The notes under the pieces were generated by a model. The model ran no database searches and was not told where the DNA came from. It was given only the letters and a program-made list of their open reading frames with translations. The position numbers and the translations under genes were made by a program. Shown here piece by piece: positions 1 through 64,000 of a DNA stretch of 64,000 nt. Source of the DNA: Cytophagales bacterium (GTDB lineage Bacteria > Bacteroidota > Bacteroidia > Cytophagales > Bernardetiaceae); NCBI GenBank assembly GCA_013299045.1, contig JAAFJX010000001.1, positions 186,001 to 250,000 of the forward strand, in the 5' to 3' direction. The stretch's first letter is position 1. Every line of letters starts with the position of its first letter.

Positions 1-209
1 CCATGAAACACAAAACGACTACCGCCAAGCTCTATCGAACCAATCATATAGCGCATGATGCTAGCGCGTAGCCAGGGCCAGCCTAAGCCCAAAGTGCCTA
101 TGGTTATGAGTAGTTGCGAAAAAGTAGCCGAGAAAAGTTGTTTGCCATCGCCCCAAAAGAATACTCTTTCGGCGGTTTGCTCTTCCGAAACGTGAGAAAA
201 ATTTTCCAT
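1..209 (-). CDS. DUF898 (YjgN-like) membrane protein, N-terminal part, runs off window
   Basis: Reading the minus strand from an ATG at 209 gives MENFSHVSEEQ followed by a charged and aromatic stretch, then the hydrophobic run LLITIGTLGLGWPW and the residues RASIMRYMIGSIELGGSRF. The order F-x-G-x-G/D-x-x-LF, a first membrane helix with WPW, basic residues, then GSxxLGGSRF is the N-terminal signature of DUF898 (YjgN family) inner-membrane proteins of unknown function. About 69 codons are visible; the rest lies before position 1. The start is supported by an A/T-rich leader and the fit of the family N-terminus. The family match is from memory of its pattern, not from a search. Confidence 0.7.
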   Translation of the reverse strand, partial: MENFSHVSEEQTAERVFFWGDGKQLFSATFSQLLITIGTLGLGWPWLRASIMRYMIGSIELGGSRFVFH

Positions 210-348
210 TACTTTTAATTTTTTTGATGGTAAATATTATAAGCCTGCCATAAACACGGTCATTGCCCATGCAATAATAACACTTTAAAAAGAGATTACC
301 TAAACGGATATCTACTTTTTTTTTAGCAAGACCAAAAAGTTGAACAAA

Positions 349-960
349 CTAAAACCACCCGAACTTGAAGGTTACGTTCGCGGTAGGAGCATTAAAACGG
401 CCAGACTCATACATATTGGTATCAAAACCATTCACAATGCGATAGCCGCCACCCGCACTGACTCTAAAAAAGCGCGTTACGTTAGCCTCAAGTTCAGCAT
501 AAGGCGTTACCGCAAAAATAGACTCATTGTTTAAACCTGCCGTGCGGAGGCTGCCCCAACCTAACTGCGCATTGATATTGATATGAAAAGCACTTTTGGC
601 ATTGATGGAATAACCCAAAAGCAGGCCGCTATGCCGTAGGTTTACGTCATATTCTAGTCCACCCAAATCAGTGTATGCTCCCTCGTTGGTTCTACCAGAC
701 CCATACCCGCCTATAGTGAATTGTCTGTTGAGAATAACCGCAAAACAGCCACCCAAGGCCGCCGAGGCATCTTCCTGACCTAAATAAACGTTTATCATAG
801 GGCCACCATAAATATCGAAGTGGTCTATGTCCTTAACTAAAGTAGAAGGGTCGTCGTCCTTTTTGTCTTGTGCTAAAACAACAGTATTGCTCAAGCACAA
901 TGAAAATAAAGACAGAAACAAAGCGCCCCAAAAAGAATAAAATTTAGATGTGGAATACAT
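349..960 (-). CDS. Secreted outer-membrane beta-barrel-like protein, unknown role
   Basis: 203 residues. An N-terminal signal peptide (hydrophobic core LFLSLFSLCLS, cleavage near VVLAQ around residue 31) is followed by an acidic linker and about 160 residues of alternating polar and hydrophobic strands rich in Gly, Tyr and Asn. The chain ends in FKFGWF, and a C-terminal aromatic residue on the last strand is the usual recognition mark for barrel insertion. The size fits an 8-stranded barrel such as OmpW or OmpA-type, but no family-specific motif is visible. It is transcribed away from the serine hydrolase gene at 1118. CATCTTTG at 993-1000 is one base off the lineage -7 box. Function unknown; location in the outer membrane is inferred. 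Confidence 0.75.
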   Translation of the reverse strand: MYSTSKFYSFWGALFLSLFSLCLSNTVVLAQDKKDDDPSTLVKDIDHFDIYGGPMINVYLGQEDASAALGGCFAVILNRQFTIGGYGSGRTNEGAYTDLGGLEYDVNLRHSGLLLGYSINAKSAFHININAQLGWGSLRTAGLNNESIFAVTPYAELEANVTRFFRVSAGGGYRIVNGFDTNMYESGRFNAPTANVTFKFGWF

Positions 961-1059
961 AAAACTTGTTTTGTTAGTAATAAATATTGCTTCAAAGATG
1001 CAAAAAATAAATACAAGGTTGCTATGTATGGAATGCGATGCAAAAATATTTCTTTGGAC

Positions 1060-1089
1060 TTGTTTTCATTGGATTCTTATCTATCTTTG
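1060..1089 (+). promoter_or_regulatory. Bacteroidota-type promoter for the serine hydrolase gene
   Basis: CTTG at 1059-1062, a 19-bp spacer and TATCTTTG at 1082-1089 match the Bacteroidota primary sigma consensus (TTTG, 19-21 bp, TAnnTTTG) with one mismatch. The predicted start of transcription lies about 20 nt before the ATG at 1118. Confidence 0.6.
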
Positions 1090-1117
1090 CTACTGAACTT
1101 AAACCAATTTTAGGCTT

Positions 1118-2242
1118 ATGAAGAACACAATTCTATTGGCACTATTGGGTCTTATCTTCGTCGGTTTGCTCTCTTGCAAAGAAGACAGCCCAAGCGCAAA
1201 TTCTAAAGAAGAACTTGAGGCAAAATTGAAAGAGGAAGTGTTGGACAACAAACTTATTTCAATTTCGTATTGCCTAGTAAAAAACGACAAGATACTGCAT
1301 AGTGGGGCAGTAGGTTTTGCAGATAAAGACATAAAAAAGCTAGCAACCGATAACACGCGTTACTTAGTTGCCTCTGTTTCCAAAACAATCACGGCAGTTG
1401 CTGCTATGAAGTTGGTAGAACAAAGTTTAGTCGGTTTAGACGATGACATTAATTTACATCTGCCCTTTACTGTACGGAATCCAAGCTTTCCTGACGACAA
1501 AATAACCCTTAGAATGCTCCTGAGCCATACATCTAGTATCTCGGACAAGTTTCAAGAGAGTTTGGTTTTAGACTGCTACGGAACAGATTGCTCAATGACT
1601 TTAGACCAATATTTCAAAGCTGTTTTTTTGAGCACGGGTGAGTATTTTTCGTCCGATAACTTCTCGAAAAAAGAGCCAGGCTCAGCCGAAGACTATAGTA
1701 ATTTGGGTTCAGCACTGGTGGGTTACTTAGTGGAGCGTATTACAAAAATGCCATTTGACGTTTATTGTAAAAATAACATCTTTACGCCCTTAGAAATGAG
1801 CAAAACGGAATGGCGACTTGCCAATACGCCTCTTTCAGAACTCGCTATACCTTACTCAGATGAAATTACAAGCCCAAATCCTCATTATACTTTCCCTGAC
1901 TATCCAAACGGAGGCCTGAGAACGACTGCCCTAGACCTCTCTAAGTTTTTAAGAATGGTCATTCTCAACGGAAAGCTCAACGACACACAAGTACTGTCTT
2001 CAGCGACTATGACCATTATGAAAACTCTGCAATTTGGCAGCTCAGAACAATGCCTATCTTTTTATTACGACACAACAAATGGCAGAAGAGTTTTGGGGCA
2101 TAGTGGGGGAGAAAAGGGCGTTACGGCCGAAATGTATTATGATACCAAAACGAATGTTGGTGTCATTGTTTTCAGTAATGAAGAAGATGCCAAATTGGAT
2201 AACATCCTGTCGCTCTTATTCAGTTATGGTGAAAAGCAGTAA
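1118..2242 (+). CDS. Beta-lactamase-family serine hydrolase, lipoprotein
   Basis: 374 residues. A lipoprotein signal ends in LLSC (Cys20), so the protein is anchored to a membrane. The beta-lactamase/penicillin-binding (class C, PF00144) active-site set is complete: SVSK at 86-89 with the nucleophile Ser and Lys, YSN at 193-195, and HSGG at 328-331 replacing the KTG triad. LLSHTSS near 134-140 is also typical of the family. Such proteins act as D-Ala-D-Ala peptidases, esterases or transacylases, and sequence alone does not separate these. Residues 21-45 form a charged helical linker. It is a single gene with its own promoter and divergent from the barrel protein at 349-960. The family is secure; the substrate is unknown. 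Confidence 0.88.
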   Translation: MKNTILLALLGLIFVGLLSCKEDSPSANSKEELEAKLKEEVLDNKLISISYCLVKNDKILHSGAVGFADKDIKKLATDNTRYLVASVSKTITAVAAMKLVEQSLVGLDDDINLHLPFTVRNPSFPDDKITLRMLLSHTSSISDKFQESLVLDCYGTDCSMTLDQYFKAVFLSTGEYFSSDNFSKKEPGSAEDYSNLGSALVGYLVERITKMPFDVYCKNNIFTPLEMSKTEWRLANTPLSELAIPYSDEITSPNPHYTFPDYPNGGLRTTALDLSKFLRMVILNGKLNDTQVLSSATMTIMKTLQFGSSEQCLSFYYDTTNGRRVLGHSGGEKGVTAEMYYDTKTNVGVIVFSNEEDAKLDNILSLLFSYGEKQ

Positions 2243-2367
2243 TAATAATCTTACCAATAATTGCTAAGCCTTTATTTTTTGCTTTACGCTTAGCTTCAAC
2301 AGATAAATGCAACGTTCATGGTAGTGAATAAAGAGGCGATTGGCCGTGTGTTTAAACATATCCTTTG

Positions 2368-2376
2368 TATATTTGC
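2368..2376 (+). promoter_or_regulatory. -7 box (TATATTTGC) upstream of the secreted protein gene at 2463
   Basis: A perfect TAnnTTTGC lies 86 nt before the ATG. No good -33 TTTG is seen at 19-20 bp, so this is a weaker promoter call. The predicted leader would contain the inverted repeat at 2408-2433. Confidence 0.45.
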
Positions 2377-2407
2377 AAAACAATCTTTGAGATTGATGTT
2401 TTAATAA

Positions 2408-2433
2408 AAAGTGTCAGCTAATCAGGACACTTT
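2408..2433 (+). promoter_or_regulatory. Perfect 8-bp inverted repeat in the 5' leader of the gene at 2463
   Basis: AAAGTGTC and GACACTTT are separated by 10 nt, ending 29 nt before the start codon. It is not followed by a T run, so it does not look like a terminator. It could be an RNA hairpin in the leader or a protein-binding operator; the sequence cannot decide. Confidence 0.35.
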
Positions 2434-2462
2434 ACTGCCACAAAAAAAAAGACCAAAGACGT

Positions 2463-4088
2463 ATGAAATCTTATCTTTTCATTGGTTTACAAATACTTAC
2501 TAGCCTTTGTTTGGTTTTGAACGCCCAAGCCCAACAAACCGATACCGCACAATTCGCCCGCTTAGAAAAGCGTTTAGAAATTAACGCAGAGAACAAAGAA
2601 AACAAGGAATTTATGGTTTTTCAACTCAAAGAAAGAGGTGTTTTGTTTTTAGAAACCCATACACCTGCTTTTTCAGAAGACCAAACTTTTACGTTTACTT
2701 GCTACGACACCTCCCTTAATAAAAAATGGACAGAAATATTGCCACTTTCCAACGACCTCAAGTTGGTACATTACTGTTTGGACGGGCCTTATATGTATTT
2801 GATGTTCAACGAAGAACGCTTTGACTACCAAATATATAGCATCAATATCAACGACGGTCGCTGGTATCCAATCCCATACAGACGCTTGTTTAAGGCTGTC
2901 ATTAGCCAGTTCAAAGCCGTAGCGGGGCAGTTGGTTATGACGGGAGAGTCTGACGCACAGAGTTTTATTATGCACCTAGACCCTAAAACTAATGAGCAAA
3001 AAATTGTGTCAGGCTCACAATATGATGACTATTATTTGGCTAATTTAGCCACCGATACCACGAGCCAAACCTTTTCGGTGGTGCTGGCTGGCAAAACCTC
3101 AAAGACAAAAAGCATTGTTTTCTGTAACTATGAGGCCAACGGCACGCTCATTGAAAAGGCAACAATCCCTAACCAAACAGATTACAACTTGCTTTCTTTC
3201 AAGGCTTTTGCGAAAAGTAAAGACAGGCAGATTCTTCTTGGTGCGTATGCCCTACGGCAATGGAGCAAGCCGCAGGGCATTTACGTGGCTGATATGCGAC
3301 AAGGCGAAAAGCCCGTTCTCAAGTTTTATGATTTCTGCTATCTGAACAACTTTTTTGGTTATATGAAGCCCGCCAAACGCGAAAAATATTTGAGCCGAAT
3401 CAGAGAAAAAAAGAAAGATGGAGAAAATAGTCGTTATAATTTAGACTTAGTTTTGGACGATATAACATTGACAGACAACAAGTTGGTTCTTTCTGGCGAA
3501 ACTTTTACAACCATCTTGCAAGACAACCGAAATGCCTTAGGAACTGGTGTGTTCTCGCCCACCCTGATGGTGTTCAATCCCATGCTTTATACACGGATGC
3601 CTTATTACGCTTTTGGTGCAAATACTTTCCCTTATTATGGCTATAACAATATTTGGAACAATCCTATCAATAGTCCGCAAGTAACGCAGTACGACTACAA
3701 ACAGGCCTTCGTGTGTGTGTTTGACCTTGATGGCCGTTTGCTCTGGGACAACAGCATTTCTTTGGAAGACATCAGAACTATCAATCCCAATCTTTATTTG
3801 GCTTGTAGTGTTATGGGTGAGCAAAATCAACTACTTTATTTGGAAAAGGGAATGCTTTTTTACAAAAATACACAAAAAAGTGCAGCAAGTGATTCAGTTT
3901 TCAAGCAGACTTTAATGCCCGAAAGCCCCAACGACCGGGTTTATGACCGACAAGGCGAAGTTTTTACGAACTGGTATGGCAACAAATATCTGTATTATGG
4001 CACACAACAAATACGGAATACAGAGAAGCAAACTCGCCGTAAAGTTTTTTTTATCAGCAGTTTACGAATAGAATCTCCTACAAAATAA
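2463..4088 (+). CDS. Secreted protein of unknown function (541 aa)
   Basis: A signal peptide covers residues 1-24 (hydrophobic core followed by AQAQQ). The mature chain has repeated short strand patterns of the kind 'fxxxxlDxxxxxxW' (for example NKKWTEILPL near 95-105, FDLDGRLLWDNSI near 420), which suggests a beta-propeller-like fold, but no repeat is clear enough to name. An aromatic, Tyr/Asn/Pro-rich stretch lies at about 370-405. No transmembrane helix or sorting domain is visible, so a periplasmic or outer-membrane-facing place is inferred. It is followed by purQ after 157 bp. I do not recognise a family. Confidence 0.75.
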   Translation: MKSYLFIGLQILTSLCLVLNAQAQQTDTAQFARLEKRLEINAENKENKEFMVFQLKERGVLFLETHTPAFSEDQTFTFTCYDTSLNKKWTEILPLSNDLKLVHYCLDGPYMYLMFNEERFDYQIYSININDGRWYPIPYRRLFKAVISQFKAVAGQLVMTGESDAQSFIMHLDPKTNEQKIVSGSQYDDYYLANLATDTTSQTFSVVLAGKTSKTKSIVFCNYEANGTLIEKATIPNQTDYNLLSFKAFAKSKDRQILLGAYALRQWSKPQGIYVADMRQGEKPVLKFYDFCYLNNFFGYMKPAKREKYLSRIREKKKDGENSRYNLDLVLDDITLTDNKLVLSGETFTTILQDNRNALGTGVFSPTLMVFNPMLYTRMPYYAFGANTFPYYGYNNIWNNPINSPQVTQYDYKQAFVCVFDLDGRLLWDNSISLEDIRTINPNLYLACSVMGEQNQLLYLEKGMLFYKNTQKSAASDSVFKQTLMPESPNDRVYDRQGEVFTNWYGNKYLYYGTQQIRNTEKQTRRKVFFISSLRIESPTK

Positions 4089-4245
4089 TCTTGGCGGCAA
4101 GACGGGGCGTTTCGCGCTCTGAACAAATTGTTCAAAAGTTTTTTGAGTCAAAGGTTTGTAATTTGCGGTCAAATGAAAGATATTTGTAGCCATAAAGTAT
4201 TTCACTCTTGGCATAAATCTATCATTTTCAGTTACTTGCTTTTGT

Positions 4246-4944
4246 ATGAAGTTTGGCGTAGTTGTATTTCCGGGGTCTAATTGCGACCAAGATATGTACC
4301 ATGTTCTCAAGAATATCATGGGGCAAGAAACCGTTAAGCTCTGGCATAAAAACCGCGATTTAGAAGGCTGTCAGTTTATTGTGCTGCCTGGTGGTTTTTC
4401 TTATGGCGACTATCTGCGCTGCGGGGCTGTGGCGCGTTTTTCCCCCATCATGGAGAGCGTCATTGCACACGCCCAAAAAGGTGGTTATGTACTGGGTATT
4501 TGCAATGGTTTTCAAGTACTTACAGAAGCACAACTCGTGCCGGGTGCGCTGCTGCGCAATGCTGGTCAAAAGTTCATTTGCCGAAATCAATACATTAAAC
4601 CTGCCACAAAAAACAGCATCATGACGGCCAATTTAGACTTGCAAAAGGGCTACAAAATACCTATTGCACACGCTGAAGGCCGTTATTACGCCAGTGATGA
4701 TGCCCTAAAAGCCCTGCAAGATAATGACCAAGTTCTGTTTTACTATTCCAACGAAAAAGGCCAAGTAAGCGCCGACAACAATCCAAACCAATCTTGTTTG
4801 CACATAGCTGGGGTTATGAACAAAGGCAGAAATGTTTTTGGCATGATGCCACACCCCGAACGCGCTGCCGATACCCTGCTCAACAACACGGACGGTTACG
4901 CTATTTTTGAGTCTATTTTGCAAAATGCAGTTCAAATGGTTTAA
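4246..4944 (+). CDS. purQ: Phosphoribosylformylglycinamidine synthase, glutaminase subunit PurQ
   Basis: 232 residues, the usual length for a stand-alone PurQ. It is the class I glutamine amidotransferase subunit that passes ammonia from glutamine to PurL in purine synthesis (FGAR to FGAM), with PurS as third partner. Visible motifs are VFPGSNCDQD at the N-terminus, PGGFSYGDYLRCG at 48-60, the nucleophile elbow GICNGFQ with Cys86, and the His/Glu pair in MPHPER (His203, Glu205). The three catalytic residues are present. A separate PurQ implies split PurL and PurS elsewhere, since neither is in this window. It is 35 bp upstream of pcm, so co-transcription is likely. Confidence 0.96.
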   Translation: MKFGVVVFPGSNCDQDMYHVLKNIMGQETVKLWHKNRDLEGCQFIVLPGGFSYGDYLRCGAVARFSPIMESVIAHAQKGGYVLGICNGFQVLTEAQLVPGALLRNAGQKFICRNQYIKPATKNSIMTANLDLQKGYKIPIAHAEGRYYASDDALKALQDNDQVLFYYSNEKGQVSADNNPNQSCLHIAGVMNKGRNVFGMMPHPERAADTLLNNTDGYAIFESILQNAVQMV

Positions 4945-4979
4945 GACCGAAATCGCTGATTGAGGTACAAAAAGGGCAA

Positions 4980-5642
4980 ATGCAAACAGATAATTACAAA
5001 CATAAAGGCTTGCGAAAAGCCCTTGTAGATTCTTTGAAACTGCGCGGTATCAAAGATGAAGCGGTTTTGGAGGCTATGCTGCGTATTCCGCGCCACTACT
5101 TTATGGATAGTGCTTTTTTGGAACACGCCTACCAGGACAAGGCCTTTGGTATTGGCGAAGGCCAGACCATTTCCCAGCCTTACACGGTAGCCCTACAAAC
5201 AGAGCTTTTGAGCATACAGCCAGGCATGAAAGTCCTTGAAATAGGAACTGGTTCTCTGTATCAGGCCGCTATTTTGGCCGAAATGGGTGCAACTGTTTAC
5301 TCCGTAGAATACAACGAAACCCTTTATAAGCGCGCCCTAAAACGCCTAAACGATCTCAAGATACAGAATATCTATCTTTTTAATGGCGATGGTTCAGAGG
5401 GCTTGTTGGGGCATTCGCCCTACCAACGCATTCTACTTACTGCTGCCGCACCCACCGTGCCCGAACCGCTCAAAAAACAGTTGGTCTCGGGCGGAGTATT
5501 GGTTCTACCACTCGGCAACCGCGATGAGCAACTGATGCTCCGCTTTACAAAGCTCAGCGAGTTCAATTACAAAGAGGAATCTTTTGGCAAATTCGTTTTT
5601 GTGCCATTGCTTGGCAAAAACGGCTGGACAGAGCGCGTCTAG
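4980..5642 (+). CDS. pcm: Protein-L-isoaspartate O-methyltransferase
   Basis: 220 residues, normal length. It uses S-adenosylmethionine to methylate isoaspartyl residues in aged proteins and so starts their repair. Family marks are the RHYF segment near 38, GEGQTISQPYTVA at about 59-71, the AdoMet motif I at 87-95, an acidic residue ending the next strand (VYSVEYNE) and NGDGSEGL for motif II. Motif I reads EIGTGSLYQ, where the family normally has Gly in place of Leu93; this is an odd change in a glycine-rich loop. The start ATG is 35 bp after purQ and no closer start exists. Confidence 0.93.
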   Translation: MQTDNYKHKGLRKALVDSLKLRGIKDEAVLEAMLRIPRHYFMDSAFLEHAYQDKAFGIGEGQTISQPYTVALQTELLSIQPGMKVLEIGTGSLYQAAILAEMGATVYSVEYNETLYKRALKRLNDLKIQNIYLFNGDGSEGLLGHSPYQRILLTAAAPTVPEPLKKQLVSGGVLVLPLGNRDEQLMLRFTKLSEFNYKEESFGKFVFVPLLGKNGWTERV

Positions 5643-5767
5643 TTCGCCTTCTTTGTATGCTAATTGCTAGCCGAAACGTTTGCTCCAAAAATATTAAAAG
5701 AGCTGGTTACTTTTTTCTTGTCATTGTCATTACTTTGAAAATACATTTCACACTTTAAGATAACTAT

Positions 5768-7135
5768 ATGAAATATTTTCTGGTTTTTCTTTTCTTCATC
5801 ACCTTTTGCGTTAAAACAAAGGCACAAACTGAAGCAATCTCTATTCACAAAGCCATTGCGAGCCATCTTGTAGAAGTGGCAGCGGCTGGCAATGGCGGAT
5901 TTAATGGTCTTTGTGTCAAACTACAACTACAGAATAAACAAAATCGTCCACTCACGTTGCGCCTTGAGGCGGGTACGCTTTTTGTGGCAGAAGACGAGCA
6001 TCTACAAAATTTATTGGTGGTAGAAGAGCAAATAATTGTGATGAAAACTGCCGAAAAGCGTAGTGTAGATGTGCGTACCATGTGTACGGAGTCTTCTGAC
6101 GGTAGTCCTTATAGTGGTGCTATCTTCAAAACAACCCTTCTGAATGCAGAAAAACCTCTTTTTAGGTTAGCCCAAAAGCTATCTGAGGTTCAGTTTTATG
6201 CTTCTACGGCACAGAGCATGGTATGGGCGGTAGCCAATAAAAGCACTAGCGAGCATATTTACGGTGAAGACACCGCCAAGATAAAAGCCATAGTGCCTGT
6301 TTTGGCCAACATCATGGGTATTCCCGAAAAAATGTTTGATGTGAATCCCAAACCTCACAAACTTACTTACATCAGCAGCAGCATTGAGTATCTTTCTAGC
6401 CAAAAGCTCCCAATCAAAATATGCGTTTATGATGAAGCCAATCGCTTGCAACAAACTTCGCTCGAGGGCTATGAAATGAAAGAGGGATACTATCAATTTA
6501 AGTTCGGATTTCCGCACTACTCGAACCCCGAACGCACTTTTACGGTTAAATTGATGAGTGGCGACAAGGTACTGGCCGAGCGTGTTATTGACAAAAACTC
6601 GAGCTACTTGCCGCTTCGTAAAATGAACCGGGCTATTTCTGCTACCTATGACTTGCCTTCTGACATTGTAGCGCAGGTAGGTGTTTATGATTCACTAGAC
6701 CGTCTTTATGCGCCACTTGCCATGAATTACAAACTAGGAAAGGGCTTCCACGAAAGCGAGTTTGAGGGCTGCCGCGACTTACCTATGCACCAAGCATTTT
6801 ACTTCAAAATTAAGAATTTGGCAGATAACCAATTCGTCATAAGCCAGAAAATTCCACAAACGAATGCTGATGCTAAAACTTATGCCAAAATTGTCAAACG
6901 TGGCACCATGGTCGTAAACTTAAAAGAGCCGCTTGCTCATACGCGCCTGGTGGTGGTTGATACCCAAGACCAAATCGTTTGGGTTGTGTACGAAGACAGC
7001 AAAATTTCGCATGGCCGCAATGACATTCCTTTTGTTTTTCAGCACACACAAGGCCCTGATGCCCAATTCAAAGTACGCTTGCTAGACCACAACGGCCAGG
7101 TGATTCAGGAAATGTGTGCGGGTAAGTGCAAATAA
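5768..7135 (+). CDS. Secreted protein of unknown function (455 aa)
   Basis: The signal peptide is residues 1-19 (VFLFFITFCVKTKAQ). The mature protein begins with a domain that looks like a beta-sandwich: hydrophobic strands with the pattern KLQLQNKQNRPLTLRLEAG, followed by a segment with two cysteines (TMCTESSDG). The second half has several Asp/Asn-rich turns between strands and repeats of a 'xxxVxVYDxxxRL' theme (ICVYDEANRLQ near 218, VGVYDSLDRLY near 305). No catalytic motif, lipobox or sorting domain is visible. It is convergent with lplA, 18 bp apart. I do not recognise a family. Confidence 0.72.
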   Translation: MKYFLVFLFFITFCVKTKAQTEAISIHKAIASHLVEVAAAGNGGFNGLCVKLQLQNKQNRPLTLRLEAGTLFVAEDEHLQNLLVVEEQIIVMKTAEKRSVDVRTMCTESSDGSPYSGAIFKTTLLNAEKPLFRLAQKLSEVQFYASTAQSMVWAVANKSTSEHIYGEDTAKIKAIVPVLANIMGIPEKMFDVNPKPHKLTYISSSIEYLSSQKLPIKICVYDEANRLQQTSLEGYEMKEGYYQFKFGFPHYSNPERTFTVKLMSGDKVLAERVIDKNSSYLPLRKMNRAISATYDLPSDIVAQVGVYDSLDRLYAPLAMNYKLGKGFHESEFEGCRDLPMHQAFYFKIKNLADNQFVISQKIPQTNADAKTYAKIVKRGTMVVNLKEPLAHTRLVVVDTQDQIVWVVYEDSKISHGRNDIPFVFQHTQGPDAQFKVRLLDHNGQVIQEMCAGKCK

Positions 7136-7153
7136 TTTTTTTAGCAATACGTC

Positions 7154-8128
7154 TCAAAACAGCCAGTCTGCCCATAGATTGGCTGTTTGTTCGTTTCGGA
7201 AGAGCTTGAGCAAAGCCGTCAGCAAATCTGCTCGTGCATAACGCTCACCCTGCAAAGCGCCGTTGAGTTCTTCCAAAAAAGTTGCAGAGAAAGCCTGCCC
7301 ACCTTCCAAATCAATGCGATTCAACTTGCAGCCTTGTGCTATGTGTAAGTGTATGCCAAAGGGGCGCTCTCGCGTGGCTTCTTTCTTAATATGACATTCG
7401 GGAGAGCGCCCAAAGTTCCAGTCCCAGCTCTTGTATTTGCTTTGGGCAAGTTCTTCTACTTCAAGCCACTGAGTGTTTGTAAGTTGCCAGCGAGGCGGTT
7501 CTTGGCCACAAAGCTGCTTGGCGAGGTAATCCTTAAAAATGGGCAGAGTCCAGTCCTCTGGCAAATAAGGCTTAATGTTCCTAACCTTACTGCGTACTGA
7601 CTTCAGGCTCCGCGATTCCACCTGCCCAATACAAACGCGGAGTGCATCTTCTAGGGCATCTAAGTCGCTGTCAAAGAGCAAAGTGCCATGGCTAAACATC
7701 ATACGGCGCGAAGTGTATTGTGCATTGCCCGAAACTTTACGCTCCTCCGCTACCAAATCGCCGCGCTTGTTAATATCCGCGGGAACAGAAAGTGCTCTTA
7801 AAGCCTCCCTAACAGGCTCATTGAACCACCTAAAATTGGCCACTTTTGCAGAGTCAAAAGGACAGAGAAAACTGAAATTTAAGTTGCCCAAGTCGTGGTA
7901 AACCGTCCCACCACCCGAAATGCGCCTTAGCACCTCAATAGCTGCTTTTTGGGTGTAATGATGATTAATCTCCTCTAGGGTGTTCTGATTTTTGCCCAGA
8001 ACCAAGCAGGGCTGATTGACGTACAGAAGCAAATAATTATGCGTCGTTGGCAGGTTTAGTGCGCAGTATTCTTCTAAAGCCAAGTTCAGGGCTGGATTGG
8101 TATTTTCTTGATTATCAATTAAAAACAC
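7154..8128 (-). CDS. lplA: Lipoate-protein ligase A
   Basis: 324 residues. It activates lipoate with ATP and attaches it to the lipoyl domains of 2-oxoacid dehydrogenases and glycine cleavage H protein. Seen: LVLGKNQN at 43-49, RRISGGGTVYHDLGNLNF at 68-85 (lipoyl-AMP binding loop) and the catalytic Lys131 in RKVSGNAQ. A C-terminal accessory domain follows from about residue 245, so this is the full two-domain ligase and not an LipB or LipM octanoyltransferase. The ATG at 8128 is the only one placing the family N-terminus (short strand then EEY) correctly. No neighbour is in the same operon. Confidence 0.93.
   Translation of the reverse strand: MFLIDNQENTNPALNLALEEYCALNLPTTHNYLLLYVNQPCLVLGKNQNTLEEINHHYTQKAAIEVLRRISGGGTVYHDLGNLNFSFLCPFDSAKVANFRWFNEPVREALRALSVPADINKRGDLVAEERKVSGNAQYTSRRMMFSHGTLLFDSDLDALEDALRVCIGQVESRSLKSVRSKVRNIKPYLPEDWTLPIFKDYLAKQLCGQEPPRWQLTNTQWLEVEELAQSKYKSWDWNFGRSPECHIKKEATRERPFGIHLHIAQGCKLNRIDLEGGQAFSATFLEELNGALQGERYARADLLTALLKLFRNEQTANLWADWLF
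7156..7189 (+). terminator. Hairpin between the convergent genes at 5768 and lplA
   Basis: AAACAGCCA and TGGCTGTTT form a 9-bp stem around a 15-nt loop, followed on the plus strand by a T-rich run. It overlaps the last codons of lplA, so it could end transcription of the plus-strand gene. Confidence 0.5.
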
Positions 8129-8297
8129 GGCGTAGTTTTAGGTTTTAGGGAGCATCAACACGGCGAAAAAATGATTATAAGCATTTTCGGGCAGCTTTAG
8201 AGAATTATTTAAGCCTATCAAGTCTATTAATCTGTTGTGTGCGCTATTTTTAGCCTGAAAAATTTGCAAAACATATCATCTTGAATCAGAGCAAGCT

Positions 8298-10370
8298 CTA
8301 AAATGAGATGGCGGCGTTCAAGTAAAATGCACGTACACCAATGTTCTGGTAAGGAATAGAGTTAATACGGCGGTTAAAAACTTCAGGCTGCCAAACTGTT
8401 GTACCGAGTATGTTTTCACCATAAAGCGACACCACCGTCTTTGGCCAATCTTTCATTCTGAAAGCGGTCGTAATATCAACTGCAAAGTTAATACAAATCA
8501 AATCAAAGGGTCTTGGCACTGGATTAACAAGGACACGCTGTAAGCTAGGGTCTATATTTTTCTGTGCATTAGCGACATCATAAGGTTTTGTAAAGAACAC
8601 ATTGTAAATGCCTGTTTGTATGGCCTTATTTTTTGAAAAATAACCTAAGCCCGCGCAAGTTGTGATTGCCGGTACGCCTGTTACGTTGCGTTCGCCTTCA
8701 CTATTTTTTGTTTGAAAGTAAGAAAAGTTCCAACACAGCAAAAAGCGCGAACCTACCGAAGCCTTACACTCAAATTCTATCCCCTCTATATTCAGCCATT
8801 CCATGTTATAGAGCGTATAGAGGTCTTTTTCAAGAAACCTTCTTGTAATGACATCTTGCTGGCGGGTGTTGTAGTAGGTAGCACCAAATTGCAGGGTTTT
8901 GAACTGCCCAAAAAACTGAACGTCAAGGTTTTGTGTGGACTCATGTTCTAAGTCGGGCGTTGGGTTTAGATAGCGCGGACTTCTGTAAGAGTGCTCTATG
9001 CCAGTGTGTGGCATAATGGCTTTTCCGTAAATAGCTTTAATACCTAACCCGTTGGGTTGTAAATAAATAAGCCCTAAACGAGGGGCAACTTCTAGCTTCA
9101 TTTCAGATACTTCGCCTACTACTTGCGTGGCTGCTACCAGTTTTAGTCTTTTCCACAACTTATAATCAAGCTGCCCGTAAAGAATCGGCAAAGTATTCAT
9201 CAAAGTATTATCTTGTTCTTTTGCCAATAAATTAACCTCTTTGCCATTTTCATCTAAGGAGCCCTTAGAGTTCCATGTCGCATTATTCACCGAAAGCCCA
9301 AAAGCCAAAGTAGATTTTTTGTTAAACTTGATATAGTTTGTAAAATCTATCATATTGTCCATGGAATTAAACTTGGCTTTTTTGTTGTCAAAAACCGAAA
9401 AAATGATGCTGTGCCCGTTACTGGTGTTGCGCAGCGAGTAATTCCACTTCTTAGAAAAACTACCTTTGTAGCCTACATCAACAAAAAGGCGCTTAGAGCG
9501 GACTTGGTCAAAATCATCGCCGTTGCCCTGCCCCCATGTGAGCATATTGTTCAGAACATAAGCGGTAGAAATGCCATAAAAAACTCTGGCATAGGCTTTT
9601 TTTCCTTCAGCGCTAATGTAAGTGCCAAAGTTTTGATTATCCTGAGGAAGGGTTCTTTCTACCGAATCAATGCTCTGGAAGGTGGTACCGCCCGCCTCTT
9701 GTCCGTAATAGCGCGTAGAGGCATGGAGTGTAAAGTTGCGTTTATTGTAGGATTGTATGCCTATAAAACCACGTGTGCGGTAAGCACCTGCCGTGGTTTG
9801 TAAACTTGTTTGTGTAATCTTATCGTTCTTCATAACGAAGTTGATAAGCGCCGTAAAAGAGCCTATTCCATAAAGAACAGAACCTGTACCACGTATCAAT
9901 TCAATGCGCTCAATATCCTGAATGGCGATGGTATTGACGAAGCCCATATCGGAACTTCCAAAGAATGATTCGCGAAGAGGCCTCCCATTGAGTAAAAGCA
10001 AAACGTGTGAAGAATAAGTATCTGGCAAATCGCCACGCATGGTGGTTTGGTTATTAAACATATGGGAGGGGCTAGCCATGTAAAAATTAACCAATCGGTT
10101 CAGAATATCGCTGAGTGTGTTGCCTCCAAAAGCAAGAATTTCACGTTTATCCACCACCTCTACAATACCAAATGCCTCTGCCACACTACCCTCACCATCA
10201 GAACCCAACGATGTTTTCTGTAAAAGCAAACTGCCTGACTCGTTTTCGGCCAGCATGGCGTTCAGGTCAAGCTGTAACAAGCTGGTACTGTCTGTATTGT
10301 CTTGGGCTAGCGAACTATTGGCAGCAAAAAAAATGATAGAAAAAAACAGTAAGCGAAATAAATTGTACAT
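8298..10370 (-). CDS. TonB-dependent outer-membrane receptor, substrate unknown
   Basis: 690 residues from the ATG at 10370, which begins a good signal peptide (LFRLLFFSIIFFAANSSLAQ). The longer frame upstream to 10481 adds a cysteine-rich tail with no signal character and covers the promoter, so I reject it. A plug domain spans about 70-190: LSDILNRL, a MRGDLPDT segment, LLLNGRPLRESFFG, and IERIELIRGTGSVLYG, which is the typical plug ending. The rest is a 22-strand barrel ending in YLNAAISF. There is no N-terminal carboxypeptidase-regulatory domain, unlike SusC-type receptors, and no SusD-like gene beside it. No riboswitch or Fur-like site is visible upstream to suggest the substrate. Confidence 0.9.
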   Translation of the reverse strand: MYNLFRLLFFSIIFFAANSSLAQDNTDSTSLLQLDLNAMLAENESGSLLLQKTSLGSDGEGSVAEAFGIVEVVDKREILAFGGNTLSDILNRLVNFYMASPSHMFNNQTTMRGDLPDTYSSHVLLLLNGRPLRESFFGSSDMGFVNTIAIQDIERIELIRGTGSVLYGIGSFTALINFVMKNDKITQTSLQTTAGAYRTRGFIGIQSYNKRNFTLHASTRYYGQEAGGTTFQSIDSVERTLPQDNQNFGTYISAEGKKAYARVFYGISTAYVLNNMLTWGQGNGDDFDQVRSKRLFVDVGYKGSFSKKWNYSLRNTSNGHSIIFSVFDNKKAKFNSMDNMIDFTNYIKFNKKSTLAFGLSVNNATWNSKGSLDENGKEVNLLAKEQDNTLMNTLPILYGQLDYKLWKRLKLVAATQVVGEVSEMKLEVAPRLGLIYLQPNGLGIKAIYGKAIMPHTGIEHSYRSPRYLNPTPDLEHESTQNLDVQFFGQFKTLQFGATYYNTRQQDVITRRFLEKDLYTLYNMEWLNIEGIEFECKASVGSRFLLCWNFSYFQTKNSEGERNVTGVPAITTCAGLGYFSKNKAIQTGIYNVFFTKPYDVANAQKNIDPSLQRVLVNPVPRPFDLICINFAVDITTAFRMKDWPKTVVSLYGENILGTTVWQPEVFNRRINSIPYQNIGVRAFYLNAAISF

Positions 10371-10696
10371 GTAGTGTTGTTGGTTGAGTGGTGTTGTAAA
10401 AGATTTTATACAAAAGAGTAATGGCTTCTTTGTTACGCACAAAAGTAAACAAAATGCGTTGCACAACAAATAGCACTCCAACGTTTTTCTTTACTTGTTG
10501 TGGGCGGTAAGGCAAAAAAATATAAAAATTTTTATACAAAAATATAAGTTTGGCAAATAATTCGTTATGTTTGGGCAAGAGAACATAGGCTGATTTTGTG
10601 TAACAAAAAAATGAGATAAATAGTTATGCAATAGATTGACCAACCATTCTTTTTAAAACTTAATTTTCTAGTCATTTAAAATACTGTTTAAACGCC
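10371..10696. other. Divergent intergenic region, AT-rich
   Basis: Besides the receptor promoter it holds a perfect 16-bp AT palindrome (TATAAAAATTTTTATA, 10521-10536) and TATGTTTG at 10566-10573, a possible -7 box for the plus-strand gene but 124 nt from its start. No gene is seen. Confidence 0.5.
10440..10470 (-). promoter_or_regulatory. Near-perfect Bacteroidota promoter for the TonB-dependent receptor gene
   Basis: On the minus strand, TTTG (10467-10470), a 19-bp spacer and TACTTTTG (10440-10447) match the TTTG-N19-TAnnTTTG consensus exactly. The expected leader is about 60 nt before the ATG at 10370, which supports that start over the longer frame. Confidence 0.75.
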
Positions 10697-10918
10697 ATGT
10701 ACTGGACGCTCGAACTTGCATCGTACCTCGAAGATGCTCCTTGGCCTGCCACAAAAGATGAACTCATTGATTTTGCAGTGCGCACAGGCTCACCGCTAGA
10801 AGTGGTTGAAAACCTACAAGACTTGGAAGATGACGGTCAGCCTTATGAAAGCATAGAGGAGATTTGGCCGGACTACCCCACCAAAGATGACTTTTTCTTC
10901 AATGAAGACGAATATTAA
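10697..10918 (+). CDS. DUF2795 small acidic protein
   Basis: 73 residues. It begins MYWTLELASYLEDAPWPATKDELIDFAVR and continues with PLEVVENLQDLEDDGQ and an acidic tail (FFFNEDEY). The pattern of an aromatic start, 'L-x-D-A-PWPATK-x-EL-x-DFA' and 'V-x-x-N-L-x-x-L' is the DUF2795 family, which is common and highly conserved in Bacteroidota. Its function is not known. It is a single gene followed directly by a strong terminator, which suggests high, independent expression. Confidence 0.88.
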   Translation: MYWTLELASYLEDAPWPATKDELIDFAVRTGSPLEVVENLQDLEDDGQPYESIEEIWPDYPTKDDFFFNEDEY

Positions 10919-10967
10919 AAAAAGTAATCAGATATTTGCTGTCAGCATATAGTTGCATAATAACTTC

Positions 10968-10999
10968 ACAATGGCTGCGCTGCGGCCATTGTTTTTTTA
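10968..10999 (+). terminator. Rho-independent terminator after the DUF2795 gene
   Basis: ACAATGGC pairs with GCCATTGT around a 9-nt GC-rich loop, followed by TTTTTTTAT. It lies 50 nt after the stop codon. Confidence 0.85.
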
Positions 11000-11065
11000 T
11001 ATGCCAATTATTTTGCAACTTTGCATGACAGAAAATCAAATTGTGCTGTTAGCATCGCCGTAACT

Positions 11066-11941
11066 ATGAACAATGACCTTATCAGTAAAATTCGTAAATA
11101 CGAAGTACAAATCAGAAAAGCCGTTAATGCCCAAATGCAAGGCGATTTTCATTCGGTTTTTAAAGGCTCTGGTCTTGAGTTTGATGACATTCGGCAATAC
11201 CAGTATGGCGATGACGTGCGTACCGTAAACTGGAATGTAAGTGCCAAAGGCGACGGTGTTTACGTCAATACATTCAAAGAAGAAAAGGAACAAAACGTTT
11301 TTTTTGTAGTGGACGTGAGCGCTTCGCAGGAAATAGGCTTGCAAGGACAGCAAAAAATTGATATTGCCAAAGAAGTTGCGGGGGTTCTCATGCTCTCTGC
11401 CACCAAAGAGCAAAGCTCGGTGGGCTTGCTGTGCTACTCCGACCGCAAGGAGTGCTACATTAGGCCAGGAAAGGGCATAAAACACGCCTATCAACTTCTG
11501 AAAGGGGTTTTTGACAGTAAACCTACTTCCCGCCAAACCAATCTGGCCGATGCCTGCGCTCTAACGCTCAATATGCTCAAACGCAAGAGTTTAGTCATGC
11601 TTATCTCTGATTTTATTGATGAGGGCTACGACCGAACACTCATTGCACTTGCCAAACGCCACGACCTGGTTGTCATACATCTCTCCGACCGCCGCGAAAC
11701 ATTGATGCCGAGCATGGGTATTGTGCCGCTCTTGGACAAAGAAAGTGGCCAAACGCTTTGGATAAACACCAACTCCGACGAGTTCAGAACCACTTTTGAG
11801 CGCCAGCTCCTGAACAAACGCCAAGAAATCTCATCTATTTGTAGAAAATTTGGAGCCAATTATCTTTTCCTAGAGACTCACCAAGACTACGTGCCAGAAC
11901 TGATTAAACTCTTCAAAATCAGGAACAAAAGTAAAAAATAA
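11066..11941 (+). CDS. DUF58 protein with von Willebrand factor A-like fold
   Basis: 291 residues from the ATG at 11066, chosen because the family N-terminus begins near there; the upstream TTG start adds 15 unrelated residues. The DUF58 signature GSGLEFDDIRQYQYGDDVR-TVNW is at about 34-57. The following DVSAS gives a MIDAS-like DxSxS metal site. The length and absence of membrane segments match the short DUF58 proteins that are normally beside a MoxR ATPase and are thought to help assemble or activate other proteins. No moxR is in this window: the gene before is DUF2795 and the gene after starts 2 bp downstream and is likely in the same operon. CAACTTTG at 11016-11023 is a weak -7 box. Confidence 0.9.
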   Translation: MNNDLISKIRKYEVQIRKAVNAQMQGDFHSVFKGSGLEFDDIRQYQYGDDVRTVNWNVSAKGDGVYVNTFKEEKEQNVFFVVDVSASQEIGLQGQQKIDIAKEVAGVLMLSATKEQSSVGLLCYSDRKECYIRPGKGIKHAYQLLKGVFDSKPTSRQTNLADACALTLNMLKRKSLVMLISDFIDEGYDRTLIALAKRHDLVVIHLSDRRETLMPSMGIVPLLDKESGQTLWINTNSDEFRTTFERQLLNKRQEISSICRKFGANYLFLETHQDYVPELIKLFKIRNKSKK

Positions 11942-11943
11942 AG

Positions 11944-12954
11944 ATGCCTAAAACACTGCTTTTTATTTTTTTGATGACTGCCGCTCTCTTCAGTGTCTGC
12001 ACCGCCAAGCCTGTTGCCAACAAAACTCTCCGTACTTCTATGACCACCTGCCAAATGATTGTTCCGCTGAACGTTATTCATCAGCACAAGCGTCCAACCA
12101 ACTACCCACTTATTCCGCTCGTGCGTTTTGCGCTCATCAGTGTTTGCCCTGAGCCAGCCCATCAGTGCCCAGTTATAACCATACAACATGGTCAAGAAAC
12201 TTTGCATCTGCCTATTGTGCAAGTTGTGCGCGTTTTTGACGAAGCAGCCGAAGCTGCCTTGTTTGGCAAGGAACAAAATTTACCTATGGCTTTTGAAGAC
12301 CCCAGCGGTCATCTGCAACTTTTAGAGGCGAAAGATTGGCATTATTCTGTTGGTAAAGCCGCCAATGCTAAAGAAGGTGCTTGCTTGCTCACCTCAGAAG
12401 AAACTTTGTTCATTCACAACAAGACCGAATGGGAAAACATTTATCTAAATAAAGAACTCATTGTCTTTGGGAAGATAGATACAACAAATCAAAAAGAGCC
12501 ACTCACAGACAATCAAGCATTACATAAAGCAGGCAGTTTTGGCCAAAAGAAAAATTTGACTTTGTTTTATCTTAAAGAAATATCTAATAATTTAGAACAT
12601 TATGATAATTCTTTTTTTGATGAAAATAAAATAAAAATATTAAAGAAATATTTAAAACATCGTTTACTAATTTCTAGTAGCTTCAGGATTTATATAGAAT
12701 TTCCTGAAGATAAAGAGACGAAGAGACAAATGCAAAAAACAATTCCTAAATACCCCAATAATATTTATAACATTTCAGAAGAAGAAAATAGTGGTATCAT
12801 TATTTCTAAAAGCCCTAAATATTTTTATAAACTAGTTCCTCATAAAGGAATTTGGATTGAAAATAAAAAAGATTTGAACGCAATTAAAGAAATGTACTTG
12901 TTTTATAGTTATCTCTGGCATTTGGCCAGCAAGCATGATAGCGAACGGCCTTAA
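11944..12954 (+). CDS. Secreted protein of unknown function with a compositional break
   Basis: 336 residues. It has a signal peptide (LLFIFLMTAALFSVCTA), starts 2 bp after the DUF58 stop and so is probably co-transcribed. In MoxR/DUF58 operons this position is often held by a BatD-like protein, but no such domain is visible here. Residues 1-165 are coded by DNA of normal composition, with Pro, His and Cys. From about 12,460 the codons become strongly A/T-rich (AAA, ATT and TTA dominate) and the protein becomes Lys/Asn/Ile/Tyr-rich to the end. The reading frame is open throughout. This looks like a normal 5' half joined to a foreign or fast-evolving 3' half. I do not recognise a family for either part. 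Confidence 0.75.
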   Translation: MPKTLLFIFLMTAALFSVCTAKPVANKTLRTSMTTCQMIVPLNVIHQHKRPTNYPLIPLVRFALISVCPEPAHQCPVITIQHGQETLHLPIVQVVRVFDEAAEAALFGKEQNLPMAFEDPSGHLQLLEAKDWHYSVGKAANAKEGACLLTSEETLFIHNKTEWENIYLNKELIVFGKIDTTNQKEPLTDNQALHKAGSFGQKKNLTLFYLKEISNNLEHYDNSFFDENKIKILKKYLKHRLLISSSFRIYIEFPEDKETKRQMQKTIPKYPNNIYNISEEENSGIIISKSPKYFYKLVPHKGIWIENKKDLNAIKEMYLFYSYLWHLASKHDSERP

Positions 12955-13074
12955 AAGGTAACATTTTTTTAATTCTTATGTGCCATTAATCAAAAAAAAA
13001 TAACAAATTTGGGGCGTGCTTTTGTGCCGCTACATCTATTAACAGCCAGTTTCAAAAAAACATCTGATTTTCTA

Positions 13075-14637
13075 ATGCAAACCACTACCACGCCAACTCT
13101 CACAGCCGCTGAGCATTTACTGAAAAAGAACGCCGAAGCCCTGCTTGCGGGTGGCCAAAGCAGGATTGATGCCCAACACAAAAAAGGTAAATTAACAGCT
13201 CGCGAACGCATTGATTTACTCCTTGATGAAGGTTCTTTTGAAGAAATTGGCAAATTCGTCATGCACCGCTGCAAAGATTTTGGTCTGGATAAGGAGCATT
13301 ATCTTGGCGACAGCGTCATAACGGGCTACGGCACAATTCATGGGCGATTGGTGTATGTGTTTTCGCAGGATTTTACTGTTTTTGGTGGTTCACTTTCCGA
13401 AGCACACGCCGAAAAGGTATGCAGAATCATGGATTTGGCCATGAAAAATGGTGCGCCTGTTATTGGACTGAACGATTCTGGCGGTGCTCGCATACAAGAA
13501 GGCGTGGTGTCCTTGGCAGGTTATGCCGACATTTTTTACCGTAATACGCAGGCTTCAGGGGTTGTGCCGCAACTTTCGGCTATCATGGGGCCTTGTGCGG
13601 GGGGGGCTGTTTACTCGCCAGCTATCACTGATTTTATTCTCATGGTAGAAAACACCTCCTATATGTTCGTAACAGGCCCTAATGTGGTAAAGACCGTTAC
13701 GCATGAAGAAGTCAGCTCTGAGGATTTGGGTGGTGCGAGCGTCCACAGCAGCAAAAGTGGTGTGGCGCACGTTTCATGTGCAAACGAAGTGAGTTGCATC
13801 AACGACCTCAAGCGCATGATGCGCTACATTCCCCAAAATTGCGAAGAGATTGCACCGATATATCCTTATCAGCTGGGCGATGAGCGCCGTGAAAGCCTGA
13901 ACAGCGTAGTGCCAGAAAATGCCAACCAACCCTACGATATTCGCGAGGTTATAGAGCAAGTTCTTGACTCAGAAACATTTATGGAAATCCATAAGGACTA
14001 TGCCGAAAATATTATTGTTGGTTTTGGGCTTTTGGCAGGGCGCAGCATTGGCATTGTAGCAAACCAGCCCTCACATTTGGCTGGTTGTTTGGATATTAAC
14101 GCAAGCAAGAAAGCAGCACGTTTTGTGCGTTTCTGCGACGCTTTCAATATTCCTCTACTGGTTTTTGAGGACGTGCCTGGCTTCTTGCCTGGTACGGAGC
14201 AGGAATGGAATGGTATCATTTCTAATGGGGCAAAACTGCTTTATGCCTTTTGTGAAGCCACTGTGCCACGCATTACAGTCATTACGCGCAAGGCTTACGG
14301 TGGCGCTTATGATGTCATGAACTCCAAGCATATTGGTGCTGATATGAACTATGCCTGGCCGAATGCTGAAATTGCGGTGATGGGTGCAAAAGGTGCTGCT
14401 GAAATCATTTTCCGAAAAGAGATTACAGCGGCAGCCAATCCAGAAGAAAAACTGCAAGAGAAAGTAGAGGAGTATCAGCGCAAATTTGCAAATCCTTACC
14501 GTGCAGCACACCGAGGCTATATAGACGAGGTCATTATGCCAGAACAAACACGCCAAAAATTGATAGCAGCTTTTAAAATGCTTGAAAACAAGGCTGTTAG
14601 TGCGCCCCGTAAAAAGCATGGCAATATCCCGCTTTAG
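13075..14637 (+). CDS. Acyl-CoA carboxylase, carboxyltransferase beta chain (propionyl-CoA type)
   Basis: 520 residues from the ATG at 13075, close to the 510-520 usual for propionyl-CoA carboxylase beta; the upstream TTG frame is not needed. It moves CO2 from carboxybiotin to acyl-CoA. Seen: [21 protein letters not shown] at the N-terminus; the first oxyanion segment [20 protein letters not shown]; then [11 protein letters not shown]; and the second crotonase-like half with [16 protein letters not shown] and [16 protein letters not shown]. Both oxyanion loops are intact. No biotin carboxylase or biotin carrier gene is nearby, so its partners are elsewhere. The Asp that helps choose propionyl over acetyl substrate cannot be placed safely without alignment. 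Confidence 0.92.
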
Positions 14638-14776
14638 GTCAGTCTTTTTTGTATGGGTAAAGCCACCCAAACACTAGTGAATGGAATCTACCTCCTTAAA
14701 AAATTTTCGGGCAAGGCCGCAGGGCTGTTAAAAAAAACGCTAAAATCCATTTTGTGGGCTATGCGTCAATGCTACA
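14638..14776. other. Intergenic sequence before R1
   Basis: No gene, clear terminator or known repeat is seen between the carboxylase stop and the R1 boundary. Confidence 0.4.
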
Positions 14777-15208
14777 AATAGACGCACTCAATAACAAAAA
14801 AAGAGATAAAGCGGCAAACCCGCTTGATGCCTCAAAATTGCTTTTGTCCTATTTTGCCTTAGCCCTAGCACGGCCGTATCATAGCCGTATCATAGCCGTA
14901 GTTGGCCGTACTTTAAAAGTAAAGTCCCTGTCTTAGAAAAATACAATTATTCGCTTTCCAAAACTTACATCTCTCAGAGAGGTTAATTAAGAGCTTGTTC
15001 TTTTTTCATCTAAATTGGCCTTTTGCGAGGCTTGATTTTTTTACTATGCCCTACGGTCGGAACTTTCAGCTCGCGCTTCGGTTCTGCATCAAGGCAAAAA
15101 GTAGAGAAGAGAGGTCTATCAAAAGCCGTCAAGGTGTTCCCAAAATAGGTAAACTATCCTCCTTAAATTTAGCTTGCATCTATTGAATGTACTTTTTAAG
15201 GGACGACT
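14777..15208 (-). mobile_element. Repeat R1: hybrid MITE copy, reverse orientation
   Basis: The terminal inverted repeat ACTTTTTAAGGGACGACT lies at 15191-15208. Reading leftward come a type-1 arm, the shared core (the segment with GACCGTAGGGCATAG), half of hairpin 1, and then a segment of about 230 bp not found in R2, R5 or R7 but almost identical to that in R3. The match to R3 spans 14777-15103 and ends at GTCTATT. No terminal repeat is seen at the 14777 end, so the copy is truncated or a fusion. It lies between the carboxylase gene and the small genes at 15.4 kb. Reading frames inside are not convincing as genes. Confidence 0.75.
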
Positions 15209-15331
15209 AGGTATCATAACTATTTGGCAAAAATGTTATGAAACGTTAAAAAGCGTTTTTTTAGAATAGCGATTGCAACTATTCTTTGTTTTTTGTTGTC
15301 TTTAGAATAGAACAACACCAAAAAATGTGTT

Positions 15332-15363
15332 TTGCCAACTATTTAAATTGCCAACTATTTAAA
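15332..15363 (+). repeat. 16-bp unit TTGCCAACTATTTAAA in two perfect tandem copies
   Basis: Two identical 16-bp units lie head to tail just upstream of the short ORF at 15377. It is probably a slippage duplication in an AT-rich leader. Confidence 0.7.
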
Positions 15364-15376
15364 ATGACCAAATGCT

Positions 15377-15601
15377 ATGAAAACGATTTCTTTTGCACCA
15401 ACTATACACCAAAAATTTCTTTACGGCCTGCTCTGTATCTGCATATCAGCAGTGATAGGTATATGTTGTGAGTTCAATGCTCCTAAACAACTGAGCGAGG
15501 CTAGAGAAGAAAGCAAGAGTGCTAAGTTTATGCAGCAAATTGTTAAAAGCACGAAGCCAGATAACCATACAGTATTAGCTTGCCAAAATATGCCAAAGTA
15601 A
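15377..15601 (+). CDS. Possible small membrane-anchored protein (74 aa)
   Basis: A short ORF with one hydrophobic segment (FLYGLLCICISAVIGICC, about 14-31) and a charged, Ser/Lys-rich tail. The GICC ending could be a lipobox or only the end of an anchor. It sits 44 bp upstream of the lipoprotein gene at 15646 and in the same direction, which is the main reason to keep it. No strong promoter or ribosome-binding site is visible. It may be spurious. Confidence 0.35.
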   Translation: MKTISFAPTIHQKFLYGLLCICISAVIGICCEFNAPKQLSEAREESKSAKFMQQIVKSTKPDNHTVLACQNMPK

Positions 15602-15645
15602 AATTTACTAATTTTTTTCAAGATTAAAACAAAATCAGAAGTGTT

Positions 15646-16065
15646 ATGTCAAAAAAAGACACGTTCCAAAAACTAAAAAAGTGCACATTTTTATTGGCCG
15701 GTGCAGCCCTCCTTTTGGCACAGAGCGCTTGCTTTGAAATGAGTGAAACTGGGTGTGAAGGTGGCGATGCGCTCGACTTTAAGGCTTGTCATCAAGAGGG
15801 AATCATTATTGATAATACGTGTGCGCATGGCCTTTGGGGCGGCAAGTGGATTCAGCTCACAGACGGTCAGATATTGCAGCCGTTCAGTGCCAATGAAAAT
15901 TTGAGCTTGCCCACCCATATACAAGCTGGTACAAGAGTGCGCATAGATTTTGAAGAAACCTACCGAGATGCACGTTATGACAGTGCTATCACCTGCTTGG
16001 CCATACCGCCTTTTCAGGCAGACAAGGTAGTAAAGATAAATTGTTTTGAGATGGTAACAAAGTGA
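15646..16065 (+). CDS. Small lipoprotein, unknown function
   Basis: 139 residues with a lipoprotein signal: LLAGAALLLAQSAC, Cys29 at the lipobox. The mature part has six more cysteines (in ETGCEGG, KACHQ, NTCAHG, TCLAIP, NCFEM), enough for disulfides, and a short beta-rich region with an SLPTHIQAGTRVRIDFEET segment typical of small extracellular sandwiches. It ends before a strong terminator at 16.07 kb. No family is recognised. The gene is isolated, between repeat R1 and another unknown gene. Confidence 0.75.
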   Translation: MSKKDTFQKLKKCTFLLAGAALLLAQSACFEMSETGCEGGDALDFKACHQEGIIIDNTCAHGLWGGKWIQLTDGQILQPFSANENLSLPTHIQAGTRVRIDFEETYRDARYDSAITCLAIPPFQADKVVKINCFEMVTK

Positions 16066-16070
16066 ATTGA

Positions 16071-16103
16071 AAAAAGCCGAGGGTTATGCCTTCGGCTTTT
16101 TTT
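16071..16103 (+). terminator. Rho-independent terminator after the lipoprotein gene
   Basis: AAAAGCCGA pairs with TCGGCTTTT around a loop with extra GG/CC pairing, followed by a run of Ts. The A run on the other side would also allow termination in reverse. Confidence 0.85.
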
Positions 16104-16140
16104 GTCTTTTTTTTAATAAAACCTTATTCACTAGCGCTAT

Positions 16141-16608
16141 ATGGCCTTAAAAGAGGTTTACTTTCATGGAATTATCTTTTCAGCGCTTATCTTAGAGCAA
16201 ACGGATAACAGTTCTCATGCTGCTGAGCCGTCAGCAGAAATAGTGCATAGAAATGGCTACATTGCGCATTTGGTGCGAGTTATTCAGTTATTTGAGCCGA
16301 GCTTTCAGGTAGATTTTTCTGACCTCGTATGGCATAAAGCACGCATGGCTTATGGCTATTTTGATTATTACATCAACACCATATCGCTAGACAAATGCGT
16401 TGATGGTATAGAGATAAGCGCTTATGGGCAGTCTGGCTTTCATTATGAATCCGACGGACAAGACCACCTCGGTATCAGTATTCGCTTTCCAGATGGCAGG
16501 TTGGTGTATTGCAACGTAGAAAGCCATGAACCATTTTTGCAAGTGAGGTTACAGGCCAAAGAGATAGAGCTGGTTGCAGAATATGTCAGTCAGTATCTAC
16601 AGGCTTAG
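16141..16608 (+). CDS. Conserved-looking hypothetical protein (155 aa)
   Basis: A cytoplasmic protein with no signal peptide or membrane segment. It has a helix-strand mix, with a run HKARMAYGYFDYYINTISLDKC and strands ISIRFPDGRLVYCNVES. The acidic and aromatic composition is that of a folded domain, and codon use is like its neighbours, so it is likely a real gene. It ends just before a bidirectional terminator. I do not recognise a family. Confidence 0.6.
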   Translation: MALKEVYFHGIIFSALILEQTDNSSHAAEPSAEIVHRNGYIAHLVRVIQLFEPSFQVDFSDLVWHKARMAYGYFDYYINTISLDKCVDGIEISAYGQSGFHYESDGQDHLGISIRFPDGRLVYCNVESHEPFLQVRLQAKEIELVAEYVSQYLQA

Positions 16609-16671
16609 CGCTATGCTAGTCTTAAACCATTGCATTTTGTTGTCGCTTATCAAGTGGTTTATAAGCTCATA

Positions 16672-16712
16672 AAAAAAACATTCCGCACCAAAAGATGCGG
16701 AATGTTTGTTAT
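16672..16712 (-). terminator. Bidirectional terminator, strongest for the PhaE-like gene
   Basis: AACATTCCGCA and TGCGGAATGTT form an 11-bp stem with an 8-nt loop. On the minus strand it is followed by eight Ts, which fits the PhaE-like gene ending at 16747. On the plus strand the tail is TTTGTTAT, weaker, serving the gene ending at 16608. Confidence 0.85.
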
Positions 16713-16746
16713 CATCATAATCACAAAAATCACTAAACTTGATGGA

Positions 16747-18219
16747 TTACTTTGTAGCCGCTTTGCGTTTGGCAGCTGGCTTTGCCTCTGTTACTTCTTC
16801 AGCCTCTACATCAACCACGTTGAGTTGTTTTTCAAGACCGCGAATACGTGTTTTGAGGTCATGTATTGTTTTAGTCATTTCAGACATATCCGAGTTTAAA
16901 ACAACTGGATAAGGCTCTAAAGCGAACTCCATGCCGCGTTTCATGGCGTGGCGAATGTCAAATTGCAAACTCAAAACTTCACCTTGAACAGCAGAGAAAG
17001 CATCGCTGCGGAAGAGGTCAATGAGTTGGTTTTCCAATACGTTTACAAAATGTGCGAAAAAGTCGTTGTAAGACTTAGCGCTTTCGCCTTTTTTCATTTT
17101 ATCAAAAAGGTCTGTAGCAGTTGCTTCCATTGCTTTTTGAGAAGAAGTCATAATCATAAAGTTCAACTCCGCAATTTTCATTTGGTAGTTGTTGAGGTTG
17201 CCCTGCATGCCCATAACCATTTCGCTCATATCTTTTTCGCGGCTTGGCGGAACCAGTTTGCTGAACGGCGCATACACTTCTTGCATTTTGTCCATGAAGG
17301 CCTTTTGCAGGCTCACAACAGCGTTCATGTCGTTTTTGAGAGGTGCAGGCATCATGTTTGTAAATTGGTTCATCATGTCGCTCATTGGGTTGCTGAACTT
17401 GCCCATCATGTCGCTCATTGGGTTGCTGAACTTGCCCATCATGTCGCGGTAGTTTTCCATGAACTTAGTCATGTTGGCCGACATATCTTGCATTTTTGCA
17501 GGAGTAAACAAACCCAGCATATCGCTCAACATTTGTTGGAAGTTATCAGCATTGATAGACTTCATAAAATCTTTAGGGTCAAAATTATTGTTAGACACCA
17601 TTTTGTAGTATGGCTGCCAGAACTCCATCATGTTGCCATAAGACTTAGAAGCGTTCATCATTTGTTGTGTGGCATCTTTCATAAAAGGTGGCACAAAGTT
17701 TTGCATATTTTGAGACATTTCGCTCATAATGTTGCCGCTCATAAACTTCTCCATCATGGCTTTGAAGTTTTCAATGTTGGCTGCATTGTTATTGTCAAGT
17801 TTCATGTTTGTCAATTTTTCAAATGTTTCTTTGAAATGAACAGCCCATTTGTCGTACATTTCTTTGCCTTTATTCAGAATTTCTTGTGGGTTGTTTGTCA
17901 TGTCTTGCTTCTGGATAGCAGAATTCATGGCTTCCATCCACTTAGAAGTAAACTCGCGCTGCATATTCAACCAGTTTTTGAGGGACTCTGGAGAAGAAGC
18001 CGTCGGGTTTTCGGTGCTTTTTTTGATAGCGTCAGCAATGATGTTCTTTTGGTTTTCAAACCATTCTTTGTAGAACTCAACGCCTTTTTGCATGACGTTG
18101 TCGCTTGTGCCAGCTGTTTGCAATTTTTTTGTGGTCTCTACCCAATTTTCAACAATTTTGTTTTGAGTGTCCGTCCACATGGCGAGCATATTCTTGGTGG
18201 TGTCCATTACGTTTTCCAT
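16747..18219 (-). CDS. PhaE/phasin-like helical protein
   Basis: 490 residues, nearly all helical, Met-, Asn- and Lys-rich, without signal peptide. Two features point to the PHA synthase class III subunit E/phasin group. Near the C-terminus the pattern 'PYPVVLNSDMSEMTKTIHDLKTRI' resembles the PhaE end 'PTRSEvDxLhxxLxeL'. The tail AKPAAKRKAATK resembles basic Ala/Lys/Pro phasin tails. Such proteins bind polyhydroxyalkanoate granules or form part of the synthase with PhaC. Here phaC is not in the window and the gene is alone. An 11-residue unit ending MMGKFSNPMSD is duplicated in the middle (33-bp DNA repeat). A long antisense frame covers the same DNA and is a shadow. Family call moderate; gene certain. 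Confidence 0.6.
   Translation of the reverse strand: MENVMDTTKNMLAMWTDTQNKIVENWVETTKKLQTAGTSDNVMQKGVEFYKEWFENQKNIIADAIKKSTENPTASSPESLKNWLNMQREFTSKWMEAMNSAIQKQDMTNNPQEILNKGKEMYDKWAVHFKETFEKLTNMKLDNNNAANIENFKAMMEKFMSGNIMSEMSQNMQNFVPPFMKDATQQMMNASKSYGNMMEFWQPYYKMVSNNNFDPKDFMKSINADNFQQMLSDMLGLFTPAKMQDMSANMTKFMENYRDMMGKFSNPMSDMMGKFSNPMSDMMNQFTNMMPAPLKNDMNAVVSLQKAFMDKMQEVYAPFSKLVPPSREKDMSEMVMGMQGNLNNYQMKIAELNFMIMTSSQKAMEATATDLFDKMKKGESAKSYNDFFAHFVNVLENQLIDLFRSDAFSAVQGEVLSLQFDIRHAMKRGMEFALEPYPVVLNSDMSEMTKTIHDLKTRIRGLEKQLNVVDVEAEEVTEAKPAAKRKAATK
17371..17436 (-). repeat. Perfect 33-bp tandem duplication inside the PhaE-like gene
   Basis: Two identical 33-bp units, followed by a partial third (to about 17446), code for a repeated 11-residue SNPMSDMMGKF-type unit. 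Identity at the DNA level points to a recent in-frame duplication. Confidence 0.85.
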
Positions 18220-18300
18220 GACAAATTAAAGGGATTAAAATGAGTACGATTTTTTTCTGTTTAGCGGGTGCGGCACTAAAGTATGCGCACTTTTCACGAT

Positions 18301-18332
18301 GCAAAAGTAGCTAAACTTTGATAACCTTTAAA
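18301..18332 (-). promoter_or_regulatory. Promoter of the PhaE-like gene
   Basis: On the minus strand TTTA (18329-18332), a 19-bp spacer and TACTTTTGC (18301-18309) give a good Bacteroidota promoter, with a leader of about 75 nt before the ATG at 18219. Confidence 0.65.
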
Positions 18333-18843
18333 CTCGCTTAGGCGAATACTAATAATCGTAACTTTCTGTATTTCAAAATATTATTACAAATTCAACCGAG
18401 TAACCATATTAAATTTGGCGAATATATAATTAAGCAAAAAGATGTTTGCTCTTTATAGAATTTTCCAAAATTGAAAAAAAATTTTTTTTTTTTCATGTAA
18501 ACCAAAAACACATAGGGAGAACCTACCCTGTCAAAAGTGAGAGGTCTATGACTTGGTACTAATTCTTGTAGGCTATCGATTTGCTAAGCGTTTGCTGTTT
18601 AGAGAATATTTGCTAAATTTAGTCGTTCTTTATCGTGTGTGAGCGTTAAAACCTAATTGGCAGCGATTACAACACAATTATAGTCAATCAAATTTTAATC
18701 ATCATTGGTTTAGCTAAAAATCTAATAATAATAAGAGTAATATAGATTGGTTTAATTCAATCATTTATCAGTTGAATCTAAGTATTAGGCTCTCAGAGTA
18801 TAGGGAAATCTCGTTACTTAGTTTCTTAACAGACCATTTACTT
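18333..18843. other. Long AT-rich intergenic region
   Basis: About 510 bp with no gene. It has an A8-T13 block at about 18473-18493 that could form a bend or hairpin, and several TATTTGC-like words (for example near 18610) but no convincing promoter with both boxes for the amidase gene. Confidence 0.5.
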
Positions 18844-19497
18844 ATGAAATTATCAGGCAGATTGGGGCTAGGATTGGCCTTTCTTATGGTGTTGCTCTTT
18901 GTTGTTTTTTATAGACAGCTCTCTGCTCAAGCGCCGCTTTCAGTTCAAAAAAGATTGATTGCGCTCAAGTGCTCTGCTCCTCGCTCTGTAGGTAAGGAAG
19001 TTAGCTATGTTATGGTGCATTATTGTAGCGATGCGCTAGAAAACCCCACAAAACCTTATAACGTGGACAAAATTGCCAGTGTTTTTGAAAGATATGGGGT
19101 GTCGGCACACTATCTAGTGGACAGAGAAGGGGTGGTTTATAATTTGGTGGAAGAGAGTAGAACTGCTTACCATGCAGGAAAAGGCAAGCTACCCTTTGCG
19201 CCTTATCACGAAAATAGCCTTAACAGCATTTCTATTGGCATAGAGCTGATGGGTATAGGCACACGCGAAGAAATGAAACTGCTCAACATTGGCAGCCAAT
19301 ACGATAAAATTGCTAAAGAAAATATTGGTTTTACTGAAAAGCAGTATCAAAGCCTGCGCCTGTTGCTCAATGACATTCAAAAAAGACACCCTAAGGTTTT
19401 AAATGACCGCAAACACATCGTAGGGCATGATGAATATGCACCTTCGCGTCGCCCAGACCCAGGAAAACTCTTTGACTGGAAAAAAATTGGTCTTTGA
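18844..19497 (+). CDS. N-acetylmuramoyl-L-alanine amidase (amidase_2 / PGRP-like), secreted or anchored
   Basis: 217 residues from the ATG at 18844, which starts a clear signal/anchor (LGLGLAFLMVLLFVVFYRQLSAQA); the upstream TTG frame adds 24 residues and is rejected. It cuts the bond between muramic acid and the peptide stem in peptidoglycan. Zinc ligands are visible: His in MVHYC, His in IVGHDEYAPSRRPDPG and the Asp of the same motif. Other marks are VSAHYLVDREGVVYNLV, TAYHAGKG and SISIGIELMG. The first ligand segment reads VHYC where the family often has HHT. No partner genes nearby; the hydroxyacyl-CoA dehydrogenase follows after about 110 bp. Confidence 0.9.
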   Translation: MKLSGRLGLGLAFLMVLLFVVFYRQLSAQAPLSVQKRLIALKCSAPRSVGKEVSYVMVHYCSDALENPTKPYNVDKIASVFERYGVSAHYLVDREGVVYNLVEESRTAYHAGKGKLPFAPYHENSLNSISIGIELMGIGTREEMKLLNIGSQYDKIAKENIGFTEKQYQSLRLLLNDIQKRHPKVLNDRKHIVGHDEYAPSRRPDPGKLFDWKKIGL

Positions 19498-19531
19498 ACC
19501 ACCTTTTTTTTTATGAGTTGAAGAAAAGAAC

Positions 19532-19539
19532 TAGTTTTG
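19532..19539 (+). promoter_or_regulatory. Candidate -7 box (TAGTTTTG) for the 3-hydroxyacyl-CoA dehydrogenase gene
   Basis: TAnnTTTG match 67 nt before the ATG at 19606. The -33 box is not clear. Confidence 0.35.
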
Positions 19540-19605
19540 AGTGTTTAAAATAGCTTGATTAAAATCAAACGCTGCGGCTTTCGTACCTTATTCAATAGCA
19601 ACAAA

Positions 19606-20772
19606 ATGTTTAATCTTTCCGAAAATGCTTGTATCGGGGTCATAGGTGCAGGCGCAATGGGTACTGGTATAACCCAAATAGCAGCCCAGAATGGCCACAA
19701 GGTTTGTTTGGTAGACGCATCAGCCCCCGCGCTTGAAAAGAGCCAAACGCTTCTGAAAACTACTTTCTATAAACTGGCCGAAAAAGGCAAAATTAGCCCT
19801 GAAAATGCCGAAAAAGCTATCCAAGCTATTCGCTTTACGACTGCTCTTGAGGATTTATATAGCGCCGATTTGGTTATTGAGGCCATCGTAGAGAATTTGG
19901 CCATTAAGAAAGAAATTTTTAGCCGGCTAGCTGCAATTGTTAAGCCAGAAGCTATTTTGGCCACCAATACATCTTCTTTATCAGTAACTTCCATAGCGTC
20001 GTCGGTCAAAAACGCTGAGCGTGTGCTTGGGCTTCATTTTTTTAACCCTCCGCCACTCATGCCATTGGTGGAGGTAGTGCCCGGCCTGGCTTCAGCTGAT
20101 AGCACCGTTCAGAGCATTTTGGCGCTCATGAAAAAATGGGGCAAAAAGCCTGTATTGGCTAAGGACACCCCTGCTTTTATTGTCAATAGACTGGCTCGGC
20201 CTTTTTATGGCGAAGCCATACGCATGATGGAGGAGGGTATAGCGGATTGCGCCACTATTGACTGGGCGATGAAAACGTTTGGGCAGTTTAAAATGGGGCC
20301 TTTTGAATTGATGGACTACATTGGGCATGACGTGAATTACGTAGTAACAGAAACAGTTTTTGCTGCTTTTTTCTATGACCCACGCTATCGGCCTTCGTTC
20401 AGCCAAAAGCGCTTGCTTGAAGCTGGCCGCCTTGGCAAAAAGTCTGGGCACGGTTTCTATAACTACGGCGCTGCTATGCCAGAACCCCAAAAAGATGAAG
20501 TACTAGGCCGTATCATCATGGAGCGTATTGTGGCTATGCTCATCAACGAAGCAGCCGAAGCGTTGCTGCTGGGTGTGGCCTCTGCTAGTGATTTGGATTT
20601 GGCCATGAAGGCAGGAGTGAATTACCCAAAAGGGCTTTTGGAATGGGCTAACGAGTGGGGCGCTCATAATGTTTATACCGTTCTGAAAGGCTTACAGGAA
20701 ACTTACGGGGACGACCGCTACAGACCAAGCGCCTTGCTGCGCCAAAAAGCCTTGCAGAATGAGAGGTTTTGA
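19606..20772 (+). CDS. 3-hydroxyacyl-CoA dehydrogenase with two C-terminal domains
   Basis: 388 residues from the ATG at 19606 (the TTG at 19555 adds a non-family tail). It oxidises 3-hydroxyacyl-CoA with NAD+, in beta-oxidation, phenylacetate-type or butanoyl-CoA pathways. N-terminal Rossmann motif: IGVIGAGAMGTGITQ with D after the second strand (CLVDAS). The catalytic HFFNPPPLMPLVEVV holds the His/Asn pair, followed by DTPAFIVNRLARPFYGEA. The second C-terminal dimerisation domain (ERIVAMLINEAAEALLLG with DLDLAMKAGVNYPKG) makes it longer than the 280-residue 3-hydroxybutyryl enzymes, as in PaaH/PaaC types. It is single and followed by repeat R2. A link to the PhaE-like gene is possible but not shown. 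Confidence 0.9.
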   Translation: MFNLSENACIGVIGAGAMGTGITQIAAQNGHKVCLVDASAPALEKSQTLLKTTFYKLAEKGKISPENAEKAIQAIRFTTALEDLYSADLVIEAIVENLAIKKEIFSRLAAIVKPEAILATNTSSLSVTSIASSVKNAERVLGLHFFNPPPLMPLVEVVPGLASADSTVQSILALMKKWGKKPVLAKDTPAFIVNRLARPFYGEAIRMMEEGIADCATIDWAMKTFGQFKMGPFELMDYIGHDVNYVVTETVFAAFFYDPRYRPSFSQKRLLEAGRLGKKSGHGFYNYGAAMPEPQKDEVLGRIIMERIVAMLINEAAEALLLGVASASDLDLAMKAGVNYPKGLLEWANEWGAHNVYTVLKGLQETYGDDRYRPSALLRQKALQNERF

Positions 20773-20881
20773 AAATAAAAAGTAAAACAAGAAGTAAGCC
20801 CTTTGGTAGGTGAGCATCAATACAGAGAAAGCAATACAAAAAGGCTTTTGAAAAGTGTTGTGGGACTTCTATAGCCTAACC

Positions 20882-21289
20882 AGTCGTCCCTTAAAAAGTA
20901 TATTCAATAGATATAAGCTAAATTTAAGGAGGATAGCTTGCCTGTTTTGGGAACACCTTGACGACCTTTGATAGACTTCTCTTCTCTACTTTTTGCCTTG
21001 ATGCAGAACTGAAGCGCGAGCTGAAAGTTCCGACCGTAGGGCATAGCAAAAAAATCAAGCCTCGCAAAAGGCCAATTTAGATGAAAAAAATAGCCTTTTT
21101 TCATCTAAACCAGCGAATGGCTTTTTTGCTGATTCAATCTCTTGCAAAACAGAGTTGCACATAAAACCTAATCCTCTGACCTTTGAGCCATTCGCTTTTG
21201 TCTGATGCGAGGCAGCGCAGGCCGCAAGAAGCGTTGAGATTTTGCCAGTTATTTGACAAAATATCTTAGATGTATTTTAAGGGACGACT
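20882..21289 (+). mobile_element. Repeat R2: MITE copy with both terminal repeats, 408 bp
   Basis: It begins AGTCGTCCCTTAAAA and ends in its exact complement. The flanks are AACC (20878-20881) and AACT (21290-21293), a 4-bp target duplication with one change. It has a type-1 left arm. Core hairpins: a 14-bp perfect stem at 21076-21089/21096-21109; an 11-bp stem AGCGAATGGCT/AGCCATTCGCT at 21112-21122/21186-21196; both enclosed by GCCTCGC/GCGAGGC (21059-21065/21207-21213). About 55 bp of the right arm present in R7 is missing, between two short direct repeats. The right end lies 2 bp from the regulator stop codon. Confidence 0.85.
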
Positions 21290-21291
21290 AA

Positions 21292-23139
21292 CTACTTTTC
21301 ATCAAAAGCCTGTATAAAAGCCCGCAAATCAGTTTCTTTGCTGATGTCTAGCTTTTGTTTAAAACGAGTCAGCGCCACACGCAGGCTGCCATCAGTTATG
21401 TTGAATATTTGAGCAATCTCTTTGTTGCTGAGATTCATTTTAAGATAAGCCGCCAGGCGTAAGTCATGGTTAGTGAGGCTTGGCGACAGGCGCTTAATGC
21501 TCTGAAAAAAAGCAGGGTGTACCTCTTGAAAGTGCTGCTTGTAGTTTATCCAGTCGTTTTCTTGATTAAGACCTTGTTTTATTTCTGACAAAACCTGCTT
21601 AAATTCCTGTTTGAGCATTTGGGCTTCATCAGAGGGCATTGTTTCAAACTTTTCTTTGAGTTTTTCTTCTATTTCTATGAGCCAGTTATTTTTTTGTACC
21701 AGTGCGTCGGACTGTGCAGCGAGTTTACGAGCCTGTAAGTCTATTTTGTCTTGCAAACGCTCCTGTTCTAGCGTATTGTACTTGTCTTGTAGGTCGTTAC
21801 GGCTTCGCTCTTCGTCGAGCATTAACTGGCGTATTTGGGACTTTTCGTGGGCTTCCTGCCAATACTTTTTATGCAACTTGCTGGCTCTAATAGCAAGAAA
21901 GGCAATAACCAGCAGGGCAGCAGTACCTATGGAAATAAGCAAAATGACGTAAAAAAAACGGGTGTTTTCTAGCTCTAACTCCTGCATTTCTTTGCGTTTT
22001 AAAGCCACCTTTTCTTGAAATTGAATAGCTAGAATATCACTCTCTTGCTTAAAATGAGCCAGAGTATCCATGTAACTTATTTTCTGGCCTTGATAGAAAT
22101 ATGCCATTTTATTTTGGTTTTGTGCTTCATAAGCCTGAATGAGGCGTTCTGCAAGTTCAATCAATCGCTCATAATCACGAGCATCTTGAGCCATAGCGTA
22201 ACCCTCCTCGCCCGCTTCAATGGCTTTTTGAAAATCTTTGGTCTCAAAATAAAGCTGGGACAGGTTGCTTTTTATGTTTGCAATACCACTGTTACTTCTG
22301 GACTGATAACTGTGTTTTAAAGCACTATCATACAAGCTCAAAGCATTGGTATATAATCTCTGCTTGGCTTTTATCAAACCCATATTGCCGCACAAATAAC
22401 CCAAAGCATGGATATTTTGAGCCGCTTTATCATTAAGTAACTCTTTCTTGTAGGCTTTTTCGTACCAAACATAAGCAGTATCATACTCCTTTTTGGCATA
22501 ATACACGTTACCTATCTCGCTATAAGCCGATGGATTAAAAATTTTTCTTCTCTCAAAATAGGCCAAGTCTTTTGCTAAACAATACAAGGCTTTATCATAC
22601 ATTTTTTGAGATATATAAATTCTGGCAAGCCAAGTATAACCGACGTAGTCTAGCCAGAGCGTTTCGGATATATCCATTTCTCTGACTTCCAGAAAGTATT
22701 TCAGGGCTGTTTGTTTGTTACCAATAACGAAATTTAGCTTACCAAGATTACTCAAAACTCTTACTAGCAAATCCTTATCTTCATTTTTATTTGCATAGTG
22801 CTGCACCTCCTCAAGCAAAGAAAGACTTTCAAAGTTTTTACCAATATAACGATAGACTATGCCTAAGGTCAGTTTTTGCTCTTGAACATCAAGAACTTGG
22901 CCAGAAGCCTTAGCCAACTCATAGGCTTTTTGGGCATATCTAAGTGCTTTTTGGTTATCTATTTCAAGATATGCCTCTGCTAGCTGTTGATAAAAAAGGC
23001 TACTTGGTTTAATATGAGGCAACAACTTTAAGAGACTATCCAAACGCATTGCTTGAGACTGTGCAGTGCAATTTTGAGAAAGGAAACCCGCAAAAAAAAG
23101 AAGCTGGAAAAATATCCAAAATATATAGTTCCTTGTCAT
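21292..23139 (-). CDS. TPR sensor-regulator with membrane segment, coiled coil and C-terminal HTH
   Basis: 615 residues. A signal peptide (1-26, ending CTAQS) is followed by about six TPR units in the periplasm (about 35-385, for example SEIGNVYYAKKEYDTAYVWYEKAY), one membrane helix (about 393-415), a long charged coiled coil (420-500) and a helix-turn-helix near 555-605 (LTNHDLRLAAYLKMNLSNKEIAQIFNI split over two helices). This layout is a known Bacteroidota type of one-component regulator with a LuxR-like DNA-binding end, thought to sense an envelope signal. A consensus promoter lies at 23147-23178 with almost no leader. Mobile repeats R2 and R3 sit at both sides, with R2 touching the stop codon. 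Targets unknown. Confidence 0.85.
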   Translation of the reverse strand: MTRNYIFWIFFQLLFFAGFLSQNCTAQSQAMRLDSLLKLLPHIKPSSLFYQQLAEAYLEIDNQKALRYAQKAYELAKASGQVLDVQEQKLTLGIVYRYIGKNFESLSLLEEVQHYANKNEDKDLLVRVLSNLGKLNFVIGNKQTALKYFLEVREMDISETLWLDYVGYTWLARIYISQKMYDKALYCLAKDLAYFERRKIFNPSAYSEIGNVYYAKKEYDTAYVWYEKAYKKELLNDKAAQNIHALGYLCGNMGLIKAKQRLYTNALSLYDSALKHSYQSRSNSGIANIKSNLSQLYFETKDFQKAIEAGEEGYAMAQDARDYERLIELAERLIQAYEAQNQNKMAYFYQGQKISYMDTLAHFKQESDILAIQFQEKVALKRKEMQELELENTRFFYVILLISIGTAALLVIAFLAIRASKLHKKYWQEAHEKSQIRQLMLDEERSRNDLQDKYNTLEQERLQDKIDLQARKLAAQSDALVQKNNWLIEIEEKLKEKFETMPSDEAQMLKQEFKQVLSEIKQGLNQENDWINYKQHFQEVHPAFFQSIKRLSPSLTNHDLRLAAYLKMNLSNKEIAQIFNITDGSLRVALTRFKQKLDISKETDLRAFIQAFDEK

Positions 23140-23146
23140 AATGAAA

Positions 23147-23178
23147 CAAAGATAAGACTATAGAAACTATTTTCCAAA
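23147..23178 (-). promoter_or_regulatory. Consensus promoter giving a nearly leaderless regulator mRNA
   Basis: TTTG (23175-23178), a 20-bp spacer and TATCTTTG (23147-23154) are on the minus strand. The ATG at 23139 is only 7 nt after the -7 box, so the transcript should start at or just before the start codon. Confidence 0.7.
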
Positions 23179-23246
23179 AAGGAAACAAAAATAGTAACAA
23201 GTAAAGCTCAATACTGGTTATACCTCTAAAAAACAACCTCTTAATT

Positions 23247-23688
23247 AGTTGTCCCTTAAAAAGTCTGCACAAGAACAAGCACATCCAATGATTGATATGA
23301 TTTGTCTGCTTTAGGAACGCCCTCATGATTTTGGGTAGCTTTTTCTTTCTACTTTTTGCCTTGATGCAGAACTGAAGCGCGAGCTGAAAGTTCCGACCGT
23401 AGGGCATAGCAAAAAAATCAAGCCTCACAAAAGGCCAATTTAGATAAAAAAAGAACAAGCTCTTAATTAACCTCTCTGAGAGATGTAAGTTTTGGAAAGC
23501 GAATAATTGTATTTTTCTAAGACAGGGACTTTACTTTTAAAGTACGGCCAACTACGGCTATGATACGGCTATCATACGGCTATGATACGGCCGTGCTAGG
23601 GCTGAGGCAAAATAGGACAAAAGTAATTTTTAGGCATCAAGCGGGTTTGCCGCTTTATCTCTTTTTTTTGTTATTGAGTACGTCTATT
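23247..23688 (+). mobile_element. Repeat R3: hybrid MITE copy, forward orientation
   Basis: It begins AGTTGTCCCTTAAAAAGT (one change from the usual end), then a type-2 left arm (TCTGCACAAGAACAAGCAC), the shared core, and after the first half of hairpin 1 (TTTAGATAAAAAAA) the alternative right segment shared with R1. The two are close to identical over 23350-23688 against 14777-15103 in inverted orientation. R3 has one more 12-bp TATGATACGGCT-type unit than R1 (23553-23591). No right terminal repeat is seen. Confidence 0.75.
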
Positions 23689-23699
23689 GGCCTGTATCT

Positions 23700-23790
23700 T
23701 GCGTTAGAGAGGCGGCGGGTTTAGTGCGTAGCACCGAAGCGAAGCGAAGCCCAAAGACGAACGACCGCGAAGCGGGAACGCCCAATAAAT
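23700..23790. repeat. GC-rich patch with small hairpins and a 5-bp tandem repeat
   Basis: GTGC-GTA-GCAC (23724-23734), then CGAAG in three tandem copies (23735-23749), then CCGC-GAA-GCGG (23765-23775), in a stretch much richer in G+C than its surroundings. No gene is seen. It may be a genome-wide dispersed repeat. Confidence 0.5.
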
Positions 23791-23936
23791 TGTAGAAAAA
23801 CAATCATTAGTCAAAAAGTTAGATATAAGGCATTTGGCAAAAAGTTATTTGAAAACGCGAGAAGATGGCCTCTACAAAAGTGAAAAGAGGGCAATTAGAA
23901 CTCAAAAAACTCAAAAAGGGCTTTTTGACGACTCAA

Positions 23937-23960
23937 GAGAGGTTAATTTAAGAGCTTGCT
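23937..23960 (+). repeat. Fragment of the R1/R3 hybrid segment
   Basis: GAGAGGTTAATTTAAGAGCT continues as TGCT and matches 14977-15000 of R1 with one insertion and a change near the end. It may be a remnant of another copy. The hairpin TCCGCA-ACTC-TGCGGA lies about 15 bp downstream (about 23973-23988). Confidence 0.4.
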
Positions 23961-24091
23961 TTCGTCCAAAAACTCCGCAACTCTGCGGAAAAGACGGCTT
24001 TAATAAACCACACCATTGCTGCCACATAATAATAACTTGTGCTTCTCATGCAATTATGCCATACATCGGTGCAATATCAATTATTAATTTT

Positions 24092-24100
24092 TACATTTGC
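24092..24100 (+). promoter_or_regulatory. -7 box (TACATTTGC) of the M28 peptidase operon
   Basis: A perfect TAnnTTTGC 36 nt before the ATG at 24136. The -33 box is not clear. Confidence 0.5.
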
Positions 24101-24135
24101 TGCCTAGAAATTAAAGGTATAAATTATTTCGCTCT

Positions 24136-25542
24136 ATGAAATTTCTCCGAATTATAGGCCTCTTTATGTTGTTTGCGCCCTTTTTGAAAAGCTGCATACC
24201 TAATCAGAAAGTACAGGCAGGCCATATCAGCGCTGAGTCAGATAGCATGATTATTCGCAAAATTTTTACAGAGGCGCTCACAAAAGGTCAGTGCTATCAA
24301 AACCTCAGGGCACTTTGCGAAACCGCGCCACGCCGTTTGAGCGGCAGCCCTGGTGCTGAAAAAGCCGTCAGCTTTGCAGAAAAACTAGCCAAAAGTTTGA
24401 GTGTAGACAGGGTTATCCTGCAAGAAGTCATGGTGCCACACTGGGTGCGGGGTGAGGCCGAAAAAGGGCAGATTGTGGGTGGTGTTAGTCTAAATATTTG
24501 CGCACTCGGCGGCAGCGATGCCACCCCCAAAGGCGGAGTTACTGCTGAAGTACTTGAAGTGAAAGGCGGCATGACAGAACTCGCTACTCTGAGCGCCGAG
24601 CAAGTAAGAGGCAAATTTATTTTCCTGAATATGCCCATGCCCGCCCACCATGTAGAAACCTTCACTGCTTATGGCGAAGCCGTAGGCCAGCGTTACAAAG
24701 GAGCTGTAGAAGCCTCTAAACTCGGTGCTTTAGGGCTTTTGGTGCGCTCTATGGGGCTTACTGATGACGATTACCCACACACTGGTAGCATGACTTATGA
24801 AGGGGCTGCCCAGCGCATTCCTGCCGTAGCGCTCAGCACAAACAGCGCCAATGCGCTCAGCAAGGCTCTTACGAAAACTCCTAAGCTTAGAGTGAAGCTG
24901 ATTACCAACTGCCAAACTTTACCCGACAAACTGTCCTATAACGTGGTGGCAGAAATTAAAGGCTCTGAAAAACCCGAAGAGTTTGTGCTTGTGGGTGGGC
25001 ACTTAGACGCATGGGATAACGGCGACGGCGCACACGACGACGGTAGTGGTTGTATGCAATCTTTAGAAGTATTGCGTCTTTTCAAAGCCCTGAATATCAA
25101 ACCCAAAAGAACTTTGAGAGCTGTTTTGTTTATGAACGAAGAAAATGGCCTGCGCGGCGGATTGAAATATGCCGAACTGGCTGCTCAGAACAAAGAAAAG
25201 CATATTGCGGCCATAGAATCTGATGCGGGGGGCTTTACGCCACGCGGCTTTGGAGTTACTTGCAAGCAGGCACAGTTTGAGCAATTCAAAAAATGGTTAC
25301 CTCTTCTTGTTCCCTATAATTTGCATAAATTAGAGCCACACGGCGGCGGTGCGGATATAGGCCCTTTAGCGCCTCAAGGCACTGCGCTTATAGGCTATCT
25401 GCCTGACAGTCAGCGTTATTTTGATTTTCATCACACCTCTGCCGATGTATTTTCGGCAGTTAATAGACGCGAGCTAGAGCTGGGAGCAGCCTCCTTAGCA
25501 ACGCTATGTTTCTTGCTGACAGAATACGGCTTGCCACAATAA
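24136..25542 (+). CDS. M28-family zinc peptidase, lipoprotein
   Basis: 468 residues with a lipoprotein signal ending LKSC (Cys20). A PA-like domain at about 120-250 (GKFIFLNMPMP, GALGLLVRSM) precedes the M28 catalytic domain. Zinc ligands and the catalytic acid are all visible: His in VGGHLDAWD (about 289), Asp in HDDGSGC (about 303), the Glu pair in MNEENG (about 335), Asp in ESDAGG (about 361) and His in DFHHTSADV (about 432). This is the layout of aminopeptidase/carboxypeptidase Q-type enzymes that trim peptides outside the cytoplasm. The glycosyltransferase gene follows after 30 bp and is probably in the same transcript. Confidence 0.93.
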   Translation: MKFLRIIGLFMLFAPFLKSCIPNQKVQAGHISAESDSMIIRKIFTEALTKGQCYQNLRALCETAPRRLSGSPGAEKAVSFAEKLAKSLSVDRVILQEVMVPHWVRGEAEKGQIVGGVSLNICALGGSDATPKGGVTAEVLEVKGGMTELATLSAEQVRGKFIFLNMPMPAHHVETFTAYGEAVGQRYKGAVEASKLGALGLLVRSMGLTDDDYPHTGSMTYEGAAQRIPAVALSTNSANALSKALTKTPKLRVKLITNCQTLPDKLSYNVVAEIKGSEKPEEFVLVGGHLDAWDNGDGAHDDGSGCMQSLEVLRLFKALNIKPKRTLRAVLFMNEENGLRGGLKYAELAAQNKEKHIAAIESDAGGFTPRGFGVTCKQAQFEQFKKWLPLLVPYNLHKLEPHGGGADIGPLAPQGTALIGYLPDSQRYFDFHHTSADVFSAVNRRELELGAASLATLCFLLTEYGLPQ

Positions 25543-25572
25543 AACAAACAATCTAAAGCCTTTTTTAGACAA

Positions 25573-26325
25573 ATGCTGAAAATTAGCGCTGTTATCATTA
25601 CGCTCAACGAAGAAAAAAATATAGGCCGTTGCTTAGATTCTTTGATGAGCGTGGCGGACGAAATTGTGGTAGTTGATTCTTTTTCGGTGGACAAAACCCG
25701 TCAGATATGTGCCCAAAGACAGGTTAGATTCTTGGAAAATAAATTTTTGGGGCACATTGAGCAAAAAAACTTTGCAGTGGCAGCAGCTTCAAACAACTGG
25801 GTGCTTAGCTTAGATGCAGACGAGGCGCTAGACGAAGTCTTGCAAAAAGAAATTCTCCTTATCAAACAACAACCTAGCGCCCAAGCATATTCCATGAACC
25901 GTCTCACCAACTATTGCGGATACTGGGTACGGCACTGCGGCTGGTATCCCGATAAAAAACTACGGCTCTGGGACAGACGCATAGGCGCATGGGGAGGAAT
26001 AAACCCACACGATGAGGTCATTGTACAAGCTCAAACCACTACGAAGCACCTCAAAGGCGATTTGCTCCATTATAGTTATTACAACATACACGACCACATC
26101 AAACAAGTCAATTTTTTTACAGACATCATGGCCAAAGAAGCCATACAGAAAGGAAAGAGTAGTGGACTTTTTAAAATATTGTTCAGCCCTCTCACCAAGT
26201 TTCTAAAAAGTTATCTGTTTCAGTGTGGTTTTCTGGACGGGTACTATGGCTTGGTTATTTGTATCATTTCAGCCCACGCCACCTTTATCAAATACGTCAA
26301 AATCAGAGAGAGCCTAAAAGAATGA
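25573..26325 (+). CDS. Glycosyltransferase family 2, LPS-core type (WaaE/KdtX-like)
   Basis: 250 residues. The N-terminal GT-A fold is clear: ISAVIITLNEEKNIGRCLDSL, then IVVVDSFSVDKTRQIC, and LSLDADEAL with the metal-binding acidic residues. HIEQKNFAVAAASNNWVLSLDADE and the RLWDRRIGAWGG region are typical of the LPS inner-core transferase branch, with a C-terminal amphipathic/hydrophobic region (GFLDGYYGLVICIISAHATFIK split in two) that binds membrane. The donor sugar cannot be told. It is convergent with the lipoprotein gene, 1 bp apart, and downstream of the M28 peptidase. Confidence 0.9.
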   Translation: MLKISAVIITLNEEKNIGRCLDSLMSVADEIVVVDSFSVDKTRQICAQRQVRFLENKFLGHIEQKNFAVAAASNNWVLSLDADEALDEVLQKEILLIKQQPSAQAYSMNRLTNYCGYWVRHCGWYPDKKLRLWDRRIGAWGGINPHDEVIVQAQTTTKHLKGDLLHYSYYNIHDHIKQVNFFTDIMAKEAIQKGKSSGLFKILFSPLTKFLKSYLFQCGFLDGYYGLVICIISAHATFIKYVKIRESLKE

Positions 26326-26326
26326 A

Positions 26327-26995
26327 TCATCTTGCACGTTTAAAACGCATGGTAAACGAATTCGCTATTTCTTCAGCACCCTGCCATGTCTCTAAGACAT
26401 CGCAATTTACAGGAATAAAAATGATGTTTAAATCAGAGCGCTTATCTAAAAGTTTTAGCACATCTCGTGCCTCTCGCTTTGTATTTCCTAACCAATTAGA
26501 CCAAGGAATAATAGCATAGAAATCAGCCGCTTTTATTACACCTTCTATAGCCATGTTTTGGGAGTTCTTATCAACAATCACGTTTAGATACTTTTGCAAA
26601 TAAAGATTATCTAAACTGTCATACTCTATACCTCCCTTGAGGCGTGGAATAAAATCATTAAGTTTACCTGTACACACCTTTTCGCCATACAAATCCAGTT
26701 GGTGTCCATTTTTATCAAACAAACAAAGACCATTGGTTAAGTAATTGCGAAACAGCATAGCTCTGTATATCTTCGCATTACGTACCGAATCAGACTCATT
26801 TGCAGACCAATCAGCAGCCACAAAATAAGTTGAGTGTTTTGCTGAGACTTCTCTCCAGGTCTTTTCAATATTTGCATAAGCCTCTACTTTGGGTTTTTTA
26901 TATCTAAAACCAAATTTTTTAGCGTAGAAAGTGCAAGCAGATAAATTTATACAAATGAGAATCAAAACTAATACAAGAGTTGGTCGCTTTTTCAT
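26327..26995 (-). CDS. Lipoprotein of unknown function (222 aa)
   Basis: A lipoprotein signal ends INLSAC (Cys21). The mature part is basic, with two further cysteines (GLCLF, KVCTG, plus one near the C-terminus in NCDVLE) and no recognised domain. Codons are slightly A/T-rich. It lies between the convergent glycosyltransferase gene and the secreted-protein gene, 86 bp downstream of the latter, with a terminator in that gap, so it probably has its own promoter. I do not recognise a family. Confidence 0.75.
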   Translation of the reverse strand: MKKRPTLVLVLILICINLSACTFYAKKFGFRYKKPKVEAYANIEKTWREVSAKHSTYFVAADWSANESDSVRNAKIYRAMLFRNYLTNGLCLFDKNGHQLDLYGEKVCTGKLNDFIPRLKGGIEYDSLDNLYLQKYLNVIVDKNSQNMAIEGVIKAADFYAIIPWSNWLGNTKREARDVLKLLDKRSDLNIIFIPVNCDVLETWQGAEEIANSFTMRFKRAR

Positions 26996-27031
26996 AATTT
27001 AAACGTGAGATTAAAGCATTAAGTCATTAAA

Positions 27032-27072
27032 AAAACAGCCACAGCCCAGATTGCCGTCATAGTCTGTGGCTG
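27032..27072 (-). terminator. Terminator of the secreted-protein gene at 27082-27534
   Basis: On the minus strand CAGCCACAG pairs with CTGTGGCTG (9 bp) around an 18-20 nt loop, followed by TTTTTTT. It begins about 10 nt after the stop codon. Confidence 0.8.
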
Positions 27073-27081
27073 CCAAACTCA

Positions 27082-27534
27082 CTACTTCGTCAAAGTAATA
27101 TTGATAAATCCGTTCGCCTCTGAAATGGCATAAGTCCCTGCTTTAAGAATAAAACTACCCGTGTATTGAATGGAAGTCAGTAAGGTACTCGGTATGTCCC
27201 AATCTTCCTCCACATTTATAGATGTTTTTCCTGCAAAGACTTCTTGATAAAGCGCTTGTTGAATTCCGTTCGATTTGTTTATACGCATCAATAACGTGTT
27301 TGCATTAACCACAGTAACGCTTGCGTAGATGTTTCTTAGTTCAAAAGGTTGAGTTATCTCTATGCGCGTCTTGATACCGCTGCATCTGAAACCTATCCCA
27401 CATTCGCAATTACACTTTTTCTTGTTGGCTACCGTGAATTCTACCTCACCACCAATAGTTCCGCCCTGCGCAAATACTGGTGAAGCCAGTGCAATAGCAA
27501 ACAAAGTTATTAAATAAAAGAGTGCCTTTTTCAT
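27082..27534 (-). CDS. Small secreted protein of unknown function
   Basis: 150 residues, signal peptide 1-22 (LFAIALASPVFAQ). The mature part starts with Gly/Thr-rich strands, then a cysteine cluster (KKCNCECGIGFRCSG) and a beta-rich C-terminal half that ends NITLTK. It is probably a small exported beta-sandwich. The upstream region has a TTTG-type simple repeat and a 12-bp palindrome, which suggests regulated or variable expression. No family is recognised. Confidence 0.75.
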   Translation of the reverse strand: MKKALFYLITLFAIALASPVFAQGGTIGGEVEFTVANKKKCNCECGIGFRCSGIKTRIEITQPFELRNIYASVTVVNANTLLMRINKSNGIQQALYQEVFAGKTSINVEEDWDIPSTLLTSIQYTGSFILKAGTYAISEANGFINITLTK

Positions 27535-27568
27535 TGATTTTTGATTTTAAATTTATAAAATGAAAGAA

Positions 27569-27576
27569 CAAGATTA
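27569..27576 (-). promoter_or_regulatory. Weak -7 box (TAATCTTG) of the secreted-protein gene
   Basis: One mismatch to TAnnTTTG, 35 nt before the ATG at 27534, on the minus strand. Confidence 0.3.
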
Positions 27577-27584
27577 GGCTCAAA

Positions 27585-27596
27585 ATGTGCGCACAT
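27585..27596. promoter_or_regulatory. Perfect 12-bp palindrome ATGTGCGCACAT
   Basis: It lies 9 bp upstream of the weak -7 box of the gene at 27082-27534, between -7 and the simple repeat, where a repressor or activator could bind. Confidence 0.4.
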
Positions 27597-27606
27597 GAAC
27601 CGAGCG

Positions 27607-27638
27607 CAAACAAACAAACAAACAAACAAACGAACAAA
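27607..27638. repeat. Simple sequence repeat (CAAA)6 plus a degenerate unit
   Basis: Six perfect CAAA units followed by CGAA and CAAA. On the minus strand this reads TTTG repeated, and TTTG is the -33 promoter word of this lineage. It is 73-104 nt upstream of the ATG at 27534. Confidence 0.85.
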
Positions 27639-27900
27639 GCATATTTAACAAAATTTAACACCTTGAAGCAAAATGGATAAATACAGTATTCCCCAGACTT
27701 TAAACTCGCGGCAACCCAAACAAGAGCATTCTCACGGCAAAATTATTGTTAATATGAAAAAAAATCTTTAAAAAGCGCAATTTTTTCTACTTTGTGTCAG
27801 TTTATAATAGCAAATAGATTAAAAATTTTGCCGCAACGTAATATCTACCATAAAAGAATAAAACTGAACTGACTTTATTTTACTGCAAAGCAATACCCGT
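27639..27900. other. AT-rich intergenic sequence
   Basis: No gene, clear hairpin or strong promoter is seen between the simple repeat and the ABM gene. Confidence 0.4.
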
Positions 27901-28197
27901 ATGGTTATCAGGATTGTTAGAATGACCTTTAAAACAAGTGAGGTAGATAATTTTTTAAGACTTTTCGGAAGCATAAAAGAGCGCATAAAGGAGTTCGATG
28001 GTTGCATGAATTTGGCCCTTTACCGCGACGCAAAAGAACAAAATGTACTTATCACGCATAGCCAATGGGTATCCGAAGAAGCCCTTAATAGCTATCGCAC
28101 CTCCTCTTTTTTTGCCGAAACCTGGCTCAAAACAAAGTCCATGTTTGCTGAACGCCCCGTAGCCTTTTCTATGGAGTCGGTAGAGGCTTATGTCTAG
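27901..28197 (+). CDS. Antibiotic-biosynthesis-monooxygenase (ABM) domain protein
   Basis: 98 residues, the normal length of a single ABM ferredoxin-like domain. VIRIVRMTFKTSEVDNFLRLFGSI makes the first strand and helix, EFDGCMNLALYRDA the second strand, LITHSQWVSEEALNSYRTS the third strand and helix, and the C-terminal strand follows. Proteins of this fold are small dimers that act as heme-degrading enzymes, quinol monooxygenases or unknown. The 'HSQWxSEEALxxYRxS' pattern fits the group without showing heme or quinone specificity. It is a single gene with about 490 bp behind it. Confidence 0.8.
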   Translation: MVIRIVRMTFKTSEVDNFLRLFGSIKERIKEFDGCMNLALYRDAKEQNVLITHSQWVSEEALNSYRTSSFFAETWLKTKSMFAERPVAFSMESVEAYV

Positions 28198-28256
28198 CAA
28201 TGGCTTAAAACAAATACAACGCGACAGCGAACAGAGATTTCCTTAAAATCACAAAA

Positions 28257-28452
28257 GCGCAACTTCTGATGCTCGGGTGCCACACTCTTTTGATTATTGA
28301 GCGCCCAATGATTAAGGACTTAAATATTTCATTGTTTCTAAAAATACTTCTAAGGCTTTTACTGTCAGTAAATTAACCGAAATCTTTGTCTTTAAAATAT
28401 CTTATTTAATTTATTGATAGTGAATACATTAGATGTTTTTTAAGGCGCGATT
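28257..28452 (+). mobile_element. Repeat R4: decayed right half of the MITE
   Basis: The words TTCTGATGCTCGGGTGCCA (28265 on) and TTTAAAATATCTTATTTAAT with TTATTGATAG (about 28391-28420) line up, with many changes, with the right arm of R5 and R7, and GTTTTTTAAGGCGCGATT at 28435-28452 stands where TTTTAAGGGACGACT is expected. No left half is found. Called by eye; an old copy is the most likely explanation. Confidence 0.4.
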
Positions 28453-28653
28453 ATTTAGGGCGGGGTTGTTAAAAAATACTAAATAGTAAAACTTTTTTGG
28501 TCTCTTTTTGTTTTTGGCGCGGCTCTAAGTATTCCTTTTGCTAAAAAACAGATACTCTGTAGCCATAAGCCACCAAAACCAATAGGAACAACTTAAGTTA
28601 TCATCTTTTCTGTATAAGGGCACTATCATTATCCAATAAACCTAGCTTCTGCT

Positions 28654-28661
28654 TACCTTTG
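28654..28661 (+). promoter_or_regulatory. -7 box (TACCTTTG) of murC
   Basis: A perfect TAnnTTTG 30 nt before the ATG at 28691. The -33 box is not clear. Confidence 0.45.
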
Positions 28662-28690
28662 TACCTTGTTTTCCGAACTCTACTACTACA

Positions 28691-30115
28691 ATGACTGTTG
28701 CACTCTCTCAGTACAAAAATATTTATTTCTTGGGCATAGGCGGCATAGGCATGAGCAATTTGGCGCGTTGGTTCAATGCTAATGGCTTCACTGTTTCTGG
28801 CTATGACCGCACCCCCAGCCCACTCACTGCCGAACTGCAAACGGAGGGTATACAGGTTCATTATGACGACAATTTGGCCTCTATTAAACCTGAAGTTTTG
28901 AATCAAAAAGCACAGACGCTGATTGTCCTGACCCCTGCTGTACCTGCTACACTTGGCATTTTGCAATTTTTTATGCAAAATAATTTCCAAATACACAAGC
29001 GCGCCGAAGTACTTGGTTTCATCACGAACGCCATGCGCAGTATTGGAGTAGCAGGCACACACGGTAAAACCACCACTTCGTCTATGTGCGCCTATTTGCT
29101 TCATGCCGCTGGCTTAGATTCTGCCGCCTTTTTGGGAGGCATAGCCGTCAATTTTAACTCAAACTTATTGCTTAATCGACAAACAACTCCCCAAACGCCT
29201 GCCGTAGTAGAGGCAGACGAATTTGACCGCTCTTTTTTGCATTTACAGCCCAGTATAGCGATTATTACTTCTACAGATGCAGACCATTTGGACATTTATC
29301 AACAAAAAAGTGCTCTAGAAGATTCCTTTGTGCAATACGCCCTCCAATGCAGACCAGAGGGTTCGCTGATTGTAGCCGCCAGTATAGATGAAGCCGTTCG
29401 GCAAAAAATAGAGCAAAAACGCTCCCTTATCACTTATTCTGCACAATCCACCGCCAATGCGGATATCAAAGCAGAGCAAATCCGGGTAGAAAATGGCTGT
29501 TTTGTATTCAATTATGTGGCCTCAAAATACAAAATTGATGGCTTACTGCTACAAATGCCTGGCCAACACAACGTAGAAAATGCCTTAGCAGCCATTACAG
29601 TAGCACTAGAATTAGGTATAGAGCCAGAAAAGATAAAGCAGATACTACCTGACTACAAAGGCGTTAAAAGGCGTTTTGAAATTCACATCAAGACCAATGC
29701 CTGTGCATACATAGATGATTACGCACACCACCCCACCGAGATTCAGGCATTTTTGACAGGACTTAAAACCCTCTACCCACAGCGCCCAATAACTGCTATT
29801 TTTCAACCACACCTCTTCAGCCGTACCAACGACTTCAAAGAAGATTTTGCCAAAAGCCTTGAGATTGCAGACCATGTATTTTTGATGGATATCTATCCCG
29901 CACGAGAATTGCCGATGGAGGGCGTTACCGTGGCTACTATCAAAGCCCTCATGCGTGAAAAAAACGTGCAGTACGTCCAGAACCAAGACTTATTAGCCAC
30001 TTTGCGCCAACACCCGCTAGGCGTATGGGCTACTGTCGGTGCAGGAGATATAGACCGCTTCGTGATACCCATCAAGGAACTTTTGGAAGAGCGCATGCAG
30101 TATGAAAAACGTTGA
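28691..30115 (+). CDS. murC: UDP-N-acetylmuramate--L-alanine ligase
   Basis: 474 residues, normal for MurC. It adds L-Ala to UDP-MurNAc using ATP, the first step of the peptidoglycan stem peptide, in the cytoplasm. The N-terminal UDP-binding domain is marked by FLGIGGIGMSNLARWF and SGYDRTPSPLT. The ATP loop is AGTHGKTTTSSM (about 119-130). The middle domain holds VEADEFDRSFL, and the last domain has YIDDYAHHPTEI and FQPHLFSRT. MurC and not Mpl because of the IGGIGM start and missing Mpl insert. Its stop overlaps the Nudix start by 14 bp. Confidence 0.95.
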   Translation: MTVALSQYKNIYFLGIGGIGMSNLARWFNANGFTVSGYDRTPSPLTAELQTEGIQVHYDDNLASIKPEVLNQKAQTLIVLTPAVPATLGILQFFMQNNFQIHKRAEVLGFITNAMRSIGVAGTHGKTTTSSMCAYLLHAAGLDSAAFLGGIAVNFNSNLLLNRQTTPQTPAVVEADEFDRSFLHLQPSIAIITSTDADHLDIYQQKSALEDSFVQYALQCRPEGSLIVAASIDEAVRQKIEQKRSLITYSAQSTANADIKAEQIRVENGCFVFNYVASKYKIDGLLLQMPGQHNVENALAAITVALELGIEPEKIKQILPDYKGVKRRFEIHIKTNACAYIDDYAHHPTEIQAFLTGLKTLYPQRPITAIFQPHLFSRTNDFKEDFAKSLEIADHVFLMDIYPARELPMEGVTVATIKALMREKNVQYVQNQDLLATLRQHPLGVWATVGAGDIDRFVIPIKELLEERMQYEKR

Positions 30116-30578
30116 GCAGCAATACGGTGGCTACCTTCGTTGGCGAGTGGGCGGATTTTGCTGGCAGAAAGACAAACTTCTTCTGCTCAATATGCAAGGC
30201 TTGGGTACTACGCCTAATTTTTGGTTGCCACCAGGCGGAGGAGTAGAATTTCAGGAACGCTGCGAAGATGCCCTACGCCGTGAGTTTCAAGAGGAAACTG
30301 GCCTTTGTGTGCGCTTAGGCCGTTTTGTCTGTGTGTATGAGTTTATAAAAGCACCTCTACACGCGCTAGAATGTTTTTTTGAGGTAGAAATCCTCTCAGG
30401 TACTTTGGTGCTGGGGCATGACCCCGAAACGCCACACAACAATTTGCTCAAGGCCTTAGAATGGATTGATGAACCGCATTTTCAGCGCCTAAAGCAAGAC
30501 CCAGACCATACATTACACGCCCTTTTGGCTCAATGCAGCACGTTGGCAGAAGTCAGAAGTTTAACTGGTTTTTATTAA
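30102..30578 (+). CDS. Nudix hydrolase
   Basis: 158 residues. The full Nudix box GxxxxxExxxxxxxREUxEExGU is present, from GGGVEFQERCEDALRREFQ to EETGL (about 45-66), with all catalytic acidic residues. Such enzymes cleave a nucleoside diphosphate linked to another group; the substrate cannot be told. An aromatic PNFWLPPGGG precedes the box, as usual. The start ATG lies inside the end of murC in another frame (14-bp overlap), so the two are probably translated from one mRNA. Confidence 0.9.
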   Translation: MKNVEQQYGGYLRWRVGGFCWQKDKLLLLNMQGLGTTPNFWLPPGGGVEFQERCEDALRREFQEETGLCVRLGRFVCVYEFIKAPLHALECFFEVEILSGTLVLGHDPETPHNNLLKALEWIDEPHFQRLKQDPDHTLHALLAQCSTLAEVRSLTGFY

Positions 30579-30596
30579 AAACATCTCATTGAGCAC

Positions 30597-33500
30597 CTAA
30601 AATGATACAGCCACTTTTTTGCGCAAAACGTTCGTTTTACCGCTCAAATTATACGTTTGTATCGTAATAAGGTAATAACCTATGGGGGCTTTTTGGCCTG
30701 CATCGGTTACGCCGTCCCAGGTTAGAGAGCCGCCGCTCGTAGAAATTAAGCGGTTTTGCACCAACTTCCGCAGCAATCGCCCCTTCATGTCATAGACGTT
30801 AATATCTGCAATCGTTCCCAAATCAGCACACGTATAGTCTATTTGCACAAAATCATTCATGCCGTCGCCGTTAGGTGTAAAGATGTCCGCGCTCAAGGCA
30901 AAGCAGTCTTGGTTTTGAGAGCTTCCATTTTCACCCACATACTGCGAGTTCAGATAACCAGGCGTGCCGTAGCCTATTGTAGCAGCAGCAGAATGCCAAT
31001 TATTGCGGTCATTGGTAGGTTTATTGAAGTGAATACGCTCCAAGCTCACCCCTTCGCGGTCGCGAATCAGGTCTAGATGGTAATCCTTATCATAGTCAAA
31101 TCTGTCCACAATTTGCCCTGTGTTGCTTTGCAAGATGGCTGTTCCTTGTGCGTCCGAATAAGATGGCAAACTGCTGATGCTCCAAAAATTGGCGGCTTTG
31201 CCGTTCGGATACTGCCCTAAAAGTAGGTTATTGTCCCTTGATATGGCCAAATACCCTTGAGGTGGCAGCACCAAATCATCTTCCGAGAGCACTTTGGGCG
31301 TATAAAGTTTACCATCTCTAAAACTTGTGAGCTTCCAACCCTTCAAATTAATGAACTTCTCCGAGCGGTTATAAATTTCCACAAAATCCGTTCCGCCTAC
31401 TGGTGGGTCAAACAGAATTTCATTCAGAACTACGTCGCTGCTGTCGCCTTGTTCGGGCAGCACAAAGGTAGCAGAATTATTCTCCGAACCTATCAAATTG
31501 CCAACACAGTCTGTAATCTGTGCAATCTGAACAGTATAAACAGTGCGTGGACTCATCGGTGTTGTAAGCGTCAATTTTGCTTCGGCCAAATTGCTAGGAA
31601 CGCCTACCAGACTTGCTTTACTGAGCCCCTTGTCAAGAGTAATAGTTCCAAAATTGGTCAGTTGCAAGCTATCCAGTTTTTCATCAAAAAGCAGGCGTAC
31701 CGTGAGAGGGTCTATGGCATCAGCACGCAGCAGCTTGGGTGGGCGATTATCAGGGAAAGAACCAAGAACAGAGTTTTCCTTGCCTGGTGTGCCTCCTTTG
31801 GGGTGTTCCGAAGCAGTCCAGTTGGCGCTGCTCGCACACGGATTGTTGGGGTCTATCATCTCCAAAGACCAGCCGCCTTCTTGCTTTTCGGTGGAGTTAT
31901 ACCAGTCGTCCAGATAGTTGAGGTCGTGTATGAGCTTGCCATCTGCACTACGCAAACGGATTTGCTCGCCCGCATTATCTAGGCTAGTCCAATTGGAAAG
32001 ACCAATCACGTTCGGTGAAAATGCCTTGAGTGCATTTACGGAGGAAGACGGACAAAGAATCCAATAACTCTGAGGTTGCAAACTCTGGAACGGCAAAACG
32101 ACAGTTTCTGCTTCGTCCGAAAGCAATAGACCACCCAAACTTAAAATCTTGTCCGTTGGGTTATAAATCTCCAAGTATTCGGTTTCGGGCAGCTTGATAA
32201 CCGGTGAAGGGTCGCACATAACCTCCGTGATAATCAACTCGTTGAACTTAGGCACTACGCCCAAACCAAAAGGCCAAAGGACTTCTTCAATGCTATTGCC
32301 AGAACAGTCTTTGATGCCACGAACGGTTAGCTTGTAGGCTTTGTTCAAAACCAGTTTTGGGCTAAGCGCCAAGCGCAAAGTGCGGTCGTTCAAAAATTCG
32401 AGGCGCTTGAGGCTAAGGCCGTCCGAGAGCAAGTAATTAGTTGCGTTGATTTGGCTCAGGCTATCCAATTTCTCGGAAAAGCGCAGCTCCAAAAGCGTAT
32501 CCGAAAGCGCCAAAACCTGCTCTAAAATTGGTGGAACAAGGTCTGTAACAGCACCCGTCATAGAGTTGGGTGCGGCGGGTGTGCCCCCAAGAGTATTTTC
32601 AGAAGCCAGCCAATTACCTGCCTCTATACAAGGGCTGTTTAAATCTTTCATTTCTAAAGTCCAGCCGCCTGCTTTTTTGGCTGGGTCTGCATACCAGTTG
32701 TAATCATAGTCCACACTAAAAAGTAATTGTCCATTTGCGGAACGCAGCAGTAATTTTTCTCCCTCATTGTCCAGGCTCGGAAAGCCCGTAACGCCAATGA
32801 CCGTTCCGAAAGACGCAAAAGCGCTTACAGATGAAGTGCCACAGACAACGGCATATTGGCGCGGGAGCAACACGGTATTGGGCAGCGTGCAAAAGCCGCC
32901 TGCATCTATGAGCAAAAGTCCGCCTAGCTCAAGAATCTTATCCGAATTGTTATGAATTTCTAAAAATTCTCGCTCTGGCAGGCCAATTTTGGGGCTTGGG
33001 TCTGCAAAAATTTCTGTAATGAGTAAGTCATTAGGAGCAGGTGCTACGCCGCGCCCAAAACTAAAAGTTTGTTCCAAAGAGGCATTACCAGAGCAATCTC
33101 TTACGCCTTTCGCTTTGAGGTCATAAATGGTGCTCAGGGCTATTTTTGGCAAAAAGCTGATAGCCAGCGTTGTAGCATCAATCCAAGTAAGACGCTTGAT
33201 AGTAAGCCCTTTATTAAGGCTATAATTGGCCACGGTGAGTAAGCTGAGGCTATCCATTTTTTCCGAAAAGCTTAAGCGCAGCAAGGTGTCTGATACCAAA
33301 ACAACACTGCTAATAGCTGGCCGCAGCGTATCTGGGTTACTTGCCAGAACAGAATTTTCGGCTGCAGGAGTTCCGCCAAGCGAATTTTTGGAGGCTCTCC
33401 AGTTATCGGCTTCGCCGCAAAAATTACTAGGGTCTATCATTTCCAAAGACCAGCCACCTAGAGCTTTGGTAGCGTCCCTGTACCAGTCGTCCGAATAGCT

Positions 33501-36500
33501 GACGCTAAAGACAAGTTGTCCGGCGCTGTTGCTCAAGCTGAGCATTTCGCCGCTATTGGTCAGGCCAGGAAAACTACTCATGCCCAATACGTTAATGCCA
33601 GGAAAACTATCCAACTTTGTACTGCTGCACAAGAGTAAATACTTCTTGGCTTCTATGGCTGCATTCGGCAAATTACGGCTGCTTGTCCCGTCTGTTAGGG
33701 TAATGTTTTGTAAGGAAATGAGGTCAGGAGTGGGGTTATAAATTTCTAAATACTCCACTAGTGGCAAACCTACTTTTGGGGATTCATCTGCCATAATTTC
33801 TGTGATAATCAATTCATTGGCTAGAGGCATACGGCCTTTGCCAAAATTGCGGCTATCGGAAGCAGCATTGCCAGAGCAGTCGCGAGCGCCACTTACGGTC
33901 AGCTTATAAAGCAATGTTTCCTTGAGCGGGCTGGCCAAATTCAGGCGCACGATGCGGTCAGACACATACAGAATGCTGGTTATGCTGGCACCAGCAATGC
34001 TGTAATTGGAAGTGCTAACCATGCTGAGGCTGTCCAACTTTTCTGAAAAAGTAACTTCTATTTGGGAGAGCGTGAGGAGTTCTAGGTTTTCTATGCGTGG
34101 CTTCGTGATGTCTGGTTTGGCCGCATTAACTGAGTTCAAAAAGCCTGGCGTTCCACCTTTAATATTTTTGGAGGCCAGCCAGTTATCGGCTTCGCCGCAG
34201 GGATTGCTGGGGTCTATCATCTCCAAAGACCAGCCGCCATTTTTTTTGATAGCATCGGCATACCAGTCGTCGTCATAGTCCACCGAAAAAATGAGTTGCC
34301 CGCTCGTATCGCGCAAAGAAAGCAACTCGCCTGTGTTGCTCAAACTCGGAAAACCTACAAGCCCCAAGGCATTGACGGTAGCAAAACTATCTGCTTTGGT
34401 GGTGCTAGTCAGGAGTAGATAAGCCCCAGCTTCCAACACAACTGCGGGAAGCAAAACGCTGCCTGTGCCGTCCGAAAGCCTAACAGCCCCCAAATTGAGC
34501 AATTTACTACTGCGGTTGCGCAACTCTATGTATTCAGCCAATGGTAAACCTACACGAGGAGACTCATCAGCCATGATTTCAGAAATCAGTAAATCAAAAC
34601 GCTTAGGGACTTCTCCTATGCCAAAATTAATGGAGTCAGGCTGGGTGTTTCCCTTGCAGTCCCGCACGTTCCGCATAATGAGTGTGTAGAGTCTAGTAGG
34701 ATCTATGAGGCTTCCAAAGCGTATTTGTACGCTAGTAGGGCTTTTGTAGGCAGCTGCAATGACCGTGAGCGAAGCGTCCAGTAAACTATAATTGGCCACA
34801 TTGACCATGCTAAGGCTATCAGCGGATTCGTTCAAGTAGATGGTGAGGAGGTCGGTGGGCTGTACGGTAGCGCTTAAAATTTTTGGCCCTACAGCATCAG
34901 CAATCGCGCCGTTTACGGAATTAACTTTGGAGGGAGTGCCGCCCAAGCTATCTACGGAAGCACGCCAGTTATTTGCGCCCGTGCAAGCAGACAACAAATC
35001 TATACGTTCTAAAGACCAACCGCCAAGTTTCTTTATAGGGTCGCCATACCAGTCGTCATCAAAAACTACACTAGTAATGATTGTGCTGTCTGAACGCAGC
35101 AGGCGAATGGCCTCACCCGAATTAGTCAGAGAAAGCCACGAAGCTAAACCTAGGCGCGCTCCAAAAACAGTGAAACTATCTACGGCTGCCAAGGGGCAGA
35201 GCGTCAAGTAAGCACCAGCCGGAAGCGTATAGCTTGGTAAAGTTGTTTGGCCGCTGCCGTCTTGAAGAAGAACTCCCAATAAATTTTTGGGCGAAGTAGT
35301 GGGGTTATAAATTTCAATAAATTCTACCAAAGGCAAGCCTTTTTTAGGGCTCTCATCTGCAAAAATTTCTGTGATGATTAACTCTCCTGCTGCTGGCTGT
35401 ATGGGGCGTGAAAAAGTTAAGTTTTGAGTCCCCATTTCATTGCCCAGCAAGTCGCGAACGCTTTTTACACTCAAAGTGTAAGTAGTTCCGAAGGCAAAAT
35501 TGCTGGTAAAAGTAAGTGTTACGGTTCGTTTGTCTGTACCCAAAACAGCACTTAAGGGCAATCCAAAACCCAAACTCACCGAATAATGGTTGAGGGCTTC
35601 AGCCGTAACTTCGTCCAGATTCTCAGAAAAAACCAATCTTAGTGTTTTGGGGCTGGTGAGTTCCAGAGTTAGTACGGTAGGTGGCACGTTGTCATAAACA
35701 AAACTATGTGTGGAAATGGGTGCTACTTGACCATTTATAAGACTACACCAGCCTGCTGTAAGGGTGTAAGTGATGCCTGCCGAAAAATTGGGCGCAAACG
35801 ACAAGTGTACCAAACTCAAGTTGCTGGCATCACGTATGGCAGAAGCAGGCGCACCTACAGTGGGGCTGACGCTGTATTTGGTTTCATCTTCAGCATCTGC
35901 TAGGGTTACGTCCGAACTGAAATAAACGTCCAATAAGTTTGCAGAAATTACTCGCACTTCAGTAATACGCACCTGATACACGAAGTTGTCTGTAGCTGCT
36001 ACAGTTATCGCGTTGCCAAATAAATCTTGCACATTCAACACGCTCAGGGTGTAAGATGTTCCTATAGCCATAGTGGCTGCAAAATCGAGTTCTACGGTAT
36101 TGGCCGATACAACCGTAACCGCAGTAGGTGTGCCAAGAGTAGCCACGCTATAATTTGCCAAGACACTTGCCGTAGCAGGCGTTACTGGCTCAGAAAACTG
36201 GACTCTAATTTTTTGGCGAGAAAGCACCCAAATACGCGCAATGGTGGGGCTTTTGGTGCTAAAATTTAAAACCTGGGGCGGACTCATGGCATTGCCGAGC
36301 AAATCCCGAACATTGGATACTGTGAGCGTTAGAGCAGCGAAGTCGCCAAGGCCGCCTGCAAATGTAAGTGTTACAACCCGTGCGTCAAAGGGCGACAAGG
36401 TGGCCGTTGTAGGTGAACCTATGCCAGCACTCACTGCGTAGTTGGCAAGGGTAGTAGCTGAAGGATTTTGAACAAACTCACTGAAGGTCAGTTCAATGGT

Positions 36501-38111
36501 ATTGTTGTTCAGAATACGCAGTTTAACAACCGTAGGCTTGTTGTTGTCAAACATAAAATCCCGCGTTCGTGTGGTCATTTCATTACCAACCAAGTCCGTT
36601 ACATTGCGGATATTAAGCTGGTATATTTGTTCTACCACAAAACTAAACGGGAACGTAAGTAGCACAATACGAGGGTCAGTGGCATCACGGACGGCACTGG
36701 TGGGTAAGCCTAAACCCAAAACTTCATAGTTGTTGATAATTTGTGCGGTAGTTAAGTCCACTACCTCATCAAAAACCACACGCACTTGGTTGGCCGAAAG
36801 CGCGATTACGCAACCACTGGCGCACACGTCGGGGCGGTCGGTGTCGTAACGAAAAGTTCCGCTGATGCTTGGTGTAATGGGGTTTAAGGCCAAATCACGG
36901 ACGTTATTAATCGTCAAGATTTGATTCGTGTTTGCAGGGAAGTTATCTGTAAACGTCAAATGAACAATTTTGAAATCTGCCGCATCGCGCAGGGCAGAGG
37001 CAGGCGTTGGCAAGCCCAAACTTTTGCTGTAATTAGTTTCTACTTCGGCGCTCAAGGCTTGCACAGCTTCATTGAAATACACGTCAAGTGCATTGGCCGA
37101 CACCACCTCAAGCTTGCTCAACATGGGTGGCAGCACGTCATTGAAGACAAAAGGGACTGGCATAGTGCCTATCATGTCGTTGCCAAAAAGGTCTTTAACA
37201 TTACTCACATTCACAGTGTAGGCTGTGGCGGGGGTGAAAGTTCCCGCAAAAGTCAGAATAACTTGGGTTGGGTTTAGTGGATTCAGAATGGCTGAAATAG
37301 CTGCACCAAAACCCGCAATGGTATAGTTGGCAGGATTTTCGGCCGAGGCTTCGTCCAATGGTTCATTAAAGTTTACCGCAATCTGGTTAGGTGCTGCACC
37401 TTGTGCAGAAATGGGCGCTGGTGGCGTAACATCATTATAGACTTGGAGTAGAAAATTATCAAACACGAAGTCGTTGCGGCGGCCAGAAGCTGAATAACGG
37501 TACTGCACCCCCGAAAAATTAGACGTAGTGTAAGTGGCATCAGTTGTTACGCCTTGCAATACACCGCCCAGAAAGATTTGCCAAAGCCCTGTTGTAGTCC
37601 GTACCACACGCACAGTGGCATTTACGGGGCTAGTCAGGCTGGTTGTAGAACCTCCGCTGAGAGGTAGCTCAGTAATGATACTGCCATCTTGACGGTTCAA
37701 AGTTATTTTGTCTTGTACTCGAATAAAATAGCCATTGAGCGGATTGAGTAAGTTGTTGGCATTGGCCACCAAATAAATACGGCTGTGATTAGTGGCATCG
37801 GGTGGTGAGGGTGTTACAAATAATAGCTGAGTAGAAAATTGCCACTCGTAATGATTAGTGGCCATATTGATGCTTGCGGCGGTCGTCAGGTAAGCAAAGC
37901 GTGTGCCTGAACCAGTAGCAGCCAGAGCGGTTTGTAGCTGGAAGCTAGGGTTTACAGTAAAACCCTCGGCAGGGCCTACTGTGCTGCCGCCAGTCCAAGT
38001 TGGTGCTGTCGTATAGTTACCGTCTGTAAAGTTATCAGAAACAATCACTTGGGCATGAAGGCTGCCTAGAAAGCTGCCAAAAGCCATTAAGAGGGCGTAT
38101 AAGTGTTTCAT
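30597..38111 (-). CDS. Giant secreted protein with Ig-like repeats, six lamin-tail domains and C-terminal sorting domain
   Basis: 2504 residues. Signal peptide 1-20. Residues about 22-225 look like a laminin-G/concanavalin-like domain (VSDNFTDGNYT at the start). Then come seven Ig-like domains of about 95 residues (each with 'PPxxxxxxxxxxxxLxVxFxE' and 'YTxxVxNVxDLxGN'). From about 907 a repeated pair of lamin-tail domain (ELIITEIFADESP, ESP or PSP, 'GGWSLExIDxxxPC', 'NWxAS') and Ig-like domain has a period of about 262 residues, at about 907, 1171, 1432, 1694 and 1957; a sixth lamin-tail domain is at about 2225. The end (from 2402: FTPNGDGMNDFVQIDY, WDGVTDAG, IGYYLITI) is the gliding-associated/T9SS type sorting domain. 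It is likely an adhesin or matrix protein on the cell surface. T9SS genes are not in the window. Confidence 0.9.
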   Translation of the reverse strand: MKHLYALLMAFGSFLGSLHAQVIVSDNFTDGNYTTAPTWTGGSTVGPAEGFTVNPSFQLQTALAATGSGTRFAYLTTAASINMATNHYEWQFSTQLLFVTPSPPDATNHSRIYLVANANNLLNPLNGYFIRVQDKITLNRQDGSIITELPLSGGSTTSLTSPVNATVRVVRTTTGLWQIFLGGVLQGVTTDATYTTSNFSGVQYRYSASGRRNDFVFDNFLLQVYNDVTPPAPISAQGAAPNQIAVNFNEPLDEASAENPANYTIAGFGAAISAILNPLNPTQVILTFAGTFTPATAYTVNVSNVKDLFGNDMIGTMPVPFVFNDVLPPMLSKLEVVSANALDVYFNEAVQALSAEVETNYSKSLGLPTPASALRDAADFKIVHLTFTDNFPANTNQILTINNVRDLALNPITPSISGTFRYDTDRPDVCASGCVIALSANQVRVVFDEVVDLTTAQIINNYEVLGLGLPTSAVRDATDPRIVLLTFPFSFVVEQIYQLNIRNVTDLVGNEMTTRTRDFMFDNNKPTVVKLRILNNNTIELTFSEFVQNPSATTLANYAVSAGIGSPTTATLSPFDARVVTLTFAGGLGDFAALTLTVSNVRDLLGNAMSPPQVLNFSTKSPTIARIWVLSRQKIRVQFSEPVTPATASVLANYSVATLGTPTAVTVVSANTVELDFAATMAIGTSYTLSVLNVQDLFGNAITVAATDNFVYQVRITEVRVISANLLDVYFSSDVTLADAEDETKYSVSPTVGAPASAIRDASNLSLVHLSFAPNFSAGITYTLTAGWCSLINGQVAPISTHSFVYDNVPPTVLTLELTSPKTLRLVFSENLDEVTAEALNHYSVSLGFGLPLSAVLGTDKRTVTLTFTSNFAFGTTYTLSVKSVRDLLGNEMGTQNLTFSRPIQPAAGELIITEIFADESPKKGLPLVEFIEIYNPTTSPKNLLGVLLQDGSGQTTLPSYTLPAGAYLTLCPLAAVDSFTVFGARLGLASWLSLTNSGEAIRLLRSDSTIITSVVFDDDWYGDPIKKLGGWSLERIDLLSACTGANNWRASVDSLGGTPSKVNSVNGAIADAVGPKILSATVQPTDLLTIYLNESADSLSMVNVANYSLLDASLTVIAAAYKSPTSVQIRFGSLIDPTRLYTLIMRNVRDCKGNTQPDSINFGIGEVPKRFDLLISEIMADESPRVGLPLAEYIELRNRSSKLLNLGAVRLSDGTGSVLLPAVVLEAGAYLLLTSTTKADSFATVNALGLVGFPSLSNTGELLSLRDTSGQLIFSVDYDDDWYADAIKKNGGWSLEMIDPSNPCGEADNWLASKNIKGGTPGFLNSVNAAKPDITKPRIENLELLTLSQIEVTFSEKLDSLSMVSTSNYSIAGASITSILYVSDRIVRLNLASPLKETLLYKLTVSGARDCSGNAASDSRNFGKGRMPLANELIITEIMADESPKVGLPLVEYLEIYNPTPDLISLQNITLTDGTSSRNLPNAAIEAKKYLLLCSSTKLDSFPGINVLGMSSFPGLTNSGEMLSLSNSAGQLVFSVSYSDDWYRDATKALGGWSLEMIDPSNFCGEADNWRASKNSLGGTPAAENSVLASNPDTLRPAISSVVLVSDTLLRLSFSEKMDSLSLLTVANYSLNKGLTIKRLTWIDATTLAISFLPKIALSTIYDLKAKGVRDCSGNASLEQTFSFGRGVAPAPNDLLITEIFADPSPKIGLPEREFLEIHNNSDKILELGGLLLIDAGGFCTLPNTVLLPRQYAVVCGTSSVSAFASFGTVIGVTGFPSLDNEGEKLLLRSANGQLLFSVDYDYNWYADPAKKAGGWTLEMKDLNSPCIEAGNWLASENTLGGTPAAPNSMTGAVTDLVPPILEQVLALSDTLLELRFSEKLDSLSQINATNYLLSDGLSLKRLEFLNDRTLRLALSPKLVLNKAYKLTVRGIKDCSGNSIEEVLWPFGLGVVPKFNELIITEVMCDPSPVIKLPETEYLEIYNPTDKILSLGGLLLSDEAETVVLPFQSLQPQSYWILCPSSSVNALKAFSPNVIGLSNWTSLDNAGEQIRLRSADGKLIHDLNYLDDWYNSTEKQEGGWSLEMIDPNNPCASSANWTASEHPKGGTPGKENSVLGSFPDNRPPKLLRADAIDPLTVRLLFDEKLDSLQLTNFGTITLDKGLSKASLVGVPSNLAEAKLTLTTPMSPRTVYTVQIAQITDCVGNLIGSENNSATFVLPEQGDSSDVVLNEILFDPPVGGTDFVEIYNRSEKFINLKGWKLTSFRDGKLYTPKVLSEDDLVLPPQGYLAISRDNNLLLGQYPNGKAANFWSISSLPSYSDAQGTAILQSNTGQIVDRFDYDKDYHLDLIRDREGVSLERIHFNKPTNDRNNWHSAAATIGYGTPGYLNSQYVGENGSSQNQDCFALSADIFTPNGDGMNDFVQIDYTCADLGTIADINVYDMKGRLLRKLVQNRLISTSGGSLTWDGVTDAGQKAPIGYYLITIQTYNLSGKTNVLRKKVAVSF

Positions 38112-38120
38112 GTTTATTGG

Positions 38121-38163
38121 GCGCTAATGGATTGCAAATTACACTATTTTAGCGCAATACAAA
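38121..38163 (-). promoter_or_regulatory. Candidate promoter and 7-bp inverted repeat of the giant gene
   Basis: On the minus strand TTTG (38160-38163), 18 bp and TAATTTGC (38134-38141) approach the consensus with one base missing in the -7 box. GCGCTAA (38121-38127) and TTAGCGC (38149-38155) form an inverted repeat around the -7 box, a possible operator. Confidence 0.4.
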
Positions 38164-38218
38164 GTGAACACAAGATTAAATTTTGACTGACAACAGGTAA
38201 AAAAATAGCCTCTTAATT

Positions 38219-38682
38219 AGTTGTCCCTTAAAAAGTCGGCATAAGAACAAGCACATCAATTGATTGATATAATTTATCTGCTTTAGGAACACCCTCATGA
38301 TTTTGGGTGGCTTTTTCTCTCTACTTTTTGCCTTGATGCAGAACTGAAGCGCGAGCTGAAAGTTCCGACCGTAGGGCATAGCAAAAAAATCAAGCCTCGC
38401 AAAAGGCCAATTTAGATGAAAAAACAGGCTTTTCCATCTAAAACAGCGAATGGCTTTTCCTTTGATTCATTCTTTTATAAAACATGATTGCACAGAAAAT
38501 CTCATTCTCTGACCTTTGAGCCATTCGCTTTTGTCTGATGCGAGGCGTGGCAGGACTTACAAAGCCCTTGAGGTATTACCAGTTTCTTGACAAAATAGGC
38601 TAAAAACTAAAATGTTTTAAAGTCGAAATTCTTGTTTAACTTACTGGCAATAAACGTCTTAAATGTATTTTAAGGGAAGACT
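38219..38682 (+). mobile_element. Repeat R5: long MITE copy with both ends, type-2 arm, 464 bp
   Basis: It begins AGTTGTCCCTTAAAAAGT and ends ATTTTAAGGGAAGACT; each end has one change from the 15-bp repeat. The left arm is type 2 (GCATAAGAACAAGCACATC). The core keeps all three stems, with one mismatch in hairpin 1 and perfect 11-bp and 7-bp stems. Outside, CCTCTTAATTAG precedes it as in R3. No target duplication is visible. It separates the giant gene from the SUMF1-like gene. Confidence 0.85.
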
Positions 38683-38710
38683 ATGTACTAAATTGAGGAC
38701 TCTTTCTCTG

Positions 38711-39388
38711 TTATAGTACTTTGCTGCGCGCAATTCTAAAACCAAGGTCGTCTATGCTAAACTTGAATGGGTGGCTTCTGCGACGGGTGGTAGCCATAAC
38801 ACTGCGCTCTTGGTCGCACCAGCCTCCGCCTCTAAAAACTCTATAAGAGCCATAAACATCTGCGTCGTAAACGTCCGAGCACCATTCCCACACGTTTCCC
38901 AGCATATCGTAGAACCCCCACGCATTGGGTGTTTTTTGGCCAACATCGTGCGTTTGATTGGCTGAATTGCCTTTGTACCAAGCTATTTTGTCTAATGGTG
39001 CGTATCTGATACCATCTGAACCAGCGCGACAAGCATACTCCCATTCAGCCTCGGTAGGTAGGCGAAAGCCACTAAGGCTTGCATCAAAAGCAATAAGCTC
39101 GTTGGAAACACAGGTGTAAACTGGCTGCAAGCCACTTTCGGAGGATAAGATATTACAAAACACTACAGCCTCATGCCAAGTAATGCTTTCTATCGGGCGC
39201 AAACCACCAACAAAGGTGCTCGGATTTTGCTGTATAACTTCAAAATAAAAATTTTGCGTTACAGGGTATTGTGCCAAATAGAATGGCTCTATCTGCGCAA
39301 ACCATTGCCGCTTGGTGCGGTCGTCGCGCAGAGCTATCTTGCCTTTGGGTACTTCCAACATAGTTGGAAAATTTGGCCAGCGTTTCAT
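38711..39388 (-). CDS. SUMF1/formylglycine-generating-enzyme-like protein
   Basis: 225 residues. FYLAQYPVTQNFYFEVI, LPTEAEWEYACRAG, WGFYDMLGNVWEWCSDVYD and FRGGGWCDQERS define the FGE-sulfatase fold (PF03781). Catalytic FGEs carry a copper-binding Cys pair in the last segment (GGSxxCxxxxCxRYR). Here only one Cys is near the place, and the second is replaced, so sulfatase-activating activity is doubtful; many bacterial members of the family have other roles. No signal peptide. It is 74 bp downstream of the flavin-reductase gene and may share its transcript. The end lies about 30 bp from repeat R5. Confidence 0.87.
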   Translation of the reverse strand: MKRWPNFPTMLEVPKGKIALRDDRTKRQWFAQIEPFYLAQYPVTQNFYFEVIQQNPSTFVGGLRPIESITWHEAVVFCNILSSESGLQPVYTCVSNELIAFDASLSGFRLPTEAEWEYACRAGSDGIRYAPLDKIAWYKGNSANQTHDVGQKTPNAWGFYDMLGNVWEWCSDVYDADVYGSYRVFRGGGWCDQERSVMATTRRRSHPFKFSIDDLGFRIARSKVL

Positions 39389-39462
39389 GGTCTGTCTTTC
39401 AATAAATAGGGATTCAATTACGGCTATTACGTATTTTCGCCGAGTTGGGTTGCAGAAGTAAG

Positions 39463-40320
39463 CTAGTCCTGAGGCAGGCTCAGAAGCACTTTCCAGGCAG
39501 CGCGCAACTGCTTATCCGCTATGTAGTGTGCGGCTAGATGTTCGCCAACAAGAGAGTTATCTGCACTTAGTAAAACGTCCTCGAGGTCAGTTAGCGTAGG
39601 TAAGACCTCCACGTTGGCCAACTGGGCGAGCTCATTACCTGTCAGTATTCTGCTCTGTCTGATGTGTGCGGGTAGTGCGTCAATGCCTATGCCTAATCGT
39701 GTGATAGGTTTCTCTACTTCAAAAAGAGCTTCGCCAAAGGCTCTGCTATAAAAGTCAGCCCCCATTCGGCCTACCAGGTTGATTTTGAGCGGGTCTATCT
39801 TGCCGTTTGTGTCCAAAATGTCTTCACGTACATGAATCAAGAGTACTTCGCAGAGAATAAGATTACCAGCGCCACCACTTTGCCCCAAAGGAATCACTTG
39901 CGTTACCTTGCACTCAAACGCAACAGCAGCTTCGGCCACACGCGGCGGCTTGACCAATGCTGAGGGAACTTGAGTAAAACCTGCTTTTACAAACTCATTG
40001 ACTCCACGTCCATATTCAGTACTTGAGAGCGATACCTGATGCACAATATCCTCTGTAACAACATGAATAACCACTTCTGGCTGCTCCAAAACATTGTCTA
40101 AAGTATGTTTGGTGGTATTGTCGCGAACGCGGCGGGCGGGCGAAAAAATGAGTGTTGGCGGGTTTGAACTAAACGCATTGAAAAAACTAAATGGGCTTAA
40201 ATTGACCTCACCTGCTCTATTAATAGTGCTTGCAAGAGCAATCGGACGCGGTGCAACAGCCGCCAACATATAGGCATGAAAAGCCGCGGTGCTGATACTT
40301 TTAGGGTCTATGGTTTTCAT
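39463..40320 (-). CDS. Flavin reductase-like, FMN-binding split-barrel protein
   Basis: 285 residues. The N-terminal half is the flavin reductase domain: MLAAVAPRPIALASTINRAGEVNLSPFSFFNAFSSNPP carries the usual PRPI-x-x-x-ST and NLSPFSFF-x-x-x-SxxPP patterns that bind FMN. The C-terminal 80 residues are a helical extension without a recognised motif, so the protein is longer than the 190-200 residues usual for the domain alone. It is related to DIM6/NTAB-type proteins. The oxygenase or other partner it would supply with reduced flavin is not next to it. Confidence 0.88.
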   Translation of the reverse strand: MKTIDPKSISTAAFHAYMLAAVAPRPIALASTINRAGEVNLSPFSFFNAFSSNPPTLIFSPARRVRDNTTKHTLDNVLEQPEVVIHVVTEDIVHQVSLSSTEYGRGVNEFVKAGFTQVPSALVKPPRVAEAAVAFECKVTQVIPLGQSGGAGNLILCEVLLIHVREDILDTNGKIDPLKINLVGRMGADFYSRAFGEALFEVEKPITRLGIGIDALPAHIRQSRILTGNELAQLANVEVLPTLTDLEDVLLSADNSLVGEHLAAHYIADKQLRAAWKVLLSLPQD

Positions 40321-40806
40321 AACAGTTGAATGACTGCGCTAAGTATGAATATCGTTATTGAATTGGCACACAATTAAGGTTAATTTTTCTTGATGCAAAA
40401 AGCCTTTTTGTGAAAAATTTAATCGTTCAAAAAGTCAAATCTAAAAAAAAATTGTTTTGTTTCATCAAATTGGATTTGAATACGCGCCCACCCAAAAAAT
40501 GTTTCCCACTCAGTCATTTCTTTGATTGGCTCTTTTACGGAACATGATTGCATAGAAAATCTTACCCCATGACCTTTGCGCCTGTCGCTTTTGTCTGATG
40601 CGAGGCGTGGCAGGCCGTAAAAAGCCGTTGAGGTTTTGCCAGTTATTTGACAAAATAGGCTAAAAACTAAGATATTTTAAAGATGAAATTCTTGTTTAAT
40701 TTTATGATAATAAATACTTTAAATACATTTTAAAGGATAACTAATTATTTTTTTCAAGCACCCTTCAAGAAACAACTATCTAGCTCATTGACTGATACTT
40801 GAAGAA
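40321..40806. other. Intergenic region with decayed repeat R6
   Basis: About 190 bp before R6 is AT-rich with no gene or clear signal; the last 60 bp lead into the 3' end of the gene at 40807. Confidence 0.5.
40510..40742 (+). mobile_element. Repeat R6: decayed right half of the MITE
   Basis: From about 40510, TTTCTTTGATTGGCTCTTTT and then AACATGATTGCATAGAAAAT, CGCTTTTGTCTGATGCGAGG and TTATTTGACAAAATAGGC closely match the middle and right arm of R5. The end, TTTTAAAGGATAACT, is a mutated terminal repeat. Left arm, core and hairpin 1 are missing and the 11-bp stem is broken (CGCCTGTCGC). Confidence 0.7.
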
Positions 40807-42162
40807 CTATCCCTTTACGGGTTTGGCTTTGTTGCTGTTGCGCGCCAAAACAACGGCAACAGGCCCCAGAAAAATGGCAAAAATGGCCAGCACATAGTAG
40901 CCCACTTGCCAAAAACCTACCCCCGCACTGTACACCCAAATAGCGCCAAATACAGCCGGCACAAGCGCAATCAGAAAAGTGAGGCTCGCGAATCTGTCGT
41001 CCATATCCTTGATTTTTAGAAAAAATGCAGCCAATGCACCTAGCAAGACTGTAGCTACCAAAGCCCAAAATGTTTTATAAACATAGCGTTTATAGGCGCT
41101 GAGTTGCCAGTCTATGTAACGGTCAATAGCCTCATAGTAGCGACCAGCGCGCATATTTTTATTAAAAACTATGATTTGTTCATTGCTCAATGTGGCCAGG
41201 TTTGAACCTTCCACAAGGGGCGGGTCGGTGGGCAAGATGGCTTGGCAGTTGTTTGTAAAATGAAGATGCAGGCCATTTTCGGTATAGGTTGTTTCTTCAT
41301 CTTCGTTGTAGTAGGTGAAAGCAGGCAAATCAATCAGGCCATCTGAAATTTTGACTAAAAAGTTTTCGCGCCATATAGTCTTATTAAGTTTGGTGAGCTT
41401 ATTTTCTAGCTTTTGAGCCTGTTCAAGACTCAGCAGGCCAGCTGCATCTTCCAGGTAGCCGCCTTTGAACCCCACTAAGTTAATAGGCAAGCACTCTCCG
41501 CTAAGCGTCCTTATGCAAAGTTCCGTTAGGCCGTCCAGAATTGGGCTAAGCCATTTTTCGCCCATAAAGTCCTCTGTTTTGAAAGAACCACTGCTTTTTG
41601 TTTCTAGCGCCAGAAAGACATACTCATTACACGTCAGGCGTATGCTAAGTTCTGTTCTTTGGGTCAGATAGAGCAACTTGTCGCGGTTTTGCTTGGCCAT
41701 ATCGCCCAAATCAACATAAATTTGTTGGGCGCTAGACGCTCCCCCTATGAATAGGTCTTTATCGTTATGCGCCACACGACTAGCAGTGTCTGGTATATAG
41801 AGCTTGAGGTTTCCTCTAAAATAAACAAGAACGTCAGAAGGTTTTAAATCATTTTGTGTTCTAAAAGAGGAGCTAAAGTCAATCAAATTCCTTTGGCCAG
41901 GGGGCATAAAAACCAAGTACAACTTCTGTTCATTACACTGATTAAAAATATCTAGTTTTTCTTTAAAATAAGGCATAGCGGGAAAAGTGCCTGTTGTAAC
42001 GCTGCTGTCCAAGCGTATGATTGACTCAAGTGGTTTATTGTTACCAGAGTCTGTTTTAGAAACCAGTTTTTCAGAGATGCCTTGCCCATCAACTGTATGA
42101 GCATTCAGTAAGAGCCAAGCCATAAAAAGAAGGCTATTGAGACAAGAAAAACTTTTTTTCAT
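40807..42162 (-). CDS. Exported membrane protein of unknown function (451 aa)
   Basis: Signal peptide (LNSLLFMAWLLLNAHTVDGQG, cleavage near residue 27). About 330 residues follow without a recognised fold, with acidic and aromatic strands (DVLVYFRGNLKLYIPD, TYTENGLHLHF). Near the C-terminus are two to three membrane helices (FWALVATVLLGALAAFFL, then FLIALVPAVFGAIWVYSAG, then GYYVLAIFAIFLGPVAVVLA) and a short basic tail. So most of the protein is outside the cytoplasm, held by the C-terminal helices. TATCTTTA at 42166-42173 sits 4 nt from the start, one base off the -7 box, so a nearly leaderless mRNA is possible. No family is recognised. Confidence 0.75.
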   Translation of the reverse strand: MKKSFSCLNSLLFMAWLLLNAHTVDGQGISEKLVSKTDSGNNKPLESIIRLDSSVTTGTFPAMPYFKEKLDIFNQCNEQKLYLVFMPPGQRNLIDFSSSFRTQNDLKPSDVLVYFRGNLKLYIPDTASRVAHNDKDLFIGGASSAQQIYVDLGDMAKQNRDKLLYLTQRTELSIRLTCNEYVFLALETKSSGSFKTEDFMGEKWLSPILDGLTELCIRTLSGECLPINLVGFKGGYLEDAAGLLSLEQAQKLENKLTKLNKTIWRENFLVKISDGLIDLPAFTYYNEDEETTYTENGLHLHFTNNCQAILPTDPPLVEGSNLATLSNEQIIVFNKNMRAGRYYEAIDRYIDWQLSAYKRYVYKTFWALVATVLLGALAAFFLKIKDMDDRFASLTFLIALVPAVFGAIWVYSAGVGFWQVGYYVLAIFAIFLGPVAVVLARNSNKAKPVKG

Positions 42163-42439
42163 AACTAAAGATACGATTTAAGAAGCTGTAAACGAATAGC
42201 ACAAAGTTATGAAAATAATGCCTTATTGCCACACACGCTCCTCAAGATAATTTTTGGGGTATGAAAAGCGCTTGGCGAAGCGGAAAGGCCATAGAACAAA
42301 ATCAGTGTAAAAAAAAGCAGGAATTGACAAACGGCAAGCGCTTACGGCACTTAATTTTGTTGCTTGATTATAAAGAGCAAGGCTTCTTTAAAAATCTTCT
42401 TTGACAAACAAAAAAGAAATATATAACACACAAATTTCA

Positions 42440-43810
42440 ATGGCTTTATTTCAAAAAAAACACTGCCTATGGGCTTTTTTAGCCTTTTTTATGCTTTGTT
42501 CGCACTTGCTTTTGGGGCAAAACATCAAGCGAAAGCCCTCGCTGGGTGCGGCTTTCCTGAAGGAAGACAAAGGACTTACCATCAATAAGGTATTTCCAAA
42601 TACTACTGCCCAATCGCTTGGCCTTAAAGAGGGAGACAGGCTTCTGTCTATAAATGGTCTTGTTTTCAACGAAACAAAAGATATAGTTGCTTATATTCCT
42701 ACCCTGGCGGTGGGTACTGACTTTACGGTACAGGTGATTCGTCTTGATAAAAAAATGACCCTAAAGGGTAAGTTGTTAGCTAAGCCTACCGAAATTTCGC
42801 CCACAGGCGAAGTTTTTTACGACGAGGTGGCCTTTCGCGGTGGTTATTTGCGCTCATATATTCACAAGCCTAAAGGCGATGGTCAGTTTCCTGTTGTTTA
42901 CTACATACAGGGTTACCCCTGTCAGACAGTGGAAATGCCTAACAATGATGCTATTAGGCAAGCTGTAGATGGTTGGGTAGAGCAAGGATACGTGGTTTAT
43001 AGAGTAGAAAAGCCCGGACTCGGTGAGAGCATTAATACGCCTCCCTGCGAAACGATAGATTTCAATACCGAGATTGACGCATTTGAGGCTGGTTTGCGCG
43101 CTATAGAAACCTATAAATTTGTCAATAAAGACCAAATCTTCTTGTTTGGGCACTCGCTTGGCGGTTTGGTTGCGCCCGTGCTAGCAGCCCGTAACAAAGT
43201 GTGTGGGGTCATGGTTTACGGCACTTTGGCCGTTAGCTGGTATGAGTATTTGTTGGATTTGCACCGCTACCAATCCGAATTTTTTGGCGAGGATTATGTT
43301 GAAATTGACAAAAATGTGCGCCAAATGAACCCATTTTTATACGACTGGCTCGTTGCACGCACACCTCTGCCCAAAATGAAAGAAAACAAAGCCTACGATT
43401 TTGTGTTTTCTAATCCCAACAATTCTGCTGGCTATGATAGCAATAACGATATGGTCATAGGCCGCAGTTTTGACTTTTTCCCGTCCGTAAACGCCATCTC
43501 TTACTACGAAGCGTGGCGCAATACCGAAGAACCTGTTCTTGCTATTTACGGTGAGCATGACATTCAGGCGCTCGGCCCGCAGGGTGCCGAAACCATCGCA
43601 AGAATCGTCAATCACTACCGCCCAGGCAATGCCACTTTTCTGCTGATGCAAGATACAGAGCATCTTTTTTTGAATGTGCCAGATATGGCCACTAACGCCA
43701 AAATGGTAGCAGACCAATCTATATTTGGGACGTATTTTTATCAGAATTTTAACAGCCAAATCACGATGCAAACTGTAAGCTGGATGAAAGCACAAATGAG
43801 TAAAAAGTAA
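42440..43810 (+). CDS. Secreted PDZ domain-alpha/beta hydrolase fusion
   Basis: 456 residues from the ATG at 42440; the earlier TTG frame is not needed. Signal peptide (LWAFLAFFMLCSHLLLGQ). Residues about 30-110 are a PDZ domain (LTINKVFPNTTAQSLGLKEGDRLLSING, the usual SAxxGLxxGDxIxxING pattern). Then comes an alpha/beta hydrolase: PVVYYIQGYPC oxyanion region, nucleophile elbow FLFGHSLGGLVAPVLA (about 237), the acid in LAIYGEHDIQ and the His in QDTEHLFL. The triad is complete. The domain order is uncommon. The enzyme is likely periplasmic and the PDZ part may bind a peptide end. Its substrate is unknown. It is a single gene, divergent from the membrane protein at 40807. Confidence 0.88.
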   Translation: MALFQKKHCLWAFLAFFMLCSHLLLGQNIKRKPSLGAAFLKEDKGLTINKVFPNTTAQSLGLKEGDRLLSINGLVFNETKDIVAYIPTLAVGTDFTVQVIRLDKKMTLKGKLLAKPTEISPTGEVFYDEVAFRGGYLRSYIHKPKGDGQFPVVYYIQGYPCQTVEMPNNDAIRQAVDGWVEQGYVVYRVEKPGLGESINTPPCETIDFNTEIDAFEAGLRAIETYKFVNKDQIFLFGHSLGGLVAPVLAARNKVCGVMVYGTLAVSWYEYLLDLHRYQSEFFGEDYVEIDKNVRQMNPFLYDWLVARTPLPKMKENKAYDFVFSNPNNSAGYDSNNDMVIGRSFDFFPSVNAISYYEAWRNTEEPVLAIYGEHDIQALGPQGAETIARIVNHYRPGNATFLLMQDTEHLFLNVPDMATNAKMVADQSIFGTYFYQNFNSQITMQTVSWMKAQMSKK

Positions 43811-44656
43811 GTCATTTATCAAAATTTGATTTGCAAGTCATAACGCTTACAGCACCTCAAATTCTGCAAGCGTTATGACTATTTTTAATGCTTAAAGTAC
43901 GAAGAGTCCAACCCATAAGTACAACTTTTTAGCTTTTAATACCTAAAGCAATTTTTGAGCAGTTGCACTAGTAAGAGAGGTGCAAAAATGAAAGATGAAT
44001 AGGCTGTAGTGGTTGATTGAACTTTTGACGAGAATGATGTGTTTTTTTGTATTTAGTCGTCCCTTAAAAAGTATATTCAATAGATGTAAGCTAAATTTAA
44101 GGAGGATAGTTTACCTATTTTGGGAACACCTTGACGGCCTTACTGAAGCGCGAGCTGAAAGTTCCGACCGTAGGGCATAGCAAAAAAATCAAGCCTCGCA
44201 AAAGGCCAATTTAGATGAAAAATAACTTTTTCATCTAAACCAGCGAATGGCTTTTTCTTTGATTCATTCTCTTGCAAAACAGAGTTGCACAGAAAATCTC
44301 ACCCTCTGACCTTTGAGCCATTCGCTTTTGTCTGATGCGAGGCATGGCAGGCCGCAAGAAGCCTTTGAGATTTTGCCTGTTATTTGATAAAATAGGCTAA
44401 AAACCAAGATATTTTAAAGAAGAAGTGTCTGTTTAATTTACTGATAAAAAATATCTTAGATATATTTTAAGGGACGACTATTTAGTTTCTTTCTTTGTGT
44501 ATCCTTTCCCCTTGATGCAGCAAACGCATCGTTAAAAGCATTAATCCACTAAAAAGAATAGAGGCACTGTTCGTTTCACCCAAAGATTGCAAATAAGTCT
44601 ATTTTATTGCCTTTATTAGCCTTTCAATTTGCCACTTCTTTTCTTATTGTTCCGAT
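43811..44656. other. Intergenic region holding R7
   Basis: No gene is seen outside R7. About 240 bp before and 175 bp after the repeat are AT-rich. TAnnTTTG promoter words for the DUF4846 gene are not clear. Confidence 0.5.
44055..44479 (+). mobile_element. Repeat R7: MITE copy with clean 4-bp target duplication, 425 bp
   Basis: ATTT (44051-44054) lies before AGTCGTCCCTTAAAA and ATTT (44480-44483) follows TTTTAAGGGACGACT. The terminal repeats match over 15 bp. The left arm is type 1. It lacks about 40 bp of the core that R2 has (between ACGGCCTTAC and TGAAGCGCGAGC), but keeps hairpin 1 (TTTAGATGAAAAA-taac-TTTTTCATCTAAA), the 11-bp stem and the 7-bp outer stem. Its right arm is full length, longer than that of R2. 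It stands between the hydrolase gene and the DUF4846 gene. Confidence 0.92.
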
Positions 44657-45454
44657 ATGACTATACATTTATTTTCTATTTTACTACTCCTAGTTCAATT
44701 ACTCGCTTTACAAAAGCCTCAAAATGAAATTAATAGACAAGGTATGACGGTCAGCCATCGGCTCATTGCTCCTGAAGGTTACACACGCCCAGACGCTACC
44801 GCGTATGGAAACTACTTGCGCGACTTTCCCGTCAAAGCGCATGGAACAAGTGTATTAACCTACAATGGGCAAGTATCGTCGCTTAATCCATATAGCAAAG
44901 CTGTTTTAGACCTTCCTTTAGAGAGACAAGATTTGCTCCAATGCGCAGATGCAGTAATGTATTTGCGGGCAGATTACCTGAAAAATAATAAGTTAGAAGA
45001 TAAAATTGGCTTCCATTTTGTGAGTGGCCTTTATTGCGACTATGCCTCCTACAAAAAGGGATTTCGCTACACGGCGCAAGGCAAATGGCTCAAAACAGCC
45101 CAAGCGAGCAGCTCTGAGCAAACTTTTAAGAACTATTTGCGCTTGGTGTATGGCTATGCCTCTACGCTATCCTTAGACAAGGAACTCAAGAAAGTACCAG
45201 CGGGTATATCACCAAGCGTAGGCGATGTGTTCATACGTGGCGGCTCGCCTGGCCATTGTTTTGTGGTCATGGACGTGGTTAAAAATGCCCAAAATGATGT
45301 TTTATTCGCCTTAGCACAGGGCTTTATGCCTTCTCAGAACGTACACATAGTACACCATGGCCATTCTCTATGGTTTCGTTTAGGCACGGACTATACAGGA
45401 AATCTGCCTTACGGAGAACTCATAGCGCCCAAATATTTAAAAAGGCATTTTTGA
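44657..45454 (+). CDS. DUF4846 family protein, exported
   Basis: 265 residues. A short hydrophobic N-terminus (LFSILLLLVQLLALQ) is the signal. The body matches DUF4846: APEGYTRPDATAYGNYLRDFPVK, LQCADAVMYLRADYL, FHFVSGLYCDYASYKKG, GDVFIRGGSPGHCFVVMDV (with a possible Cys/His pair, PGHC) and FALAQGFMPSQNVHI. The function of this family is not known. It converges with the threonine aldolase gene, 17 bp away. Confidence 0.87.
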   Translation: MTIHLFSILLLLVQLLALQKPQNEINRQGMTVSHRLIAPEGYTRPDATAYGNYLRDFPVKAHGTSVLTYNGQVSSLNPYSKAVLDLPLERQDLLQCADAVMYLRADYLKNNKLEDKIGFHFVSGLYCDYASYKKGFRYTAQGKWLKTAQASSSEQTFKNYLRLVYGYASTLSLDKELKKVPAGISPSVGDVFIRGGSPGHCFVVMDVVKNAQNDVLFALAQGFMPSQNVHIVHHGHSLWFRLGTDYTGNLPYGELIAPKYLKRHF

Positions 45455-45471
45455 GAACTCCGTCCTTAGCC

Positions 45472-46497
45472 TTAAACAGCAAATCTTTCTAAAACTGCTT
45501 CTAAAACACTAAAATCCGCAGGCTTTAAGTTCAAATGTGTAACAAAACGCACCTGCTGCCCACCAATAAAACTTGCTTTTACACCTTGGCTTCCCAAATA
45601 GTCCACAAACTGCTTGCCCGAACCATAAGCAGGGGCAATGTCAAAAAGAACAATATTGGTGTAGCAAGGCATAACAGATTGCACAAAAGGCAGCTTTTGA
45701 AGTAAATTGGCAATATCCTTTGCGCTTTGATGGTCTTCGCGCAAGCGCTCTATCTGGTTCTGCAAGGCATAAAGCCCAGCCGCTGCAAGCATACCGATTT
45801 GCCGCATACCACCACCCAGAATTTTGCGCATACGCCTTGCCTCTTTGTGTGCAGCAGCATCTTTGAGTAAAAGTAGCGAGCCAACAGGTGCGCCGAGTCC
45901 TTTAGAAAGACATACAGAAAGGCTATCCAGTAATTGTCCGTGCGCGGAAGGGCTCTCTCCACTTGCTAAAAGTGCATTAAAAATACGTGCGCCGTCCACG
46001 TGCAGTTTTAAGTTATTCTGCTGGCATATCTTTTGTATATCAGCCACTTCCGATGCGGTGTAATAACAGCCCCCACCTCTATTGACGGTATTTTCTAAGG
46101 CTACCATTGCTGTACGCGGAAAATGCACGTCGTCCGCATTGATATTGTCTTGCACGTCTTTTGCAGTTATTTTACCAGTTTCAGACGCAATCAAACGCAA
46201 AGAAACAGCCGAAAGTGAAGCCCACGCTCCACCCTCGTAGCAATAGATATGGGATTTTGCTGCACATATCACCTCGTCGCGGGGGCGTGTGTTTACGCCA
46301 AGCGCAATTTGGTTGGCCATAGTGCCTGATGGACAAAAAACAGCGTAAGGTAAGGCAAAAAGCGCTGAAACATAGGCTTCAAGGCTTTTTGTGGGTAGGT
46401 CTTCACCATAAACGTCATCGCCGAGTTCTGCCATATACATAGCCCGTTTCATGCCTTCTGTTGGCTGAGTAAGGGTATCGCTACGCAAGTCTATCAT
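45472..46497 (-). CDS. ltaE: Low-specificity L-threonine aldolase
   Basis: 341 residues, normal length. A PLP enzyme that splits L-threonine or L-allo-threonine into glycine and acetaldehyde. Family marks: IDLRSDTLTQPTEGMKRAMYMAELGDDVYGEDLPT at the N-terminus, GTMANQIAL (phosphate-binding), HVDGARIFNA (Asp binding the PLP nitrogen) and SVCLSKGLGAPVGSLL with the PLP lysine. RKILGGGMRQIGMLAAAGL follows as in the family. A promoter with TACTTTTG lies just upstream inside an inverted repeat. No pathway partners nearby. Confidence 0.95.
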   Translation of the reverse strand: MIDLRSDTLTQPTEGMKRAMYMAELGDDVYGEDLPTKSLEAYVSALFALPYAVFCPSGTMANQIALGVNTRPRDEVICAAKSHIYCYEGGAWASLSAVSLRLIASETGKITAKDVQDNINADDVHFPRTAMVALENTVNRGGGCYYTASEVADIQKICQQNNLKLHVDGARIFNALLASGESPSAHGQLLDSLSVCLSKGLGAPVGSLLLLKDAAAHKEARRMRKILGGGMRQIGMLAAAGLYALQNQIERLREDHQSAKDIANLLQKLPFVQSVMPCYTNIVLFDIAPAYGSGKQFVDYLGSQGVKASFIGGQQVRFVTHLNLKPADFSVLEAVLERFAV

Positions 46498-46510
46498 AGA
46501 AGCAGGTTCT

Positions 46511-46537
46511 AAGTTGTAAAACGCAAAAGTACAACTT
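46511..46537 (-). promoter_or_regulatory. ltaE promoter -7 box inside an 8-bp inverted repeat
   Basis: AAGTTGTA (46511-46518) and TACAACTT (46530-46537) flank a -7 box, TACTTTTG on the minus strand (46524-46531), about 26 nt before the ATG at 46497. The overlap suggests an operator at the promoter; a -33 box is not clear. Confidence 0.45.
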
Positions 46538-46547
46538 AATTCTGCCT

Positions 46548-47003
46548 TTACTTCTCTTCGTACATAAATTCCTGAAAGCGTCCGTCTTTATGCGTGATAT
46601 TTGCCTGACCTTCTATAAGCCCTAAACCGAGTTTGTCGGCGGAGTCAGGAAAAGATATGTCCAGCGTAGAACCACTAATTTCGCCTTGATGTTGCTCTTG
46701 CTTGTGAATGGTTATGCTCTTTTTAGTTTCGTCTTGGCTGTTCCAATATTTAATACTCAAAACTTTTCCTTCACTATCATAACGGATTGCTAGCCATTCG
46801 CTGGTTATACCGTTGTAAAAGCCATCAGAACGATAGGTGGCCACTTGTGCAACCGCACCGGTTTCGCTTACCTGCTTACTTTCGGCTGTTTCTTCGGTCA
46901 TGGCAGAACTCTCTGCGGCAGAGTCGGCGCTTGTCTTTTGTGCTGCTCCGCAGGCAAAAAGACCAAAAATAAGGAAAGAAGCTAATAAAATAGACTTTTT
47001 CAT
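46548..47003 (-). CDS. Small lipoprotein of unknown function
   Basis: 151 residues from the ATG at 47003, which starts a lipoprotein signal (ILLASFLIFGLFAC, Cys at about 17); the longer frame to 47114 covers the promoter and is rejected. After a Ser/Ala/Glu-rich linker (about 20-50) the rest is a small beta-rich domain: SDGFYNGITSEWLAIRYD-x-x-GKVLSIKYW-NSQDETKK and later GLIEGQANITHKDGRFQEF. The 'YRSDGFYNG ... YDSEGKVLSI' order resembles FMN-binding-like periplasmic domains but the FMN-linking Ser/Thr motif is not seen. Confidence 0.72.
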   Translation of the reverse strand: MKKSILLASFLIFGLFACGAAQKTSADSAAESSAMTEETAESKQVSETGAVAQVATYRSDGFYNGITSEWLAIRYDSEGKVLSIKYWNSQDETKKSITIHKQEQHQGEISGSTLDISFPDSADKLGLGLIEGQANITHKDGRFQEFMYEEK

Positions 47004-47049
47004 AAATTCAACTGTATTACAACAAAAGATTAGGACAATGAACACAGTT

Positions 47050-47058
47050 GCAAATATA
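47050..47058 (-). promoter_or_regulatory. -7 box (TATATTTGC) of the lipoprotein gene
   Basis: A perfect minus-strand TAnnTTTGC 46 nt before the ATG at 47003, supporting that start. The -33 box at the right spacing is not seen. Confidence 0.5.
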
Positions 47059-47136
47059 GTTTGTAATAGCTCAAAGTTTTTTCTTGTAAGATGATAATGT
47101 ATGAAAGACACCATTTTGTTTATGAATTGCTATAAC

Positions 47137-47187
47137 ACACAAAATTGCCAGGACTTCAGATTCATCTTGGCAATTTAATTTTGTGTT
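47137..47187 (-). terminator. Hairpin after the thiamin-receptor gene
   Basis: AAATTGCCA pairs with TGGCAATTT (9 bp), extended by an outer CACAAAA/TTTTGTG pairing with a 2-nt bulge. It lies 70 nt after the receptor stop codon. The tail is TTTTGTGTG on the minus strand, so termination is likely but not strong. Confidence 0.5.
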
Positions 47188-47257
47188 GGTAAATTTACTC
47201 AGTATTTAGCCCATTTTAGCTATTGTTGCTGATACTTGCGAGATATCTAGGGCGTAG

Positions 47258-49672
47258 CTAGAAGCTAAGCGAAAGCGCTGCCAAATAATTGCGGCCTGCT
47301 TGCGGAAAATAAAAGTTTTCATACCTAATTACGCCGCCACTTATGTAGCCATAATTGTAACCATTAGACTCGTAGGTGTGGTTCAAAGCATTGTTTACCA
47401 AAAGACTTAAAGTCATACCTTTGTAGCCCTTTATGTTGGGTTTATAGCTCATGCGAAAGTCATTGACAAAGAAGGCATCTAGTTGTTGGTTGGCGTTAGA
47501 CGTATTGTCTAAAAACTGCCTGCTGACGTATTTTGACAGCCAAGCAAGTTCAATCTTCTTATGTGGCATATAGGCAATTTGTCCATTCAAAACCATGTTT
47601 GGCGAGAACGCGAGGTCTGTCTGGCCATGTTCTATACGCCTTTGCCCCCCCAAGTCATAGTCATCAATAAACTCTATGTAATTTTTTATTTTGTTACGAG
47701 AAAAAGCTGCATTGGCTTGCAGTGTCCACCTTTTTTTTATCTGGCTATTGAGCGTCAGTTCTAAGCCGCGCCTAAAACTTTGAGCCACATTAGTGCGTAT
47801 ATATGCGCCTACGTCGTTGATTTGGCCAGTCATAACGAGCTGGTCTTGGTACTCCATGCTATAAAATGTGGCACTGAGCTGCCAGTTACTGTTTTCGGTA
47901 TTAATTTGAGTGTTCCAGCCTATTTCAAAATCCCACATTTTCTCGGCTTTTGGGCGGCTCTGTGGCGTACTTTGTGTAAATTCATCGCGGTTGGCTTCTT
48001 TCTGACCTCTGGCTAGCGAAGCAAAAAAAGTTTGTTTACCCATTTGGTAAATTAGCCCGGTTTTGGGATTAAAAAAGGTGTATTGAACACGCTGCTGAAC
48101 GTTTTGACGCAAGTCATTGAAACCCAAAAAGTCGTAAGCAACGCGGCGTATTTGAGCATCTGCAAAAGCAGATAAGTGGTCATTTATCTGGTAGTTACCT
48201 TTGAGAAACAGGTTAAAGTCCGTTTTAGTGGCATCGTTGTCATAGTAAGGTTGGCGCGTATCGTTGTAGGTAAGGAAGTTTGCCCATACAATCTTACCAA
48301 AGTGCCGCCCTGTGTAGCGGTTATAGCCACCGCCCAAAGCCATTTGCAGTTTGTATGCGCCGTTTTGGGTAGCCTTGCTTTTATAGTCAAAATTAAAAAC
48401 AAGACCATGAAACTGATTATCTAGCCAACGCTGCCTCACAAGTTGTGTGTTGGTGATGAGAGAATCGCCTATGCGTAAGGTATCGATGCCATAATCAGCT
48501 AGAGCATCATTGCCCCTAAATTGTTCATAATACCCCTTACCGAGTGTGCCATGCAAGGCCAAACGCGCCTTGAGCCTGTAGTTAATTTTTTGATTGATAA
48601 TTAGTTGGTAGTGGTTTTGTAGATAATTATCTGTTTCGTTGTGGTAGCCAGCAACTGGGTTATAGGTGCGCTTACCTTCACGGAGCAGAGCTTCTGACAC
48701 CCCATACCAGGCCTGAAAAGTGCGCTCTTCGCCACCAAACACGTTCATTTGTAGATTTGTCCCTTTATTTACATAATCAGCAGTCAGGTAGTAGGAGCGC
48801 AATTTGGCAGAGGCTTTATCAATGAAGCCGTCGCTCTGAATTTGAGAGAGGCGCATAGCAGCTTTGAATTTGTTTTTGATAAGCCCTGTAGAAGCCAAAG
48901 CATTGTTTTTCAGAGCATTAAAACTTCCAAAGGATAAATTATATTCGGCCATTGCTTGAGGCGAGGCCAATGCCGTTTCCATGTTCAGCGTAGCGCCAAA
49001 AGCCCCAGCACCATTGACAGAAGTGCCTACGCCGCGCTGTATCTGTACATTCTGAACAGAAGAGGCAAAATCGGGAGTGTTTACCCAAAAGACCCCTTGC
49101 GACTCCGCGTCATTAAGCGGAATGCCATTAATCGTAACATTCGTGCGCGTTGCGTCCGAGCCACGTATGCGTAAACTGGTATAACCAATCCCTGTGCCTG
49201 CATCGCTTGTAGCCACGGCAGAGGGTGTAAGGTTCAATAAAATGGGAATATCCTGCCCCAAATTCATTTTTTTAAGGTCTTTTGCTTTTATAAAACTACC
49301 TGCCATGGGCACGCGCATACCCAGAACGACCACCTCGTCCGTATTCTCTTGCGCTGCATCTTCCAAACTTATCGGGGCGTGTACGTCTTGACGGAGAACC
49401 ATCATAATTTCATGGGTTTTAAAACCTATATGCGAAACTTTGACGGCATATATGCCTTCTGCAAGGCCACGTCTTTCCCAGTAGCCTGTCTGGTCGCAGA
49501 TACCAACGATGGTGTCTTTTGTGCTCTCGTTTCGGAGAGTAACCGTCGCAAAAGCTAAAGGTGAACCATAGAACTGATCGTGAATGACTGTGCTGAACTT
49601 TCGCCCTTGCGCGTGTGCGAAAAATGCACACAAAACACCTAAAGTTGTTAAGATATAAGACTTAGATAACAT
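47258..49672 (-). CDS. TonB-dependent receptor, probably for thiamin (TPP-riboswitch controlled)
   Basis: 804 residues. Signal peptide 1-21 (LTTLGVLCAFFAHAQ). Residues about 25-110 are a carboxypeptidase-regulatory-like domain (IHDQFYGSPLAFATVTLRNE). The plug is about 125-230: DIPILLNLTPSAV, YTSLRIRGSDATRTNVTINGIPLNDAESQGVFW and VQNVQIQRGVGTSVNG. Then comes a 22-strand barrel ending in NYLAALSLSF. The leader carries a TPP riboswitch, so expression should fall when thiamin pyrophosphate is plentiful; this fits the known Bacteroidota outer-membrane thiamin receptor (OMR1). No PnuT transporter or thiamin kinase follows, unlike many such loci. Import through the inner membrane must be coded elsewhere. 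Confidence 0.9.
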   Translation of the reverse strand: MLSKSYILTTLGVLCAFFAHAQGRKFSTVIHDQFYGSPLAFATVTLRNESTKDTIVGICDQTGYWERRGLAEGIYAVKVSHIGFKTHEIMMVLRQDVHAPISLEDAAQENTDEVVVLGMRVPMAGSFIKAKDLKKMNLGQDIPILLNLTPSAVATSDAGTGIGYTSLRIRGSDATRTNVTINGIPLNDAESQGVFWVNTPDFASSVQNVQIQRGVGTSVNGAGAFGATLNMETALASPQAMAEYNLSFGSFNALKNNALASTGLIKNKFKAAMRLSQIQSDGFIDKASAKLRSYYLTADYVNKGTNLQMNVFGGEERTFQAWYGVSEALLREGKRTYNPVAGYHNETDNYLQNHYQLIINQKINYRLKARLALHGTLGKGYYEQFRGNDALADYGIDTLRIGDSLITNTQLVRQRWLDNQFHGLVFNFDYKSKATQNGAYKLQMALGGGYNRYTGRHFGKIVWANFLTYNDTRQPYYDNDATKTDFNLFLKGNYQINDHLSAFADAQIRRVAYDFLGFNDLRQNVQQRVQYTFFNPKTGLIYQMGKQTFFASLARGQKEANRDEFTQSTPQSRPKAEKMWDFEIGWNTQINTENSNWQLSATFYSMEYQDQLVMTGQINDVGAYIRTNVAQSFRRGLELTLNSQIKKRWTLQANAAFSRNKIKNYIEFIDDYDLGGQRRIEHGQTDLAFSPNMVLNGQIAYMPHKKIELAWLSKYVSRQFLDNTSNANQQLDAFFVNDFRMSYKPNIKGYKGMTLSLLVNNALNHTYESNGYNYGYISGGVIRYENFYFPQAGRNYLAALSLSF

Positions 49673-49675
49673 AAT

Positions 49676-49703
49676 CCATGTTTTTTTGAGTGAGAAAACA
49701 TGG
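49676..49703 (-). promoter_or_regulatory. Hairpin covering the ribosome-binding region of the thiamin-receptor gene
   Basis: CCATGTTTT and AAAACATGG form a perfect 9-bp stem ending 4 nt before the start codon at 49672. A second, 6-bp hairpin (ATGAGG/CCTCAT) lies at 49725-49745. These may be the expression platform of the riboswitch. Confidence 0.5.
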
Positions 49704-49797
49704 GGACAACAACAGACTTATCACATGAGGCCTCTACAACCTCATCATTTGTGCTCGCAAACAACCTTTCTGCTACATCATAGCAAAAAAGTCATTC

Positions 49798-49880
49798 ACG
49801 CGAATTCCTACGCACGTACTAACGTGTTCAGGTTCAGTGGGTTTAATCTCAGCCTGTTTGGTAAGGCACCCCATTCGCAT
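49798..49880 (-). ncRNA. TPP riboswitch (THI element)
   Basis: On the minus strand the conserved order of the thi-box is seen: GGGGTGCC, then CTGAGA, then ACCC and TGAACCTGA, then GTTAGTAC and GCGTAGGAA. P1 is closed by GCGAAT (49872-49877) and ATTCGC (49800-49805). It is about 125 nt upstream of the TonB-dependent receptor. TPP binding normally turns expression off. The motif match is strong and complete. Confidence 0.93.
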
Positions 49881-49889
49881 TTACCTAAT

Positions 49890-49922
49890 GCAAACGTCGG
49901 CCAATAAACTATAAAATACAAG
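49890..49922 (-). promoter_or_regulatory. Promoter of the riboswitch-receptor transcript
   Basis: CTTG (49919-49922), a 20-bp spacer and GACGTTTGC (49890-49898) on the minus strand. The transcript would start within a few nt of the riboswitch P1 stem. The -7 box has one mismatch. Confidence 0.5.
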
Positions 49923-50254
49923 AACAAGAAGAAAATTATTTCTCGCAGACTCCCAAACAGAACTCGCCTCTGGGCTTACAAAACAAAAAGTAGGATACTG
50001 AGCAGAAGTTACATGATAGTTTGGACAATCAATTTAGCTCGTCTTGCGCCTGTTAAAAGTTTTGAATTAAATTATCAGTAATCAAATACTAACCAAGACC
50101 GTCTAATTTTCCGGGAAGAGCCATATACTTAACCTCTTTTTAGGGCATAACAAGCAGCATTGCTCATCAAATAACTTCCTTACCACCTACCACAAGCGAA
50201 GGTTTTAATTCCAAGCCTATATACCGAGCTACCGTTTAGCGTTAAAAAAAATGC
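49923..50254. other. Intergenic region between the riboswitch locus and parE
   Basis: About 330 bp with no gene, repeat or hairpin that I can name. Confidence 0.4.
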
Positions 50255-50263
50255 TATATTTGC
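50255..50263 (+). promoter_or_regulatory. -7 box (TATATTTGC) of parE-tgt
   Basis: A perfect TAnnTTTGC 28 nt before the ATG at 50291, with TTTA at 50235-50238 as a possible -33 box at 16-bp spacing. Confidence 0.55.
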
Positions 50264-50290
50264 AGCGTTTTAAGCATCAAATTTCAAAAA

Positions 50291-52177
50291 ATGGCAGAGC
50301 AAACTGTTGATTATTCGGAAGATAGTATCAAGTCCTTGGACTGGCGCGAGCATATACGCCGTCGGCCAGGTATGTATATTGGCAAACTCGGCGATGGCAG
50401 CTCTAAAGATGATGGTATTTACGTTCTCGTCAAGGAAATCATCGATAACTCTATTGATGAGTACAGTATGGGTTTTGGTAAAACGCTCGAGGTAACAATT
50501 ACCGATACCAAGGTGGTCATACGCGACTTTGGGCGTGGTATTCCGCTTGGTAAAGTGATTGACTGTGTGTCAAAAATTAACACGGGTGGTAAATTTGACT
50601 CCGAAGCTTTCCAAAAGTCTGTTGGTCTAAACGGCGTAGGTACTAAGGCGGTCAATGCGCTTTCAACGTACTTTCGTGTGCAGTCTGTTCGCGATGGTTC
50701 TACAAAAGTGGCTGAGTTCAAACAAGGCGACCTCGTTCATGATGCGCCTTTAGCCTCTAGCAGCCAGCCGAACGGAACACTCATGGAGTTTGAGCCAGAT
50801 GGCAGTATTTTCAAAAACTTCAAATTTAATTTTGAATATTTGGAAGAGCAAATATGGAACTATGCCTATTTGAATGCTGGCCTCAAAATTAACTTTAACG
50901 GAAAGAGCATCATTTCTAAGCGTGGCCTTTTGGATTTGCTCGAAAAAAAGGTGGAGCTTGATGCCATTTCCTACCCCATCATTCACCTACGCGGCCAAGA
51001 TATTGAAATTGCCTTTACACACGACAACGACTATAGCGAAGAATATTACAGTTTTGTAAACGGCCAATACACCTCGCAAGGCGGCACACACTTGGCCGCT
51101 TTTCGCGAAGCAGTAGTCAAAACCATACGCGAGTTCTACAAAAAAGATTACGAGGCATCGGATATTCGGACGGCTATGGTGGCGGCTGTTGCGGTGCGTG
51201 TACAAGAGCCTGTTTTTGAGTCTCAAACCAAAACCAAATTAGGCTCTTTAAGCATAGCGCCCGAGGGCCAATCCATTAAATCTTTCGTATTGGACTTTCT
51301 CAAAAAAGAGCTGGACAACTACCTGCACAAAAACCCCAAAGTAGCCGAAGAAATTCAAAAACGCATCTTGCAGTCTGAAAAAGAGCGCAAAGAGATTGCT
51401 GGCATCAAAAAACTAGCCAATGAGCGAGCCAAAAAAGCCAATTTGCACAATAAAAAACTTCGAGATTGTCGTTTGCACTTCAACGAAGATAGCAAAGACC
51501 CACGCCATAAGGAAAGCACGATTTTCATTACCGAAGGCGACTCGGCCAGCGGAAGCATCACCAAAGCCCGCGATGTGCAAACACAGGCTGTTTTTTCGTT
51601 GCGTGGAAAGCCCCTCAACTGCTTTAATATGAGCAAGAGAGTGGTTTATCAGAACGAAGAGTTTAACTTGCTTCAACACGCCCTCAGCATTGAAGATGGC
51701 CTCGAGGGACTGCGCTACAACCGTGTGGTGCTGGCTACTGATGCTGACGTGGACGGCTCACACATCAGATTGCTCATCATGACTTTCTTTCTCCAGTTCT
51801 TCCCAGACCTCGTTCGCAACGGCCACTTGTTTATTCTAGAAACACCACTTTTTAGGGTCAGAAATAAGCAAAAAACCTTTTATTGTTACGACGAGGCCGA
51901 AAAACAAAAAGCCATGAAAGAGCTAGGCAAAAACCCCGAGATAACACGATTTAAGGGTTTGGGCGAGATTTCCCCAGACGAATTTTCGCGCTTTATTGCA
52001 AAGGATATGCGCCTCAGCCCTGTTGTACTTTCGCAAGAAACTGCCGTCAAGAAGTTGCTTTCCTACTACATGGGCAAAAATACACCAGACCGACAGAATT
52101 TTATTGTAGATAATTTGCGTGTTGAACAGGACGACCTTGTGCTGACAGACGATTCTGAGTTACAACAAGCCGTTTAA
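50291..52177 (+). CDS. parE: DNA topoisomerase IV subunit B
   Basis: 628 residues, in the range of Bacteroidota ParE. With ParC it unlinks daughter chromosomes using ATP. GHKL ATPase marks: [48 protein letters not shown] and [14 protein letters not shown]. The Toprim part has [20 protein letters not shown] and [14 protein letters not shown] with the metal-binding Asp residues, and [15 protein letters not shown] near the end. The N-terminal [20 protein letters not shown] pattern is that of ParE and not GyrB in this phylum. parC is not in the window. tgt follows after 8 bp in the same operon. Confidence 0.93.
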
Positions 52178-52185
52178 ATCAAATT

Positions 52186-53322
52186 ATGCCGCTGACTTAC
52201 GAAGTTTTAGCCCAAGACCCTAAAAGTAAGGCCAGAACTGGTCTTATCCAAACCGCGCATGGTGCTATTCAGACACCAATTTTTATGCCAGTAGGCACAG
52301 CCGGGACGGTCAAAGCCGTTCAGCAACGTGAACTCAAGGAGGATATCAAGGCCGAAATCATTTTAGGGAATACCTATCACCTATACTTGAGGCCAGGTGC
52401 TGATGTTTTAAGGCAAGCAGGTGGGTTACACAAGTTTATGAATTGGGAAAAGCCCATTCTTACGGACAGCGGCGGTTTTCAGGCTTATTCTCTTTCTGAA
52501 ATTCGTAAAATTACAGAAGAGGGTATCTTATTTAGTTCCCATATTGACGGCTCAAAACATCTTTTTACGCCTGAAAACGTGGTAGATATGCAGCGCATTA
52601 TTGGTTCAGATATTATGATGGCCTTTGATGAATGCACACCTTATCCTTGCGCATACGACTACGCTAAAAAGTCCTTGGCGCTGACGCACCGCTGGCTCAA
52701 GCGCTGCATGACGCATTGGGCGCATACAGAACCGCTCTACGGTCATCATCAGTCACTTTTTCCGATTGTACAGGGTAGCACTTACCATGATTTACGCCGT
52801 GAGTCGGCAACTTTTGTGGCAGAACTCGGCGCTGAAGGCAATGCCATTGGCGGCTTAGCAGTGGGTGAACCTGCCGAGCAAATGTACGAAACGGTAGATT
52901 TGGTAACGGACATCTTGCCAAAAGATAAACCACGTTATTTGATGGGCGTAGGAACACCAGCGAACTTGTTAGAAGCCATTGCTTTGGGAATTGATATGTT
53001 CGATTGTGTGATGCCTACACGCAATGCGCGCAATGCTTACCTGTTTACGACCGAAGGCATCGTGAACATTAAAAATGCAAAGTGGAAAACGGATTATTCG
53101 CCGATTGATGCGGGCCTACAAAATTATGCCTCGCAAAATTTTTCTAAGGCTTATCTACGCCATTTGGTGGTTTCGGGCGAAATTCTGGCCGCACAATTGG
53201 CCAGCATACACAACTTGAGTTTTTATCTGCATTTAATGCGCGAAGCCCGCCAGAAGATTACGGAGGGCACCTTCTTTGCCTGGAAAGATGCCATTATTCC
53301 TATGCTGATGCAAAAACTCTGA
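52186..53322 (+). CDS. tgt: tRNA-guanine transglycosylase (queuine tRNA-ribosyltransferase)
   Basis: 378 residues. It exchanges the wobble guanine of GUN-anticodon tRNAs for preQ1. Seen: TPIFMPVGTAGTVKAV, LGNTYHLYLRPG, the catalytic Asp in LTDSGGFQAYSL, MAFDECTPYP, PIVQGSTYHDLR, GGLAVGEP and the second Asp in MFDCVMPTRNARNAYLFT. The usual zinc site (three Cys in 'CDCYTC' before YSRAYLHHL) is absent: the segment reads PIDAGLQNYASQNFSKAYLRHL with no Cys. I recall this state from other Bacteroidota. The active-site residues are intact. Probably co-transcribed with parE; converges with the CHAT-like gene. Confidence 0.94.
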   Translation: MPLTYEVLAQDPKSKARTGLIQTAHGAIQTPIFMPVGTAGTVKAVQQRELKEDIKAEIILGNTYHLYLRPGADVLRQAGGLHKFMNWEKPILTDSGGFQAYSLSEIRKITEEGILFSSHIDGSKHLFTPENVVDMQRIIGSDIMMAFDECTPYPCAYDYAKKSLALTHRWLKRCMTHWAHTEPLYGHHQSLFPIVQGSTYHDLRRESATFVAELGAEGNAIGGLAVGEPAEQMYETVDLVTDILPKDKPRYLMGVGTPANLLEAIALGIDMFDCVMPTRNARNAYLFTTEGIVNIKNAKWKTDYSPIDAGLQNYASQNFSKAYLRHLVVSGEILAAQLASIHNLSFYLHLMREARQKITEGTFFAWKDAIIPMLMQKL

Positions 53323-53341
53323 GAATGTTGCCAAGCATTTT

Positions 53342-54601
53342 TTAAAAAAAATTTTTATGCGTTTTATGCCAAAAAAAGCGCAAGAAGCAGACGGCTAAAA
53401 TGAATAAAAGGGTGTAAAAGAGAGAATAATAACTGTCTTGACGTACGCTATTGGGCAGCCTGATAGGTGTGATATTGCCAACCAAGCGTAAATTTGCCCA
53501 TAAATGCGGTGCCTGTAAACTGTCTGGTAGCTGGCTTTTTTCTAAAACATATTTGAGTGCGTAATGCCAAGCCAAATGCAATGGTAATCCTTTTTGAATC
53601 TGCTTCTCAAAATTAGTCTCTAATATGTGCCAAAATATTGCCGAATAAGCCCCACTGGCATAGAGCAGAGTAGCCTTTGGGTGTCTGTTGGCCCAAATTA
53701 AGGCATTGACAAGGTTCTGAAAATGAGGTTTTTGATTTTCTTGTTTAAAACTGCTGTCTCGGAATAAACCTCTTTGTCCTAAGCTGTACACCAGGGCTTC
53801 GTCATGTTCAGGAAGGTTCTTATTCCATGATATGAGTTTTACGTGGCGGCTTTTAGTATGCAACAGTTGCTGATAGGCCTCAAGGGCGTTAAGGGCGTAG
53901 TGCATTTGCATAATCTTGGCTGTATAGCTGAGAGCGGAGTATTTGAGCAGTTCACTGTCTGGTGGAATAGCGTGAAGCAAGGCATGATGATTGCAATGCC
54001 CCATGAGCACATCTGGGCAAATAAACGTCTTCATACCGCGCAGGGCTTTGCCTATGCGTTTGTAAAGCCTCATGTAAAGGTTTTTGCCCCAGAAGAGATA
54101 GTCGGTATAACTAACTGTGCTCTTTAGGTGCGTAACTTGGTCAAGGAATAAGCCTATGGGCATGGTTTCGGTGTAGAAACGCACTGAATCTTGGCTGATG
54201 TAACAAACCAAAAAATTATATTGCTCTGGCTTTTGGGGGAGGGTGTACTCCAAAAAATCAACAATGGCAGTTTCTTGGTCTAATACTTTAAGAATACTGC
54301 CAAGTTGCGCTTGCTTCGTCAAAGCGGGCAGGGGTGTGCCTATTCCCACATACCTACGCAAACGCTGTTTTTTGAGCGCCTGAAATTGACTGAATGCTGA
54401 ATCCATAAGTGAAAGGTCATGCGAAGCAGCAGCTTTTTGGCTTTTTAGTAGTACATCATTGATGGCGGATTCTACCATAAAATAACCTCTATGGAAGGCC
54501 AAATCATTGATCAAGGCGCTATCTATTTGCGCTTGCGCACTCAAAGCTTTGGTTGAAAGCAGGACAAGAACAGTAGCAAAGATTCCGAAACTGCGCATCA
54601 C
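53342..54601 (-). CDS. Exported degenerate CHAT-domain-like protein with C-terminal membrane helix
   Basis: 419 residues. Signal peptide 1-22 (LVLLSTKALSAQA). Residues about 110-385 follow the order of a CHAT (caspase-like) domain: ILKVLDQETAIVDFLEY, NFLVCYISQDSVRFY, a long helix, then FICPDVLMGHCNHHALLHAIP (like 'iiPDGxLhxiPFeaL'), YSALSYTAKIM, ASGAYSAIFWHILETNFE and LWANLRLVGNI (like 'YWAxFxLxGD'). The catalytic His (in HxxxHG) and Cys (in LSACxTG) are not found at the expected places, so it is likely inactive as a peptidase. A C-terminal helix (SLFYTLLFILAVCFLRFFW) is followed by a basic tail. Its start overlaps the rfaE2 stop by 4 bp, so the two share an mRNA. Fold call moderate. Confidence 0.6.
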   Translation of the reverse strand: MMRSFGIFATVLVLLSTKALSAQAQIDSALINDLAFHRGYFMVESAINDVLLKSQKAAASHDLSLMDSAFSQFQALKKQRLRRYVGIGTPLPALTKQAQLGSILKVLDQETAIVDFLEYTLPQKPEQYNFLVCYISQDSVRFYTETMPIGLFLDQVTHLKSTVSYTDYLFWGKNLYMRLYKRIGKALRGMKTFICPDVLMGHCNHHALLHAIPPDSELLKYSALSYTAKIMQMHYALNALEAYQQLLHTKSRHVKLISWNKNLPEHDEALVYSLGQRGLFRDSSFKQENQKPHFQNLVNALIWANRHPKATLLYASGAYSAIFWHILETNFEKQIQKGLPLHLAWHYALKYVLEKSQLPDSLQAPHLWANLRLVGNITPIRLPNSVRQDSYYSLFYTLLFILAVCFLRFFWHKTHKNFF

Positions 54602-55080
54602 TTGTAGGCGCTCATTTTTTCAATCAGCTTGGTAGTAGAGTACCCCTCCACTAGGGTAATGGTTTCTACAACGCCGCCTGCGGCTAGCACCACGTCAGCG
54701 CCCACAATATTTGTTACGTTGTAATCACTGCCTTTGATGAGTACGTCGGGAACTATGGCTTTGATAAGCTCTAGTGGTGTATCCTGCTCAAAAGCAACAA
54801 CAGCGTCAACGAAACTAAGAGCAGCCAGCATACGTGCTCTCGCATAAACACTGTTTATAGGTCTTTGAGCGCCTTTTAAGCGTCGTACTGACTCATCTGA
54901 ATTAAGACCGACTATCATTTTTTGTCCTTTTTGACTGGCCTTTTCCAGATAATCAATATGGCCTAGGTGAAGAATATCAAAACAGCCGTTTGTAAACACA
55001 ACTTTCTGTTGGCCAGAAGCCCATTTTTGTCTTTCTGATAGGAGTTCGGGTAGCGTAAATATCTTGTTGGCTGTCATCAA
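54598..55080 (-). CDS. rfaE2: D-glycero-beta-D-manno-heptose 1-phosphate adenylyltransferase (stand-alone RfaE2)
   Basis: 160 residues, the single nucleotidyltransferase domain that in E. coli is the C-terminal half of HldE. It makes ADP-heptose for lipopolysaccharide core. Seen: VVFTNGCFDILHLGHIDYLEKA with the HxGH motif, IVGLNSDESVRRLKG, NSVYARARMLAAL, DVLIKGSDY and TTKLIEKM at the end. The matching kinase domain (RfaE1) is not adjacent. The CHAT-like gene follows with a 4-bp overlap. The start at 55080 could also be the second Met one codon on; the difference is trivial. Confidence 0.94.
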   Translation of the reverse strand: MMTANKIFTLPELLSERQKWASGQQKVVFTNGCFDILHLGHIDYLEKASQKGQKMIVGLNSDESVRRLKGAQRPINSVYARARMLAALSFVDAVVAFEQDTPLELIKAIVPDVLIKGSDYNVTNIVGADVVLAAGGVVETITLVEGYSTTKLIEKMSAYK

Positions 55081-55467
55081 GCTAAGGGGAATAGATTAGA
55101 AAAAATCTGTATTATAAATAACGCCAAAATCTTGTAGTTATACAATGATTTAAGCGGGAATTGTATCAGAGATATCCGAAAATCATAAATTTTATTTTCC
55201 TATTCATAGAAGCCACAACATGGATTTTTTAGACAATAGCCAAAGAATAAAAAATTTTGGCAAAGTGATAAAAAAGCTACCAATTTGTAATTCAACCGCT
55301 ATGCAAACACCATTCAGAGTGGTATCAAACATCAACTTTTGTAGTTAGGATAAAAGAGGATTTACTAAAAGAATCCATAAATCCGCCAATACGACGACAA
55401 TTTAATGTTCTGATATTCAAGTAATTAAACTCTCTAAGATTAAACACGTGTTGTTTTTTTTTGAATC
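55081..55467. other. AT-rich intergenic region
   Basis: No gene is supported. A 42-codon frame at 55220-55348 (plus) has no promoter or family match. A 10-bp palindrome AACACGTGTT (55443-55452) lies 16 bp after the accD stop. No strong terminator is seen. Confidence 0.45.
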
Positions 55468-56319
55468 TTACTTTCTATAAAAAATAAGGTTCAAAATAGC
55501 TGTGAGTTTATCGCGGAGGTCGCGCCTATCTACAATAAAGTCTATAAAACCGTGTTCTACCAAAAATTCTGCGGTTTGGAATCCCTTTGGCAGTTCTTTT
55601 CCGATGGTTTCACGTATCACGCGGGGGCCAGCAAAGCCTATAAGTGCTTGTGGTTCAGCCATGTTTATATCGCCTAACATAGCGTAAGAGGCCGTAACAC
55701 CTCCCGTAGTAGGGTTAGTCAGCAAGGAGATATAAGGCACATTGGCTTCAGCCAAAAGCGCCAACTTAGCCGAAGTTTTGGCCATCTGCATCAAAGAAAA
55801 ACCTGCTTCCATCATGCGTGCCCCACCTGACTGCGATATAACCAAAAGAGGTGAGCGAGTGGCGAGCGCACGGTCTATGGCTACTGCAATTTTCTGACCT
55901 ACCACCGAGCCCATAGAGCCACCAATAAACCCAAAATCCATGGCAGCTACCACCAAATCAAGCCCGTTTATTTTACCGTAGGCTGTTCTGGCAGCTTCTT
56001 TTAGGCCCTTTTTGCGCTCTTGTTCAAGCAGCCTGTCTGAATAGGCTTTAGTATCTACAAACTTGAGCGGGTCGCCGCCGCGCATATCAGGTTCTAGCTC
56101 TGTGTATGTATTGTCATCAAACAGAATTTTGAAATATTTGTCTGGGGCAATAGTAACGTGGTAGTTATCGTCCGCACAAACATAATTGTTCTGCTCTAAT
56201 TCTTTTTTAAGAATAATTTTGCCACTTCTAGGGTTTTTGAACCACATATCGTCTGGCGACTCCCGTTTTTCGGTAGTGGGCGTGGTTATATTTTTTTCGG
56301 TGCGGGTAAACCAAGTCAT
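55468..56319 (-). CDS. accD: Acetyl-CoA carboxylase carboxyltransferase subunit beta
   Basis: 283 residues. With AccA it moves CO2 from biotin carrier to acetyl-CoA, starting fatty-acid synthesis. Crotonase-fold motifs: MDFGFIGGSMGSVVGQKI, VISQSGGARMMEAGFSLMQMAK, LTNPTTGGVTASYAMLGD and GFAGPRVIRETI. The N-terminal zinc ribbon (CxxC-x15-CxxC) is lost: aligned to E. coli, the four Cys places read N, S, C and D, with the spacing around GKIILKKELEQNNYVC kept. I recall the same loss in other Bacteroidota. It is 13 bp downstream of comB in a comA-comB-accD unit. accA is not in the window. Confidence 0.95.
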   Translation of the reverse strand: MTWFTRTEKNITTPTTEKRESPDDMWFKNPRSGKIILKKELEQNNYVCADDNYHVTIAPDKYFKILFDDNTYTELEPDMRGGDPLKFVDTKAYSDRLLEQERKKGLKEAARTAYGKINGLDLVVAAMDFGFIGGSMGSVVGQKIAVAIDRALATRSPLLVISQSGGARMMEAGFSLMQMAKTSAKLALLAEANVPYISLLTNPTTGGVTASYAMLGDINMAEPQALIGFAGPRVIRETIGKELPKGFQTAEFLVEHGFIDFIVDRRDLRDKLTAILNLIFYRK

Positions 56320-56332
56320 GTTCTAGATATTG

Positions 56333-57082
56333 TTAAACAGTTTGTTTAATGATTTGATGATTAACGAGTCGCTCTCCTCTAAGCACTGGTACATTCGTAT
56401 AAACGTTGGGCGTAAGACAGAAACGAATATCCTCACGGATATTCAAACGCGCCAAACGTTTATAATGTGAGGACTGCTCTAAAAAAGCAAACATATCTGG
56501 CTCGGCAGCTTTATAGAGATATTTTGCGGCAAGGCTTGCATCAGAAACAGCAGGGAAGTCGGCTTCAAGCGCCAGAGCTAAAGCGCCCGCAAACAGTGTA
56601 TCTTCAAGGTTAAAATCGCCTTTCCAACCCGCACACGCTATCAAAACTGCTTCGTGTTCGGACTTTCTGAGGTAGTTGGCTAGGCTAGCAATATTCAAAA
56701 ACGCGCCAATAAGAACCTCAGCCGCCCCCAAAGACTTTTCAATCGTGGTGGTTCCGTTGGTAGTGGTTAGCGCGATAGGGAGTCCTGAAAGTCCTGCTTT
56801 TTGGTATTCAAAAGGAGAGTTGCCCATGTCAAAGCCTTCAACTTTTTCGCCATTGCGCTCTGCCGCCGCAACATAGCCGCTTTTTTGAAGAATTCGGCAA
56901 GCCTCTATGCTGCTAACCGGCACAAGATAAGAAGCCCCATGCGCTAGGCCAGTAACCATACAAGAAGTGGCGCGCAGAATATCCACTACCACAACAGCCT
57001 TATTGCTGAGATGGTGCAAATGCAACAACTCTGGCGTAAAGCAAACATCTAAACTCTTCAAAGCAGTGGAGTTATTGGGCAT
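56333..57082 (-). CDS. comB: 2-phosphosulfolactate phosphatase
   Basis: 249 residues. ComB removes phosphate from phosphosulfolactate to give sulfolactate, a step known from coenzyme M synthesis. Family marks: LDVCFTPELLH, VVVVDILRATSCMVTGLAHGA, RNGEKVEGFDMGNSPFEY, LTTTNGTTTIEKS and EDTLFAGAL. It is Mg-dependent; the acidic residues in VDILRAT and GFDMGNSP fit. It follows comA by 35 bp and precedes accD by 13 bp, so the three are one operon. A Bacteroidota bacterium is not expected to make coenzyme M; a sulfonate for sulfonolipids is the likely end product (inference). Confidence 0.93.
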   Translation of the reverse strand: MPNNSTALKSLDVCFTPELLHLHHLSNKAVVVVDILRATSCMVTGLAHGASYLVPVSSIEACRILQKSGYVAAAERNGEKVEGFDMGNSPFEYQKAGLSGLPIALTTTNGTTTIEKSLGAAEVLIGAFLNIASLANYLRKSEHEAVLIACAGWKGDFNLEDTLFAGALALALEADFPAVSDASLAAKYLYKAAEPDMFAFLEQSSHYKRLARLNIREDIRFCLTPNVYTNVPVLRGERLVNHQIIKQTV

Positions 57083-57117
57083 ATCAAGTTCTACTGTTAA
57101 AAAAAATAGATGTTTGG

Positions 57118-57882
57118 CTAGTTTTTGTTCAGAAAGAAGCTAAAAGTATCGCCACGCAAACCTAAGCGTATGGTTTCCAGGGGGATTACCTCACTAGTAG
57201 GAATATTTCCTAAATTGACGTTTGCGCCAAGCAACTTGATAAACCACACCTGCTGAGATTTTTGAGGGGCTTCCCAGAGTATTTTTTCAGAAGGTATCTT
57301 GGTCAGTATTTCTTGTACCAAGCCCTGCCTAACCTCGCCAGTAGCACGAAAAAGTCCTACGTTACCCGCTTCACGAGATTCACCAATAACTTTCCAAGAG
57401 CCAGCATCTAGTTCGGCTTGCATGAGTTGTATCCACTGATAGGGCGCATAAATTTTTTCGGCATCTTTAGAGCCTACCTCAGATAGTACCGTAACTTGTT
57501 TGGCGAGAGTGTGGATATATCTGCATTTTTCCTCATGCCTAAGGTCAATGGAGCCATCTGAGACCTCTGCATATTGCAACTTATATTTGTCCAAGAGCCT
57601 TTGATAATCAACGAACTGATTACGCACAACGAAAGCTTCAAACAGCGTTCCACCGAAGTAAACAGGTATATTGGCAGCCCTGTAGAGCGCAATTTTTTCT
57701 TCCAGTTTTGGAAAAATATAGGACGTAGCCCAGCCAAGTTTCACTATGTCTATAAAAGCCGCACCCGTGCTGAGCATATCTTCAGCTTCGCGGAGGCTTA
57801 GGCCCTTATCCATAACCATTGTGAGGCCATTTTGGCGTGGACGCTGCGTGCGTTCAGGAATTTGAGTCAGGTGGTAGTTCAT
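57118..57882 (-). CDS. comA: Phosphosulfolactate synthase
   Basis: 254 residues from the ATG at 57882; the TTG at 57894 lies inside the -7 box and is rejected. ComA adds sulfite to phosphoenolpyruvate. Marks of the family: GLTMVMDKGLSLREAEDML, FIDIVKLGWATSYIF, VYFGGTLFEAFV, EVSDGSIDL, VLSEVGSKDAE, GESREAGNVGLF and LWEAPQKSQQVWFIKLLG. It begins the comA-comB-accD unit. The -7 box TATCTTTGC (57891-57899) ends 8 nt before the ATG, so the mRNA should be nearly leaderless. The start point and order suggest sulfite-to-sulfolactate flux linked to lipid synthesis. Confidence 0.93.
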   Translation of the reverse strand: MNYHLTQIPERTQRPRQNGLTMVMDKGLSLREAEDMLSTGAAFIDIVKLGWATSYIFPKLEEKIALYRAANIPVYFGGTLFEAFVVRNQFVDYQRLLDKYKLQYAEVSDGSIDLRHEEKCRYIHTLAKQVTVLSEVGSKDAEKIYAPYQWIQLMQAELDAGSWKVIGESREAGNVGLFRATGEVRQGLVQEILTKIPSEKILWEAPQKSQQVWFIKLLGANVNLGNIPTSEVIPLETIRLGLRGDTFSFFLNKN

Positions 57883-57890
57883 TTGCTGAT

Positions 57891-57899
57891 GCAAAGATA
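57891..57899 (-). promoter_or_regulatory. -7 box (TATCTTTGC) of comA-comB-accD, almost leaderless
   Basis: A perfect TAnnTTTGC on the minus strand, 8 nt before the ATG at 57882. No TTTG is seen at 19-20 bp. Confidence 0.5.
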
Positions 57900-58075
57900 T
57901 AACAAAGTTTTGATAATCAATACATTAAAAAAAAAGTATGTGTATAACGTATTAATTTGGCCGCAAGATACACAAAAAAAAGTAGTCTAGAAAAATCTTG
58001 TCTAAAAATGACGCATTGCTTGTTGTGCTAATAGCATTATACAAATAGCGAAAGAAATGCCCGATTATGGAGCAT

Positions 58076-58110
58076 AAAAATACAGGGCAACTTTTTTGCT
58101 GCCCTGTATC
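58076..58110 (-). terminator. Terminator of gyrA
   Basis: On the minus strand ATACAGGGCA pairs with TGCCCTGTAT (10 bp; one extra G-T pair inside), followed by TTTTTATG. It begins about 10 nt after the gyrA stop codon. Confidence 0.85.
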
Positions 58111-58119
58111 CAAAACCAA

Positions 58120-60693
58120 TTACTCTTCGTTATTGCTAGCTGTAGCGTCCTCTGCGTCGTCATTTTCAGGCTCATTGAGCGTATCGTCTGCCGGCAGCAC
58201 GTCCTCCACATCTGGTATATGCACTTCCTGCTCCTCGTCGCGCTCTACTTTTGCTACCGAACTAATGGCATCTTCGCCGCCAATACGTACAAGGCGTACA
58301 CCTTGCGTAGCCCTGCCCATCACGCGCAAATCGGCAATGTGCAAGCGTATCATAATGCCTGATTTTTTGACAATCATCAAGTCGTCCTTATCGTTTACGT
58401 CCATGATATTGACCAAAAAACCTGTTTTTTCGGTAACAGACATGGTCTTAACGCCTTTTCCACCTCTGTTTGTAATCCGATAATCTTCAATGTCTGAGCG
58501 TTTGCCATAGCCTTTTTCAGATACCACCAAAAGTTCGGCTGGGCTTTGCGAATCAATGGAGGTACAAACTATACCGACCACCTCATCTTGCTCGTTTGCC
58601 AAAGTAACACCACGCACACCCGACGCACTACGGCCAGTTGGGCGTACCAGTTCTTCATGAAACCTAATAGCCCGTCCAGAGCGCAAGGCCATGATGATGT
58701 TGCAGTTTCCATCTGTAAGTTTAACGTCCAGCAAGCAGTCGTCTTCATTGATGCCCAGTGCCAGAATACCGTTAGAACGCGGCCGTGAGTAGGCTTCAAG
58801 GCTGGTTTTTTTGATAGTCCCTTTTTTGGTACAGAACACCAAGAAGTTGTTGTTAATGTAGTCCGTATCAGTAAGGGTTTTTATGTTGATGACCGCCCTT
58901 ACGCTCTCACCGGGCTGAATGGCTATGAGGTTTTGGAGTGGCTTACCTTTGGAAGCTTTAGTTCCCTCTGGTATTTCATAAACTTTGAGCCAATAAAGAC
59001 GGCCTGGGTCGGTAAAAATAAGAACGTAGTTGTGGTTAGATGCCCCAAAAATATGCGCGGTATAATCATCTACCTTTGACGTAACACCTTTAGAGCCACG
59101 CCCACCACGTCCTTGTGCTTTGTATTCTGCCAGCGGGGTTCGTTTAATGTAACCTTCATTGGAGATGGTGATAATCATTTGGTCATCTGCAATGAGGTCT
59201 TCAATAAGGATTTCGCCGTCGTGCTCTTCTATAGCTGTGCGGCGCTTATCGCCGTACTTGGCTTTAATTTCAACGAGTTCGTCTCGGATAACACCCATAC
59301 GCAAGGACTCATCGGCCAAAAGGCTTTGCAAGTACGTAATAGTGGTCATTAATTCGTTGTATTCGTTCTGGAGTTTGTCGCGTTCAAGGCCAGTGAGGCG
59401 CTGCAAACGCATTTCCAGAACGGCTTTGGCTTGTACTTCCGAAAAACCAAAGGTGGTTATCAAGCCTTCTCGCGCCTCATTTGTATTTGGCGAAGCCTTA
59501 ATGAGCGCAATGATTTCGTCAATGTGGTCTAGGGCTTTGAGCAAACCCGAAAGAATGTGGGCTTTTTTCTCGGCTTCGGCCAAATCGTACTGTGTTCGTC
59601 GCACTACCACTTCGTGGCGGTGTTGTACAAAGTACTTTATCATTTCCTTCAAGTTCAGGGTCATGGGACGGCCTTTGACCAGCGCCACATTGTTTACACC
59701 AAAAGTTACTTGGAGGGAGGTATTTTTAAACAGAGTATTGATAATGACATTTGGAATGGCATCGCGTTTGAGTTCATACACAATACGCATACCTTCACGG
59801 TCAGACTCATCGCGAATTGTAGAAATACCCTCAATTTTCTTTTCATTGACCAACTGGGCTGTTTTTTCAATCAAAACTGCTTTATTGACTTGGTAAGGTA
59901 ATTCTGTTACCACAATGCGTTCACGGCCTGGGTGCTCGTCGTCTGGCTCGAGTTCTACTTTGGCACGAATCGTTATTTTGCCGCGCCCAGTAAAAAAGGC
60001 TTGTTTTACGCCCGCTGTGCCATAAATAATGCCGCCAGTAGGAAAGTCTGGCGCGGATACAAAGTACATCAGCTCCTGAATAGTAATATCCGGATTGTTG
60101 ATGTAGGCCACCACGCCGTCCACAATTTCAGAAAGGTTGTGCGGGGGCATATTTGTGGCCATACCTACCGCAATACCAGAGCTACCATTGACCAGTAGAT
60201 TAGGTATTTTGGAAGGCAAAACCAAAGGTTCTTGGAGCGAGTCATCAAAGTTTGGCCCAAAATCCACTACGTTTTTGTCAATATCAGCCAGCATTTCTTC
60301 TGCCATGCGCGTCAGACGGGCTTCTGTATAACGCATAGCGGCTGGGTTATCTCCGTCCACGGAACCGTAGTTGCCTTGGCCGTCTACCATGGGGTAACGC
60401 AAAGACCACTCCTGCGCCATACGCACCATCGTATCGTAAACGGCGGTGTCGCCGTGTGGGTGGTATTTACCCAATACTTCACCCACAATACGGGCAGATT
60501 TCTTGAACGGTTTATTGTGCAAAACACCCAAGTCAGACATACCGTACAGGATACGCCGGTGTACAGGCTTAAGGCCGTCGCGAACGTCTGGCAGCGCACG
60601 CGACACAATGACCGACATAGAATAGTCTATGTAGGCTACTTTCATTTCATCTTCAATCGTTACATTGATGATATTGCCATTATTATCGCTCAT
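58120..60693 (-). CDS. gyrA: DNA gyrase subunit A
   Basis: 857 residues, normal length. With GyrB it introduces negative supercoils. Seen: [48 protein letters not shown] (resistance-determining region), the catalytic Tyr in [38 protein letters not shown], and the C-terminal beta-pinwheel with the gyrase box [10 protein letters not shown]. The position of E. coli Ser83 is Thr here, a natural variant in many bacteria. The tail is very acidic (about 815-857). A terminator follows. It is not beside gyrB. Confidence 0.97.
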
Positions 60694-61121
60694 AAAAATT
60701 TATTCTGAGGAGGTTCAGACCGACTTCGGTTAGAATTAGGCCGCAAGTTAAGAAATATTTGCTAGAAATAAAAAAAAACAGTTGAACTCAAGTAGATAAG
60801 TACAAGGTACAGCCTTGAATTGATGGTTTTTGTAAATAAAAACCTGAACCGAGGCCGCTGTAGTTCTATCAGTTGTATTTTTTTGTACATGATTAGTAAT
60901 TAAATAGTTGCTCCTAAAGCAAATAAATCATATTAATCAATTGATGTGCTCGTTCTTGTGCAGACTTTTTAAGGGACGACCAAATAAAATAGTGTTGTTG
61001 AGTCCAATCTTTCAAAATGAGAGCAGCCCATGTATTGGTACTGTAGGCATAGCTAGAATGGTACTATGTAAATCAATAAGAGGTTTCATCTATGGCATTT
61101 ACTCCTCGAGCGCCGTACGCT
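60694..61121. other. Intergenic region with repeat fragment R8
   Basis: No gene is seen; R8 lies in the middle. The remaining sequence shows no clear hairpin. Confidence 0.5.
60912..60981 (-). mobile_element. Repeat R8: type-2 left-arm fragment, reverse orientation
   Basis: It ends in ACTTTTTAAGGGACGACC (terminal repeat, last base changed). Reading leftward, TGCACAAGAACGAGCACATC and TTGATTAATATGATTTATTT match the type-2 arm of R3 and R5. The match ends near 60912, so only the outer 70 bp remain. Confidence 0.7.
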
Positions 61122-61153
61122 ATTGTTTTTAAACGGCATAGGTTTTACATTTG
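61122..61153 (+). promoter_or_regulatory. Promoter of the AsmA-family gene
   Basis: ATTG (61122-61125), a 20-bp spacer and TACATTTG (61146-61153) fit the lineage consensus with one mismatch. The ATG at 61193 is 39 nt downstream. Confidence 0.6.
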
Positions 61154-61192
61154 TGGCTTATCGTTTGGATTTTCCTAAACTTTTTTAAACCA

Positions 61193-64000
61193 ATGACAAA
61201 AAAGGGTTATTATTACTTATCAGGTGGCTTTTTAGCGGTCTTGTTGCTACTCTGGCTTGCTCCTAAGTTTCTGGCAGGAACAGCCAAAGAAAAGGTTATG
61301 CAGAGTGCTGAAAAGTATATCAATGCCAAACTCTCATTCAAAGAGATAGATGTATCGCTGCTAGCAAATTTTCCACTTCTTGAAGTTGAGCTGTCTGATT
61401 TTGAGCTACTTAATAAAGCGCCTTTTGAGGGCGATACGCTCATTTATGCCCGGTCTTTCAGTGTTAGTGTGGACGTATGGAGCGTGTTTTCAGACGAAAT
61501 TACTGTCAAGAGCATTGCTATCAAGCAACCGCGCGTTTATTTGCGGGTACAAAAAGATGGTAAAGCCAATTATGACATTGCTATTGAAGACAGCAACCAG
61601 CCCATTACTGAAGAGAGCGAAAGTACAACCAAAATCGCCCTTGATTCTTGGCTTATAGAAGAGGGTACAATTCGCTATTCCGATGCTTCTTTACCCTGCT
61701 GGGCGGTTCTTACAGGTGTTCATCACGAAGGCTCAGGCGAGCTTGATGCAGAAATATTTGACCTCGAAACCCAAACAAATGTCAATAGCCTAAGTTTGAA
61801 CTACAACAATGTATCTTATTTTAACAACAACAAACTGAATGCAAATGTGGTAATGGACATGAACATGGCCACATCTACCTTCAAATTCAAAGAAAATACT
61901 ATCAAAATCAATGATTTTGCTTTTGGTTTTGAGGGGCTTTTTAGTATGCCAGCTAGCGGTGGTTTTGATATGAACGTTAGCTACAGAGCCGCTGAAGGCA
62001 GTTTTAAAAACTTGCTGTCATTAATTCCTGCCGTTTTTATGAAAGGTTATGAAAACATCAAAACAAGTGGTTCTTTGGCCTTTAGTGGGTTTGTTAAAGG
62101 GCTTTATGATGATACCAAAGGTAAAATGCCTGCATTCAGTCTTAAGCTGGCGGTCAAAGATGGTTTTTTTCAGTACCCTGACCTACCCTCGGCAGTACAA
62201 GGCGTGCAAATGAACATGAGCGTTGATAATACTGATGGCAATTTAGAAAATACCGTCCTTGATGTTCAGCAATTTTCACTTAGGCTTGGTAGCAATCCGA
62301 TTAGTGGCAAAGTACGTGTAAAAGGGCTTACTGACTATTTTATAGATGCAGACATTAATGCGCGTGTGGACTTAGCCGAACTGAAATCTATGTTCCCAAT
62401 GGATAGTTTAGATATGAAAGGCATTTTTAGCGCCAACGTGAAGGCCAACGGACTCTACAGCGAAGCCAAGAGCATTGTTCCAAGTATCAATGCCCACGCC
62501 ACATTAGAAAAGGGCTACCTCAAATCATTGGCTTATCCTATTCCTATGGAAAACATTGAATTGAAAGCCACTGCCCTAAACACAAGTGGTAAAATGCCTG
62601 ATACCGCAATCAAGCTAGAAAAATTGACGCTTTTGGTGGACAAAAATCCCTTTGAAATTGCTGGCTCGGTGGTCAATCTGGACGATTACACCTACGACCT
62701 CAAAATTAAAGGGCTGTTGGATTTGGGCAAAATAACTAAGATTTATCCTATCGAAAACACCACTATTACTGGCCAAATGGCTATGGATTTGGTTACAAAA
62801 GGCAAAATGTCGGACATTGAAGCCTCAAAGTATGACAAGCTACCTACCAGCGGGCAAATGAAGCTGAGCAGTTTTAAATATCTTTCTAAAGATTTTCCGC
62901 AAGGGTTTATTGTTAGTCAATCTAGCATTAGTTTTACCCCAGAGAGATTGATAATCCATTCTTTTAGTGGAATGCTGGGCAAAAGCGATTTGAATCTTAA
63001 AGGGCACTTACAGAATTATCTGGGCTATGGCTTTCATGCGGCAGGACTAAAAGAAACACCCGAAATACTCGTCGGGAATTTATCCATGAATGGCAAAAAA
63101 TTCGATGCCAACGAATGGCTTGAGGAAGAAGAAACCCCAAACCCCGCCGATGAAGAGCCGCTGACTGTATTTGAAGTGCCTAAAGATGTGGACTTTACGA
63201 TAGCTGCCAGCATCGATGAAGTCTTGTATGATAACCTCACGCTAAAAGACCTCAACGGAACACTACTCGTTAAGAATGGGACTATTCGTATGAATAACCT
63301 GATTTTCAATACTTTAGGCGGAACTATTCGTACTTCTGGTCTTTACGACAGCCGCAATGTAGCCAAGCCTTTGTTTGATTTTGACCTGGACGTATTGAAT
63401 ATGGGCTTAGGGCTTGCTGCCCAGAACTTCAACACCGTGCAAACCTTTGCGCCTATTGCCAAAAGTGTAGATGGCGACTTCACAACACAGTTTAAAATGA
63501 AAGGCGTACTTGGCCAAGACATGATGCCTAACTTGATGACAATCACAGGCGGTGGCAATGCGCTTCTTAAAAGTGCGGCCTTCAAACAAGACCCACTCAT
63601 GAAAAGTATTGTAGCACAAACTGGGCTTAAACAATTAGAAAATAGCGTCTTGAAAGATGTTGCTATGAAGCTCAGCATACGTGAAGGGCGAATGCACGTA
63701 GCGCCCTACTCCTTTGCCCTAGGCGAGTGTGTGGCGGGTGTGGAGGGCAGCACAGGCGCTGATGGCAGCATAGACTATAAAATGATGATGCTTGTGCCTA
63801 AAAGTCTTATGGCAAATAAGATACAAGAATGGTTTGGTTTAGATGTTTCAAAGGCACAGTTAGAGCATTTGGATTTAAATTTCGCATTAAAGGGCACTTA
63901 TGCCCAGCCTAAAATCACTTTTGATAAGGCTCTTTTGCAAAATCAAATCAAGGCTGCCATCAAGGCTGAAATCAAACAAGAAGTTACTGAGCAGGGTAAA
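61193..64000 (+). CDS. AsmA-family membrane-anchored protein, runs off window
   Basis: 936 codons are visible with no stop; the gene continues past 64000. The N-terminus has one signal-anchor helix (GGFLAVLLLLWLAPKFL) followed by VMQSAEKYINAKLSFKEIDVSLLANFP, the AsmA start pattern (a 'long-helix, then LSFKxIxxxLxxxFP' arrangement). The body has the repeated beta-strand units with 'VxGxxxNLxD' and 'xxLxGxVxNL' patterns of bridge-like lipid-transfer proteins (for example VKSIAIKQPRVYLRVQKDGK and KIKGLLDLGKI). AsmA-type proteins are thought to carry phospholipids across the periplasm or affect outer-membrane assembly. The start is fixed by the promoter and helix. Confidence 0.88.
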   Translation, partial: MTKKGYYYLSGGFLAVLLLLWLAPKFLAGTAKEKVMQSAEKYINAKLSFKEIDVSLLANFPLLEVELSDFELLNKAPFEGDTLIYARSFSVSVDVWSVFSDEITVKSIAIKQPRVYLRVQKDGKANYDIAIEDSNQPITEESESTTKIALDSWLIEEGTIRYSDASLPCWAVLTGVHHEGSGELDAEIFDLETQTNVNSLSLNYNNVSYFNNNKLNANVVMDMNMATSTFKFKENTIKINDFAFGFEGLFSMPASGGFDMNVSYRAAEGSFKNLLSLIPAVFMKGYENIKTSGSLAFSGFVKGLYDDTKGKMPAFSLKLAVKDGFFQYPDLPSAVQGVQMNMSVDNTDGNLENTVLDVQQFSLRLGSNPISGKVRVKGLTDYFIDADINARVDLAELKSMFPMDSLDMKGIFSANVKANGLYSEAKSIVPSINAHATLEKGYLKSLAYPIPMENIELKATALNTSGKMPDTAIKLEKLTLLVDKNPFEIAGSVVNLDDYTYDLKIKGLLDLGKITKIYPIENTTITGQMAMDLVTKGKMSDIEASKYDKLPTSGQMKLSSFKYLSKDFPQGFIVSQSSISFTPERLIIHSFSGMLGKSDLNLKGHLQNYLGYGFHAAGLKETPEILVGNLSMNGKKFDANEWLEEEETPNPADEEPLTVFEVPKDVDFTIAASIDEVLYDNLTLKDLNGTLLVKNGTIRMNNLIFNTLGGTIRTSGLYDSRNVAKPLFDFDLDVLNMGLGLAAQNFNTVQTFAPIAKSVDGDFTTQFKMKGVLGQDMMPNLMTITGGGNALLKSAAFKQDPLMKSIVAQTGLKQLENSVLKDVAMKLSIREGRMHVAPYSFALGECVAGVEGSTGADGSIDYKMMMLVPKSLMANKIQEWFGLDVSKAQLEHLDLNFALKGTYAQPKITFDKALLQNQIKAAIKAEIKQEVTEQGK

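Follow-up and report, generated by a model that had tools for sequence, protein, structure and literature searches.

A TPP riboswitch before an OMthi-type TonB-dependent receptor gene in a Cytophagales bacterium, and a proposed anti-aptamer in its leader

The closest described system is OMthi (BT2390) of Bacteroides thetaiotaomicron, in which a TPP aptamer stands directly before a TonB-dependent receptor gene and the thiamin-uptake role of the receptor is supported by deletions (PMC5613172). Biosynthesis and pnuT-tnr3 are also TPP-controlled in that organism, whereas the locus reported here has one switch and a lone receptor in a genome with no ThiC, ThiE or TPK. OMthi-pnuT-tnr3 operons of gut Bacteroidetes (PMC5613172) have the same receptor role and the same regulator, but with an adjacent transporter and kinase that are absent here; B. 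thetaiotaomicron itself has a split arrangement, so adjacent pnuT and tnr3/TPK are not required for the OMthi type (PMC5613172). A TPP switch with a TonB receptor is a known arrangement. How TPP switches act in Bacteroidetes was called uncertain by the 2017 study (PMC5613172). A related class is formed by the translation-attenuating TPP riboswitches with a mutually exclusive antisequestor (Barrick and Breaker, PMC2258182), in which alternative pairing of a switching strand of the aptamer with a downstream segment governs access to the start.

The window (the whole 64-kb stretch of DNA analysed) was searched with cmscan and gave a single Rfam match at the gathering threshold, RF00059, at 49883-49788 on the minus strand (71.3 bits against a threshold of 54.3 bits, E 5e-12, model positions 1-105, full length). 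A complete THI-box in the receptor leader had been claimed from the sequence alone, and the Rfam search bears this out, the span given for it (49798-49880) being the core of the match. The hallmark segments GGGGUGCC, CUGAGA, AACCUGA and GCGUAGG were all found in the aptamer, and the conserved ligand-binding segments (CUGAGA, ACCUGA, GCG) were present in its RF00059 alignment; from its sequence, the aptamer would be expected to bind TPP and to make expression ligand-dependent. It is the only TPP riboswitch in the whole genome (4.06 Mb, 99.8% complete, Cytophagales), and the suggested check for further TPP-switch genes accordingly returned none. A probable Bacteroidota -7 promoter box, GACGTTTGC (49890-49898, minus strand; consensus TAnnTTTG, one mismatch), was assigned from its position and from relatives, together with a -33 element whose CTTG lies near 49919-49922 (minus strand); 51 of 64 relatives have TAnnTTTG just 5' of the aptamer, where 3.4 would be expected. 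As the -7 box borders on the aptamer in this way, transcription probably starts at the 5' edge of the aptamer, the exact start site being a prediction. The receptor start codon is 115 nt downstream of the aptamer, and is overlapped by a 5-codon reading frame, ATGGATTATGTTATCTAA (49679-49662, minus strand), which was not seen in the same form in the congener G001.

The receptor gene (49672-47258, minus strand) encodes 804 amino acids with CarboxypepD_reg and TonB plug domains (Pfam). An AlphaFold model (pLDDT 79), for which 26 relatives were used, was compared by Foldseek and resembles TonB-dependent receptors, with both plug and barrel; the best structural matches include YncD/PqqU, Fiu, FhuA and FecA, with a top query-normalised TM-score of 0.66 for YncD/PqqU. 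Searches of the receptor against NCBIfam, and with phmmer against PDB sequences, gave no matches. In its neighbourhood are a divergent gyrB/parE-like gene, a small protein that matched nothing in Pfam, and a beta-eliminating lyase; no thiamin gene lies beside it, and pnuT and tnr3/TPK are absent from the window. The description of the receptor as standing alone therefore holds locally, with no thiamin gene adjacent, but not genome-wide, since one gene of the PnuC/PnuT family (111 bits; PF04973 and TIGR01528 cannot tell PnuC from PnuT) is present on another contig, where its neighbours are cytochrome-assembly genes and it has no TPP switch.

Linkage of switch and receptor was examined in relatives. 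Among 98 same-order genomes scanned with Rfam, an aptamer was found 21-522 nt upstream of the receptor in 64 of 68 receptor matches; a 65th pair, in G003, was missed by the Rfam scan and was found by eye and with a custom covariance model trained on 22 same-order aptamers. This model was then applied to 80 receptor homologues picked from GTDB genomes by protein similarity alone (records of Cytophagales, Sphingobacteriales, Flavobacteriales and Saprospirales; L128 is one training genome, the rest being largely independent of the training set), and detected a TPP aptamer upstream in 78 of the 80 across Bacteroidota, in 77 cases at E <= 2e-5; for the two homologues without an aptamer, the upstream sequence does not exceed 170 nt. 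This near-universal linkage of the homologues to a TPP aptamer therefore places the receptor in the OMthi type, and the identification of a riboswitch with an OMthi-type receptor is close to certain. Uptake of thiamin or a related compound, as the sequence-only reading had proposed, is well supported as the substrate class by the linkage in relatives (64/68 and 78/80), and the class can be assigned to a receptor family found across Bacteroidota. The further claim that the arrangement names the substrate stands for the class, but this arrangement had already been predicted and tested in Bacteroides (OMthi, PMC5613172) and so offers no novel means of identifying it. The receptor-switch pair was present in 55 of 69 ThiC-less genomes and in 9 of 29 ThiC-containing genomes (Fisher p 1.3e-5, uncorrected for phylogeny).

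Profile models for ThiC, ThiE/TMP-TENI and the TPK catalytic domain found none of these in the genome; the same models do match in control genomes and relatives, and, as PF04263 misses TPK-like proteins without catalytic motifs, absence of TPK is to be read as no recognisable catalytic TPK. ThiL is present (329 bits). The organism is presumably unable to make thiamin by the known route and dependent on uptake, which is probably the sole source of vitamin B1 for this genome. Receptor and switch with no ThiC, ThiE or TPK were found in 40 of the 98 same-order genomes, this one included, and in many Cytophagales the receptor would be the only recognisable route to vitamin B1. Thiamin, TMP or TPP could each be the imported form, the proposed substrate class covering all three. 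Import of TMP or TPP rather than free thiamin, with TMP entering metabolism directly via ThiL, has an appreciable chance that falls short of even: it is favoured by ThiL in a genome with no detectable ThiE, ThiC or TPK and by the 40 genomes lacking ThiC, ThiE and TPK (ThiL presence being established for this genome alone among them), but an unrecognised thiamin kinase together with ThiL would do equally well. Two further points weigh against it: in loci of Pedobacter and Roseivirga, NadR-like AAA_28 kinases accompany PnuC/T-like genes and the receptor, and PnuC/T-family carriers are generally regarded as transporters of unphosphorylated substrates. As ThiL has been kept, TMP is probably an intermediate, whether imported or formed via an unrecognised thiamin kinase.

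Several loci of relatives hold candidate thiamin genes. In L165 (2152-3300) and L183 (2070-3195) the switch and receptor are immediately preceded by a PnuC/T-family transporter and a NadR-like AAA_28 kinase, and the same placement was seen in L131 (2142-3268) and L184 (2045-3156); loci with this pair include Roseivirga, Pedobacter and others, and it is possible that the two proteins form a thiamin transporter/kinase pair. TPK-like proteins (MSSHHIVRxxQEPALL) without TPK catalytic motifs are encoded near the receptor in L153 (6801-7367), L156 (6834-7394), L161 (8101-8748), L163 (6824-7438), L165 (7245-7892; protein without a Pfam match) and L166 (7196-7843). In G027, a genome without ThiC, ThiE or TPK, a TPP switch precedes a DUF6687-pnuT operon (L083, 4185-5989); DUF6687, which contains a DHH-like motif (THFDVDGFLGVW), is a candidate thiamin gene. 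DUF6687 was rejected as the missing kinase of the present genome, from which it is absent.

The explanation proposed, in which confidence as a whole is good, is a TPP-sensing OFF switch under anti-aptamer control, acting on an OMthi-type receptor through which a Cytophagales bacterium auxotrophic for B1 would bring a thiamin compound in across its outer membrane. A translational anti-aptamer mechanism is somewhat favoured, on sequence and model folds. Without TPP, the P1/P2 5' strand of the aptamer, AUGGGG (49869-49874, minus strand), would pair with its complement CCCCAU (49700-49705, minus strand), a candidate anti-aptamer that starts about 33 nt before the start codon. This pairing would break a predicted start-proximal hairpin, CCAUGUUUU-(10 nt)-AAAACAUGG (49676-49703, minus strand), leaving the A-rich start region open so that receptor is made. 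With TPP, the aptamer would be closed and the anti-aptamer released, and the hairpin would form 3 nt before the ATG and block initiation with no need of a Shine-Dalgarno sequence. We infer the OFF logic, the translational level, the ligand response and the exact substrate, the mechanism being drawn from comparison and folding. Bacteroidota genes lack Shine-Dalgarno sequences, and initiation on them is tuned by local structure and by A residues lying upstream, position -3 among them (PMC6847099), with which block of an A-rich start by a hairpin is in keeping. The mRNA of OMthi in B. thetaiotaomicron is unchanged by thiamin (PMC5613172), which fits translational control and argues against control by termination of transcription. 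If correct, this would be a concrete, mutable model of riboswitch action in a phylum whose genes are without Shine-Dalgarno sequences.

In relatives, the stretch from aptamer to start codon contains a C-rich segment whose sequence complements the P1/P2 5' strand of the aptamer; in the congener the CCCCAU is identical. Leaders range in length between 47 and 262 nt, yet the distance from anti-aptamer to start is fixed at about 30-50 nt. Of 88 leaders that are 60 nt or longer, 58 have an anti-aptamer beginning 28-48 nt ahead of the start codon, where shuffling predicts 18 and none of 50,000 simulations exceeded 34; the bin was picked after the positions were seen, which makes the P value optimistic. 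Among leaders that reach 120 nt or more, it begins in this bin in 16 of 28 (3.7 expected). This fixed position is the strongest evidence for the putative anti-aptamer. Pairing energies were compared between true and swapped leader-aptamer partners, a design in which relatedness of the sequences inflates the permutation values: 63 receptor leaders gave -692 kcal/mol for true partners against a mean of -634 kcal/mol for swaps (best of 5000 permutations, -680), with family-level Wilcoxon p values of 0.026 against swaps (modest) and 0.0015 against shuffles, and 128 leaders of all kinds gave -1436 against -1285 +/- 19. The swap test was weak (P 0.019) when confined to the receptors collected across Bacteroidota, outside the order, and the 8-nt P1 strand alone gave no pairing signal (P 0.34). 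Column-based covariation counting was dropped, as variable stems were misaligned by MAFFT. The leader-aptamer duplex of this genome taken alone was no better than chance (z -0.36), so that support for the anti-aptamer here comes from position and relatives.

The anti-aptamer recurs in most thiS-thiC leaders examined, before thiM in two genomes and before DUF6687-pnuT in G027, where it matches variable P1 sequence over as much as 12 bp (CAACUUUAGGGG with CUCCUAAAGUUG; CACAAAAAGGGG with CUUCUUUUUGUG). It is an evenly balanced proposition that TPP riboswitches of Bacteroidota share a translational platform for genes without Shine-Dalgarno sequences, with a C-rich anti-aptamer anchored about 30-50 nt upstream of the start. 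If so, this segment, often in a hairpin loop, would compete with P1/P2 and control opening of an A-rich start, and receptor, thiS-thiC, thiM and pnuT genes would be served alike. Compared with the class of PMC2258182, there is here no Shine-Dalgarno sequence to hide, the anti-aptamer targets P1 together with the GGGG strand of P2, and its distance to the start codon is fixed across Bacteroidota. What appears to be new is an anti-aptamer in Bacteroidota TPP leaders complementary to the P1/P2 5' strand, although its priority is not certain; such an element for Bacteroidota is not described in the available parts of the riboswitch-platform papers PMC2258182, PMC12121620 and PMC13273304.

The predicted start-proximal hairpin was matched in quality by 1% of shuffles. 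CCCCAU overlaps its 5' arm, and a segment complementary to the switching strand of the aptamer (CCCCAU/AUGGGG) is thus also part of a start-covering structure (CCAUGUUUU/AAAACAUGG), as in an antisequestor platform. In the congener the arms are kept and the loop is changed; in a sister genus (g2) the hairpin is UUUCCGUUUU/AAAACGGAAA, ending 2 nt before the ATG, and the anti-aptamer CYCCUUUC matches the aptamer strand of that same genus, GAAAGGGG; in G003 the start hairpin takes yet a third form. A bistable switch would be expected to change in sequence while keeping the pairing of both alternative helices, as seen here. When the two folds were forced, they were nearly isoenergetic (aptamer state -71.2 and anti-aptamer state -70.1 kcal/mol; -53.3 and -54.8 kcal/mol, respectively, in the congener), and ligand binding could for this reason tip the balance. 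Computed accessibility of the start region differed little between the two modelled states. A start-abutting hairpin as a general element was rejected, being clear only in this genome's family and Bernardetiaceae and absent from most other families, and the final step may therefore differ elsewhere.

Some TPP switches use terminators. Transcription attenuation, in which TPP binding would lead to an intrinsic terminator in the leader, is nonetheless unlikely here, even though in the sister genus the switch of thiM-thiE-tenA-thiD is followed by a clear terminator-like hairpin and U-tract (L072/L073), which shows that platforms of the terminator kind do occur in the family. Between aptamer and receptor gene no intrinsic terminator was found beyond chance, and terminator control of this leader was rejected on that ground: the sole terminator-like match is of 6 bp and lies inside the aptamer (1 found, 0.5 expected), the U6 after it is missing in the congener, and the conserved elements keep their position relative to the start codon. 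In the thiM operon of the sister genus the terminator-like hairpin stands in place of the anti-aptamer; this TPP-switched thiM-thiE-tenA-thiD salvage operon is at 4050-6896 in L072 and 5513-8359 in L073, with two platform types in one genome.

TPP switches can control precursor transporters, and the solved structures closest to the model belong to receptors for other small molecules (which does not discriminate), but that the receptor carries another nutrient and is simply turned down under ample B1, or that it takes up a precursor (HMP, for instance), is very improbable in view of the near-universal TPP-aptamer linkage, the enrichment in ThiC-less genomes and the absence here of ThiE, without which imported HMP is not convertible to TMP by the known route. 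Low-thiamin growth defects followed deletion of OMthi together with biosynthesis or pnuT in B. thetaiotaomicron (PMC5613172), and this speaks against another substrate as well.

Two features of receptor loci in relatives are recorded in addition. Tandem TPP aptamers precede the receptor gene in L142, L152, L153, L156 and G074 (L042), and in L134 a group I intron match (6008-6295) stands beside a tRNA gene, downstream of the receptor.
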